From Setophaga petechia (Eukaryota; Chordata; Aves; Passeriformes; Parulidae), in NCBI GenBank assembly GCA_024362935.1, contig JANCRA010000067.1, forward strand, positions 2,231,421-2,295,420: 64,000 bases of DNA, read 5' to 3'. The notes beneath the pieces were generated by a model that saw nothing but the letters and a program-made list of their open reading frames with translations, was not told where the DNA came from and did no database searches. The position numbers and the translations under genes are program-made. Shown here one piece after another: positions 1-64,000 of this stretch (position 1 is the stretch's first letter; every line of letters starts with the position of its first letter).

Positions 1-189
1 CCTCACATCCCAGGGGATGGAGTGAACAGTTTGGATCAGGGATGCATCACCCAACAAAACCTGAGAGCAACTCCCAAGGCAGGTGAAATCCTTTCAGCAG
101 CTGAAGGGACTTAAAAAAATAAGGGAGAGAAACTTCTGCACAGGCAGATGGTGATGGGACAAGAGGAATGGATTTAAAATAAGATTCAG
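1..189 (+). mobile_element. CR1 LINE fragment, left half, split by an LTR
   Basis: This matches the CR1 region upstream of the conserved 3' end, including the phrase around 147-180 (gatggtgatgggacaagagg). It runs off the left edge of the window and is interrupted at 189/190 by the solo LTR; the same element resumes at 801. Orientation is plus, with the CR1 3' end to the right. Confidence 0.85.
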
Positions 190-800
190 TGTCCAAACCC
201 AGGATGTTCCTCTGGCTGCCCTGGGTGACTCAAAACCCTGGCAAGGGGCTCAGAGACCTTGGCACAGAGTCACAAACACCTGTGCCTTTGATTTTAACCC
301 TTGAAAAAAACTATCAACTTTGTGTGAAGATAGACAAGCCACAAAAGTTTCAGTAGAATGATAGTGAATTTATCACAGAGTGAAGAAGCAGAATTTTGGG
401 GATTTAGAATAGGGGTTCAAGAGGCAAGATGGAGGAATCTGGGTGTGTCCTGTCCTTCTCCTTCTTGTCCTCCATCTTCTGCTGTGATGGTGACACCTCT
501 GGATTGGTTTAGAGTAGAGACAGACTGTCTAACATAGGTGATAGGTATTAGAAAATTATTGTAAATAAAGTACAAGTAGTTTTTAGTATAAAAAGCTAAC
601 ACCACCCCAAGGGCAGTCAGTGTGCCACAACCCAACCTGCTGGACAGATCTCAGCAGGTCAGAGAAAGAATATAATAGATAAGAGAAAATAACCTTGAGA
701 AGCAGAGCTGAGGAATCTCAACTTTTTCTTCAGCTGTGGGGCTGGGAAAAAAGAGACTTTTTAACACCTCGGGGTCATCTCGACACCAGAGACCTCGACA
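190..800 (+). mobile_element. Solo LTR of an endogenous retrovirus, 6-bp target duplication
   Basis: The element is 611 bp, begins TGTCC and ends CGACA, so it has TG...CA termini. It is flanked by perfect ATTCAG duplications at 184-189 and 801-806. A TATA-like TATAAAA lies near 587-593, as expected upstream of an R region. A 6-bp duplication is typical of class II (ERVK-like) integrases. No internal retroviral sequence is present, so this is a solo LTR left by LTR-LTR recombination. Short open frames inside it are incidental. Confidence 0.9.
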
Positions 801-1055
801 ATTCAGATCAATATTTAGGAAGAAATTGTTTCCTGTAGGAACAATTAGGAAGAGTTGTTCCCTGCAGGCCCTGGTACAGGGTGCCCAAACAAACTGTGGA
901 TATCCCATCCCTGGAAGTGTCCAAGGCCAGGTTAGATGGGGCTTGGAGCACCCTGGGATAGTGGAAAGTGTCCCTGCCATGGCAGGGATGGGAATGGGAT
1001 TTATCTGCAAGGTCCTTTCTAATCCCCACCATTCAGTGAATCTGTAATAATCCAG
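801..1055 (+). mobile_element. CR1 LINE fragment, right half (3' end)
   Basis: CR1 resumes after the LTR with the usual conserved 3' phrases: the AGGAAGAAATTGTTTCC block near 820, the gtgtccaaggccagg block near 917-932, and the ggtcctttctaa block near 1010. The element was one CR1 before the LTR split it. Confidence 0.92.
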
Positions 1056-1660
1056 TTTGGTGGTGCTTGTGTTGTGCTTTTGTTTGTGTGGTGATGCTCT
1101 GAACCATCTGCACACTTTTTTTTTGGTGTAAATGTTAAAAGCCACCAGTGCTATTTCAAGGATAGAGAGGGTTTCCTGATGAACTCTCCTGGAAATCTTT
1201 CCTCATCATATGTAGGAACTCATAATGCTGCTCAGTTTCATCATCTCCAAGACCTCAGTAATCAATTTCAGCTATTTTCCCCTGGGGGACACACCAGGCA
1301 CAACCATATTAAATTTGTTTGCCTTCAAAACAAACACAGTTCTGTTTTAAGGGCTCCCAGGTGCCTGGAAAAGATAAATTGTCACAGATCTCCAGGATCT
1401 CCCAAGAACATAAGAGCTTTTGCTACATCATCCCCTAAGCATCCCCAAAGATAGAGAAAATTACATTGGCTGACATTCAAGTTCTTAGAATATATTTTAC
1501 AAAAGATAAAAGGGAAATAGCAAGAAAACCAGAGTTCTGCTGTTAGTGCAGGTTCACCCTCCACAGTTGCCCAGGTCTGAGAGGAGTGTCCAGGGGATGT
1601 CTCCACACACAAATGTGGCAGTTTCTATGCAGTTCACCAGATTAGAAAAGCTGTCATTTA

Positions 1661-1703
<43 letters not shown>

Positions 1704-1852
1704 TGGTGCATTGTCTGTGCAAGCAGGATGTGACTAAACAAAAGGAAATATTTCTTCACACACTTCCTCTTAACTTGCAGAACTCTTCAGCTTGAAATTG
1801 TGGATGAAAAATACCACACATAGATGCATATATTTATCCAAAGTCCATTAAA
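1056..1852. other. Unannotated stretch with one microsatellite
   Basis: Apart from the TAA microsatellite at 1662-1703 I see no gene, RNA or recognisable repeat. The open frames are short and have no family signature. Confidence 0.6.
1662..1703 (+). repeat. (TAA)n microsatellite
   Basis: About 13 uninterrupted TAA units. One forward frame reads it as a polyasparagine run, which is an artefact. Confidence 0.97.
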
Positions 1853-2047
1853 GGATGGATGCTAGAGACACCAGAACAGGTTATTCCAGGTTATTCCAGG
1901 CTGTCCCTGAAATCCCTGGGAGTGTCCAAGGCCAGGCTGGACAGGGCTTGGAGCACCCTGGGATGGTGGAAGGTGTCCCTCCACGACAGGGTTGGAACTG
2001 GAGGAGCTTTAAGGTCCCTTCCAACCAAAACTATTCTATGATTCCAC
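1853..2047 (+). mobile_element. CR1 LINE 3' fragment
   Basis: Conserved CR1 3' end, ending in the ttctatgattcc tail near 2034-2045. A short internal duplication of gttattccag occurs near 1878-1898. Confidence 0.92.
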
Positions 2048-2699
2048 TCTAGAATATTAAGAAACACACCATGCCCCTGTTCTCTGACACATTCGATAAG
2101 AAAATTTCAATGCAATCTACAGTGAAAAGACAAAAGAGTGTGATTAATCCTTACTTTCTTTTGTTATCTTCTTTGCTAGAGGCGTATCAAAGCCAGGGCA
2201 TGATTGATTGTAAAGAAAGCCAAAGGTTAAAAGCTCAGACTTTACTGTTCTCCTTGCAGACTGGCACATCTAGTCAGAGGTCTCTGACTAAATGGAATGA
2301 TTAAATTTGGTCGAATGATTAAATTTAGTCAACTGTATCCCAGTAAGTCTGGCTTAGGAGGCTCAGGTGTGGACAGAGAGAGCACCAGAGCCACGTGCTT
2401 CACCTGTCCCTGCAGCTTTCCTGCAGCTTTCACTGTTGCCACAATATTCTAATGTGACTTCCCATCACCATTTTTGTGCCATTTCATAGCCCTTTATCAA
2501 CAGATTTAAAAAAATTAATTTTGGGGAACATGGAAACCAAAACAGAAAGCAAAGAAGGAAACATCAACCTCAGTGTGAGAGGAGAGAACAGGAGCTGCCT
2601 GTCATCCCTGCTAACAAGCAATTCCATATCTGGGAAAATCAAAAAGGCTTGAATTGCTCATAAACAAAGGCATTATTATTTCTGCTTTAATTGGAGGGA
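2048..2699. other. No recognisable feature
   Basis: AT-rich single-copy-looking sequence. A partial tandem duplication of an aatgattaaattt(g/a)gtc motif lies near 2295-2330. Nothing gene-like was seen. Confidence 0.55.
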
Positions 2700-3125
2700 T
2701 GGGACCAAAAAAAAGAAGATTTATTGCTCAGATAAACATCAGTCTTAGACACTGTGAGATTTGAGAGGAGCAGAAAGTCAGCCATAGCTCAAAGTAGTCA
2801 CAAGTTCTTTGTTACAAGACAATATAGAACTTTCTAAACCAATAGACAGTTGGCACAAAGTTCATTTTGCTTTTCTAACCCATCACCTTTACCTAATTTT
2901 GGTGCACTGCTGATACTTTTACTCAATGGGCTTCTATCACACTTCAGATTTTATTACAACCTCTAAACTCTCAGCTTACTCTATACAACCACATTGCTAC
3001 ATTATAAACCCTTCACCATCTTATTAACACAGTTTTAAAATTACTTAAGTCATATTCTTACTTACAACTATAGAAACATAAGTTTAGGATTTTCCTGCTT
3101 AATATCTGTGTATTAGATTTCTACA
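2700..3125 (-). mobile_element. Possible old LTR, minus strand
   Basis: Read on the minus strand, the left end carries an AATAAA signal at 2719-2724 close to a possible terminus, preceded by an AT-rich U3-like block. TG/CA-type candidate termini exist, but I found no convincing target duplication, so the boundaries and the call itself are tentative. Confidence 0.3.
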
Positions 3126-4017
3126 GCAATCCAAGCTTCTCCCAAGTCTGCAAATCAAACCCTCCTGTTTGGAAGTTTCTGTTTTTCCATTGCCTACAAA
3201 AGGTTTGTCTGTTGAATGTTATCATATTGTTTGTCTGCTGAATGTTGTCTCTTTTAATGTTATCACATTTTCCTGAAAGGATCCAGGGCTTTGATGTTTC
3301 TCCATTGACCATGGAGAGGCAGAACCTTTAATTTGACAAATCAGGTTCCAACAACTGAAGGCAGAGCCCAATCCCAATGGCAGTGCAAGGCTGAACTCCA
3401 GGCCTTGTGATCCCATTTCTTCTGCCTCGAGGACATTTCCAATTTCCTGTGCTCAGCAGAGACAGGCTGGTCTCAGTTTCCCAGAAGAGATCAGTGATAA
3501 GTGCAGTTAAAGAGTGTTTTGACACATACTAGAAAAAAATCAAGAATCCGAGTCGATAGCGCATGAAATTCACAGGTCTTTGAAAAATTTATTACTCTCA
3601 ATGAAGTGAAAGATTCTGACTCACATCAGTTTAGAGAATGTGTGTATTCATTTAGATACAGAGACAGTAAAATTCAATATCTGTTTGGTTCTGAGAGAGC
3701 ACAAGAAGCTGGCAGGACATACAGAGGTACAACAAATTCAGAGATTTCATTTCCCTTACATGGTTTTTATTAAGGTGGCCACCATAAATATAAACTGGCA
3801 TGTGCTTTGTGCAAATTTCAGTACTTATCTCTTTGCTGTTTCCTTGAACTTATGGTAAAATTAATAGCAATCATGTTATGTTGCAACTTATGTATTTACA
3901 ATAAATTTGGTAGATATAATTGTATTTTTATAGATATTTATATATTATAAATTTGGTCTATATAATTTTATATACATATCAACTATGCAGAACAGTCCAG
4001 CCAAAAAAACCTGAACT
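3126..4017. other. No confident feature; CpG-bearing patch
   Basis: Mostly unique-looking. The patch at 3549-3563 has clustered CpGs in AT-rich surroundings, followed by a TTTATT near 3590, which could be the R region of another degraded minus-strand LTR. Positions 3900-3975 are AT-rich with a repeated ataaatttggt motif. Confidence 0.4.
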
Positions 4018-4178
4018 GTCTTTGACTACATTCAGTTATTCAAAAACTAACATTTTGCTTATTTGACCTGATGGCCTCAGGTCAAATGCAGTGTTCTCTT
4101 GGGGGTCAGAGTCTGTCATCACAGAAAGTCAAAAATTCTCAGCAACCAGGTCTTTGACTACATTCAGTTATTCAAAAA
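4018..4178 (+). repeat. 29-bp direct repeats enclosing a palindrome
   Basis: The same 29 bp occurs at 4018-4046 and 4150-4178, starting gtctttgacta. Between them is a perfect inverted repeat with 11-bp arms at 4061-4071 and 4077-4087 and a 5-base loop. The arms contain TGACCT and AGGTCA. Confidence 0.85.
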
Positions 4179-5119
4179 GCACCATTTTTGTTCATTTTGT
4201 TCTCAGTAAGAATATTCACAACTGCTATAAAACTTGATTTCTCTACATGAGTGTACTCAGAAGTGAGATGTCCCCAGCATTCATGAGAACCTTCAGGATA
4301 AAAAAAATCTGCTTTGAATTCCTAGTAATGATGTGATGGTGAGATGGGAATTCACTTGGCATTTCTATAAAGGCCAGATCAAATATGGCAATTCAGTACC
4401 ACTAACTGTTCTTCCCTTTTCTGCATTTTTGTGTTGTCTTTAAAATCCTGATTTTCTTTTTCTTTTTTTTTTTTTTTTAAAGTAAATGGGAACATTTCTA
4501 CTCCACTCAGGATATGTCATATCAGCCACTGTGACAATGAGAGAGGTAATGAGGGGGCAGATAAGAATCAAAAACAACAACAGCAAATCTTCATTAAATC
4601 CTCCATGGCCATGGTTTTACATCAACACAAAGATGAATTAGACTGTGATTCAACCTTTCCCTAAGTGTTGTTCCTAAAATAATGCAAGAGAGGAGTTTAA
4701 TCCACAAGGTAGATGAGATCACTCACTCCAAGCTGAAGTACACACATTTTACTAATTCCATTATGACTTCCAGTATTGAAAAGTTAGCTTCAAAAATGAT
4801 AAATTGTTCTGTGAGCATTGCCAAAAGAGGCTCACTTTGTCATGGAAACACCACTGCTGAGTCCCTGCTCCCACCAAGCAATGATTCAACTGGTCACACC
4901 AGGGCCAAGACTTGCAAAAGGCTCTGTTAAAAATAGAGGGGCTTGGGAAGGAGCTCTGATTATCTGGATATTTTTCCAGAACTGATTTGCATCATTGCTG
5001 GGCCCCACAACACTGCCTTGGCAGCCCAACAAGTTGTTGTCCCCAGAAATGTCTGAGGTTTGCCACTTGATTGTGTTTTTTGCCTTTCTGTGCAAATGTG
5101 GGAATCCATAAAATCAGAG
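4179..5119. other. No recognisable feature
   Basis: Contains a poly(T) stretch near 4455-4480. The rest looks single-copy, with no convincing coding or repeat signal. Confidence 0.55.
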
Positions 5120-5124
5120 GGTTT

Positions 5125-5436
5125 TGGGAAAGTTGTAAAAGATATGGCATAGAGACAGCAGAACTGTGATTAGAGCTGAGCAGTAGCCATGAGATTGGTC
5201 AGCAGAAAAATTATGTAAGAAGTAGAAAAGTAAAGACAAATAGAACAATTGTCTATGTATTAATGCTTGTCTAGAATAACTCCCTAAACTGCAGAAAAGT
5301 TTATCTAGTGAGATATTAGGAAGTTTTAAGCTTAATAATGGAGCTCTGTGCATTTAACTTGATAACTTGCATAAAACCTGCATAACTTGCCTAACTTAAC
5401 CCTTGAAATAAAACTTGTGTTTTAAGGCTTCAAGCA
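5125..5436 (+). mobile_element. Solo LTR, 312 bp, 5-bp target duplication
   Basis: Begins TGGGAAAG and ends TCAAGCA. Perfect 5-bp duplications GGTTT lie at 5120-5124 and 5437-5441. An AATAAA polyadenylation signal at 5407-5412 sits about 24 bp from the right end, as expected for a plus-strand LTR with short R-U5. A 5-bp duplication fits class III (ERVL-like) or class I elements; I favour ERVL-like. No internal proviral sequence is adjacent. Confidence 0.8.
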
Positions 5437-5441
5437 GGTTT

Positions 5442-6145
5442 TGTATTTGAAATAAGCAAGCATTGTTTAACCAAAGGTACCTGTGCTTATAGTGGTTGGA
5501 TGGAACTACTATCAATGTGCTTTTACTTTGTGTGATTACTCAAAAAACTTTTAAAGTAAGTTACAACATGAAGTTCTTTGTCTGCTGCCTGGGATGTGAG
5601 CTGCTGGCATCTTCCCATTGTCATAACCATGGAATGAGACTGATGCTGGAAAATAAAACAGCTCAAGGCATGTTCACAGCAGTCCTGTCCCATTTGTGAT
5701 TTGTACATAAACCTCAGCAAGAAATATGCAAATGGTATCAAAACTCCTGTGCTTTCAGAACACTCCACACTGAGTGAAAGGGTGAAGCCATTGGGAGCTC
5801 CTTCAGTCCCAGCCACAAATGTACAATCTGCAGTGGTCCAATTTGTTGGACACCACACTTTAAACAAATTGTGCAGGGAAAAAAATAAAATACCCAGCAT
5901 CAGAACATGCTGCCAGGAAAAGGCATCGATCCCTTTCCAAGTGGCTGATGGAAATTTAAGATCTGGGTACCTTCTGACACTCCTGGAGAGATGCACATCC
6001 CAGTACAGGTTAGAAAATAGCAGCAGCACAATCAACAGGTCCCTTCTCTCAGTGGATGCCTTCTGAAGTGAATGCTGGATAAAAGAGGTGTTACACAACA
6101 CAGGGTAAAGCTATTTTTGAGTTTGTCTGAACTGGATTTTTGTAG
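5442..6145. other. No confident feature
   Basis: Unusually open on both strands (minus 5523-6101, plus 5701-6066), but the long minus frame opens with GTG and no protein family is recognisable. I treat this as non-coding. Confidence 0.45.
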
Positions 6146-6147
6146 TG

Positions 6148-6505
6148 TCATAGAATTATGGGATGGCTTAGGTTGGGAGGGACCTTAGAGATATTTTCCC
6201 AATTTTCCTGTCTTGGGCAGGGACACCTTCCACTGTCCCAGGATGCTCCAAGCCCCATCCAACCTGGCCTTGGGCACTTCCAGGGATCCAGGGGCACCCA
6301 CAGCTGCTCTGGGCACCCTGTTCCAGGGCTCACCACCCTCACAGGGAACAGTTCCTTCCCAATATCCAATCTAAACCTGCTCCCTTTCAGTTTGAAGCCA
6401 TTTCCCTTTGTCCTGTCACCACATACTCTTGTAAATAACCCCCCTATATATTTTTGCAAGCTCCCTTATGTGGCAATCAGTTGTAAATCCCCTCTTTGAG
6501 CATTG
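6148..6505 (-). mobile_element. CR1 LINE 3' fragment, minus strand
   Basis: Starts at the CR1 3' tail (tcatagaattatgggat near 6148) and runs leftward through the CR1 3' UTR, including the reverse complement of the conserved gtgcccaaggccagg block near 6262-6280. It becomes divergent after about 6430. Confidence 0.92.
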
Positions 6506-8061
6506 TGAAGGATTCCCAGAATAGCTGAGGACTTCCATGGGAAGTGTCATCTTGGATTAAACCAACATATCCCTTTCCCCTATCTCTAAGAGCGAGTGAT
6601 GCTTCTCAAAACCTTGTGCTGGCAGGATGAACCACTCACTGGAAAAGTGATTAAAAATCCTGCTAGACATAATGTGCTTGAGATGAAACTGAGGATTTAA
6701 TAGCCCTTCTGATTGCTGATTTTGTATTGCATAAAAATGGCTTTCTCCAGCAATTCCTGGGAATTTCCTCTCCAAAGATAAAATTTTGAGGTACAACTCC
6801 CAGTGGCACAGTTTGGATCTTTCTTTCATTCCTTAGAGGCCAATGTCAGTTTAAAAAGCTGATAACCTCCTGCCAGCATTGTAATTCCCACTTATTTTTC
6901 AAATTGTTCAAAAGAAAGGGAATTTAAGTGTTCAAATCAGGGTCTAACCCCTTACTTTATGGGCAGTTTCTCACTGCTTTGAGAGCTTTTAGCATGGAGC
7001 AAAATTGGGTTTCGTGGCCTCGCTGCAGGATATCAGGGCTGCAGGACGTGCAAATATCACTGACAATCTCTTCCAAGGACATTTTCCAGCTCCTGACACA
7101 GGTTGTGACAGGGCAGAGCTGTTGGCAAGAGAACAGCCCAGTGTGGATCCAGGCTTTGGCCAAGTCTCTGTCACAGCAAGAGATTTCCTGGCTGGGGGTT
7201 ACAGGCAAGTCATGCATATGTAAATTGCTGGAATTTGTGATTGACAAAGGAGGAAAATAACGAGGATTTTTTTACCTCTGTGGTCCTACTACTCCAGCCT
7301 CAGGTAACCATTTCAGATTTAGCACAGAAGTTCAGATTAATCAATTAATAAAAATGACTGGAGTGCAAGCTGGAGGGTGGGATTTATGTTTTTTAACACA
7401 TTGTGCCCAGCTGAGAAGTGAGGATTTCTATCAGTGTAAATCTGGGATGAGATGTTCAGATTCAGCTGAACACCTGAAATGAGGGAGCTGAAATAGAAAC
7501 ACTTTAATTTCTGAGCAATCTGGGACACACTGTTCATATAATCTGTGGAACTGCTGATCTAGAGGGGTAAACCTATATGTGACAATGATGTTGATTTTTA
7601 AGCTCCCATATTTTCTCTGTTAGATCAGTCTGCTGTCTTGGCAAAACTACTGGTTACTCTGAACCCTGAAATTTCCTCATAAACTCTGAATAGGGGGTTC
7701 CAGGTGATCCTTAAGAAGGTCCTGGAAAATACAGCTGTATTTTCTGTCAGCAACAGATGGAAAGGCATCTCCTCCTCTGCTATTTTCTCCAGAGGATTTT
7801 CAGGAAAAGCACATCTTTTTCACTCTTTAGGCAGCACTGGCAATACAGGAATGTCCTCTGTTTAAAGCAGAGTCTGTCACAGCTGCCAGAGCAACCCAGA
7901 ATCAACAAGATGTAAAAGATAACCTGCAGCTTTATCCTTCTCTTCCTGGTCTACAGATTTTATGTTTAAAATTTCAGTCACTCCTACTCTTTGCCTTCAC
8001 CCATCCCTGTTTCTGGTGGCTTTCTCTGAATGATGTCAACTATCACATGTGTCTTCCAGGG
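6506..8061. other. No recognisable feature
   Basis: Unique-looking, moderately AT-rich sequence. Several overlapping open frames occur around 6930-7260 on both strands, but none has a recognisable domain or flanking splice sites that I trust. Confidence 0.5.
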
Positions 8062-8135
8062 AGAGTCATGGAAGCACAGGATAATTCAGGTTGGAAGGGA
8101 CCTCCAGAAGAATCCAGCTCAACTTTCCACTGGAA
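8062..8135 (-). mobile_element. Short old CR1 fragment, minus strand
   Basis: Positions 8067-8135 match the start of an older CR1 subtype read in reverse (the ttcaggttggaagggacct phrase near 8085-8103). It is truncated at the rearranged segment that follows. Confidence 0.7.
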
Positions 8136-8556
8136 GCAGGGGCAGCAATGGAATTGGTTCATTCCAATTAACCAATACAGGGTTAATTGGGCTTTTTCCA
8201 CCTGCATTATGGAAAACTCTGAAGAAGTTTTGAAGACTGCACAACCTTGGTGGAAAGGTATCACTACAGGCCCTTGTCAAAAGTCTCTCTCCAGCTCTCT
8301 TAGAGGCAGCATTCAAGTAATCCAGTTCAAGGATAAGGAAAATTTTTACTTTCAAGGTGATGCAATCTCCTCCAATGGGGGCAAAAATAAATTTAAGCTA
8401 ACAAACAAAACCAAAAAAAAGACAACAAACATTGCTGCAGGGGTAGCAATGGAAATAGTTAATTCAAATTAACCAATATAGGGTTCATTGGGCTTTTTCC
8501 ACCTGCATTTTGGAAAGCTCTGAAGAAGTTTTAAAGACTGTACAACCTTGGTGGAA
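8136..8556 (+). repeat. 120-bp direct repeats flanking a 181-bp insert
   Basis: Positions 8136-8255 and 8437-8556 align throughout with a constant offset of 301 bp. The intervening 8256-8436 is similar to 10298-10470: both contain the CR1 phrase tatcactacaggccctt and then about 110 bp of shared non-CR1 sequence. The layout is copy, insert, copy. The paired open frames here are by-products. Confidence 0.85.
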
Positions 8557-8649
8557 CTAACTCCAGTGCTCACTTATTCTCAGAGTAAAAAGGATTCTCT
8601 CCAATACAAACCTCCCTTGTTTCAGGTTACATCAACATTCATACACACA

Positions 8650-8867
8650 GCACGATGAGAGCCCTGGCTCTCTCCTCCTGATGCTCTCCTCATAAATACC
8701 ACAAGGCTGCTACAAGTTTGCCCCCTAATCTTCTCTCTTTCCACTTGGCAAAAAAGCCAAATTTCCTCATCCTCTCCTCAGCGTCCCTCCTTTGAACTTG
8801 CTACAGTTGCCAGCAGTATTTTAGGTATTGAGGAGCCTAAAACTGGATGAAATATTTCAGAAGTAGT
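8650..8867 (-). mobile_element. Old CR1 fragment, minus strand, left part
   Basis: Weak but ordered similarity to the upstream part of CR1 3' sequence in reverse, including the stretch near 8825-8862 that corresponds to the usual 'actggatgcagtactccag' region. It is interrupted by a younger plus-strand CR1 and resumes at 9094. Confidence 0.55.
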
Positions 8868-9093
8868 AGAATTAGATGAGATATTAGAAAGAAATTCTCT
8901 CCTGTGAGGGTGGGAGGCCCTGGCACATGGTGGCCAGAGAAGCTGTGGCTGTCCCTGGATCCCTGGAAGTGCCCAAGGCCAGGCTGGATGGGGTCAGTCT
9001 GGGATAGGGGAAGGTGTCCCTGCCCAGGACAGGAGGTGGAACTGGATAATCTTTAAGCTCCCCTCCAACCCAAACCATTTTGAGATTTTATGA
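8868..9093 (+). mobile_element. Younger CR1 3' fragment nested in an older CR1
   Basis: Well-conserved CR1 3' end from the gatattagaaagaaattct block (8880-8898) to the gattttatgatg tail. Older CR1 sequence in the opposite orientation flanks it on both sides. Confidence 0.92.
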
Positions 9094-9235
9094 TGTACAA
9101 GTGGTCCATCAAGAGCTGAGTAGATGGGGATAAACATTTCCTTGTGTCTCCTGCCTTTATTCTCAATCCAGCCCAGGACACTGTTGGCCTTCTCTGCTTT
9201 CCTCAGGACCCGTGCAAAAGGCGCAGAGTCAAAGC
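9094..9235 (-). mobile_element. Old CR1 fragment, minus strand, right part
   Basis: Continues the CR1 of 8650-8867. The phrase agctgagtagatgggga near 9113-9129 and the stretch cagcccaggacactgttgg near 9170-9188 match CR1 in reverse. Confidence 0.7.
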
Positions 9236-10160
9236 TCCCAAAAATTCTTGAATATTTTTTTCACACTGCAAAGAACTTTTGGGGATTTTCACTGAGGGAA
9301 TCTGTGCTGGCATCAGGGCTCTCTCACTGTGGGGATGTTGGGAAACAGAGAAGCTCTCAGGAGCTCTGCAGCTGCTGTGCCGCTGGATGCCACGTTCATT
9401 TGCAAAGCAAGCTCTTGTCATTGCTTGTTATTATTTGCCCATTTATACTTCACTGCATTTAAACAAAACCCTGAAGAGAGAAGGTCCCTGACAGGAAATT
9501 TGTTTTGCAGAGGCTCCCAGCAAGTTCATGGAGCCCCATCTGAGTCACACTTGGAACAGGAGCGCGTTGATGAACAGCTACGGGAGGCTGCAGAAACACT
9601 TTCTACACTCACATCCCCTGCCCAGGGGAGGAAGCTTTAATTAATCTGCTAATTAAATTAAAGCTGTTTGCCCTCAGCTAGCACACACACATTCTTCCCT
9701 TTCTCTCCTCCCTGCAGGCAGCTCCAGTGGATGCCTTGTGCTGCAGCTCTTACTCCAATATTCCCCAAAGGGGCTCCAAGAATGGGGAGACCACTGGAGA
9801 AGGAAGGCAGAAAGCTCATTATAGCAGTGGTAATTGGGAGTGCTTGAGTTTATTCTCAACTTCCCTCCTTCTCCTTTCAGTGTTCACAGACATTGGGTTG
9901 GGTATTGTGCTGAAGTGGAGGATGAGAAACAAATCACTTCACAACTGGAAAAACCCCAAAGGAATCAAATCTTTGTATAAAATGTTGTATTTAGGGCTGT
10001 GTTCTCAGCCAGCCTTTCTTTCTCCTTCTTGTTTCTGGAAGGTTTCGTCACTATTTTGCTGTAAGAACTCAGGGAGGTGAATAAAGTACATTTTTCTGAA
10101 GAAGAGAGCAGGCTGAGTGAGATGTCAGAGCACCAGCGTGGAGCTCAGCTAAAGGGATCA
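9236..10160. other. No recognisable feature
   Basis: Mostly unique-looking. A palindromic AT run (ttaattaatctgctaattaaattaa) lies near 9638-9661. No gene call is supported. Confidence 0.5.
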
Positions 10161-10164
10161 GAAA

Positions 10165-10345
10165 GGAAAAGATGGGGCAGCCACATCTTCTCTGGGCACA
10201 CTGTGCCAGCGCCTCCCCATCCTCACAGGGAAGAATTTCTTCCTAAAATCCCATCTAACCCTGCCCTCTGGCAGTTTGAGGCCATTCCTCCTTATTCTAT
10301 CACTACAGGCCCTTGGCAAAAGTCTCTCTCCAGCTCTCTTATTGA
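10165..10345 (-). mobile_element. CR1 LINE fragment, minus strand
   Basis: Clear CR1 in reverse orientation, from the ccacatcttctctgggcac block (10180-10198) through the cactacaggcccttggc block (10301-10317). CR1 similarity ends at about 10345. Confidence 0.88.
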
Positions 10346-10470
10346 TGGCATTCAAGTAATCTAGTTTAAGGATAAGGAAATTTTTTACTTTGAGTTTCAA
10401 AAGGTGATGCTGTCTCCTCCATGGGGGGAAAAAATAAATTTAAGCTAACAAACCAAACCAAACTGAAAAA
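10298..10470 (+). repeat. Second copy of the insert seen at 8259-8430
   Basis: About 170 bp aligned to 8259-8430, with roughly one difference per seven to ten bases. The shared part starts in CR1 sequence and continues about 110 bp beyond it, so the two loci share a duplication and not merely independent CR1 insertions. Confidence 0.8.
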
Positions 10471-10570
10471 AAAGCCAAACAAACACACAAACAAAACCCT
10501 AGAAGAAAACAAATAAACAAGCAAAAAAAAACCAAAGAGAAAATAGGGGGGAAAAAAGGAAAAGATAAGG
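10430..10570 (+). repeat. A/C-rich low-complexity tract
   Basis: Runs of A broken by C and G, with almost no T on this strand. It directly follows the duplicated CR1-linked segment. Confidence 0.85.
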
Positions 10571-13500
10571 GAGAAGAAAAGCTGACACATATTAACGCAC
10601 TCCTGCAGGATGGCAAAAGATATTAAAACAACTGAATTTTCCACAAAGTAGAGAATTCCAACTTCCATCCGCTGTGATCTCTCAGTCTGGGTTCATACCA
10701 CAGAGAGTGTTGCTAATGCCACTTTTATTGGGTGATCTAGCAAAGAAAAGTTCCTGCTTTTAGGATTGCCTGCCTATTGACAGTCACCTTATCTCTGGTT
10801 TTAGGGCTGTCCTAGAGCTGTGCTGCTGAGGAGCATCAGGAAACACCCCTCACAGCCAGTTAATGCTTTGGACAGTTGGTTTTGATGAATATTTATGACT
10901 TAAAAAGAAAGGGAGAAAAAAAAGAGAGAAGGAGACTTGTAGTGTCAGTGTTTGTGTCCTGCTGGTCACAAAAATGGGATCCCAAGGTGACGGGAGTGGC
11001 TGCAGATCCAGCACTGGTGAATCCCATCCCCATCCTCCTTCTCAGAAACTCTGATTTGTGCCTCATTCTTTCACCTTCAGCAACCCAGACTGTATAGGCC
11101 TGATGCCTCAGGTTTGAGCTTTTATATTTCCAGATTCTGTGCTGCTTTAGTGTGTGGGTCTGAGCTTCACATCAGGGCATGCTGAGCTCTGTGCACAGAG
11201 CAGGGAGACAAAACAATTCCTGCTCCAGCTGGGCACCAAGGACAAATGATCCAAATCTCAGCCCCAGAGCACAAACCCCGTGGGCTGCAGAGAGAAAAAC
11301 AAGCAGGGTGGGACTGCCTGGGCTAAAGCTGGGATGGGACAATGAACTGCAAGATGCAAATGGAGCAGAACTGATCCCAGGGAGAGAGCCCGGGAGCGCT
11401 CGTGCATTTTGGGGCCATTTTGGTTCATCTTGGGTGCAGCCCTGGCTGGGCTCTGGTGCTGCATCCATGGAGGATTTTAATAAATCCCTGCTTTATTCTT
11501 TAGCTCTGTCCAGCCTCTGTTCTAGGTCAGCCTTCACAAGGCATCACTGGGATAGTAGAAAAGTGGGCACATGGTTGAGCACCAGCATTTAAATATCTGG
11601 AAACAGCTCTTGAACAGAAACATTTCAATGCAATTCTCAGGAAACAAAACCTCTGATGGTTCAGTGCCCTCCTGACAGTGAATAACCAAGCTCTGGGCAG
11701 ATAAATCCCTGCCAGAGGAGTGATCAGTTCCACCAACACAATTCCCACACTGATGCAGCAGAAGGGAGTTGCTATGTTTGAAATTCATTGTTGTTTAACC
11801 ACATGCAGCATTTCTGTCCTGGGCATCTGCAAGCTTAAAAATGACAATTTGATGTCATTTAATGGTGCTGTGGACACCACTGAGAGTAGGAAGACACATT
11901 ACCTGTTTTGTAGTTTTTAACTCATTAAATCTTTTAATGTCTCCATTAATGCATATTAACAAATAATGACTTTCAGTGGGAGATTTGGCCTTTGTCTTTA
12001 ACCCTATAACCTACATTATAATAATATTATTTATATTTTATATATATAATATTTTCAGAGCCTGAGAACATGCAGCTCTGAATTAGGATCATGCCTTGTG
12101 ATCTGGGTGCAGCACAAATGTGCCCCTCTCAAGGACATGCAGCAAACAGGTGATGAGAAATAACTTTGGATCTCAATTCCCCATCCCTGACATTTTAAAG
12201 AAACAATAAAACCACAAAATTCTTTCAGAGATAACATAAAAGAGAGGCCCAGACTCAGAGTCAGCAGGGACCTGTGATTAGCCACAATAAAACCAAAATA
12301 AGCAGTAATTAATTACTGCCATTTTCACAGGAGCTTGAGAGACAGGGAAACACAATCACACCCAGGTCCTTTCTTCAATCACTAGAGCTGAACTCCAGAA
12401 CATCTCAGACAAGGTGTGACAATTAGAGGGCTTTTCTTTTTACACATTATGAAAAATTCAGACACATCCACCTCAATTCCTTTTCTGAGGAGCTGAAAGC
12501 AGCAGATATAGGAGAAGAGAAGAGATGGAACAGAAAATGACTAGAAAAAAAACAGATGAAATTTCTGGTTCACATCACAGCCTTGGCAGAATATCCAGAA
12601 ATGTTTCCTATGAACAGCTGGAGCCTTCCTATACCCTGGAAAATCTTCCCTGGTTGAAGTTACCCCTGAACACTCCTGATTTTTATATTTTTACAATTTT
12701 ATTCATATTGCTATGGGATGAGATCCTCAAAATTTGAGGTTTTGGAAAGATAACCTACTGTGCAAAAATCTGGACTAGCATGGAGCAACATATTTGAGAG
12801 CAGTTCTTGCTGCAGGTACGTTATACATGCAGCTCACTCTTTCTTTCCAAATTTTTTCCTATTTTTTTTCCCTTTTCCTAACATTTTATGTGTTAATCTA
12901 TTTATTTACTATTGCTGTATCAAGAATACTCTGCCATTACAAACCCAAACTCAAAATTCTTATGAACCAGGATGTAAAAATGCAACTTATTCCTTAATCC
13001 TGCAAAAAGTGCATTTCCTATCTATGTGTGATTCCTTATCTGAATGCTTTCTTTCACATGGCATCAGGGTAGGAGCATAAAAGGTGTGCAAAAATTAATT
13101 TATCACCCATGCACTGCTCATGAGTCCTCTTTAGAAAACCCTACACAACATTTCCTGAGCTGAACCTCTAGGAGGTGTCAGAAAGTTCAGAAATATTGAA
13201 TATTACAAAACATAACAAAATATTACAGAATATTACAAAATAGCACTGCAGAATTACTAGAAACTGAACCAAACAAACCAAACCCAGTGCCAGATTGCTT
13301 ACCCACCCTCAAATCCTTATTTTACTCTTATATCACTGCAGGGTAGGGTTGGATTTAAGGAGGGACAACGGGCAGGGATTGAGATGCTCTGGTGTGAGCA
13401 GCAGATCTCCCCCTTAAAGGGTGACTTCATTCCAAACAAAGCAGCAGGGCTTGGCTGCCTTTCAGGCCCTGACAGATCAGCCACAGGTCTCGCTGGCAGA

Positions 13501-14223
13501 GCCCTGCCATGACCCAGATTCTGCTCCAGCATCTCCTGCCTTTTGTGCCACACTGAAATCTCCCCAGAAAAGGGATGTGTTACCAAATAACAGGGGGGAT
13601 TTTGGTAACCTGGCAGCACAAGTCCTGGTGTTCTCAACTGTTACAGCAGTTCATCTGCATTTCATAGAAAGAATAATGAAAATTTTAAAAAAAGAAAGAA
13701 AAGTAAAAGGGTTTTGTTTTTTTTTTTTTTTTTTTGTTTGTTTTTTTGTTTTTTTTTTTTTCTCATAAAATTAATGAAAAGACATTTCTGAAGTGTTGGC
13801 AGGTACAGGGACATTGTGGATGAAGAATTGGTGACACTTGCCCAGGGTAGCAGAAGCCTCAGCTGTGCTGTTTGCAGCTGCCTGCAATGCACAGCCTTTG
13901 AAAATCAGAGGCTTTTACATATTTAAACAAGAAATCATTTTTCTTTTTCAAGAAAGGGAAAAAAAGAAATAGGGTTTAGAGCCAAAGTATAAATGGCTGC
14001 AGCTCTACATGCCAGATAAGAAGTGCTGGCTGATATGTTCAAGCATCTCTTCCTAAATTTAATGTGCTAAAGGTGAGAAGTGTCAATAAATTGGCACCCT
14101 GGAGAAAGAGCTGAGAGTTCTGCTGGGGTTTTTGTGCATGCCACATCTGTGGGGTCCCTGACTGTTGACTAAGAGACCCCAATCTCAGGTATTTGAGCTT
14201 GAAAATTCCAGATCCTACTTCAT
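10571..14223. other. Long stretch without a confident gene
   Basis: Mostly unique-looking. Minor items: an AT-only run at 12014-12053; an imperfect tattacaaaa tandem repeat at 13196-13241; and a poly(T)/TTTG tract at 13711-13762. Positions 11170-11470 are more GC-rich and carry open frames on both strands without recognisable domains. Confidence 0.5.
13711..13762 (+). repeat. Poly(T) tract with G interruptions
   Basis: About 50 bp of T broken by four single Gs. It creates spurious polyphenylalanine and polylysine frames on the two strands. Confidence 0.95.
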
Positions 14224-14371
14224 CTGTGACAGAATATCCTCAGTTGGAAGGGACTCATCAGATCACTGAGTCCAGCTCCTCACTCTTCACAGGACACCCC
14301 AAAAATCCCACCAGGTGAGAGAATTGTCCAAAAGTTCCTTGAGCTCTGCTGGTCTTGGTGCCACCACAACT
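14224..14371 (-). mobile_element. Old CR1 fragment, left part, split by an LTR
   Basis: CR1 in reverse, beginning near its 3' end (ctcagttggaagggact near 14240-14256) and running to the acaact site at 14366-14371, where the LTR is inserted. It resumes at 14758. Confidence 0.78.
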
Positions 14372-14757
14372 TGTGCTGGTGTTTGCAGGGTTACCAGGAT
14401 GAGGGAAGAGATGAGAATCTTGACTCCATGTTTCAGAAGGCTGATTTATTATTTTATGATCTATATTATATTAAAAGAAAGTGATATATTAAAAGAAAGT
14501 GATCTATTAAAACTATACTAAAAGAATAGAAGAAAGGATTTCATCAGAAGGCAATAGAAAGGAATGATGATGACATCTTGTGACTGCTCACAGCCTCGAC
14601 ACAGGTGACTGCCATTGGTCATCAAGTGAAAACAATTTCACATGCTGGGTAAACAATTCTCCAAATCCCATTCCAAAGCACCAAACATGGAGAAGCTGAA
14701 GCTTCTCAGGAGAAAAGATGCTGGCAAAAGGATTTTTCATAAAATATGTCCATGACA
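14372..14757 (+). mobile_element. Solo LTR (family A, copy 1) with 6-bp target duplication
   Basis: The element is 386 bp, begins TGTGCTGG and ends CATGACA. Perfect ACAACT duplications lie at 14366-14371 and 14758-14763. It shares most of its length with the LTRs at 24327 and 27221, including the block gactccatgtttcagaagg and the end ggatttttcataaaa. A local duplication of an 18-19 bp attaaaagaaagtgat unit at about 14466-14508 is private to this copy. The 6-bp duplication suggests class II (ERVK-like). Confidence 0.9.
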
Positions 14758-14850
14758 ACAACTCTCCTGAGGAACCTGTTCCAGTGCCTGACAAACCTCT
14801 GGGGGCAGAAACTTTTCCTGATATCCAAGCCCATCATAACCTCACTGATT
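14758..14850 (-). mobile_element. Old CR1 fragment, right part
   Basis: CR1 in reverse resumes exactly after the LTR (gaacctgttccagtgcctga near 14770-14790, cctgatatccaa near 14817-14828). Its relation to 14224-14371 confirms the nesting. Similarity fades beyond about 14850. Confidence 0.8.
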
Positions 14851-15284
14851 CTGGTTTTGGAATCCTCAGCCACCCTTGATTCCCACATCCCTTGATGAGT
14901 CCTGACCTATTCCCCACCCCAGCAGCACCAACCAAATTTTGCCTCTTTCTCAGGTGGCTGCTGAGAGCCACACAAGAATTGCAACCCAACCTCAGAAAAC
15001 CTCCCCTGCCTGGCAGGACAGCCCTGAGTTTGTACCTGTGTCTTGTTCTTAGTAAACCAGAACCTCAGAAAAGGTTGCTGCTCTGTTTCTGCTGGATTTC
15101 CCCACAGAAATTCCTGCCCAGGACCTCAAGTGCCCAGAATTTCTCAGTTATTGACCTTTAACAGGTTCATCTTCACCTCCCCGCTCATACCCAGGTGCTA
15201 ACTTCTCTTCTGCTGATGAATTTCCAGTTACAGAAAGAAAACTCAGTTCCACCACGTCCATGAATTTCACTTCTCAGGGAGTTT
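14851..15284. other. No recognisable feature
   Basis: Pyrimidine-rich on the plus strand with a few open frames. Part may be very degraded CR1. No gene is supported. Confidence 0.45.
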
Positions 15285-15705
15285 AGGCACAGGCTGGGAG
15301 AGCTGGGGGTGTTCACCTGGAGACAAGGAGGCTTCAAGGAGACCTTTGAGCCCTTTCCAGGGCCTAAAAGGGCTCCAGGAGAGCTGGAGAGGGACATGGG
15401 ACAAGGGATGGAGGGACAAGACACAGGGAATGATTTTAAGCTGTCTGAGGGGAGGATTAAATGGGATATTGGGAAGAAATTCTTCCCTGTGAGGGTGGGC
15501 AGGCCCTGGCACAGGGTGCCCAGAGCAGCTGTGGCTGCCCCTGGATCCCTGGAAGTGCCCAAGGCCAGGTTGGACAGGGCTTGGAGCAACCTGGGATGGT
15601 GGAAAGTGTCCCCGCCCATGGCCAGAGTGGAATTGGATGATTTAAGCTCCCTTCCAACCCAAACCAATCCATAATTCTCTGATTCCCTGATTTTCTGATA
15701 ATTGT
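15285..15705 (+). mobile_element. CR1 LINE 3' fragment, about 420 bp
   Basis: One of the longer and better conserved CR1 copies here. It covers the gggtgttcacctgga block (15306-15320), the gaagaaattcttccctgtgag block (15473-15493), and the tail with repeated ctctgattccctgatt near 15675-15692. The open frames on both strands are CR1-derived. Confidence 0.95.
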
Positions 15706-15782
15706 CCATCCTACAGCCAGACATGCATGGAATAAAGACATGCAGAGACCTTCTACTGCACTTATTTCTCAATTTCAGCATA

Positions 15783-15870
15783 ACAATAAAAAAAGAAAGA
15801 AAAAAAAAAGAAAAAGGAAAAGAAAAAGAAAAAGAAAAAGAAAAAGAAAGAAAAAGAAAAAAGAATATGG
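15783..15870 (+). repeat. (GAAAAA)n purine tract
   Basis: About 88 bp of A with regularly spaced single G, period about 6. It produces lysine/glutamate-rich spurious frames. Confidence 0.95.
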
Positions 15871-17275
15871 TTTTGAAGTCCTTGAAATTGTAATGTCAAG
15901 TTGTGGTAATGTTATTGTTCTAATTTATTCAGATTGAAGTTAATAGAAGGAAGAAAATTTTGATTTTCAGGGAAAATGACAGGATCAGAAATGGGAGCAG
16001 CTCTTTTGGCTGCTCTGATCTCCCTGCTCTCAGAAGAAAACATTAACACATGGAAATGCTCTCTGTGCCATCCATGCTGAAGAGAGAAACAGAGAAACAG
16101 AGCAGGGATTCCTCTGCCAGGAGAGCAAATTGCTGTCACACTTCAGCTAAAGAAAGATTGGAAAGCAAAACTGGTGGAACCTCTTTTATATTGTCCCTCA
16201 TGGATTATTCTGGCTGATTCCAATGTTAACTCATTTATTTGATCCTCAAGATTGCTGTGTTCAAAATTTCTACATTACACCTTTGATAATATGTAAATAT
16301 TTCACATTTTCACACATGGAAAAAAAATCACAAAACTCTGAATAATACAAACAAAGCCCAAAAGCAGTACTGAAAACAGAATTTTCTCCACATTAATGTT
16401 ATTCCTGTCAAACACCCCTGTACACATCTCAGTCAAACTTCCTTTTTTTCTGCCTTGCAGTACATTAAATAAGATTTAATTTTTCCCCACTTTCACAGCT
16501 ATTTTACAATGGCTTCTGCCAGCTTTGCAGCTCCTTGGTGTTTGGGTTTTTTCCCCAAATTTTCCCTTTGCAGGCAGCGCCATGTAGAGGGGAGCTGCCC
16601 TCAGTATAAGATGAGCTGCCCCTAAAATAATGATTTTCATTCCCAAAGCATCATTTTGGATTTTTTTAACAGAGGTGTAGCAAAAAATCCAGGGATATAA
16701 AAGGGAAAAGAGGTTTCATTTCTATCTTTGTATTCTCTAAATGAAATAGCTGAAGAATTCACGTTGTAACTAGAAGGTGAAAACCAATGGAAAATAAACT
16801 TTATTATTTTTTGTCTCCATTTTCTGCTTTAATTTACAGAAAAAATATCCTTTGAATATTAGAACAGAATCACCAAAAAGCTGGATAAATATAATAAATA
16901 AACTACTGTGGAGAAGGAAAAGGTGTATAAATGCAAAAGTGAAGGCATTGCTTTGCAGCAACACCCAGGGTGTCCCCATGCTGCTCTGCCATGTGCTACC
17001 CATGGATTTTAGGGCTGGAATAATTTGGATACCAGGCCATGTGCAAAGAAATGTGTGGGAAAAGGCAGAAAAATAGGGATGTGCAATGAAATAATGACCT
17101 GAGGGAATCAGTTCCAACTGATGACATTTTTTAAGCGTTTTTTGAGCTACAAAAGAGATGGAATACACAACCCAACATTCCTCCCTTTTTTTAAAATTTA
17201 ATTTCAGGATACTGAAGATACACAGCTCAGAATTTCTGAAAGCCAAGAAGAGTCAGAGAGAGTCCCTTAGTCCTG
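15871..17275. other. No confident gene
   Basis: AT-rich and unique-looking. A minus-strand open frame at 16770-17246 has no recognisable domain, and neither end has a splice context I would defend. Confidence 0.5.
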
Positions 17276-17375
17276 GACAAATGGGCCTCACCACCCTAAA
17301 AAGGAAAATTTCTTCCTAATATCCCATTTAATCTCCCCTGTTTCAGTTTAAAGCCATCAACCCTTGTCCTCAGAT
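17276..17375 (-). mobile_element. Short CR1 fragment, minus strand
   Basis: About 100 bp of CR1 in reverse (cctcaccaccctaaaaagg near 17286-17304, atttcttcctaatatccca near 17308-17326). It lies immediately upstream of the 302-bp tandem repeat. Confidence 0.8.
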
Positions 17376-17407
17376 GAGCTCCAGTCTGGATCCTATTCTG
17401 TCTAACA

Positions 17408-18312
17408 AGTTTATTGAATTTCTTGTGAAATTTACCTTTCTGTAAGGAAATAAGAAAAAATCTCTACCTAAACATTGACATGAAACTGTTAGAAATTTAA
17501 TTTTTCTGAGATTGTGGTTCTTCTGTCAAATTCAGTTAAACTGACCCACAGCATTCAGGTTTGAAGGGTATATGGGGGAATAGAAAAATCAATATATTTC
17601 CATATATGTGATCACATTAATTTGCTGTCTTTAGGGTATTAAAGCCCCTCAGCATCTTTCCACCCATTCCCAGTGATGCTGTACAGAATTCCTGGCTCTC
17701 CCACAGCTGCAGTTTACTGAATGTCTTGTGAAATTTATCTTTCTGTAAGGAATCAAGAACAAATCTCTCCCTAAAACTCACATAAAACTGTTAAAATTTA
17801 ATTTTTCTGAGAATGTGATTCTTCTGTCAAATTCATTTAAACTTACCCACAACATTCAGGTTTGTAGGGTACATGGAGGAATAGAAAAATCAATATATTT
17901 CCATATATGTGATCACATTAATTTGCTGTCTTTAGGGTATTAAAACCCTTCAGCATCTTTCCACCCATTCCCAGTGATGCTGTACAGAATTCCTGGCTCT
18001 CCCACAGCACCAGTTTACTGAGTGTCCTGTGAAATTTATATTTCTCTAAGGAATCAAGAACAAAGCTCTACCTAAACATGTACATGGAACTGTTAGAAAA
18101 TTATTTTTTCTGAGATTGTGGTTCTTCTGTCAAATTCAGTTGAACTGACCCACAGCATTCAGGTTTGAAGGGTACATGGAGGAATAGAAAAACCAATATA
18201 TTTCCATATATGTGATCATATTAATTTGCTTTCCTTAGGGTTTAAAAGCCCCTCAGCATCTTTCCACCCATTCCCAGTGATGCTGTACAGAATTCCTGGC
18301 TCTCCCACAGCT
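17408..18312 (+). repeat. Three tandem copies of a ~302-bp unit
   Basis: Copies run 17408-17710, 17711-18011 and 18012-18312 (303, 301 and 301 bp). Each begins agttta(t/c)tga and ends near ggctctcccacag. The last 70 bp are almost invariant, while the first half varies. Copies 1 and 2 contain the perfect 12-bp palindrome ATGTGATCACAT; copy 3 has ATGTGATCATAT. I recognise no transposon signature and no conserved frame. It could be a local satellite seed. Confidence 0.95.
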
Positions 18313-19440
18313 GCCCTGCAAATGAAGAGTTCCTGGGAATTCCCAGAGCTACAGCCACTTGTGGATGAACAGTAAATTCATCATTTTGGGAGGCAAACAT
18401 TTTAAACTGAAAATACACAGTGAGAGTAAATGGTTATTGTAAATGAGGTGCAGTTTGTTCACCTGGTGTTTCTGAATGAGTTCAGACAAAATAAACAACA
18501 TTTGATGGCCAAAAGGCTTAGATCTCACATATTTGTGTTGCTGGAAGAGGTGCTCAAATGGACTTAGATTGAAATTACATGAGAATTTAATTGCTGTTGC
18601 TGAGCAAATCTGTTATTTCTTTTATGTTTTTTAAATAATGGAGAAAATTATCATAACTAAGAGAGACCTAATAACTAAAACCAGCTCAGCCAGAGGGCAG
18701 CAGGAAAAAGAACATTTTAATATCTCTGAGGAAATGAAAACAACTTGCTAACCTTGAGCTTTAGCATATCTCTAATCCTACCCAATCTCCATTTTGCATT
18801 ATCAGTTATCTTGCAAGCCTTTAGCAAAGAAGAAAGCATAAAGTAAATGTCTAAAAAACACTTTTATGTCAAATATCAAAAATGTTCCGATGTGGCTGTT
18901 AGGGAAGGAAAAAAAAAATTAAAATCTATGGACTTCTCCTTCTCAAATATGAAATTATCAGTGGGTGAAATTGTTGACAAACTGTTGTAGAAGTCTTCAA
19001 ACCCAAGGAAATCCTGGATTTAGCCTAAATAACCCCTCAATAGCACATTTTGGTCACAGATTCTGAGCTGGAGAGAGACCGTGGGGCTAAAATCATTTGG
19101 AAAGAGGAGACAGCAGATAAAGTGTTTTCTTCTGTCTAAAACTCTAAGAGAATGAATGTCCCCTTAGAGAATCTTGCACTCCAAAAGGAGCAAGAAACGA
19201 GCACTGCAGAAATGTGTTCTTGGGAAGGGCAGGAACAGTAAAATCCTTCATCACTCTGAAACCCTCCAGGGAAATCCAGATCTAGAGGGGGGTGGAAGAG
19301 TGAGGTCAGGCACTGAGCATGCACAAAGGCTGGGAAACCTCAAATTCCCCAGCACAAATTAAATCTGCATCAAAGATGTTCCTTGAGACTATTTTCCCTC
19401 AACATGTTGATTGGATTTACAGTCTAAACCATATTGATAG
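18313..19440. other. No recognisable feature
   Basis: AT-rich single-copy-looking DNA without convincing coding or repeat content. Confidence 0.55.
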
Positions 19441-19555
19441 CAAAAAAAACCCCAAAAAAGAAACAAAAAAAAAACCACACCACAAAAAACATTAAAAACC
19501 CCAAACAAACAAACAAACAAACTAAAAAAAACCCAAAACCCAAACCCACAAGCAA
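19441..19555 (+). repeat. A/C-rich low-complexity tract
   Basis: Runs of A and C with nearly no G or T, including (AAAC)n. The minus strand is correspondingly G/T-rich. Confidence 0.9.
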
Positions 19556-20196
19556 CTGGCATTTGTTTCTTTTTAAAAGAGCTAAGGAGTGTTAAAAAGT
19601 GTTCATTTCCATATTGTTTCTTGTTTGAAGAAAATAAGTATTTAGAAATCTTAGATGCAAAAAACAAAAGGGGGAAAAGTGGTTTAAATTGAGATTGGAT
19701 TCTATGAACTGCATTGAAAATAATAATTCTGTGAAAGTAGTACAGAATATGTTCTGTGGGGAAAATATTTTTTCTGTTTTATTTAAAATAGATCTTCTTT
19801 GGGTTTGGGGTGTTTTTATGATGATTCTGAAGTATTTAATGGATGCATTTATAGTAATTTTTTTTTACTCCAGACACAAAGATCCATTGGCATCTGCCCT
19901 CACTCATACAAGAACATACATTTAATATTGAATTTTAAAAATGTGTTCCAGGAACAAAGAGTAGTAAACAGCATTTGTGATAACCTTACAAACCTCCCCA
20001 CCAAGATGAGTCACAAGATACTGAAAATTCAAGACAATCAATTGGGCAAGGGTGAGTTACTGTCATCTATTCCTGATGCACATAACATTTATTATACATG
20101 CCCAATAAAAATGAGATTTCTAAAAACTAAAGAGACCAAAGTTTAGTCTAAAATAAATTTTTTTAGGGCCTTGCAGTAAAGAGAGCATCAGGGGGA
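19556..20196. other. No recognisable feature
   Basis: AT-rich, unique-looking. Short open frames only. Confidence 0.5.
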
Positions 20197-20317
20197 TTTT
20201 AGGATGGGTTACACCAATGTCTAGAGGTGTCACTCACTAAGTACAGAAGAACACTAAATATAGAAGAATCAAAATTATATATAAATAGAAATAAATATCT
20301 TCATCTGAGGAACTGGC

Positions 20318-20490
20318 AAAGCTTGCCCAGAGAAGCTGTGGCTGCTCCTGGATCCATGGAAGTGCCCAAGGCCAGGCTGGACAGAGCTTGGAGCACCCTG
20401 GGGTGGTGGAAGGTGTCCCTGCCATGGCAAGGGTGGCACTGGATGGGCTTTAAGGTCACCTCCAACCCCAACCATTCCTGGATTCTCTGA
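20318..20490 (+). mobile_element. Truncated CR1 3' end inside unit A
   Basis: Plus-strand CR1 from cttgcccagagaagctgtgg (20318-20337) to the gattctctgattcc tail. Its 5' junction (aactggcaaagc) differs from the unit B copy. Confidence 0.92.
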
Positions 20491-21066
20491 TTCCAATCCA
20501 GATATCCAGCATTTAGGGGGCTAATTATTGCTCTAAGTGAATTTCCTGATTTATTTAGGCACAGAACTCAGCCCTAACACACACACAGGAAAGTTCAGAG
20601 GCAGCTCTGATTCATTCATGGTGTCCTTTTAGGCAAAACTGGCATGGAAGAAAAGGATCACAGAGATCATCAGATTTTGGCACAGATGGGATCCACAGCT
20701 CCAAAATCTGCACTTCCTCATGTGGAAAATAAATCTGGGAGAAACAAAACCTTCTTGTCAGGAGCAAAGATTTCCCTGGAGTGAGCAATTCATCCCTTGC
20801 CCAGGGAAACAGAGGAGGGTTTGTGGGGTTGGGTTGTGCACCCTGGGGATGGCAGTGCCAGGAACATGTGGGCTTTAGGGCTGGCAGGGCTTTCTAAGGG
20901 GCCTCACAGAGCTTAAACAGGTGGCAGATTGAACAACCAGGTTTTGGTGTTTTTTTAGGATGGGTTACACCAATGTCTAGAGGTGTCACTCACTAAGTAC
21001 AGAAGAACATGAATTAGAGAAGAATCAAAATTATATATAAATAGAGATAAATATCTTCATCTGAGG

Positions 21067-21250
21067 CTCTGGCACAGGTGCCCAGAGAAGCTGTGGCTGC
21101 CCCTGGATCCATGGAAGTGCCCAAGGCCAGGCTGGACAGAGCTTGGAGCACCCTGGGATGGTGGAAGGTGTCCCTGCCATGGCAAGGGTGGCACTGGATG
21201 GGCTTTAAGGTCACCTCCAACCCCAACCATTCCTGGATTCTCTGATTCTA
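21067..21250 (+). mobile_element. Truncated CR1 3' end inside unit B
   Basis: Counterpart of the CR1 in unit A. It keeps a few more consensus-like bases at its left end (ctctggcacaggtgcccag), suggesting that unit A is altered there. Confidence 0.92.
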
Positions 21251-21711
21251 ATCCAGATATCCAGCATTTAGGGGGCTAATTATTGCGCTAAGTGAATTTC
21301 CTGATTTATTTAGGCGCAGAACTCAGCCCTAACACACACACAGGAAAGTTCAGAGGCAGCTCTGCTTCATTCATGGTGTCCTTTTAGGCAAAACTGGCAT
21401 GGAAGAAAAGGATCACAGAGATCATCAGATTTTGGCACAGATGGGATCCACAGCTCCAAAATCTGCATTTCCTCATGTGGAAAATAAATCTGGGAGAAAC
21501 AAAACCTTCTTGTCAGGAGCAAAGTTCTCCCTGGAGTGAGCAATTCATCCCTTGCCCAGGGAAACAGAGGAGGGTTTGTGGGGTTGGGTTGTGCACCCTG
21601 GGGATGGCAGTGCCAGGAACATGTGGGCTTTAGGGCTGGTAGGGCTTTCTAAGGGGCCTCACAGAGCTTAAACAGCTTAAACAGCAGGTTGAACAGCCAG
21701 GTTGTTATTCC

Positions 21712-21935
21712 TTTGGACATCAATTTTGGGGCTTTTGTGGGTAAAAGGGTCTGACCAGATGTGCTTGGAGGAAAGCACTATATAAACAGTTTTCTTCCAG
21801 AAACATTGTGGGGTCTAAGATGACTTTCAAATACTCGAATTATTTTAAAAGTCACATCCACTCCCTTGGCAGAAAATTGGAAAACCTGCATGAGAGGGCA
21901 GTGCCAGTTTGAGGTCAGGAGCACAGCACGTTGGA
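21712..21935 (+). repeat. Unclassified dispersed repeat, copy 1
   Basis: About 224 bp shared with 25630-25853 at roughly 90% identity by eye. It contains a TATA-like ctatataaacag near 21778-21789 and starts just after the tandem duplication ends. It could be a fragment of an LTR or another element; no termini or target duplications were found. Confidence 0.8.
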
Positions 21936-22884
21936 GGCCTGGCACACTCTGCTTTCCCACCCCACAGCCGTGCTCAGACCATCTTTGGGAGTTTGGTCAG
22001 CAGGGTTTGTGGGGTGGGAGCCACTGACCCCATCTGCTCCCCCAGGAAGGGTTCCAGCATCATCCCCTGACCCCAGGCAGGGCCCAGCCACAGGACCCAG
22101 CAGGGTTCATTTCACTGATTGGGAAAAATCTCTTTATTGTGAGCCCTGCTGAGAGGGGCAGAGAGTAATACAAGAGACAAATCCCTAACAGAGGAATAGT
22201 GTAAATGTGATTTTTTTAATATTTTTGTCCACTTTTGCTGCTCTTTTGCTCCCATTTCCCCCTCCTCTCCATGCAGCTTTGGTTCTGCATCACAGCTCTC
22301 TCCTCAAGCTGCCTGCCCAGGAAATCCTCCTGGGCTGCTGAGTCAGTAAACCCAAGGAATTGCAGGCAGCACTCTTAAAGCCTAGAGACTTGAAAACGAT
22401 CCCTCCAGGAGCTGGCTATTAACAGCTGAGCAACACGAAAAATCACTGATTCTGATTTTATTTTATTTTTTTCAGTCTCCTTTTTTAAGAACTCTTTCCA
22501 ATGCCCCATTTGTTATTTGACTGCTCATCCAACCCTCCTGCAAGCTCATGAATGCAAAACCAGCAGGGAAAAAAAATGTTACAATGATTAATGCCTTCAA
22601 ATCATTGCTGTCATCATTTTATTTGCCACTCACAATCATTTTATTGCTGCTTCCAGAGGGCAAAAAAAGGAACATTTTAATATAAAATAGGGCAAATATT
22701 TTTTGCTTTGTTACCTGCTGCTTTGCATTTCTAAGACTGAGATACTTTGTCTGTCCAAAGGAGAGTTTGGTAGATATTTGTGTTTGCTCACAGTGTTGTG
22801 AACCACATTTGGGTAGAATATGGGTATTTTTACACTTTTTTCTCCCCTGTCATTCATCTTTTGTACAAATCAACTTAAAGTGCT
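21936..22884. other. No recognisable feature
   Basis: Positions 21936-22150 are somewhat GC-rich, and the rest is AT-rich. No gene or repeat was recognised. Confidence 0.5.
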
Positions 22885-23008
22885 TAAAAATCTTCAAGAC
22901 CAGGCTGGACAGGGTTCTGAAAATCTTGGTTTAGTGGGAGGTATCCCTGCCCAGGACACCTGAACTTTCAGGTCCCTTCCAACAGAAACCATCTTATAAT
23001 TCTATGAA
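22885..23008 (+). mobile_element. CR1 3' terminal fragment
   Basis: Diverged CR1 end with gaccaggctggacaggg (22899-22915), the ggtcccttccaacagaaacc block (22971-22990) and an ataattctatgaaa tail. Confidence 0.88.
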
Positions 23009-24326
23009 AAATATTTTAAAAGTTTTACATTTTAACCAGGTGTCTTTCTTTGGCTTCTGCAATAATTCTGACTGGCAGGTGAGGTTACAAGTGCCAGTGC
23101 ACAGACAGAGCACCAACACAATTTCCAGGGCTCCCATCACCTTCAGAAGTGTAAAAACATTGAGATTTCTCATAAAAAATCCACAGAGACTAGGAGATAT
23201 GGCAAGAGGAAATCCCACTCTCACTCTGGCACTCTCTGTAAGCTCCTCTCCCACCTAACTAACATGGCAACAACCATCTGGGACTTGAAATCCTAATTTT
23301 TGTGCCTCTGGAATATCCTTGAAGTTTGTTGGCAGCAAAGCCTCTGTGGTTTGGCCACGCTGATTTTCTCAAATGATTTTTTGTGACACCAGAATTCTGA
23401 ACCTTCTCTTTGGAACTGCTTTACCCAGTATTACACATCCAAAGACTTTATTTTTCTATTTTAAACAAGACTTTTAAGAGGTTGCTATTTTGTCCAGATT
23501 GCCCCCAGCACCATCTCCTCCTATTAAAATGGAAAAGCTCCAGCAGCATTAATGCCTTGGTTAGCTGAGTCTTTATCTCCTATGGAGAACATTCCCAGCA
23601 GTCCCCAGGCTGTGTTTGTATATAAAATATTTATCTTTTCTTTACATAAATAACAGGGAAGTCTCATGCAACTGTGTGCTGTGTTTGAGAAACCTGCAGT
23701 CCTACAGAGAGCTTGACTTCTCTAACAGGGTTATGAGATGCTACAAATCACCAGGCAGGTAAACTCATTAAAAGCTCTCTCTCATTAAGCCCTGGAATGG
23801 AAAAAATGGTTTGCTTAAAGAGCAGGGACCAATCCAAGCTTTTATGTTTGTGCCTGAGGAGCCTCATGTTTGGACTGGGCTTAAAAACATTGCAGGCTGG
23901 GAGAGAAACTTGTAGAATATTGTGTCTGAAATACACTGTGCCTCATCTTTTAAAAATAACAGAGGCTGGAAGGTGGATGCTTCTGTTTGAAGGTAGCCTG
24001 GCACTGGAAGTGACAGCCAGGGATGAATAATGGAGGATACAGAGAGTTCTCTGCTCTGCAGCTCTACACACCCTGAGAAAATTGAGAAATATTCCCCCCT
24101 GCAGCAAGCAGGGGCTGAGCAAACACTTCAGCTCCTCTCCTCAGCTCTTCAGGAATTACTTAACTCTCATCAGATCCAGTTTCATTCTCTGCTCTGTGAG
24201 GTGCTGCCTGCACATCCAAACCTGTGTTTGCCCACCTGACTCTCACTCAGAGATCACACTTCAGTGTTGTTACACAAGAGGCATCACTTGCACCTTTTCC
24301 ATATTTCTCTCTTTTTCTAAATAAAC
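23009..24326. other. No recognisable feature
   Basis: Unique-looking sequence. Overlapping open frames near 23004-23258 and 23797-24030 show no domains. Confidence 0.5.
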
Positions 24327-24711
24327 TATCGCAGACATCTTTCATGGAAAATCCTTTCCTTAGGACTTTTCCTCCTGAGAAGCTGAGAGGCCTCAGGAAC
24401 AAAATGTAAACATTGATCATCTGCTGCTGTGGAATGCAACAGGTGCATCTGGGATTGGCCCATGTTGGATGTTTGTAATTAATGGCCAATCACAGTCCAG
24501 CTGGCTCAGACAGAGAGCTGAACCACAAACCTTTGTTATCATTCCTCCTTTTTCTATTCTTAGCCAGCCTTCTGATGAAATCCTTTCTTCTATTCTTTTA
24601 GTATAGTTTTAATATAATATATATCATAACATAATAAATCAAACCTTCTGAAACATGGAGTCAGATCCTCATCTCTTCCCTCTTCCTCAGACCCCTGTGA
24701 ACACCATCACA
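24327..24711 (-). mobile_element. Solo LTR (family A, copy 2), minus strand
   Basis: The element is 385 bp. On the minus strand it begins TGTGATGGTG and ends in what should be GCGACA but reads GCGATA, so the terminal CA has mutated. The flanking 6-mers ataaac (24321-24326) and gaaaac (24712-24717) match at 4 of 6 positions, a degraded duplication. It aligns throughout with 27221-27604, including the two CCAAT-containing arms. Confidence 0.85.
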
Positions 24712-25123
24712 GAAAACTTTTTCCCCAGCTGATCAAACATTACACAGAATATTCTGCCACTGGAAACATTTAAGTGTAGCAATATTAAATATGTACCCAC
24801 AAGAAATTCCAAGTATTAGGTGAAGAAATACATCAGATGGAATTATTCTGGACATTTAGAACACCTGCATTGCAGTTACATTTAAAATTCAGTTCATACA
24901 CCAAGCCAACTTTGTGAGTCATGAAACTCATTGTTTTCTCAAGTACATTTGGAGCCAGACAAATGAATGATGGTTTGGGATCCTTTCTTCTCCATAATTT
25001 TATGATGACTTTTGTTAAAAAACAACAAACCAACAACACATAGCCCAATGTTATCACAGATGAATGGAATGCAAAGTCAATCCAAATGCCAGTCAGAAAA
25101 ATCAAAATGCGAAAAAAAAAGAC
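24712..25123. other. No recognisable feature
   Basis: AT-rich, unique-looking DNA. Nothing gene-like was seen. Confidence 0.5.
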
Positions 25124-25240
25124 ATCATGGAATCCTAGAAAGGTTTGGGTTGGAAGGGACCTCAAAGATCATCCAGTTCCAATCCCCTGCCATGGACAGG
25201 GACTCCTCCCACTATCCCAGGTTGTTCAGAGTTTCATCCA
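25124..25240 (-). mobile_element. CR1 3' terminal fragment, minus strand
   Basis: Reverse CR1 3' end: catggaatcctagaaagg near 25126-25143, then ggttggaagggacctc near 25148-25163 and the atcccaggttgttcag block. Confidence 0.92.
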
Positions 25241-25629
25241 AAGCAAAGAATGGAAATTACTGGGAAGAGCTGAGACAGAAGAAATGGGTTGAACCCAGCT
25301 AAAATAGCAACACAGGTATTTAAATCTAGGGAAACACTTAAATGGCAGAAAAAAGTAAAGCTCAAGAATTCCTCTGAAGGCCTTGCAGGCATCATGGTGC
25401 CTTCAGTCCTGAGGGGTTCATAGGTTAATGCAGAACAGCTTCTGTGTAAAACACATGAAAACTCAACCACCATTGACTCTGACAGTTAGAACTGACTCAA
25501 AATGCTAATTTCTAATTATGTCTTAGTATATTATTTTCTATTTTTCTGGTCAGAACCTATAGTTGAAGCCACCTGGAATTTTCCATTCATACTTGGTTTT
25601 CTTTTTGTCTTTTCTTGATTTGTTTATGG
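25241..25629. other. No recognisable feature
   Basis: AT-rich filler between a CR1 fragment and the dispersed repeat. Confidence 0.5.
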
Positions 25630-25853
25630 CTGTGGACATCAATTTTGGGGCTTTTGTGGGTAAAATGGGTCTCACCAGATGTCCTTGGAGGAAAGCACTA
25701 TATAAACAGGTTTTTTCCAGGAACATTGTGGAGTCTTAGATGACTTTCCATTACTCCAACTATTTTAAAAGTTACATCCACTCCCTTGGTAGAAAATTGG
25801 AAAATCTGCATGAGAGGGAAGTGCCAGTTTGAGGTCAGGAGCACAGCACATTG
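25630..25853 (+). repeat. Unclassified dispersed repeat, copy 2
   Basis: Second copy of the 21712-21935 sequence in the same orientation, about 3.9 kb away, with the TATA-like motif conserved. The minus-strand frame stays open across the copies, but the amino-acid changes look as frequent as neutral drift would give. Confidence 0.8.
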
Positions 25854-27220
25854 CAGATGGCTCACAGGGAAAGGGTGTGCCCCAGTGGAGAGAAATGTGT
25901 CACCACAAGAGCTGCAAAAGAATGCCAGCAAGGGAAGAAACATAAATAACTTTATATCCTTCCTGAAATCTGGCCTGTGAAAAGAAATGTAAGGATTTAA
26001 TGTGAAATGAATACTTATACACAAATTATTGTATAATCTCTGTGGTGAGCAAACACACAAATTCATGTGTGTTAAATGGTTAACTTTAATGTCTGGATTC
26101 CTGCAAAAGACTGCAGTAAAACCTTATAGTCATAAAGAAAATCACAAGAATCAGCAAAAAACAAAACAACAACAACAACAAAAAGGCATTTTTTTTCTTA
26201 TTAGCTCTGGTTTGCTATTTGGTATTTCATTAAGAACTGTTCTTTCCACAAGCTGGAGCTGATCACTAATTATCCAGCCCAGCAACCACAGTGATGTCCT
26301 GAAACGTGAGCAATTGGGAATTTGCTGTCCTTCTCCATCTGCCAGGAAGGTCATCCATCTGAGAGCTCAAGAGATTTGTTCATTTATTTCCCTTAATTAA
26401 AAACTCTTCACCTCTAAATAACAAGACACCTTTCAAGGGTCTCGAGCTGAGCACCGAAAATCTTCAGATATTGAAGGATCTTGGTCATTTAACAGAAATG
26501 CCTTTTGTCTTTTGATCATTTAATTATTTTGGTTGCAGTCTGAAAAATATGCTTGCATAGCACCAGGAATTCAGCTTTCCAGGGCAGGATCCATGTCATC
26601 AACATTTCTATTTCCAAAACCAGCATCTGTATTTGAGCTAAACTCCTTTTATTGGAAGGAATCTCACAACACCTAAATCAGGTTAAATTTGGGGGTTTAA
26701 TTTGGGGGTTTTCCCCCTCTTCATTAACTTAGAGGAAGCTTACAGTTGTAATTTTAGAGATGTATTATAAAAATTAAACACACTCAGTTTTCAATAATAA
26801 TGATTTCAACCTGAGCAGGAAATCTAAGGAAGAGTCACTGGAGCCATGCTCTAGATAAATATTCCAAGGCCATATATTTGTATGTAAAAGACTGTATTAT
26901 TTGGATGAACACAACTATGGTACCAGTTGCAACCCAGTTCTACAGAATTTACCTGAATTATGCCACATTTCAGATGTGCAGTGAAATGGACTCTAAATAA
27001 AAGCAAGAATGAAATTAATTAGATTTTTGTGTGCCAAAGTAAAACCAAGTTCTCTGTGCTGCCTGCTATGTATTGAAGAAGACAGGCCACATAATTGATA
27101 CACAAAAGCAAAAAACTCTGCAAAAACTGCTAAAAGATGCTCTGGTCACACCAGCATCACAATAAACAGCTGACATTTAAAAACAGAAACAACTAAATGT
27201 CATTAATTCTTTCAAATACT
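25854..27220. other. No recognisable feature
   Basis: AT-rich, with a short (CAA)n run near 26165-26181. No gene or repeat was recognised. Confidence 0.5.
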
Positions 27221-27604
27221 TGTGACAGTGTTCACAGGGATCTCAGGTTGAGGGAAGAGAGAAGGATTTGACTCCATGTTTCAGAAGGCTGATTTGTTAT
27301 TTTATGATATATATTATATTAAAACTATACTAAAAGAATAGAAGAAAGGATTTCCTCAGGAGGCTGGCTAAGAATAGAATAGCAAAGAATGATAACAAAG
27401 GTTTGTGGCTCAGGCTCTCTGTCTGAGCCAGCTGACTGTGATTGGCCATTAATTAGAAACACCCAACATGGGCCAATCACAGATGCACCTGTTGCATTCC
27501 ACAGCAGCAGATAATCAATGTTTACATTTTGTTCCTGAGGCCTCTCAGCTTCTCAGGAGGAAAAATCCTAAGGAAAGGATTTTCCATAAAAGATGTCTGT
27601 GACA
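27221..27604 (+). mobile_element. Solo LTR (family A, copy 3)
   Basis: The element is 384 bp, begins TGTGACAG and ends CTGTGACA. The flanks AATACT (27215-27220) and AATACA (27605-27610) match at 5 of 6 bases. Inside are an 8-bp hairpin, TGGCTCAG (27406-27413) pairing with CTGAGCCA (27423-27430), and ATTGG/CCAAT motifs near 27440 and 27473, likely U3 promoter elements. Confidence 0.9.
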
Positions 27605-28562
27605 AATACAGGCTATTAAAGTGCACTAATGTGAAAATATTCTGTGTATTAAGCAAATGTAAAGCATTTCTATGGAAGTTGTAAAAGGCTCTTTAGGAAA
27701 ATGAGCTGGAGGATTGAAATCCTGGTGCTGTTTGTCACTGAATCCCTGTGAGCAATGTTCCTGGAGAAGAGCTGAAAAGCACATTTGTGAGCAATGGTTG
27801 AACACAGAATTGTGCTGAATGCAACAAGAGGTTATTGCAGGGCTTGTGTACGACTCCTCACAGCTACAAAGGGAAAAAAAATCTTTTTTCAGTGGTTTTG
27901 TGGCTGTTTTGTGAGGAGAGGTGCAGTCACTGTGTGTGGGGACAAGGGAGAGGGAGAGTTACAATTCCCAGATGTGTTAACACAGAGTTATTAATGGAAG
28001 AGCACGTTGTTTAGCAAGTAAAGACTTGTGGGGAAAATTAATCCCTGTCATCTTCATAAAGAGCTGAATATCTTCAGAAAGATGATGGATGACTTTATGT
28101 GCTTTTAGTATCTTTTGAGTCCCATTTGTACTGTTTCTTAAAATTGCTCCTCTGAAAATGGAGGCCTCCAAAAGCACTGCCTGGAATTCTCAAGGTTTAA
28201 GTTTCATAGTGGGGGATAAAGGGGAGATTTAATTTTATCCTTCTGTCTGGAAAAAAAATATTTTTAAACCAATGGATTTAAAACAGAAGACACTTTTTTT
28301 TTTTCTAATTATGACTTTATTTTGTTTTGAATCTTGGTTAAAAACAGTGAACAAATGTCCTCAAGGGATGGACTTGCCCTTCTCAGGATGAGCAATGATC
28401 ACAGTCCTAATTTATTAACAAAGCAGGCTGGAAAATTCTTAACCCAAACTATGAGACCACCCAGAAAAATCCAGAATCAGTGGCAGCAGCAGATCCTTCC
28501 CTCTTGGCCTGGATAACATGGATTTCTATCAGAACAATGCAAATAAAATCATTTTTCCTTAC
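27605..28562. other. No confident feature; putative intron sequence
   Basis: No repeat recognised. If the exon at 28563-28711 is real, this would be the start of the intron that follows it on the minus strand. Confidence 0.4.
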
Positions 28563-28613
28563 CACAGGAAGCAATACGAGGCTGAAGAAGCAGACCTTCC
28601 AGTTGATGGCCAT
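28563..28613 (-). CDS. Putative first coding segment with signal peptide (gene unidentified)
   Basis: On the minus strand the ATG at 28613 starts 17 codons, MAINWKVCFFSLVLLPV, ending exactly at a splice donor (GTG|GTAAGG, intron from 28562), so the intron is phase 0. The context GAGAAGATGG is a strong Kozak match. A lysine at residue 6 followed by a hydrophobic run (CFFSLVLLPV) resembles the first part of a secretory signal peptide, whose end would lie in the next exon. An in-frame upstream ATG at 28646 would add 11 residues but has a poor context; an in-frame TGA lies above both, within the exon. I cannot identify the gene, and no further coding exon was recognised between here and position 1. 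It could still be a chance exon-like pattern. Confidence 0.55.
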
Positions 28614-28711
28614 CTTCTCTCCTAATTTTGGATAAGTTTTGTTCATTAACACTGAGATTAGGACTGAAGCACTGGCTCTGTTGATATTTTGAGGTCTTCA
28701 CATCAAGATCT
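28614..28711 (-). other. Putative 5' UTR part of the start-codon exon
   Basis: The minus-strand acceptor at 28712/28711 reads as a pyrimidine-rich tract, then TTTTGTTGCAG|A, a good match to consensus. Together with the donor at 28562 it defines a 149-nt exon (28563-28711). An in-frame TGA lies upstream of the two candidate start codons, as expected when translation starts in this exon. Confidence 0.5.
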
Positions 28712-30217
28712 CTGCAACAAAAGAGGAAAATTATTATAAATATGTAAACCACAGAAAGAATGAAAAAGAAATGGACAGAAAACAGTGAACCCAAAACTTG
28801 AATTGCAAGTGGCACTTATTAGAGATGAACCAGTTTTTTTGCAGATTTTAAAGGTGGTCTTGGATATCTAATTTAAAGGCAAAGGACTTGGTGTGATCAG
28901 TTACTTGTGTCAAAGAAATGCTGGAACAGGTTCTGTAGCTGCAAACACCTAAATTGTACCCAGGGGAGGAGGAAGGGTGGATTATTTAGAACAAGAAAAA
29001 AAAGAACTTTCTGCTTCACCTCTGAAGTTGTGGCTCACACTTCATGATTTTCAGTAGTGTCTTAAAAGCAAAACTGTCTGGGGGCTTTGTAGGGGTCTGG
29101 CTCCCAAGACAGGTTGTCCAGATAACAAAATCCATTGTCAGACTTGTTAATAAGCTGTTAATAGACTTGTTAATAAGCTGTTAATAGACTTGTTAATAAC
29201 CTTTCTGAGAACTTGGCAGTAGGGGGGCAAAAGAATGAATTATAGTCTCAGGCTAAGGATTCATCCAGGACACAATCAGGAATGATTTATATGAACAACA
29301 ATGTCATTCATATCTGTGACTTCCACTGCTTGGCCTCTGCTCTGGAAGAATTGAGGACTGGGAGGAATGTGGTTTAAGATTTGGATTTATTTCTCATTAT
29401 CCTACTTTGATTTGTAAAGGAATGATTTGTAAAAGAACTTTTAGAACCAAAGGATATTCAAGTTTTATAAAGACTGCAACACATTGCCAGGACATCAGCA
29501 TTTAGGAAGGAGAGAGTCTTTCAATTAAAAAAATAAAAATGGAAAATCGATCTCTTTCTAAATTTTGGGAGAACAATGATTCATGAAATTCACTCTAGAC
29601 TGATCTGTTTTCTCCTATCCTCACTTGATCAGTCACTCATGCTCTGTTCTGGCACTGAATTTAATTACCTAACTGTATTTCTGATGGTTTATCAAATAAT
29701 GAGCAATTGATAAGATCTCAGCTGAGGAGGACAGCAAACATCCCTGGTGACATTCAGCCGTGAGGACTTGGAATTCCATTAACAGCAGCAAGACAAAAGC
29801 AGACAGCTGCATTAGCAGCCACTGGATTTGAAATTATTTCCTGATCATTTGCACTCCTGTGTGCAGCTCAGTCCAGAAAAGCCAGAGAGGAGTGGGGAGG
29901 TTGGATTCTGTCCTTTCATCCTGTAGTTCATCAGGAAATGATCAAAAGGCAGTGGAAGGGTGGGAGATGCCTGGCTGAGAGATGGACACACACAGATGCC
30001 CTGGGTAAAAGGGGTGACCTTTAGAACACCTTTACTCTAACCTGGCAATCCCTAGGTTTGAAAAGTGGAGGGTGGCTGTTTTCTGTCTTGTCTGAAAGGA
30101 GCCTCTAAAGAGACAACAATCACATCTGCAAACCATTCCATGGCTTTTCTCTAACATATTGCAGGGAAAATAAAAGACTCTACTTCATTTTTTGCCTTCA
30201 AGGTAGTCATGGAAACC
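28712..30217. other. No gene; putative large intron
   Basis: Unique-looking apart from the 23-bp tandem repeat at 29141. In the proposed gene model this lies in the first intron. Confidence 0.45.
29141..29201 (+). repeat. 23-bp tandem repeat, about 2.6 copies
   Basis: Units start at 29141, 29164 and 29187 (gacttgttaataagctgtta...). The first two are identical; the third breaks off after about 14 bases. Confidence 0.95.
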
Positions 30218-30530
30218 TGCACCAAATACTGGGCTGAGGCCTTCGTGTCATCCAGGGAGAGTGGAGTGTTTATTAGGGAATAACAGCTTCCAGAACTTCT
30301 GCCCTGGACCTGCAGCAGAACCTTTTATACTGCTGAGCTGTTCCTGGCATGTATATTATACACACATTCAGAGTCTACCTGCTACTAATTAAAGGGTACT
30401 TATCTCTATTATCAATTAAAGGGTAGTTATCTCTATCACCAATTAAAGCCCAGCTACCTCCTCAATAACTACTATCACCTATGTTATACTAGAAAAATAA
30501 ACTTCTTTAAAATATATAGGTAATGCTGAT
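30218..30530 (-). mobile_element. Probable old LTR, minus strand
   Basis: On the minus strand the order is correct for an LTR. A TATA box (GTATAAAAGG, about 30323-30332) is followed about 55 bp downstream by AATAAA (about 30270-30275), then a U5-like stretch ending near 30218. The upstream part holds about two copies of a 31-bp unit with aattaaagggta (30386-30450). I found no target duplication, so the limits are approximate. Confidence 0.5.
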
Positions 30531-31837
30531 AAAGCATTACCACTCAGAGTTGAGAAAAAGAAATAATTATATCAGTATTGAACTTGGAAGGGAAGCTTGA
30601 ATGATTATATTTTCTTCTGATGTCACTGGTTGATAAATCCCATAACTTCATTACTGATGCTTCATGTGGCTGTTTTATCTGCATCTGCCACTGTAATTAA
30701 AATTAGTGAAGTCAGAAGAGTCAATAACAGAGGGGTTGCACCTTTCAGTTATGGATAAACAGTTCCTCAAAATAATCTTCAGTTATCTCTGGTGGAACAG
30801 AAGGGCTGTAGAAGTGTCTGAGACTCTGAAAATCAGCTGATTGCTGCTAAAAAAGAAAGGGTTTCAGGGGTTTATTTCAAGCATGGTTGATATACAGGAA
30901 GAAGAAAAAAGAAAAAGAACATTGTTCTGGTCACCTAGTGACTTAAGAAAATAATTCATCCTCTCTGAAGGTGAATTTGTCCCCTGGAAACACTTTCAGT
31001 GCCACAGCAGATTCTTTATGAAAGCATCTGAGCTGCTTCAAGGGCAGGCTGGAAAAGCTCTGACAAATCTTGTTCTGCTGCAAGTCCCCATTTCTTTCTC
31101 CATCTAAAAAGGTCTCTGGAGGCTGGTGAGGACAATTCCTCCACGAGAGGCCCACAAGTGCCAAGTGCACAATCTGATGTCAATAATGAACAAAACCACA
31201 CAGTGAGACCTTTCTAGGTACAATGGGACTACTCCCAGGGAGGCATAAAAAGGGAATAAATAATTCCTCAAAAGGATAAAAAGTCCCCATATTAAATATG
31301 GGTGAAATTGTTATACAGTATCCCAGAATGCACCCACTGGATGAATGAAGTTGAGGAAATTTTCTGATGAATGCAAGAGGATTTTTTGTGGCTTTCCAAG
31401 GCAGTTTTGAGCTCTTACTGAGATCTCACCCAAAATAAACCACCTGATCTGCTGGGTTCCTTGCTGTGGTCCTCTGGGACATGTGCCAGAGGTTTGAAAA
31501 GAAACCAACACATTTCAAAGCTGACCCACAATGGTTTAGACCAGTGATGATAAATGGGAATTTATCACTTAATTCATCTCACTTCAGGTCCAGGCAGGGC
31601 CTCCCACCCCATCCTCCTCCTGCCCCATGACCAAGCTCCTGCCCAGGTGAGGAAATCTGAAAGCTTCTGACAACATGCAGGAGAAATTGAGGTTTTGCAG
31701 ACTGAATTAATTTCAGAAAAGTCAACCACCCCATGCACAGTTGCTCCAATGCTTCTTAGACACATGAAGAACATTTCCCTATGAAGAATAAACACAGGTG
31801 GAGAGTTACTGGGTGCAAAATATATGAACAGGTGATT
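30531..31837. other. No recognisable feature
   Basis: Unique-looking sequence with short open frames only. Confidence 0.5.
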
Positions 31838-32255
31838 ATGAAATCCTAGAATGGTTTGGGGTTGGAAGGAACCTTAAAGATCATCATTCCAACCTCCTGC
31901 CATGGACTGGACCACCTTCCACTAGAGCAGATTTCTGGCCTTGGACACCACAACCTCTCTGGGCAGCCTGTTCCAGTGCCTGCCCAACATCACAGTAAAG
32001 AAATTCTTCCTAATATTTAATCTCAATCACCCTCCTTCAATTAAAGGCCATTTCCCCTTGGACTTTCATGACACAAAAAGTTCCTTTCCAGACTTCTTTT
32101 AACCCCCACTTTAGGCACTGGAAGGTGCCCTGAGGTGTCCCTGGATCCTTCTCTCCTCGAGGATGAACAGTCCCAACTCTCAGCCTGAATTCACAGGATG
32201 TGTTCCAGCCCCCTGACCAGCTCTCCTGAGGGCTGGAACACCTTTCATTATGAAC
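31838..32255 (-). mobile_element. CR1 LINE 3' fragment, minus strand, about 420 bp
   Basis: Starts at the reversed 3' end (gaaatcctagaatggttt near 31839-31856) and extends past the usual truncation into the ctggatccttctctcctcgagg block (32141-32162). Moderately diverged. Confidence 0.93.
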
Positions 32256-33940
32256 ACCTCAGTATTTTTCTATCTTTAGGCCCTCAATAACACACTGCAT
32301 TTTGTGATTTCCCTCCTGTAAGTCCCTAATTGTGGTATTCCAGCTACATCATTTATTAGAAAGGCACAGTGCCCCTTCCTCACGTTTCTGCTCACCAGCA
32401 ATGAGCAGAATTAGGAAATCAACCCCTGAGTGACCTAGGACATTTCTCCTAATTTTAGAAACCTGGGAGAGACATCCTCACACATGAGCTCGTTGTCAGG
32501 TTTCTTTTTTTATCAACAGAGAGAAGCAGACATGTGAAGGAAGTGTTTTGTCTGACCTATTTCAACCATCTTTAAACTTCCAGCTCCTCTCCCAGAGTGT
32601 GAAGGAATTCTGAGCAGCCAGCTCGTTTGTTGACATCTACACTGTGGGTATCTAAATCAGAATAATCCCATCTCCAGTCTGAAATATATGGATCAGCACT
32701 ATGAAACCCAAAACAGTGAAATTTCACCTACTACAAAGGATTGAGAAGGAATGGGATTGTTTTGGGTGTCAATAAATTGATGCTGATATATTTAAGGCCA
32801 CAGAAAAGCCAAAAGAAGATTTTATGTCAGACAGTAAGAGCTCTAAAGCTTTCCATGGAAAATACTCCACAAAGAGCAACTCTACTAAGGCAAAGGAAAA
32901 GAACATCATGATCTTTCCATTGTCTTTAATAGAGTAGCTATTATTTCTTGAAGTTTAAATATTTTGGGTTGATTTTGTTTACCTTCTTTCTAAATTTGCT
33001 GAAATTAAAACTTCTTCATGGGGTCACAGCAGCCAAGGTCTGACTCTACTTTTTTTTATAAACCAAGACTTTTATTATCCATTTATGTACTTAATTGGGA
33101 AAGTCCCTCAAGTCCTTGTTCCCACTCACCAAATCTGTTGTCAATGACAAAACAGGATTCAAAGGATCATTACATCAGGAGGTCTAAGAGGTGAATTTTC
33201 AGAAAGGATTTCCTGCTACAAAGGACAAAACCCTTTACAGCTGCACATGAATGTCTTGAGGGTCTCAGGCAAAAATGGCACACCTTTGCCTGAAAGAGTT
33301 GTCAACAAAAACCACGGAATTTTTTCACAGAATGGTCCACAAGGATGGATGCAGGCTGTCCATTGTTCTAACATGTGAGCTGGTGTGAGAATCACAGGCT
33401 GAAAATATCCATTCATGGCAGATACACTCAGGCAGACTCTGCTGGCATCCAGTTTTTCCACTGTGCAGGAAAATTGCTGCTTAAGAAAACAACACTTAAA
33501 AGGGAGCTGATACAACACCTAAAACAATTTTGCATGGATATATTTGAAAAAAAATAGATTCAGCTGCTGCCTGGCTTAGGCATATAAGAATATTCCTAAT
33601 TAATGAACATCCAAGTCTGTTAGCAATACTCAGGAATAATCCTTTTACTTTCTGGAGGAATCGGATTTTGGTATTTTTTTCCTTGCATAAAACTCAGAAA
33701 ACACCTGTGAATTTTACTGGAACTCCCTTTCTAAAAATGAAGATAAAGGTTTGATTACAAAAGCAGCAAATTGTAAACTGCAGATGCTGAGACTCTCATA
33801 TGCAAATGAGAGCTTAGGAGACTAAATATTTCTAAAAGAAATAGAATTTTCAATTTCATTAACTTCCATGAGGACTTGTGTAGGAAATCAATCAAAGCAA
33901 TGTGGTTCTGCAAGAAGAATGACTTCTAAAGAGGATTCAC
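32256..33940. other. No recognisable feature
   Basis: AT-rich, unique-looking. Overlapping open frames around 33216-33557 have no recognised domain. Confidence 0.5.
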
Positions 33941-34800
33941 AGAACTGGGGGTAGGAAGGACCTCTGCAGATTGTCCAGTCCAACAGCAGGTTATTCAAAA
34001 CCCATTCTCAATCAGTTTCTAAATATCTCAAATGTTGGGACTCAACAATTTATCAGATCAACATCTTTTACTATTTGACCATTCTAACAGGAACAAAGTG
34101 TTATCTTACAGCTGAATTTCCCGTGTGTCTGTGCTTGCTGCCTCTTGTCAGCACAGAGAAGAGCCTGGATCCATCTCCTTTGCACCCTCTCATCAGGGAT
34201 TTCTACATATTGATAAAATCCCCCAAATCTCTTGGTGTAATTCCTTAATAATCTCTGTGGCTCCTCACAGAACTCACTGTGTTCATCCTCTCAGCAGCCC
34301 AGCCCTGGACCAGGCACTCCAGGGCTGAGAGAGAGGAATTATCACCTCCCTTGACCAGCTGCCAAGGCCCTTCCTCATGCAGCTGATGATGCTTTTGGAT
34401 TTCATTGCTGCAAGGGCACTTTGCTGGCTCAGGATCCACTTTGTGTCCACCCAGAGCTTTAGGTCCTTCTCTGTAGAACTGATTCCCAGCAGCTGATTCC
34501 CAGCCTGTCCTTGTGCACGGAATTATTCCTCTCGCAGTGCAGGACTTTGCATTTCGTGTTCTTTTTCATCTTCCTGCCTATTTCTCAAACCTCTCTGTGC
34601 AGGACTTTGCATTTCTTGTTCTTTTTCATCTTCCTGCCTATTTCTCAAACCTCTCTGGTTCTCTCTAAGCAGCAACACAATCAACCTCTTGGTCTATCAA
34701 CCACTCCTTTTAAATTTGTGTAACCTTCAACCTTCTTGCAGGTGCACTCTGTTCCATCATCCTGATCATTGGTGAAGGCATTAACCACCATTGCCACATC
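33941..34800 (-). mobile_element. Long old CR1 fragment, minus strand, with internal duplication
   Basis: Diverged CR1 in reverse from its 3' end (near 33941) through blocks equivalent to the aattatcacctcccttgacc region (34336-34355), the ctttgctggctcaggatcc region (34420-34437) and the tgcaggactttgcatttc region, which is duplicated in tandem. This copy reaches further 5' than others in the window. Confidence 0.85.
34538..34655 (+). repeat. Tandem duplication of ~58 bp within CR1
   Basis: Positions near 34538-34596 and 34597-34655 are almost identical (one clear difference, cgtgttc versus cttgttc). Each runs from tgcaggactttgc to caaacctctctg. Confidence 0.93.
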
Positions 34801-34894
34801 AAAAAGATCTTTTTAGCTCAGCCCAGCCTGTCCAGGCTCTCTCTACAGCCAGTGGAGATGTAGGTAAGCTGAGGAAGCAATTTCTATATCTTAA

Positions 34895-34985
34895 ATATAG
34901 ATAGGAAGAACCTGGTCTAGTGGAAAGTGCCCCTGCCATGACTTTTGAAAGGTCCCTTCTCTCAAACCATTCTGTGGTTCTATTA
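34895..34985 (+). mobile_element. Short CR1 3' end
   Basis: Diverged plus-strand CR1 terminus: gtggaaagtgcccctgccat near 34919-34938 and ccattctgtggttctatta near 34967-34985. Confidence 0.75.
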
Positions 34986-37900
34986 CACTATGTCTAATTT
35001 TGGGCAAAGTGATTTGCTGCTTTGCAAAAACCAATTTTCTTTTCCTCTGTTTGTTCAGGCCTGATGAGGGAAAACACAGAAAATTCCATTCCCAAAGTTT
35101 AAGACACCAAAATATAAATGGTAAGCAAAACAGAGCCCTGGCTTCCCTGTATGTTGCAGCCTTTTCTTTCAATATTATCTTAGTTCCTTTTATTAACACA
35201 GCCTAATAACTTCCATGTATTTTTTATTCAGCTATCCCTATTACAATTTTGTTGGAGTGTTGGTTTTTGGATTTTTTTTATTATTTTCCTTTGAGTGGTT
35301 TCAATTAAATTGAAATTCCCTGAAGATATGAGCATTATAATTTGTCCTTACAAGTACACTCTTTATCACTTCTGTATAACCTGACAGCTCCTGCATTTTG
35401 TAGTCCTCTAGTTTTATAGAATTTTCCTAACAAATACAATAAAAAACCTATCTAAAGCTATTGCAAAACAGATTTTAGTAAGTGTTGCTCAGCCAATTCA
35501 AGAAAGATATTCAAATTTACACTACATGACAATCTGATTAATTTCTTAAATATCTACAAATTATCAAAAACTCTTTGAAAGTCCTAATCCTCTACATCTC
35601 ATTTCTTCCTAGATGTGGTCATAAAGCCCAGCCTTTCCTGAGCTTTGAAAGTTTATGCTTCACTGGGACATATGTATAAAACTAAACAAGACTTGACATA
35701 TTTTTACAACAAACTCCATTTAAAATGCCTGAATTTTATAAATAAAATAAATTCTCACAATATAACAATTCTTATCTTTCATATGCTGCTTCACCAGTAC
35801 AGATATGATGAAACATTGAAGGTTAATGACATCTCAGTTCTGGATATCTGAGTATTTTGACATTGTAATAACTTTGAATGTCTGTTTGATGGAGGTGCTG
35901 CTTCAGGCTCTGTGAAAATTCAAGTGGACATGAGTGGATCATGCATCCAGAGGTCAAGATTTTCTAGCTTATCTTTGCAGTGATGGACTCATGATAGCAG
36001 AGGCTATGGAACACAATTCCTCCCTCCCTGGGCACAAAATTGCTTTTCTTGGCAGGTCTCCTACATAACACCATCAATAAAATTCTTGCCTTGATTGGTA
36101 TTATTTTACCTATTGTATTAGCCTTTAGATTTATTGTGCCCTTATGTTATTGATGTCCCCAGAGGCCTGGTGAAATGACAAAACTTCTTAACTAAAGACC
36201 ACAGACACTCCAATGCAGGGAAATATAACTGCAAACTACCACACGTTCAGGAAGCATTAGGCAAAGAAAAAAAAAGAAAAACCCAAAAACCTCATGTGAG
36301 AAGATTTCCTTTTCACAGCAGATCAATTATCCTTTTTAAGCATCTGTGGTATATGTGATACTTCACTGCTAATATGAAATTAATACTGGCATCATAAAGA
36401 TAACGATGTGCTGCTCCATTCCAGCAGGGCTTTAAGTGCTGCTTGGCCAGGAATTCAGAATTATTACTCCGCAACCAGGAAAACACATTCTCTACCCAGC
36501 ACATCAATGTTTTGCAACAGCTCCTTGATTAATTTGCTTTCTTTGACTGGTGGTCTGCATTTCCTTCCCTGGTTGTAGGTGTAAATATTGTTTTTGATGT
36601 AATCTGTCCATCAGGCTCTGCTCTGAACCTGCCCAGCACATGTAGAGCTGATATCTCTCCAGAGATACCTGGAGATATCTCTCCACAGATATTTCCTCTG
36701 CCTCTCCAAGCAGAGGAAAGAGTAAGAGCAGAGCAGAAAATGCAGCTCTGGACCAAAGCCTTTTATTCCCATTGTCTCTGAGGATTTTCCCAAGTGGGAA
36801 GTCCTCAGACAGTACATTCAAAACAATTCCTTAACTCAAAATATTCTGTTTATCAGAGTGTGATGCCACTGTGAACACCCTCAATTAGCCCTCTTGATGT
36901 GCTGAGCTGATTATCTCAAGATCAAACTGCCATGATAAAGCCACCAATGCTCCCCAGACCTGAGCCAGGCTCCATGCAAGGAGCTCTCAGCTGTGAGGAA
37001 ATGCCAAGGGTATCTTTAACAAAACATTCCACTCTTTATTTAGCATGGGCAGACTCCATAGGGGTGTTCCTGTAGCTGGTGATGGACCCAAGGGCAAGAT
37101 TCCAGTCTTGGAGCTCCAGCAACAGCACAGCAAACTCTTATCAGCCCTGGGAAACAAGAGTACCCTTACAAGAACAGGAAAAAGTAATAAAATAGGAAAT
37201 GGTGTGGAAGGTGGTGAATACAATGAGCAACTGATTGTATTTCCTGATGCCAAAGGAATAAATACAAGATGGTGTGAGGAAACCAGTCTGACACAACCTT
37301 GGTATTGAGAAAAGGGTGCTTGGGAGTGTGGGGAAATTGCCAAGCTGTTCAGAGAGGATGATCAAATGATCTTTCTTTGCCTCAGGTGTACAATTCCTTG
37401 TCATCTTCCAGTGCAAAGTCAGAGGCATTCTGAACACAGCTTGGACGTCACTGAGCATTCTGAGCTGGCAGCCTGTGGTGAGGGCCCAGATGAACATCCA
37501 CACTCCTTCATCCACCTCTAATCAACATCAAAAGCTTTCATGGGCCAAACTCCAGCCCAGCTTGATAAAGGAACAGACATAATGTGTTTCCCAACTTCTC
37601 ATTGGGTAGGGAAAAAGATACCTCTACTACTGTGATTCCTCAAGCAAATACTGTGAAGGCAATGTATCCCAGAGCAGGCCTGGGGCTACAATCCTGTCTC
37701 TTCCATCCTTAGGGAGGTGAAAATGCCTTTTTTTTCTGTTTTAACAGTTTCACTCTTCTCTACTACACTGAAAGACAAGGTTAAGACACTGCATGAGCAC
37801 TTGGAAACTGTGTAATTTTTTCCCCTCCACATTTCCTATTGTCCTCCTTTCCCATTGCATTTCTGACAGCCCGGGCTCCCAGCTGTGTCCCATATTGTGC

Positions 37901-38599
37901 TTAATAAACTCATTATGTTTGGACATTATTAGGACCTTCCACAGCACGTGTTCTTGCAGCACCAGGGATGGAATCCAAGGCACACAAATGTGGCTGTCTG
38001 AAAGGGAACCATCTCTATCCACTCTGGCTTTTCTGAGCTGCTTCCAGAGTAAATGGGAAAAGAGTAATTGCCCTCAGCAGCACATGGCTTTGCCTCGCTC
38101 CCGGACAATGTGCTGCTCATCTTGGCAAACAGAGGGGTAATAAAGCACAAAATCACTTTGATTAGCTCAGGAGAGCCTGTGTGGAATAGGCACAGCCCTG
38201 AGAATGGCAGAAGTATGAAATTAAAGAGAAAGGAAAGCGATTGAAATCAAAGTCACTGTTGGGTCAAGAGGTTAAGCTGGGAATTGGAAGAATACTTTGG
38301 ACCATCAGCAGAAAAACGACCTGAAAGTGCCCTCCAGAGAGAAGAGGAAAGTAAAAATAAACTTAGAATTTTGAGAGCACTCCATATAAACTGAATACTT
38401 TGTACACCAATTTCTCTGACACATGAAGACACTGCAGATACAGATTAATACAGATTCCCAACCACATGGCTCTGCCTCAGAGCTGGATCCCACCTTTCAC
38501 CTGAAAGCAGGGAGTAAACTCATGTCTCTGCAATGAGGAAAACTCTGATGAGGAAAATTGCATGCCTGGAAATGTTTCAAGAGCCTATGCATGTGGCAC
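34986..38599. other. Long stretch without a recognised feature
   Basis: AT-rich, largely single-copy in appearance. An imperfect hairpin built on GATATCTC lies near 36648-36680. Open frames on both strands around 36500-36820 and 37045-37515 lack recognisable domains. Confidence 0.5.
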
Positions 38600-38695
38600 T
38601 TGAGACAGGGTTTAGTGATGAACCTGTGATGCTGAGTTAATGGTTGGACTCGATGATCTTGGAAGTCTTTTCCAGACTAAAAGTCTAAAAGCTCT
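38600..38695 (+). mobile_element. Old CR1 3' fragment
   Basis: The phrase atggttggactcgatgatct (38640-38659) followed by ggaagtcttttcca matches the 3' end of an older CR1 subtype. Confidence 0.7.
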
Positions 38696-38776
38696 GACAC
38701 AAACGGCAGTCATAGCGTGACACAGAAAGAAATGAGTCTAGAGAAAATATTGTCTAGAGAAATGAGTCCAGATAAA

Positions 38777-38916
38777 GATCTTTCTTTATCTTTCTCTTTT
38801 TCTTTCTTTCTTTCTTTTCTTTCTTTTTCTTTCTTTCTTTCTTTTTCTTCCTTCCTTCCTTCCTTCCTTCCTTCCTTCCTTCCTTCCTTCCTTCCTTCCT
38901 TCCTTCCTTCCTTCCT
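38777..38916 (+). repeat. (CTTT)n / (CCTT)n compound microsatellite
   Basis: About 140 bp of pure pyrimidine. Irregular TTTC/TTTTC units to about 38846 are followed by about 17 uninterrupted CCTT units to 38916. It is a likely length-polymorphic locus. Confidence 0.98.
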
Positions 38917-41156
38917 ATAATGTAAATATTCAGCCTAATCCATACAGCACCATTTCACTATTATTATGAATTAAGTAGCTTTACAACTTCTAGCAAAAAA
39001 AAAGGCAAATATAAAAGAACAGAAGTGATTCATTTCCATGCAATCATCTTTTCAGCCAGTGATTAAGACTACCTCTATATTTATCTTCATTATCTGCTCA
39101 TGGATCTCCATAGGAGAGTTCTAGAAGAGGAGCTGGCCCTATGGTGCTCTATAGGGTGGCAGAAAGTGGCTCTAAGGTCAGAACAATGCAGGACCAAAAC
39201 AATTTCATATGAACACACACACACAGCCATACAAGTACATGCAGAACTCATTGGCCAATAAATGATGTGTTCTCTTATTTTATCAATTCCAGAAGTGTCA
39301 AAAAACCCCAAAAGAAACTCATCATAACACAACTAGAAGATGTCAGTTGTACCCATTACAGCATTGTTTATACTTCTGTCAAATTCCAAGCCACTACAAC
39401 AGCAATCTTATCTAGAGATCCTGTGTGAACAGGAGATAATGGAAACTAAAAAATTGGATAATTTTCCTCTCTTGGAAGTGTTGTTGTAGTGAAAGCTGGA
39501 AACCCTGATTATAGATATTAAGCTGTCTGATGAGGAAGTTTATAAATTGACAGGATGGCCATCAGATCAGACTCAACCCAACTTGCTATGATTCACATTT
39601 TCTGTTAAGTGTCATGTGGAACTGGAATATCCCCTGTGGCCCAGAAAACAATCAAAGTGCTATTCCTTTCCAGTGGATAGCTTTGTCATTTTATGGTCAT
39701 GCATCCCAGTAAAACCCAGGATATAAACACGTAAATCCAATCAAGCTGAAATCCCTTCTTTTCCAACGTGCCCACTGCTCAGTTTGAAGCAGGTTGACTC
39801 ATGTCTCAAAGACACAGTGAAAATGCCTCCCTTCCCCTGGGGGGGTCCTTCAGAGCCCTGGGTGAGAGTTATCTCATTAAAATGTGAACCTCTAAACCCG
39901 AGATAATTTCCACAGATTTCCTTGTATAGTCCCTGAGTTGTAATCAGCACATCCCATAGAGGCCACAGCATATGTTAGATTATCCCAAATTATGTACTTC
40001 AAAGCAACAGATTAATTACATCCTATTTCTCTGTGTTTTCTGTCAGGAGGAAGGGAGGGAAAGAGAAGGATTTGAGAAACAACATTAAAAGATTCAGTCC
40101 AAACATTAAAAGTTGCCAAAGCTACACTCAGCTGATGAGTTGCATCTTAGAGTGGGCAGCAAATTAAGGTTAAATGATGTGTTTAGCAACAGTTTTTTTC
40201 TCGTTGCTCCAACCTCCTCCCCTTTACATTCCTCACATTAGATCAAGTGTAAATTCTGTTCTGGTCTTCATTTGCATCCACCTTGAGTTTAGTATGTAAT
40301 TTAAGCTCAGCTGAAATGGCACTGAAAAAACACAGTCATCACCATGTGCCTTCCAAGTTCGTCAGGTGATGAAGGTTTGATCCTTTAGAAACTCTTTAGG
40401 ACAAAGGATTTTGGCCACAGATTTCACAATTTCATCATGGTGTATAATTTATCAGTTCTACATTATTCCCCTATATCCTTGGGTACTCTGTGGAGAGGGT
40501 TTCTTCTAAGCTCTTGGAACAACTACAAGAACAGTGCTGTAGACAGGGACAACTTCCCAGGCTGGTTTCTCATGGAAACACAGGTCAGCATTTGACAAAA
40601 ACTTTTAAAAATATCAAAACACTTCCTAATATCCAATCTAAAGAAAAGCAATCTAAGAAAAAGAGAGCTTAATTGATCTCCAGCACTGGGAGATCCACTT
40701 CAGCAGCCTCCAAAGGATGCAATTTATTAAGACAGGAAATCCAGCTGTCCCAAAGCCCTCATTTCTGCAGGCTCCATTATTGATGACCCTCATGGCTGCA
40801 GATGGCACAGAGCAACATTCAAGTGGCCTCCTTGGGCTTCCTCATCCAAACAGAGGATTAAAGGGAGGATTAAAGGTGGACCAGGACCAGAAAATAAAGG
40901 ATAAACCATCAATGGTACATGAGAGTCAGCTGGGAAAAACTGGGGCAAATTTTAATGGTTTATCTGTGCTTTGGCTGACCTTGGAAATATCCTTCTGTTT
41001 AAACATGGAAACAATCCCAGGAATTAGGTACTGGTAGCACAGAATAACTTTTAGTTATCTTCACAACATTTTCTGGTTCAGGCATCTCAGTCTTTTCTTG
41101 TTGCTCCCTGGGAATGTATTCTGCACCAAAGACCAGCTTTTCTTGTAAGGTACCAC
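38917..41156. other. No recognisable feature
   Basis: Unique-looking, with a short (AC)n near 39213-39224. No gene, RNA or mobile element was recognised. Confidence 0.5.
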
Positions 41157-41345
41157 TCCAATAAAACACCCAAAACCAAACCAAATGAAAAACAAACCAA
41201 CCAACCAACAAAATAAAAAAGACCAAAAAAACCCCCTACAACAAACAAAAAAAAAAAAACCCTACAAACAACAAAAACCCCCAAAAAACCCACGCTAAAC
41301 CAAACAAACCCCAACCAAATCCTCCACATGCAGAAAAAAAAAGGT
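41157..41345 (+). repeat. A/C-rich low-complexity tract, ~190 bp
   Basis: Almost only A and C on the plus strand (AAACC, CCAA and CAAA units, A runs, short C runs). The complementary strand is GGTTT-like. It is the longest tract of this kind here and makes a spurious Trp/Phe/Gly-rich frame on the minus strand. Confidence 0.93.
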
Positions 41346-42793
41346 GAATCTGCATTTTATGGTATTTCCTCCCTCATATCCCAGAGTTCACTTCTGTCCC
41401 TGGAGTTTGCCGCCAGCTGCAGCAAATGAGGCATGGGATGAGTTTGTATGTTTTTCTGAAAGATGTAACTCACTGGGGAAAGCAGGGAAGGGACACAGAA
41501 AGGAAGGGAAGAGAATGATCTTCTCTCAGCAAATAAAACGAAATGTGTGATAACCTGGAGTCAGCACAGTGGGAGCCTCTTTTGGACAAGCAGAATAAAT
41601 TTTCTGCTGGAGTCTGGATAGGATGGTGCACAGAGGACTCTCCAGGGCACAGCTTGGCTGCCATTAGACATGTCCAGAGAATTGGGTATTTTATTGAAGA
41701 TTGTTTTATTCAGAAAGAGACACAAAATGAAAATGCTGTGCAAGGCAGAGAATAATTTTTCCAGTAACACTCTGCACATTTTGGGTGTGTGTAGGTCTCC
41801 CACTTAGATGAAACCAAAATGTTATGGCATGGATTTGGATGGCTTTTGGATTTTTTAATTCTATCCAGCACTGCTTGACTCTAATTGATGACAAAATCTT
41901 CCTTGATGGACAATAATCATAGGTTTTATAAAAATAATTCTGGTTCATGTTCTGCAAAAGAGTGTGGTATTCTGTGTTATCTTCAAGTCAGAAATGAAAA
42001 TAATGACAGTTTTTAAATGAAAATAATGTAGGATAACATGAAAACAACTTTTCCAAAAAGCAAAATGAACTAATAAACAAATCCCATACCCAAACCAGGA
42101 CATTAGGTCCTACAGGTCATAAATAAGCTGGTAAATAAAACCTAATAGTTATTCAGTGACAGTCATCCAGCTCCAGTCCAAAAGGCCATGATTAGCATCT
42201 CTCTAAAATGGAAATTAATGTGCTTTTTCTCTTTCCCAAAGCAAAGCAAATGCCCCATCTTGCTCCCACACGTAGAGGCCTCCTCAAGGCAATCTTCATG
42301 TCTGAAGACAAAAGCAACAACCTCTGCAGAGAGCCTTGAGTGAGAAAGGAGGACATTGAGTACTGCACACCTAGGGAACCTCAGTATTTCAGATCCACAG
42401 AGGATTAATTTAGCTCAGAGTACCTGCTGTACCTCCTCTGATCTCCAGCAAAGGGAATAACACCAAATTCTCTTTTTTACTCTTTCACAGTGTTTTTCTT
42501 TTCAACAGATTTTAAGTTAATGGTGTTTGCTTGGATTCGCTGAGAGGAAACTGAAATTTCTTCATTAGAAGATGTGAATTCTTTCCTTCTGCTGACCCTC
42601 TGTAGAAATGAGGTGTCCACCATTGGGTACAAATTTCATAGGAATATTTCAAATACCTCAAGGGGGCTACAGACACCCCTGTCCCCAGCTCAGGCTGTGA
42701 CGGAAAGGACATTACCCCCAGTCAGCCTAGAGACACCAATCTGTGCTGCACTGCTTCCTGACCCATCAAGCTCTTTGTAGGATCACTGCCTGA
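41346..42793. other. No recognisable feature
   Basis: Unique-looking sequence. Open frames near 41470-41957 carry no domain I recognise. Confidence 0.5.
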
Positions 42794-42798
42794 CCCAG

Positions 42799-43468
42799 TG
42801 TCTGAGGTTGAAAGATGTCAGTGTGGGTGTGTATTCCATTTGCCATCTGTCAGAGCTGGGGCAGTTCTCTCTGTTCCTGGGGCAGTTTTTTCTTTCTCTC
42901 TCCCACAGCCAACCCTCCCTGCAGGAGATCTCTGCTGTCCATGGCCACTGAGTGTCCCTGCAGGGCTGATCCCATTCCCCCATCCCATGGGGAGATGCTG
43001 TGCCCAGGGCAGGAGCCAAGCATTCCTACCTGGATCCAAGCTGAGCCTGGCCCAGCACAGCAGCCTTTGCCCCCTGCACTGCCAGAGGAGCAGCTTTCTG
43101 CTGCCCTGCATGGCCAGAGGGAGCCCAGGCCCATCTGCAGCAGCCCTGGAGCTGCAGAGGAAAACTCCCCCCTTGTGCAGGATCCCTGCTCCAGCAGAAC
43201 CACAGCTGGCACTGCAGGAGGGCTGAGCCCCCCTGGGATGGGGCTGGGACACCACCCTGGCACACAGGGGACAGGGACTGCTCTGACCCTGGCAGTGGTT
43301 TATTTGTTTGTACTATTGCATTTCTATTTGATTTTTCCTCTTTAAGAACTGTTATTCCTATTCCTGTATTTTTGCCTGAGAGCCTTCAGAGGGAAGGGGT
43401 TTACATTTTCCATTTCAAGGGAGGCTCCTACCTTCCTTAGCAGACACGTGTCTTTTCAAACCAAGATC
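42799..43468 (+). mobile_element. GC-rich solo LTR, ~670 bp, 5-bp target duplication
   Basis: Starts TGTCTGAGG. CCCAG lies on both sides, at 42794-42798 and 43469-43473. The right end reads ..aagatc where such LTRs normally end in CA, so the terminus has probably mutated. The sequence resembles a passerine ERVL-type LTR as I remember it (the block tttacattttccatttcaag at 43400-43419). Its high GC keeps most frames open, and the 137-176 residue frames on both strands are artefacts. Confidence 0.7.
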
Positions 43469-43509
43469 CCCAGGTTACTCCAGGTGAGTTGGTTTAAATA
43501 TTGGGTTGA

Positions 43510-43755
43510 TTTTGATTGGATATTAGAAAGAAATTCTATACTCAAAGGGTGGTGATGCCCTGGCACAGGGTGTCCAGAGAAGCTGTGGCTGCCCCTGGAT
43601 CCCTGGAAATGCCCAAGGCCAGGCTGGTCGGGGCTTGGAGCACCCTGGGATAGTGGAAGGTGTCCCTGCCCATGGCAGGAGATGGAACTGGATGAGCTTT
43701 AAGGTCCCTTCCAACCCAAAACTTTCTGTGATTCTATGATTTTGTGATTCTGTGC
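43510..43755 (+). mobile_element. CR1 LINE 3' fragment
   Basis: Well-conserved plus-strand CR1 just right of the GC-rich LTR, ending in an expanded tail (gattctatgattttgtgatt, about 43730-43749). Confidence 0.95.
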
Positions 43756-45729
43756 AATAATAAATCTTTGCCAGCCAAGGCCAGCGAGATACAATCAGGT
43801 CAGGGAACTCTCCTCAGCAGCCCAGCAGGGAGATTCAAGAGGTGATGATGAGATGGTGCAGCTGGTTGGAGGTTCTGGTGTCTTCAGGGAGCTGCAGAGC
43901 TCCAAAACAACTTCAGGGACTTCAAAACTCATAGACCTGAGTTCTTCCTATGATCCTATGGGATTTATTTTCCCCATTTTTCTTGTATGTGCTATTTCTT
44001 CCTCTTGATGTTTATGGTTTTAACTCTCAAACAGCAGATTCATTTCGTCATTCTTAACAGAGCAGGTAAAGCTGGGTCTTAGCAATGCATATATTCTAAT
44101 TCTCTGACTGGAAACATTTTCCAGTAATAAAATATGCAACAAATTCTCCTGCTCTTTAATCTGCCATTTAATCGATGTGTTCACATCATGCTCAGTAAAT
44201 GGTGCAGTGTCAGTTTAATTTGCTCAACTCTTGTTGTGCTACTTGTTTTCACCCCTCCTTGCTTCCCCCCTCCCCAGTACATAACCAACGTATCATTTTG
44301 CATCCCATGTGGGATTTCTCTGCTTTAACCTAGTAAATCTTTTAATTCCTAATTCAGTATTCTGCTCTAATAGATTCACCCATGAAAAGAGCCCGGAAGG
44401 CTGGAGCTAAGAAAAATCACTTTCATTTTCTCAGATACTATCGAGTGGTTTAATGTAAAATACACATGCAGGGCACTGTTTGTGATCTCAGATTTTATCA
44501 GCCACGTGTTGCAGAGCTGAGTCAAACCTGATCAGGTTTTTGATGAAGGGATAAAGATTCAAGTCTAGGCTGGAACCACTCAATAATGGTGAGATAGTGA
44601 AGAAAATGCAGTTGCATAACAGCAAGGAACAGTTCACAAGAGAGACTGAAATTTGGCTCCAAAGCACGGGTGTGAAATGTGGATACCAGCACAAGCTGTC
44701 CAAAGCAGAACATAGAACTTAATTAACCTTGCAGCTTCATTATTAGGGATCTCCATTTAAATTAATGATCCAGATGAAAGTGTTAAAATAGCAAATGGAC
44801 AATCTATATTTAACTATAAATGCTATTTCTGTTTGTCATTTACATTTTCAGCTTTTATCTTGCCCACCCTGAAAAAAGGTTGATGATCACTGAGTTGGAA
44901 GACAGTTTGGCAATTTTTATTTTTTTTTATAACTGGGGAAGGTATTCCAGGAATATTTTAACTGGATATACATTTTAATTTCTATTTTTTCATTCATTTT
45001 TCCATATTGGACCATGCCACATGGTTCATTCTGATTTAGTTTCTAGCAATTCATAATTTAGTTAAGAATTACTGTCTAAGAATTGAACAGAAATTAAAAG
45101 CACATTTGGAAATGCACACACACACGATGTTCTAAGCCTCCCTGCCCTGACTGAGGAAGGGAAAACAAAGTTGCTCATGACATTGAAATTTATTGAGAAT
45201 TATGTGATGCTCTGAACAAAGAAAGAATCGTGGTGTAAGTGAATTGACTGTACAGCTCCTGGACAAAGAGTTCTTCCCAGTTAATTATTTGCATTTAAAT
45301 TATAAGCAGAGATATTTTAGTCTCTTTCTGCTGTTAATAAGAAGAGCCTGACACCTCCGTGGCATGAATCATATTTTGACTTCAGTCACTCTTTGGTCTC
45401 TTTGGTTAAAGATGAAGCCTGTACTGACTGCCCTTCTAATTCAGAAATAATAGAGTTTGTACTTTTTTTTTTCTCCATGTTCCGCCTCTGTTTCACAACA
45501 CGTTCTGACCTCTAAATGTTCTCCCAGCTTCCAGATTGTGTATTTTCATGAGGGTTTCAGTCAGCCTTGGTTTCTTGGAAATCAAAACTTAATTCCTGTG
45601 AGTGTGCTCGGGATTAATTGACAGGATGAAGAGTGGTGCTCATCCTGCATGGTTTCCTCAAAAAAAGACTGAAAAATTGGTCTTATTGCTATGACAGTCC
45701 TGTTTTAAAGCTCATTCCAGGTCATTCTC
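43756..45729. other. No recognisable feature
   Basis: AT-rich, with a short (AC)n near 45116-45125. No gene was recognised. Confidence 0.5.
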
Positions 45730-45872
45730 TTGTAAGGATATCCCATCCCTGGAAGTGTCCAAGGCCAGGTTGGACAGGGCTTGGAGATAGTGGGAGATGT
45801 CCATGGTTGTCATGAGATGAACTTTAGGATCCCTTTCACCCCAAACCATTCTGGGATTCTGTGGTATTCTCC
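45730..45872 (+). mobile_element. CR1 3' terminal fragment
   Basis: Begins within ggatatcccatccctgg (45737-45753) and ends in the ttctgggattctgtgg tail. An internal deletion is apparent after gggcttggaga. Confidence 0.92.
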
Positions 45873-48800
45873 TCCCTCCACCCCCCAGAGCACGTTACCA
45901 ATTTATTGTTTTTCAAAATTTACTGTGGATCTTGACAAATACGGAGGTCGATGACTTTTGTCAATATTTGTGCCTTAAGCATGATTTTATGTTGGGATTT
46001 TTTTTCCATTTTAATTTTTCCTTTTACAAGCCTGGTTTTGGGGTTGGTGAGTCCCTTCCATGACTGTGGGATTGGCTTTAAGGAGTGTCCACCTCCCAGC
46101 ACTGATGTCACAGGGATAACCTCCCAGCCTGCTACCATTTACTGGACATATTAAAACTCCTCCAAGATCTGTTCCTTCAGCTCCAGGGTGTCTGTGGGTT
46201 TAAAAATGCCAACAGCTTTAAGACAGACCCCTATGATAAACAAAAATTCTGATATGTCAAGTTAAGCTACAAAAAGAGAGAAGAAAGACAACACAGTGAA
46301 AAAAAAGAACCCTTCTGAAGAGAAGCGCCAGTTGTACTCTGACTTCTGAACACCTCCAAAGCACTAAAAACAGACATGAAGAAAATGCTTTACAATTTCT
46401 CTTGTTGTTATTGTCACTAAGGAAACAACTTCCCAGGAATCTGCAAGTTGAGTATCCAGGCTCTTTGATGTGCAGCCAGCTCTCTCTTCCAGCACACTTC
46501 CCAATCTCTGGTGAATCAGGTCTGTCCACCAAGGGAGATCTCTCCTGCCCTGTCTCAGCTGAGGCCTCACTTTGTGCAGGGTTTGAACTCTGATGCTCCA
46601 TAATCCAGACTTGCCACAACACACAATATCAAAGCACAGAGCCATGACTAAACTGAGGGATTTTGCCTTAAGATACTTCAGCAATCCAACAGCACTGCCA
46701 GGAGAGCTAGAATAGCACAGGAGCTGGGCAATGTGGGAGGCACAAGGCAGAATTTTTTCTGTCTGTTCATTTGGGGTGTTTTTTTCAGTCACACTTCACA
46801 CACCCCCACACACAGTGACTGAGATGTGTGCTGGGTTTGGATTGAGGCAAATGGGTTTGTAGAAATTGTTTAACCTCTTCAGCCCTTCAAGCAGCGTGGC
46901 CATCTGCACACTGCCTGTTGGGAATGATGTACAAGATTGGAGCACGTCTGATTTGAGCCCAGGCACTGTAAAGAAGAATTTCAGCTGACCTGCAAACCCA
47001 TTCAACATGCAAATTATTTATCATTCATTTCATAATAATTTAATAGCAGTTTAGTGACGAAATTCCCAGAGTTTAGGATGTTCCCTAGTGGTGTTCCATT
47101 TCCCAGCATCAGCACAGCCAACGTTTTTTCTGAGTTATAGAGTCCCTCTTATCCCAAAAAGCTTGATAACAAATTCTGCTGGAATACATTCCAACGGGAG
47201 ATGCAGAGCAGATATTCCCTGTAACCAGTTCTGCTGCAGACTAAGGAGCAAATAGTGGTTAAATTAATTTAAAAGAAACAGCACAGAACAGGCAGCAACA
47301 AGGAACAGAATATTTTTTTTAATTACTGGAGACTAAGCCAAGATGTAAAGAAAACTGGTTAAATAGAATCTGTGTAAAGGCTTCACTAATATAAAAACAT
47401 TTCAGCGCATTTGAAGTTTGAAAATATTTTTTCATTACCATGGACAGGTGTCCGTGTCAGATCTGACTTCAAAGGCTCCTTGGAGGACTAAAGCACTTTT
47501 ATCCAAAAACCAGAACATGTCTTTGTAGACAAGTTTATTTCTAGAGGGTCCTTATCTTCTTGCAGTCTCTAGTCTTCTATTCCTTTTTTCCTTGAGTAAA
47601 AGGGTAATCTGGCTCTCTTAAACTCTCATTTCTGAGCTATGCAGACCAAAAGTGCTTAAAAGATCTAAAAGCAAAGCTGTTCTGTCCAAGCCAACAGCTG
47701 GACCTCAGTGAATCCATCTGCCAATGGCAACCAATCAATAACCACAGAGCAATCCCTGACCAGGGTAAAAATCTCTCTGTGCAGCCAGCAAGGAGCCTTT
47801 GCTTTTATGTTAAACTCATCACTCACCTTTGGACCAGAAGTGATTTCTCAGCTACCTCTTTGTGAGCAAGAGGGAGCTCAAGGAGAAGCCAACAACCACC
47901 AGTGGTAGTTTCACAGCAGAGGCAAGAAATTGGCTTTAATATTGTAACTACAATGTGAAATGCACCAGGTTTGGAACCTTCCTTGGCCTTGAGGTCAAGT
48001 AATGCCTTTGCCATCACTCTTGTTCATTCTGCTAAACTGCTTCACCACCAACCAGAGCAGCCTCATCCCAAGTGCCTGTGAAAACACTCTCTGGGCCATG
48101 AAGTTTGCAACTCCTGATTGCCTTCATTTAAATACCTTCGTGCCTTCATTAAATACCTTATTTAGATACTGCATAGAGAGTTTGGAGATCAGATTCTCCC
48201 AGACTACTGCAGATTCTTGCTGTTTCCCTCCCTTCAGAGCCCTGTAAATGATTATCTGCCTTCCTCACCATTTCCAGTCTCATTGGTATTCATGCCAGGG
48301 CTGTCACGCAAAAGCACCTCTGCTGAAGAGATCTTAATGAAAACAGTTTTCCCTCATCTAGGGAGATTCATTTCATCTCGAGAAGACAACAGAAATTTCT
48401 GTCACTGTGCAGCGTGGAGATAAAAAAGGCACAAATGCAAAACCCAAGCAATAGAAAAATGTTTGGCGACGAGTCTGTGCCTGTCTGAGCACACAAGAAC
48501 TCTGACGTGAGTTTTCCTCAGATAATTCCTTAACTACCAATTTAGGATAATGACAGCGACACTTTTAAGAAATCTTCTGGGAGAAGAGTAAGTATTCGCT
48601 TTTAAATTCTATAAACTCCTGAAGGAAATATTTTGATCTCTTTTTTTTTTTTATTTCAAATCTATTAAGCCTATGTCCCGTCCTTGACATGGAAAGCCTT
48701 TGTTTTGTAAATCCATAAGGGGAGTTAAGAGAGTGTTTTACAAATCAAAGTGGATTTTCCTGCAGTAGTTTCAGATGTGTACTTTGTGGATGTTTACAGA

Positions 48801-48974
48801 TAACCAAGTCATCCAAGACTCCTGCAATGGACAGTGGCAAGGGGAAGGTGAGGGAAGCTATTATGCAGCACAAGGCATCTGATTTATTTAAAATTTTTGC
48901 TCCAGGAAAAAATAAATTAATTGAATTTCATATTCTTATGCTTTGTAGATACAGTGTAGAAATTTATATCTATG
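45873..48974. other. No confident feature
   Basis: Mostly unique-looking. Overlapping open frames at 46257-46792 on the minus strand lack recognisable domains. A poly(T) stretch lies near 48641-48652. Confidence 0.5.
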
Positions 48975-49285
48975 TAGATGTGATGGAGAGAGTCTATTTA
49001 CAAGGACACGTAGTGCTAGGACAAGGGGGAATGATTTTAAATGGAATGAAAAGAGGTTTAGAGTGGATATCAGGAAGATATTGTTCCCTTGAGGGTGGTG
49101 AGGTGCTGGAACAGGTTTCCCAAAGAAGTTTTGGATGTCCCATCCCTGGCAGTGTCCAAGCCCAGGCTGGATGGGGCTTGGAGCAACCTGGGATGGTGGA
49201 ATTTGTCCCTGCCTATGGCAGGGAGTGGAAGGGGATAATCTTCAAAGTTTCTTCCAACCCAAAGCGTTCTATGATTCCATGACAA
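48975..49285 (+). mobile_element. CR1 LINE 3' fragment
   Basis: Plus-strand CR1 from gtgctaggacaagggg (49009-49024) through the gtgtccaagcccagg block to the ttctatgattccatgac tail. The two plus-strand open frames here are CR1-derived. Confidence 0.95.
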
Positions 49286-50409
49286 TGATATATTGTATAA
49301 TTTACTCAGAGTGTGCCTCTCCAGGTGCCTCACACAGGGTGTTGGGATTTTGCAATGGAATTTCATTGCTACTGTAGCAGCACATTGAATAAATCCTCAA
49401 ATAAACAAACAAGTTTCACTACTTAGACTGATTCTTCTAAATGATTTATTTTAAAAGAATTTAAAGAACGCCAGTAGAATATTTGCTAAGAGACATATTA
49501 AGAACTTGAGGTCGTGTCTCGTTTATCCCATGGTATTTCTGAAAGGCCAAGTTGCAACAAGCAGGACAAATACACCTGACAAACATTTCAGCACTGCTGA
49601 CATTAATAGCATGGGTTCCTTCCCTGTGCTCATTGCACAACATCGAGTAGGAGCTCTTCCAGTGCTGCTCACAGGAAACTCAGGGGTGAAAACTCAAAGC
49701 AGCAGATGGAGAAAGGTGTAGGTCACACTCTGCTCCTCCTGCTTTGTGTTGTAATTCATGGGTCACTGCAGTCTGCTGAGAGAGGAAATAAAGAATAAAA
49801 TGTGGGATCCTAAAGAACATTTTATAAAACCAGGCTTGAAAATACAGAGCTTCCAGCCATGGAGGTCATGGTGATGCTGGCTGAAGTCACAGTAAGAACT
49901 GCCTGAATCCCAGCTGGACAAAGAGGGGACACAGCAAAAAAGGGTTGAGGATGATTGATAGCACAGGGGGAAGTGGAAGGCACTGGGAGGAATGTGCATG
50001 GTTTTATTCTTTTGCCCATTTCATTATTAAATGGACTGGCAAATCACTGTGGTTCCTTTCACTGAGGGTGAAGGAGTTTATGTCTTTCTTAGAAATAAGA
50101 ACTTTGTTGAGGTTTAAGTCCAGTTTTAGATAGTGTCAATACTACCTGTACAATTCAGAGCACATTTGTATTTTTATCTTTCTTCATGTTCCCTTGCATC
50201 AGTGATTTTTCTTAGCCTTCTTCAACTTAGAGGAGAAAAAATTACCTCAGAGATTAATATAATGTTTAAAGGGCTGAAAAGAAAGGCAGGAGGATGTCAG
50301 GACAGCACCCTGGTTTGTGGCCCTGCAGCAGTAAAGGAAGATACCCTGAGATACATTTTGAGGAAAGGTGGAAATAATTACTTTCTTTAAGTTAAGAAAT
50401 ACTTAGAGA
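49286..50409. other. No recognisable feature
   Basis: Unique-looking sequence without a convincing coding signal. Confidence 0.5.
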
Positions 50410-50690
50410 TTAATTGCCTTCTTTACTCAGAGGATGGTGGGGCACTGGAACAGGCTGCCCAGAGAAGTTGTGGATTTCCTTTTTCTGGAAGTGTCCAAGG
50501 CCAGGCTGGACAGGGCTTGGAACAACCTGGGACAGTGGAAGGTGTCCCTGCCATGGCAGGGGTGAAACTGGATGGGCTTTGATCTCCCTTCCAGCCCAAA
50601 CCATTCTGTGAATCTCTGATTCTATGATTGATTCTCTGATTCTATGATTGATTCTCTGATTCCACCATTGATTCTCTGATTCCACGTTGA
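50410..50690 (+). mobile_element. CR1 LINE 3' fragment with expanded tail
   Basis: Conserved plus-strand CR1 whose terminal repeat has grown into about four imperfect ~20-bp units (gattctctgattctatgatt) between about 50612 and 50685. Confidence 0.95.
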
Positions 50691-52252
50691 ATGCAATTGC
50701 AGAGATGTGAAAGAACAAGGTGAGCTCAGCCACCCTCAAGTCTGTCCTCTTTATCTTTGCCATTCCTGATAAAAATGCACTAAAATGATAAATACAGGTC
50801 TTGCTTTGTGGTCTGATCTTCTGCCTGTTGCAGGCTAAATGCAAACACAAAGGCACCAGAGGTGGTGATTTTTCAGTCACACAGAAGCAGTTGCACATTA
50901 CAGGGATGCATTTTGGAAATGGCACAAGTACAGAAAAATTTGGCATGTTGAAACCAGCCCGTGAATCAGAAGCTGTAATATTTTGGGTCAAAGCTCTCAG
51001 AGCTGATTTATAAAATGCCAGTTTGAACATGCTGCTGAAGAGAGTGATATGGATTATCCTGGCCGTGCACTCAGACACTCCTGCATTATCCTTCCAGTCT
51101 CACCAGTCTACATGGAATGGGCAGATCTGTTAACTTTTCTTTTTTCAGATCATCATATCTGGTTTATCTTGCTCTTCCACAGCACTCACTGCCCAGTTTT
51201 CCCCCACAGCTAATGGAGGTAAAAAGGATTTCCAATCCAATTAATTATTTTAGAACCCTGATTTAGGATCAAAATACTTTAAATCTGTATTCCACAGGTT
51301 CCATTGTTGTAAAGACAACATTTAATAAACACCATTTAGTTCCACCCAGAACTGCACACATAAAAAGGTTGTATTTTACAGCAAGTAGTTATAAGAGAAG
51401 CAAAAAGGAAATTACATAAAATTATATATGATTGTCAGAAAATTCAGGCAACCCCAGGTTTAAACGAAAGCATTTTTAAACTTCAGCATTTCAGTGAATG
51501 ACATTCATTATGGAACAGTCTGTCAGTTCATTAAGCAGAATATCAGGTTAGAGTTTCTGCAGTCAGTGAAGAAATGAACTGCATGTTAATGTTCAGGTGA
51601 ACTTCCTTCTCACCCTTTTAGAAAATAACTGTGAGTTCCAAATTATCTGATCCAAGTGGTCTGGTAGAGATATGCTGCTAGTTTCATATCCATATTTTTC
51701 CTGACATTTTACACACTAAACTTCTTCTGGCAGTGAATGGATTTGGCAAAGGGTCACACCCATGGTACTGCATAATACAGAGTACATGAAAATATGCATA
51801 ATCTATTTATTGAGGTCTGCCTCAGAAGCTCTTTGGAAATAACAGAGTAACTAAATTAAGTCCTTGTTCTAATTCAGTGGGGACAATGGGAAGGAAAGCA
51901 AGAGGTCGATGTAATGATCCATCAGGAGAAAAAATATTAATAATTTGACATAATATTATGTCAAAAGGGAGACTTTTAGTTTGGAGAAAGCATTTTTATT
52001 TCTGCTATGAAGACGTGAGACTTACTTTTTCTGATGGATCCTGGAAAGATAAAAAAACATTTTTCTTTCAGGGAGAGTATCATGAGAAGTTTTCCAAACT
52101 GATGCACATAAAGCTCCCCAGAGGACCTGGAAGATGCTGAGTCTATCAGAAGAATATTAAAGCCTGGTGCTTTGAAGAGTTTTGCTCTAAATAGGCCATG
52201 TTTTGCTTTAATCACCTTGGACCCAGCTCTGTGTTTTCTGGAGACAGAGAAC
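50691..52252. other. No recognisable feature
   Basis: AT-rich, unique-looking. No gene call is supported. Confidence 0.5.
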
Positions 52253-52609
52253 ATGCCAGAAAAAGCAGACAAAAGCCACACAAACCTTCCCCAGAGAAAG
52301 TGTGAGCTTGACATTGTTCATTCCAAACAGGAGAGTTTGGAGAAAATGAAACAACCTGGTAATAAAACCAGCAGCACTTTGGAACCTGAAAGAAAAGGTC
52401 TTTTCACATTAAAAATGCAAAACTACAACAACAAAAGTGCAGATGGAACCTACAGCTCAAGGAAGCTGGGAAAAGGAGCTGCAAGGAAAAACTCCAGAGT
52501 GGAGCTGGTGAATCACAAAAATTCAAAGAACCCAGAAGTTCTTACTCCTTTCTCACCCTACAAGGAGAGAGCAACCTGGGCAACAAAAGCCAGGAGCTGT
52601 CAGTGGTAG
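52253..52609 (+). other. Unassigned 118-codon open frame, probably non-coding
   Basis: An ATG-initiated frame of 118 codons rich in Lys, Asn and Ser, not built on a simple repeat and not in CR1 or an LTR. I recognise no domain, signal peptide or membrane segment, and I saw no good splice sites. The opposite strand is also partly open. It is longer than most random frames nearby, so I record it, but the simplest view is chance. Confidence 0.15.
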
Positions 52610-52732
52610 CTGAATCTGGAGAAAGTCAAATGCAGTCTCGAGGTTGTCTCATGAAAAAATGATTCCAGGAATGTTTTGGAGCTAATAGATGCATAGACTG
52701 GAAATCTAAAAATCTACCTACAATGTAGATTT

Positions 52733-52860
52733 TTGGGGGGTTGGGGTTTTTTTTGTTTGTTTGTTTTTTGTTGTGGGGTTTTAATTGGTGTTTTATTTTG
52801 TTTTGGTTTGGGTTTTTTGTTTGTTTTGTTTTGTTGTTTTGTTGGGGTTTTTTTTGTGGC
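52733..52860 (+). repeat. G/T-rich low-complexity tract
   Basis: Runs of T with G blocks, including GGGGGGTTGGGG at the left end and later GGGG and GGG runs. It is the opposite-strand counterpart of the A/C-rich tracts at 10430, 19441 and 41157, and has G-quadruplex potential on the plus strand. Confidence 0.93.
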
Positions 52861-55800
52861 CCAGTATCTTAACTGTGATTCAAGACAGAAATTCAAAATG
52901 GTATTTTCAAGCCCTGCATGAGAGTATATGAAAATCAACCAAATCTTTGTGTCTTTGGTGAGAGCACTGAGGCCAAGATTTGATTTCTACACCACGAGGA
53001 GGAGGGATCAGAAAGCCAGGACAGGTCTCAGACAGCAAATGAAACCATTTCAGTGGCATTTATGGAAGACTTTTTGGGCTAAAGAGCTCCAGAGCTCAGT
53101 CTGTAGTAGATAATTGTATTTATCCACATTGACTGGGCACTGGCCAGAGGCCAGAATCAGTAGCTGAAACGCTGGTGTTTGGTGCAGCAGCACCCCAGGG
53201 TATTTAACCTGCCCTCAGGAAGAGGGGAAATGATGTGCTGCAGATAAACACCACACTGACAAATCCCTGATGGATGTTAGATACCCCAGGGGATCTCAAA
53301 TGCCACTTAGCACCTCTGTTTAAGTGGCTGAATCATGTCCTAAATCTCCTTTTATTTTAACAGGAGTTTCTGCACTCACATACAGCAGACACTTCAAACC
53401 CACACCCGTCTTGATCTGAGAGCTGGATCCCATTTGGGGCCAGCATCATAAAAATTATCTGAGCAAAAGGGACCTGCAAGTTCCATACAGAGAAAAGGAA
53501 ATGAGTTGAGCACTAGAGGTGAAAATCTGCCAGGGATTCGCTTGCTGGAGGCACCAAAAAGGCTGAGATGTGCTTTTCTTCCCCTCTTCTGAATGAAATT
53601 CAGACTTTGGTAGCCTGCAAAATCTCTTTTCCATGACAATCATTGCTACATCCAGCAACAGGCCAGAGAACAAAGAGCTGGAGAACACAGAGCAGCATCC
53701 AGAGGCTTGGATGATGCAGAGAAACAATTTCCACATGGCTGATATTGGCTTTCCACTCTGCTCCCTCCCTGCAGCCACCATGAACTGTTCTCTAAGGAAG
53801 CTCATCCCAGCTGTTCACCCACTGTATGTAATCATCCCAGCTCCCAAACCCATTCAGCAGCACAAAAACCCCATCCAGGCTGTCAAAAGCCACGAAACCC
53901 CAATGAATGAGTGTGACTTGTGCCATCCAAGGCTGCAGTGACAGCTGTGACACATTCCCAGCCTTAGTCATGAAGAGCTCAAGCATCTGCGGTATTTTGG
54001 ATGCTCTCTCATCTCCTCTGCATTTTAAGCTAGAGCACAAAACTCCTGGAAGGAATCCAAAGATCCAGCTCTCTAAAACACAGGAAATGAGTAACTTCAC
54101 TAACTTTAACTTGGGTCTTTAAATAATGCACTTGTGCTGGCTTCTTTATAGAATTTGTTTCTAGGCCAAGAGAAAGTTCTGTTGTGTGTCCAAAATCTTA
54201 GATGCAAATTAAGCCCAAGCTCATATTTGGCTTTTGGTACTAATTGCATCAACTTAAGAATGCAGTTGCATGTGAAATGTCATTATTACAAATATTTTGT
54301 TTTAAAAGGAAATGTTTTTTTTTTACTTTTGACCATGACTGTGTCATTTTATGTTTTTGCTAGAAATAAAAAGCACCTTCTCTAAACCTACTTCAAAAAT
54401 GTGACAGTAAGAGCAGAAAGAGAAATGTTGTGATTTAATAAAGTCTTTCCATTCCAGGAAAAGGAATTCAGAGTTAAAGATATCTTAGCTATTTTAAACT
54501 CCGTTTCCAAACATATATAATTTATTTCTGCTGTGGAGAAATGTATCCCTTACTGCTACAACTTTAACTCCAGTCTATTTATCAATGTGTTCTGAGATGT
54601 TAATGTTTTTATTTTTTGCATTATTTGGTTTTCAGTAATTAATTTAAAAGGCAATAGCAAAGGAGGAAGATGTTAGTTAAATCTATTTATCAGTGGACTT
54701 TGTTAGCTTAGGACAGAGGGTGAAAGCATTAGAATAAAAAAGCACTGAGCTATTGATACATGGCAAAAAGATGCCTTTTAGGTCACCTAGTTCTGAGCAC
54801 AAGGGCTCCAAGCTGGTCAAATTGTATTTCACAAAGTGCCAACCCTGAGCTAATGAGGTCTGGTCAGCATTCATCTCCAGCTCCGTGCAGCTTCCAGTGC
54901 AGCCATTCCCATGCAGGGTAGAGCAGATGAATCTGGAGCTTTCACAGCTCCTGCCTGGCTCAGGGAACAGGCAGAGCCAGCTTCTGTGTGCCTGCAGAAA
55001 ATCATGTCACTGTCCTAGATGTGTCCCTGTGCTGGTGTGTCCACAAAATCCTATCCCAGCTTCTGCTGGCAAATCCCTCTGAGTAACTGGACAAAGGAAG
55101 AAAGTGTTGATACACCAAGGAAGTCTATCAGACCTCAAAAATCAATGAATAATTAAAAAATAATCTAGGGAGGATATTGTCTGGGACGTGTGGCATGAAT
55201 TCTGCAGCAGCTGTGTCTGCCCTTCACGGAATAAAGGGAAGATGTGGGTGAGGAAGATGTGGGGTCTACCACAGCAGTCTTAGACTTTCCATAAAACTTG
55301 GGCTTTTCATAAAACTTACCAGCTATCAAAATCTGTGAGCAAGCAAAACATCAGCAGCCTTCCCCTCCAAAGAAAGATGGGGAAAAGGCATTTCATTTCC
55401 TGGGGATGCCTCTGAGATAGCATGGAAGGCTCCATCTGGATGATTGTGCATGTGTGTCTGAGTCAGCTGCTGCAAGAACCTCCACGGGCTGATTCATCTG
55501 ACCCCTCCAGGATGGCATGAACCACTCTGCTCATTCCCAACACAGGGGATTAGGGGGATTGGCTTGGATGTGAGAATTTCGTTTGCAGATGCTTTCAGAG
55601 AGTAGATGAGCATCCTCCAGGCAGCCAAACACTTCCGAGTGAGAAATCCTTCCTTCCACATGAAATGAGCAATAGTTTTGCCAGGGGATCCTTTGGGGAC
55701 AAGTTTCCTCTTGAGAATGAGTGAATTTACACATCCTCCAGCCCTCAGAGATGGACCTAATGATCAATCTGCTCCCCAGAAACCAAGAACTTATCTCCAT

Positions 55801-58154
55801 TCAACACATTTTTTCTTTCCCCTTAAGAATCCTCACAGAATCAGACTGGGCAATGCAGTGTCCCTTGCAGGGACAGAAAGCAGCAAAATTCAACTGATTC
55901 TGAGCAACAAATTAATAAAAATTTAAAAAAAATCCAGGCTATTAACCCACCACACAGATTAAAACATCTTTTCCTGCCTTAACCCTCAGCTCCAGTTAGC
56001 AAAGCAACAAATCATAGATGGCAGACCATAATTATCCTTCCATTTGCAGCTCCCAAGCAATCGTGACCCAAGCATCTCTAATGGGGTGCAAAAGCCACTG
56101 TCATTGAGGCACATTTCTTGTGGAATGCCTCAAACTGAATGGACAAACCTGAAAACAGACCTGGCAGATGTTTAATGTACGTTCATTAAGGAGCTCTTAG
56201 ACATCAACACTCCCAATGTGTCACAAAATAAATTATTATTATTGCTATTGCCATAAAAATTATTATGAAGAATTTGACCATATACACACTCGTCCCCTTT
56301 TCTCTCAGTTTTAGAGGGAATTATTAATTACATTAACAAAAACTAGAAATATTAAGTTATTTGTTGGGTATTTTGGTGCTTGTTTTAGTTATAGTTTTTT
56401 TAACAATGGTATTAAGGAGAGGTTTTTCCTCCTTTAAAAACTATTTTTATAAAAAAACCAATGGCAGTCAAATAGATCAAAGTAGTTTCAGGTTGTAGGT
56501 CTCTGTCAAGGAGTAAGATATGACACCTGAATGAGCAGGGATGAGACTTTCAGGGTGTCTCCAGATAAATTGAAGGATTTTTATTTAACAGAGCAGCAAA
56601 CAGGAGTCCCTGCAGCTGCCTATTTCTGCAGGACTCTTTCAGGAATACTGAAATATTCCTCAGCATCACAGCCACGCTGGTTTTAAATCCTCTGTGTGGT
56701 GATGCTTCCACCTTTTCTTTAGGAGATGGAATGGTTTAGCTTGTCCTGAGAAGTTCAGCCCTGAAATGATTAATCTGGCTACTCTGGAGATGAGCTTGCA
56801 GGGGGACACACTCACTGAGCTGCAGTGAGTTACATAAACAAGGCTCGAACAACCCAGCGAGTTTTACACTCATTCCCAGTTTGCCTTGTGCAGCTAAAAG
56901 TGCAAGCCTAAGGAGACAGATAATAAATTGAGAGAGCAAAAGGTGGTCAGAGGATAAAACACCAGCAAAGCAATGGAGTGAAGGGTGGACATTCTGCCAC
57001 AAAGCTTCTGAAAAAATAATAAACCTGCCTTTTCCCCCCATATATTTGTGCCCACTCAATTACAATCCCAACAGCCTTTCAGCAGCCACAACAGACACAG
57101 GAATTCTAGAACTCAGTGCTGTGGAAAAGTACCAAACACCTTTCTGTATGCAAAGCATTCCCTAAGAACAGAACAAGTTCAGCACCAAGGGAACTGGGAA
57201 AGTCTCCTCAGGGATACTCTGAGCAGCCTCTTTCAGCGGTGCCACAGCTCAGCCTGACCAGACACTGTCAGCAAAGATGACTTTCAAGTTGTGGATAGCC
57301 AAAAAAATAAAGAGAGAGTTCCTCACTGCTGCATTTACATCCTTTTCAGCAGAGCTGTTCCACTTCTGTCCTGATGTGGAAAATTCACTCCAAAACCCTG
57401 TTGACTGCAGTGTTGCTGAAGCACAGATGGTATGGGATTGGCTGGACGTGACAGGAGCAGAGGAAATGGAAACAAGGAAACACAGGCCAACAAAAAATTC
57501 CCCTCCTTGACTTAAAGATTGCGGCTGCACTCTCTGGGCCAAGGAAAGGGGTGAAATAAAACTGAGCATCTCCACTGCCTTCCACATCCTCAGATCAGTT
57601 TTCCTCTCCTGGGAGCAGTGGTAAATAAGCAATTTCTCTGTTAAAATCAGGACCAACTGCAAGACCTGATATTTCTGCAGGTTTCCCCACCAGGCATGAG
57701 CTGCAGCATGATTCTGCCCTGAGTTCACTTCTTTCTCAGCTCCTCTTAACTCAGATACTCTGCTTTCATTAAAAGATAATCTGAGCTAATTTAGGAATTA
57801 GACTGTTTGTACTAAGTGTGCTCAGAAGGAAGGAAAGGCAAACAAAATCTGCTACATTGGAATGAATCAGCTCGGGGACACGGGGCTCAACTTAGCAAAG
57901 GCACAGGCACATATGGAACTCAACCCCAGGAAAAAAATATCTCCGGGATGCTGTCTCAGTCAGCCAAACGAGGAGAGATGTGATGAACAAAGGTCTGAAT
58001 GTGCTCAGCAGCCCAGCCCACAAGCTCAGAAATCTCAGGTTTTCTCTCCCTGGTAGCATCCCACAACAGAGCTCCTGCCTCCGTGTTTGTGAGCCTCACA
58101 AACAGCAGCAGCAGCAGCTCTGGGCAGCTCCGTGGGGCTGGGGCACCACCGTGC
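52861..58154. other. Long stretch without a confident feature
   Basis: Single-copy-looking DNA. Open frames at 53455-53941, 55531-55800 and 57249-57728 carry no domain I recognise. In the proposed gene model this lies in the first intron. Confidence 0.5.
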
Positions 58155-58160
58155 CAGCAG

Positions 58161-58477
58161 CAGAATTCCTAAACCCATAGTGAGGAAAGAGCCCCAGCAG
58201 CAGAATTCCTAAAGCCACAGTGAGGAAATAGCCCCGGCAGCAGAATTCTTAAAGCCACCGTGAGGAAACACCCCCAGGAGCAGAATTCCCAAACCCACAG
58301 TGAGGAAATAGCCCGAGCAGAAGAATTCCTGAACCCACAGCAAGGAAAGAGCCCCAGCAGCAGAATTCCTAAAACCATAATGAGAAAAGAGCCCCAGCAG
58401 CAGAATTCCTAAAGCCACAGTGAGGAAACACCCCCAAGAGCAGAATTCCCAAACCCAGAGTGAGGAAATAGCCCTCC
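58161..58477 (+). repeat. 40-bp minisatellite, 8 copies without indels
   Basis: Units start at 58161, 58201, 58241, 58281, 58321, 58361, 58401 and 58441, exactly 40 bp apart. Each opens with (c/a)agaattc and contains gtgaggaaa or a close variant. Every unit keeps an EcoRI site (GAATTC). Copies 3-4 and 7-8 share private variants (acaccccca, then gaattccc), pointing to a four-unit higher-order repeat. Three units equal 40 codons, which explains the repetitive Leu/Gly/Phe-rich minus frame. Confidence 0.97.
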
Positions 58478-59689
58478 AGTTTCCTGCAGGGATCCCTATG
58501 GATGATGGAAAGCTAAAGCCCAGGAGCAAGCACAAAGTCTGTTTAAAGAGAAATAAGTGATTTATCCCACAAAAAGCCCCCTCCTCGTGACCTTGAAGGC
58601 TGTGGTTATCCTCCCAGCCATTCACAGGTCTTTGGTTGGAGAGAACAAAACAGCGGAAATCTTGAGATAAATGCCTGGGACAAAATGAGATCAATTGGAG
58701 CTGTCCTGAATGACAGCAAAGCAGCAACCCTGGCCCACAGCACATGGAAACAGGTGGGAATAAAACTGAAGATCACAACCCACACACAAGCAGACACATC
58801 AACTCTAATCCATCCAACTCCCCTTATTGCCCTGACCAGCATTCCTTAACAATTCACCAAATTCCAATATTGCCTTACCCATCCTACAGGACAACTTCCT
58901 CCAAGCCAGCTCCAGGCTGTCTGGCATTAGCCGAAGAGAGATGCTTGTATAACACGTTCTTTCTCTGCAGCTACACCAGGAGCACTTTCAGGAGTTTGCC
59001 TCTGTGCTATGATTAACCTCCAGCAATCAAACATTCCCTTGGATGAGCCACAGGAGCATTTCCCTGCTGTACCTGACCAGTGCTGCATAGGCTGGGCAGA
59101 GGAGTGAGGGGGCTGTGTACCCAAATAACAGCAAGTGCAAATCCATTTGTTGTTTTTTTTTTTTTTTACTCCAACAGATGAAATAGAAAAATCCAACATG
59201 CTACTTCTGTTACATATTGCTGTACCAGTCCACCACACACACTGTAATTAACATGCACCAGACGGATGGTAATTGATAATTCCCTGAGAAAGAATCACAT
59301 CACTTTGCTGCCCTTATTCACTTTAGTTAAGATTTTCTCCTTATTACAGCTACCTCCAGTGCTACTCCAATACATCCTTCAAGCTAAAGGCCAGCTTCTG
59401 TTTACCTGCAGATCAGATGCAGAAGAAATCCACTGACTTCCAGGGAGTTCTTCTAGATCTGCTGCTGTGTAAGTGGGATGATCGTGCAGCCATAAACACC
59501 AGTGTGCCACTAATCAAATCCCCCTTTTTCTTCCCCGTGCGTTTTCCAGTTCTGCACAGCAAGCTGCATTATCACATTCTGCCTGCAAACTCCTCAGATT
59601 CCAACACATACCTGAACGCTTCCCATCCTAAATTCAGAGCACAGCGGGAGGGAAGGAGCCTGTCCTGTGTGCCATCCCCCTGACTGGAG
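58478..59689. other. No recognisable feature
   Basis: Moderate GC, unique-looking, with a poly(T) run at about 59151-59168. Lies between the minisatellite and the CpG island. Confidence 0.45.
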
Positions 59690-60215
59690 ATGTGCTCGGC
59701 ACGAAGATGATATTATTAGAGCCAGCTGCTCAAACACCGATAAGGAGCAGTGCCCAGGGGCACACGAGCGGAGGTCAAAGGCACAGGAACCCGCAGTTTC
59801 TCCCTACTACCCCACAGTAAAACCAAGCAAGTCCTGCTGCACCGCTCGGAGGCTGAATCAGAGTTTCTGTGGCAGGTGAGGATGCGGAGCTGCATCGGGA
59901 AACGCCGACAGCAGCGGCGGGGCTGTTAACAATCAGGTTTTATTTACCAGCCATATTGTGTTAAAACCAGACGTGATTCCCATACCGAGCGCCTCAACCT
60001 GTCACCGCCAGCAAAGGGAGATTGATTTGTTTGCGGAGAAGCAAATCTATCTGGAGGACGCATCCTCCGAGCCCGCATGCAATCCCCACCGAGAAGTGTC
60101 CCCAGGAGCTGGGGACAAGGAGGTAAATCAGTGATCAGAGCCAGACAAGCCGGCGGTTCCTGTGGCATCCTCGGGGGATGGGGATGCCCCGGCAGGAGCT
60201 GGGGGAAGGACTCAC

Positions 60216-60430
60216 CATTGCAGCAGGGCTCGGTCCCGGCGCTGGCGATGCCGCATCCCCGCGGGGGGACAGTGGCCGCGGGGAGCGGTCCAAGCCCCGC
60301 TGCCCGCGCTGGCTGCCCCCGGCCTCCGAAGGGAATCCAAATTCCTCCTCCCTCGCCTGCCGGTCATGTCCAGGCTGCCTTTGCTCAGGGGATGGGCCAG
60401 CTCCTGGCCGTGAAGGAATTTGCCATCGCT
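60216..60430 (-). other. Putative non-coding first exon ending at a consensus donor
   Basis: On the minus strand the sequence CAATG|GTGAGT (exon end 60216, intron from 60215) is a consensus splice donor inside the CpG island. The transcription start is not visible; 60430 is only a nominal right limit before the poly-A tract. An ATG at 60256 opens 13 codons that reach the donor. If joined to the exon at 28711, the next codon becomes TGA, so this would be a short upstream frame. The link to the 28.6-kb exon is inference. Confidence 0.4.
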
Positions 60431-60437
60431 AAATCAG

Positions 60438-60473
60438 AAAAAAAAAACAAAAAAAAAAAAAAAAAAAAAAAAA
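60438..60473 (+). repeat. Poly(A) tract inside the CpG island
   Basis: About 36 bp of A with one C, followed by an A/C-rich stretch to about 60530 and a T-rich one to 60592. No target duplication suggests a retrotransposed insert. Confidence 0.95.
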
Positions 60474-61110
60474 TCCCTAACAAACCAAACCACAAAACTT
60501 AAACAGCAACAAAATAAAAGCAAGAAGGGAAGTGGGATATTTTAAAACTTTTTTTCCCCCTCCTCTATTTTTTGTTTTCTTTTTTTTTTAAGGGTGCTCG
60601 GGGCGGGGCGGGGGACCAGAGGGGTGCTCAGGCTGGCTGGGATGCTGCGCCGGGGTGAGATGCACCGGTGCGCTCGCCCGGGCCCCCGTGCCTGTGTGTG
60701 ATTCTCATACCCAGACAATGCTCTGCAAAGCGAGCTGGTCCTGCGGAGAAATGCAAACACCTCCTCCCCCGAGTGCCTGAGCAAAGGGAAAGGCGATATG
60801 GAACCAATAGCTTCTCCTTGGCTGCTCTCATTAATATGGACGAGAAAAAGAAACCAATGAGGAGGAGCGGGAGGAGGGATTTATTCAAATCAAATTTCCC
60901 GAATCGAACACCCTTTTTCCATTTTTTTTCTTTCATTTTCCCACGTACCCCAAATCTGCCTTCTCCCTGTCGCTTTAGCCCGATTTCTGCTGTCCCGGAA
61001 ATTTTTATTTCTTATTTCATTTCTGTGACAGGGTCAGCAGCACACGGCGATGGGAGGGACGATGGCATCGCTGCTGCGAGCGAGCGGGGGCTGTGCGAGG
61101 GAGGATGAAA

Positions 61111-61494
61111 GGAGCCAATTTCTCCCGGACCTGCAGGGTTGATTGCAAAGAGAAGCAATAAAGTAGCTGGAGTTGTCAGAGAGAGGAACTGACAGGGAGC
61201 AGAGCTGGAATTTCAGCTGGAAAAAAAACATTTTGCAGATGAGGTGTGCAGATGGGCTGGTGGCCTGTGTCCAGGCTGAGCCCTCTGAGCTTGGAGAGAA
61301 TCTTCTACAGGAGATGCACAGCCAGGGAAGGAAATGACAGCACAGAACAGCAGCATCTGCACTGTCCTGCAGCACCACAGAGCCACAGGACCCCTGGAAC
61401 AGCCATGCAGGAGTGGCACCTGTTGCTGGAAAATGAGTGGAAATGGAGCTGTAGGGAGAGCTGGAGAGAGGGTAAGGGGTGTCCAGTCTCAAGA
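61111..61494. other. No confident feature
   Basis: GC-moderate flank of the CpG island. Several frames are open on both strands, without recognised domains. Confidence 0.45.
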
Positions 61495-61745
61495 TGAGTC
61501 AAGAGAAATACAGGTTGGATATTAAGAAACAGTTTTTCACAGAAAGAGTGATAAAGTTCTGGAATGGCTGCCCGGGGAGGTGATGGAGTCCCCATCCCTG
61601 GGTGTGTTTAACAAAGCCTGGATGTGGCACTGGGTGCCAGGGGTGAGTTGAGCTGTTGGGGCTGGGTTGGACTCGATGACCTTGAAGGTCTCTTCCACCT
61701 GGTCATTCTGAGAATTCTGGGAACTCTGTGGTTCCAGTACCTGCA
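61495..61745 (+). mobile_element. CR1 3' fragment, older subtype
   Basis: Plus-strand CR1-like sequence with ggttggatattaagaaaca (61512-61530), ggctgcccggggaggtgatgg near 61565-61585, and gggttggactcgatgacctt (61664-61683). Confidence 0.85.
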
Positions 61746-62119
61746 GAAGAGCAGGGTGGCCCCTGTCCCCTGCACAAGAGCATCCAGGCACTGCTCCCTG
61801 CTGCACAGGGCTCGAGGGGAGGCTCTCCAGAGCTGGAAAATGAGCACTAAAGTGCAGCCACAGCAGGCCCAGAGGAGTCCTCTGCCAGGATGTCCCACAG
61901 AGACACTTGGCCCCAGGCTGATTTTGCTGCTCTCAGGCCCCACAGATCCCTGTTGAGAATTTGAGGTGCTGAATGCCCACATCCTTACCCAAATCCTGTG
62001 AGATGTACTGGAAGAGCAGCTGCCTGCTAATGAGGTTCTTCTAATTACCCTGCAATTCCCTGACACCTGTATGCCTAGGCTCTTCCTGCTGTGGAAGCCC
62101 CTTGATCTGCTTATCATTT
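61746..62119. other. No recognisable feature
   Basis: GC-moderate, unique-looking sequence between two CR1 copies. Confidence 0.45.
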
Positions 62120-62495
62120 CATAAGATCACAGAATCATTAAAGTTGGAAAAAAACTCAAGATCATTGATGCCAACCTCTGACCAAACACCCCCTTGTCAG
62201 CTAAACAGCACTGAGGGCCTCATCCAGTCATTCCTTGGACACCTCCAGGGAAGGAGAGTCCAGAACTTCTCTGGGCAGCCCCTTCCAGTGCTTGACCACC
62301 CTTTCAGTGAAGAAATTCTTCCTGATGCCCAACCTGAACCTCCCCTGGAACAGCTTGAGGCCTTTTCCTCTTGTCCAGGGGCTTGTTGCCAGGGAGAAGA
62401 GACTGATCTCCACCTGGCTACAACCTTCTTTTGGTGAGTTGTTGAGAGAGATAAGGTTTCTCCTGAGCCTCCTTTTCTCGAGGTTTTTACTCTTT
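62120..62495 (-). mobile_element. CR1 3' fragment, minus strand, older subtype
   Basis: Reverse CR1 from its 3' end (agatcacagaatcattaaag near 62124-62143) through ccttccagtgcttgaccacc (62281-62300) to about 62495. It belongs to the same general subtype as 61495-61745, in opposite orientation. Confidence 0.9.
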
Positions 62496-62576
62496 CGCCT
62501 TTGTTTTCTGCATCTCATATCCTCTATTTCCCATGGCATGTAAATTAATTTCAAATCCTCCATGCCTTCACCCTAG

Positions 62577-63059
62577 TGAGAAATGGATTTGTAAAGAATT
62601 TTTAAAACTTGACAGAAAGTTCACGCAGCCTTGTATATCAGTATGTAAACACCTGGATAAGGTGTGTTGACTTAAGAAGACTATGAAATAGAGATGACAT
62701 TTTTGAGAGAGAGATTGAACTAGAAATAAGTTTCAACAAGTTTCAAAATTTGACTTTGTAAAAAGATTAGATATTTTAGAGAATTAGAACTGTGAAAGAT
62801 GCATTGTAACAGGACTACGTGGAGAAAAAATATAAGTAATTGGTGTTAGAAGTAATAGCAGCATTGTGTAGCAAAAGCTAAGAGGCTGAAAAACATGTAT
62901 AAGGTATTGTAACCAAGAAATTAGTCAGCTTCTGATAGAATAGCGTTGAGTTTTACATCTCTTGTGTCTCACTATTCATAGAGACTGATAATAGAATAAA
63001 ATGTCTTAAATAACCTCTCAGTTACCCCCACCTCTGTAAAAGGTAAGAAAACCAACACA
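62577..63059 (+). mobile_element. Probable LTR, 483 bp, ERVL-like
   Basis: Begins TGAGAAATGG and ends CCAACACA. The flanks CCCTAG (62571-62576) and CCCTAC (63060-63065) match at 5 of 6. An AATAAA signal near 62995-63000 lies about 60 bp from the right end, and AT-rich U3-like sequence precedes it. The low GC and purine-rich plus strand resemble ERVL-type LTRs. The termini are less certain than for the other LTRs. Confidence 0.55.
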
Positions 63060-63065
63060 CCCTAC

Positions 63066-63464
63066 TTCCTTTAAACAAAGGAGGAAAAAAAAGGCAATTT
63101 TATAATAAAATGAACTAAATCCATGACGTGTCCAGCATGAAAAGCCCTGTCCCAGTTGCTGTAGTGCCCCTGTGGCTCTGGGCCCACGTGCAGGAGCCTG
63201 GGGGGCAGAGCCCCAGAGCAGAGCAGCCAGCCCTGCTGCAGTGCCTTGGCACAGCCACAGCCCCATGGCTGCACAGAGGCCTCCTCTGGAGAAAACCTTG
63301 TCCAGACACGCTGTGAGAGCACTCTGCTCTGGTTTGGTTCCAGCACCATGGAGCAGGCTAAAGAATCAGCTGGAACTTCCAAAGCTTTGCTTTGTGGATT
63401 TTCCTGCAGGTCTGTCGTCTTCTCTAGTCACATCTCACAAAGAAAATAAATTAAAGATTGTGGA
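63066..63464. other. No confident feature
   Basis: GC-moderate, with open frames on both strands and no recognised domain. Could be an unidentified repeat. Confidence 0.4.
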
Positions 63465-64000
63465 ATAATAGAAATATTTATGTTGGAAGAGACCTTAGAA
63501 ATCATCCAGTTCCAACCCACTGCCATGGACAGGGACATCTTCCACTATCCCAGGTTGCTCCAAGCCCCATCCAGCCTGGCCTTGGGCACTTCCAGGGATC
63601 CAGGGGCAGCCACAGCTTCTCTGGTACCCTGTGCCAGGGCCTCACCAACCCCATAAAAAATTTCTTCCCAATATCCCCTCTAACCCTGTCCTCTTTCAGT
63701 TTGAAGTCATTCCCTCTTTCTTGTCACTCCAGTTGTTTTCCAAAGTCCCTCTCCAGCTCTCCTGGAGCTCCTTTAGGCCCTGGAAGGAGCATTGAGCTCT
63801 CCCTGGCTCCATCTCTTCTCCAGGTGAACACCCCCAGCTCTCCCAGCTTGTTTCCAGAGCAGAGGAGCTCCAGCCCTTAGATCAAGTCTGTGTGCTCCCC
63901 TGGACTCTCTCCAACAGGTCCATGTCCTCCTTGTGTTGGAGATCCCAGATCTGGAACCAGCATTGCAGGTGGGGATTCTCAGAGCAGAGTGGAGGGGCAG
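63465..64000 (-). mobile_element. CR1 LINE fragment, minus strand, runs off the edge
   Basis: The longest uninterrupted CR1 here (more than 530 bp), in reverse, from its 3' end near 63475 to cagagcagagtggaggggcag at the window edge. It includes the block cttctccaggtgaacacccc (63814-63833). The 140-residue plus-strand frame is the reverse of CR1 and not a gene. Confidence 0.96.

Follow-up and report, generated by a model that had tools for sequence, protein, structure and literature searches.

A 149-nt segment at 28563-28711 on the minus strand of the 64-kb window (the whole stretch of DNA analysed, 64,000 nucleotides) is probably a real exon, the second of an ordinary vertebrate gene, and would carry the end of the 5′-untranslated region (5′-UTR), the start codon and a signal peptide or signal anchor. 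A real exon is favoured because no other place in the window shows its combination of elements at any of three cut-off levels, because Markov sequences rarely produce it, and because the only CpG-rich stretch of the window sits upstream with a good donor on the same strand. One database relative, in which the exon is kept and the adjoining intron altered, likewise favours a coding exon, with a conserved donor.

Sequence elements of the exon-like segment

The segment comprises 98 nt of 5′-UTR plus 51 nt of coding sequence (17 codons), and its ends match the consensus acceptor and donor of a spliced exon. Every signal named by the sequence-only reading is present: (i) a splice acceptor, in which a pyrimidine tract precedes TTGCAG/A (28712-28730; 8.3 bits), with TTGCAG ending at 28712 on the minus strand; (ii) an in-frame upstream stop, TGA at 28700-28698; (iii) a Kozak ATG at 28613-28611, in the context GAGAAG/ATGG, whose −3 base is A and +4 base G; (iv) a donor, GTG/GTAAGG, whose GTAAGG occupies 28562-28557 (4.8 bits) and which leaves phase 0. 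The claim of 17 hydrophobic-type codons stood in part: the 17 codons are present (28563-28613) and encode the signal-peptide-like MAINWKVCFFSLVLLPV, ending in phase 0, but not all are hydrophobic, the best 12-residue stretch holding nine residues of the set A/V/L/I/M/F/W/C.

Three ATGs (28703, 28646 and 28613) lie in the exon, all in one frame. The first is directly followed by the TGA that serves as the upstream stop, and the two form a start-stop element in the 5′-UTR (28698-28703), in frame with the main start; such ATG-TGA elements can tune translation. The second (28644-28646) has a weak context and, if used, adds MNKTYPKLGEK to the N terminus.

Judged by eye, the peptide (MAINWK-VCFFSLVLLPV) has a positive n-region and a hydrophobic core within the range of 7-15 residues, a single lysine being followed by an 11-residue hydrophobic run. 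That the segment starts a secreted or membrane protein, as had been proposed, is plausible from these residues, the coding-exon part of the proposal being supported by the relative P0002 (below); the signal-peptide cleavage site would fall in the next exon.

A CpG-rich stretch upstream as candidate promoter

The CpG observed/expected ratio of the whole window is 0.10, and its only CpG-rich stretch, a candidate promoter at 59501-61250, reaches 0.60-0.72 in 500-base windows. A minus-strand donor, GCAATG/GTGAGTCC (GTGAGT; 60210-60221; 6.0 bits; last exon base 60216), is the best found on that strand between 59.0 and 62.5 kb, and is a possible end of an untranslated exon 1. The stretch also holds a stronger plus-strand donor (exon end at 59875; 8.0 bits) and possibly serves the other strand or both, as a bidirectional promoter; its link with the exon at 28563-28711 is putative. 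A 40-base minisatellite of eight copies (58154-58474) lies about 1 kb from the CpG-rich stretch.

A transcript starting in this stretch would have to splice over 31.5 kb to reach 28711. In the proposed course of events, the untranslated exon 1 would end at 60216 in the CpG-rich stretch, the segment would be spliced at both of its ends, and ribosomes would bypass the two weak upstream ATGs and initiate at 28613. Exon 2 would then encode a signal peptide or signal anchor that targets the product to the endoplasmic reticulum, and the next exon would lie more than 28.5 kb leftward, outside the window.

Conservation of the exon in database relatives

A 54-residue frame covering the start was compared with 5.77 billion predicted proteins, which yielded two candidates and two hits, P0001 and P0002; both carry the source code 'lgn', which we take to denote Logan assemblies. 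P0001 (65 aa) begins at the position matching the upstream ATG at 28646 and shares 64 of its 65 residues with the window. All 37 of its intron codons and all 11 upstream codons are identical, and the single change (F9I) falls inside the exon (16 of 17 exon residues kept). In P0002 (69 aa) every one of the 17 exon residues is identical, and VRK follows, as a read-through of the donor would give. Beyond that the intron departs from the window, with changes in 11 of 47 comparable codons against 0 of 17 for the exon (one-sided Fisher P=0.023, in a count that omits inserted codons and follows alignment costs chosen by the analyst) and where the length changes at two or three places, with none in the exon. 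As the search needs shared five-residue words, relatives in which the exon has changed would escape it, which biases the Fisher value towards conservation.

Set against its flank, the exon is the better-kept part in P0002, the one informative relative, compared in protein letters only; P0001 speaks slightly the other way, its sole change being exonic. The P0002 pattern favours a coding exon with a conserved donor.

Proteins that continue from this start into another exon were sought among those of about 30 to 945 aa, and none was found: at about 94-299 aa no candidate shared three words with the start, and at about 297-945 aa three shared-word candidates were retrieved, none of them matching at E values up to 10. 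The IMG/VR, GTDB and phage collections, which may omit records close to the genome of the window itself, held no relative, as expected for bird DNA. The lack of a continuing protein would fit an alternative or lineage-limited first coding exon that gives an isoform its own signal peptide, the main start lying elsewhere. Such an exon, a special case of a real exon and compatible with the preferred reading, seems on the whole rather unlikely: no competing start exon of this kind was found in the window, the null is limited to proteins of the lengths searched, and bird transcripts may be sparse in the database.

How unusual the combination is

A candidate was defined as an exon in which a Kozak ATG follows an in-frame stop and its frame stays open to the donor, and candidates were counted at strict cut-offs (the acceptor and donor scores of the case itself, set post hoc) and at the looser cut-offs of 5/3 and 3/2 bits. 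The window holds 1, 2 and 17 candidates, respectively. The single strict candidate is the segment at 28563-28711, which in both looser sets is also alone in having 8 or more hydrophobic residues out of 12; the assertion that these signals come together nowhere else in the 64 kb held with the hydrophobic start at all three levels.

In 60 first-order Markov sequences, examined at the strict and 5/3 cut-offs, the strict cut-offs yielded 0.1 candidates per 64 kb and 0.017 (1 of 60) when 9 or more hydrophobic residues out of 12 were required, none of these in phase 0, and the 5/3 set gave 2.8 per 64 kb, 0.27 with a hydrophobic start and 0.067 also in phase 0; all of these chance figures are rough, as the splice matrices are approximate and the strict cut-offs post hoc.

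The individual signals are common. Acceptors scoring at least as high as this one number 34 in the window, and donors 36, both strands and the signals themselves included. In a general exon scan of both strands the segment ranked 32nd among the best 60 non-overlapping rows, where it was read in a different frame and its coding score fell slightly below zero; the ATG frame could not be scored because the scan needs a frame open across the whole exon and this one holds the upstream stop.

Each splice signal has dozens of equals, and 17 codons are short, so that splice-like and start-like signals might have come together by chance in a non-coding, moderately conserved stretch; the exonic change in P0001 and a retrieval that favours intact exons point the same way. 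Against this, a combination of such strength appeared in one of 60 Markov sequences, and the exon of P0002 is intact while the intron next to it is altered in residues and length. We consider a chance assembly unlikely.

The segment itself is not repeated in the window. Repeats were seen elsewhere: 12 intervals (862-1026, 1899-2047, 6148-6437, 8868-9096, 15289-15692, 20197-20920, 20953-21675, 25122-25227, 43514-43749, 48995-49282, 50419-50629 and 63460-63851) each match 8 to 11 other places in the window and are probably one dispersed repeat family. Among them, 20197-20920 and 20953-21675 (about 720 bases each) have the look of a near-tandem duplication, with similar frames about 755 bases apart. 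At 17408-18314, a 301-base unit occurs three times in tandem with 90% matches.

Search for further exons and for the identity of the gene

The gene had been proposed to run left out of the window, which fits the absence of recognisable exons in the 28.5 kb leftward of the segment, as far as scans insensitive to short exons can tell. In the three minus-strand frames of 1-28562, neither a Pfam family nor a solved structure (PDB) was found at E 0.1. Both kinds of scan are insensitive to short exons and were run without a positive control, so that these blanks, and the wider ones below, are weak. With no exon recognised leftward, the next intron may be longer than 28.5 kb, unless a short exon escaped the scans. 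Among the best 60 rows of the exon scan, the sole phase-0 minus-strand candidate leftward was 10788-10825 (38 nt; 9.9 bits in total; coding score 0.9), which is not convincing as the next exon.

Wider searches were also blank. No Pfam family was found in the three minus-strand frames of the whole window (E 0.1 / E 0.01), on the plus strand over about 49.0-64.0 kb (three frames) and 34.1-49.1 kb (one frame) at E 0.01, or with the 54-aa frame itself; Rfam gave nothing in the window at gathering scores. A solved-structure match of the 17 residues plus three read-through residues to FlhB (E 4.1) is at chance level. Stretches of the peptide were not found in a literature search, and listings of gene-architecture papers held nothing useful.

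Contactins often start with M-x-x-x-W-K followed by a hydrophobic run, and their introns are very long. The first six residues here resemble that start, with W-K at positions 5-6 of a short signal-peptide start and putatively long introns, so that the exon, if real, could belong to a neural cell-adhesion gene of the contactin type (CNTN family). No contactin domain or protein was matched, and no immunoglobulin or FnIII domain was found on the minus strand of 1-28562 (Pfam and PDB), a blank that says little either way, as the next exon may lie outside the window; this assignment is unlikely. That the segment is a pseudogene, a decayed exon from a gene start, is highly improbable: the failure to recognise a further exon leftward would fit, but the start, the frame and both splice sites are intact and the exon residues of P0002 are unchanged.

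Discussion

A general architecture well established among vertebrate genes places an untranslated exon 1 in a CpG island and has exon 2 encode the signal peptide. The segment shares with it a CpG-rich stretch and donor upstream on the same strand, and the joining in one exon of the 5′-UTR end, a Kozak ATG, a hydrophobic start and a phase-0 donor. Compared with that architecture nothing here is distinctive; a signal-peptide exon 2 is an already known and ordinary kind of feature. It is quite unlikely, though conceivable, that the segment marks an unannotated gene start, either of a secreted or membrane protein that evolves fast or is confined to birds, or of a known large gene's signal-peptide isoform that has escaped annotation, its three in-frame AUGs including a translation-tuning AUG-UGA start-stop.

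The result suggests that a single exon of 149 nt, probably a real one, can be spotted in 64 kb of mostly non-coding DNA by reading the raw sequence. If the reading as a second exon is right, the segment would mark the start of a gene with about 32 kb between its first two exons, and would help to annotate the locus.
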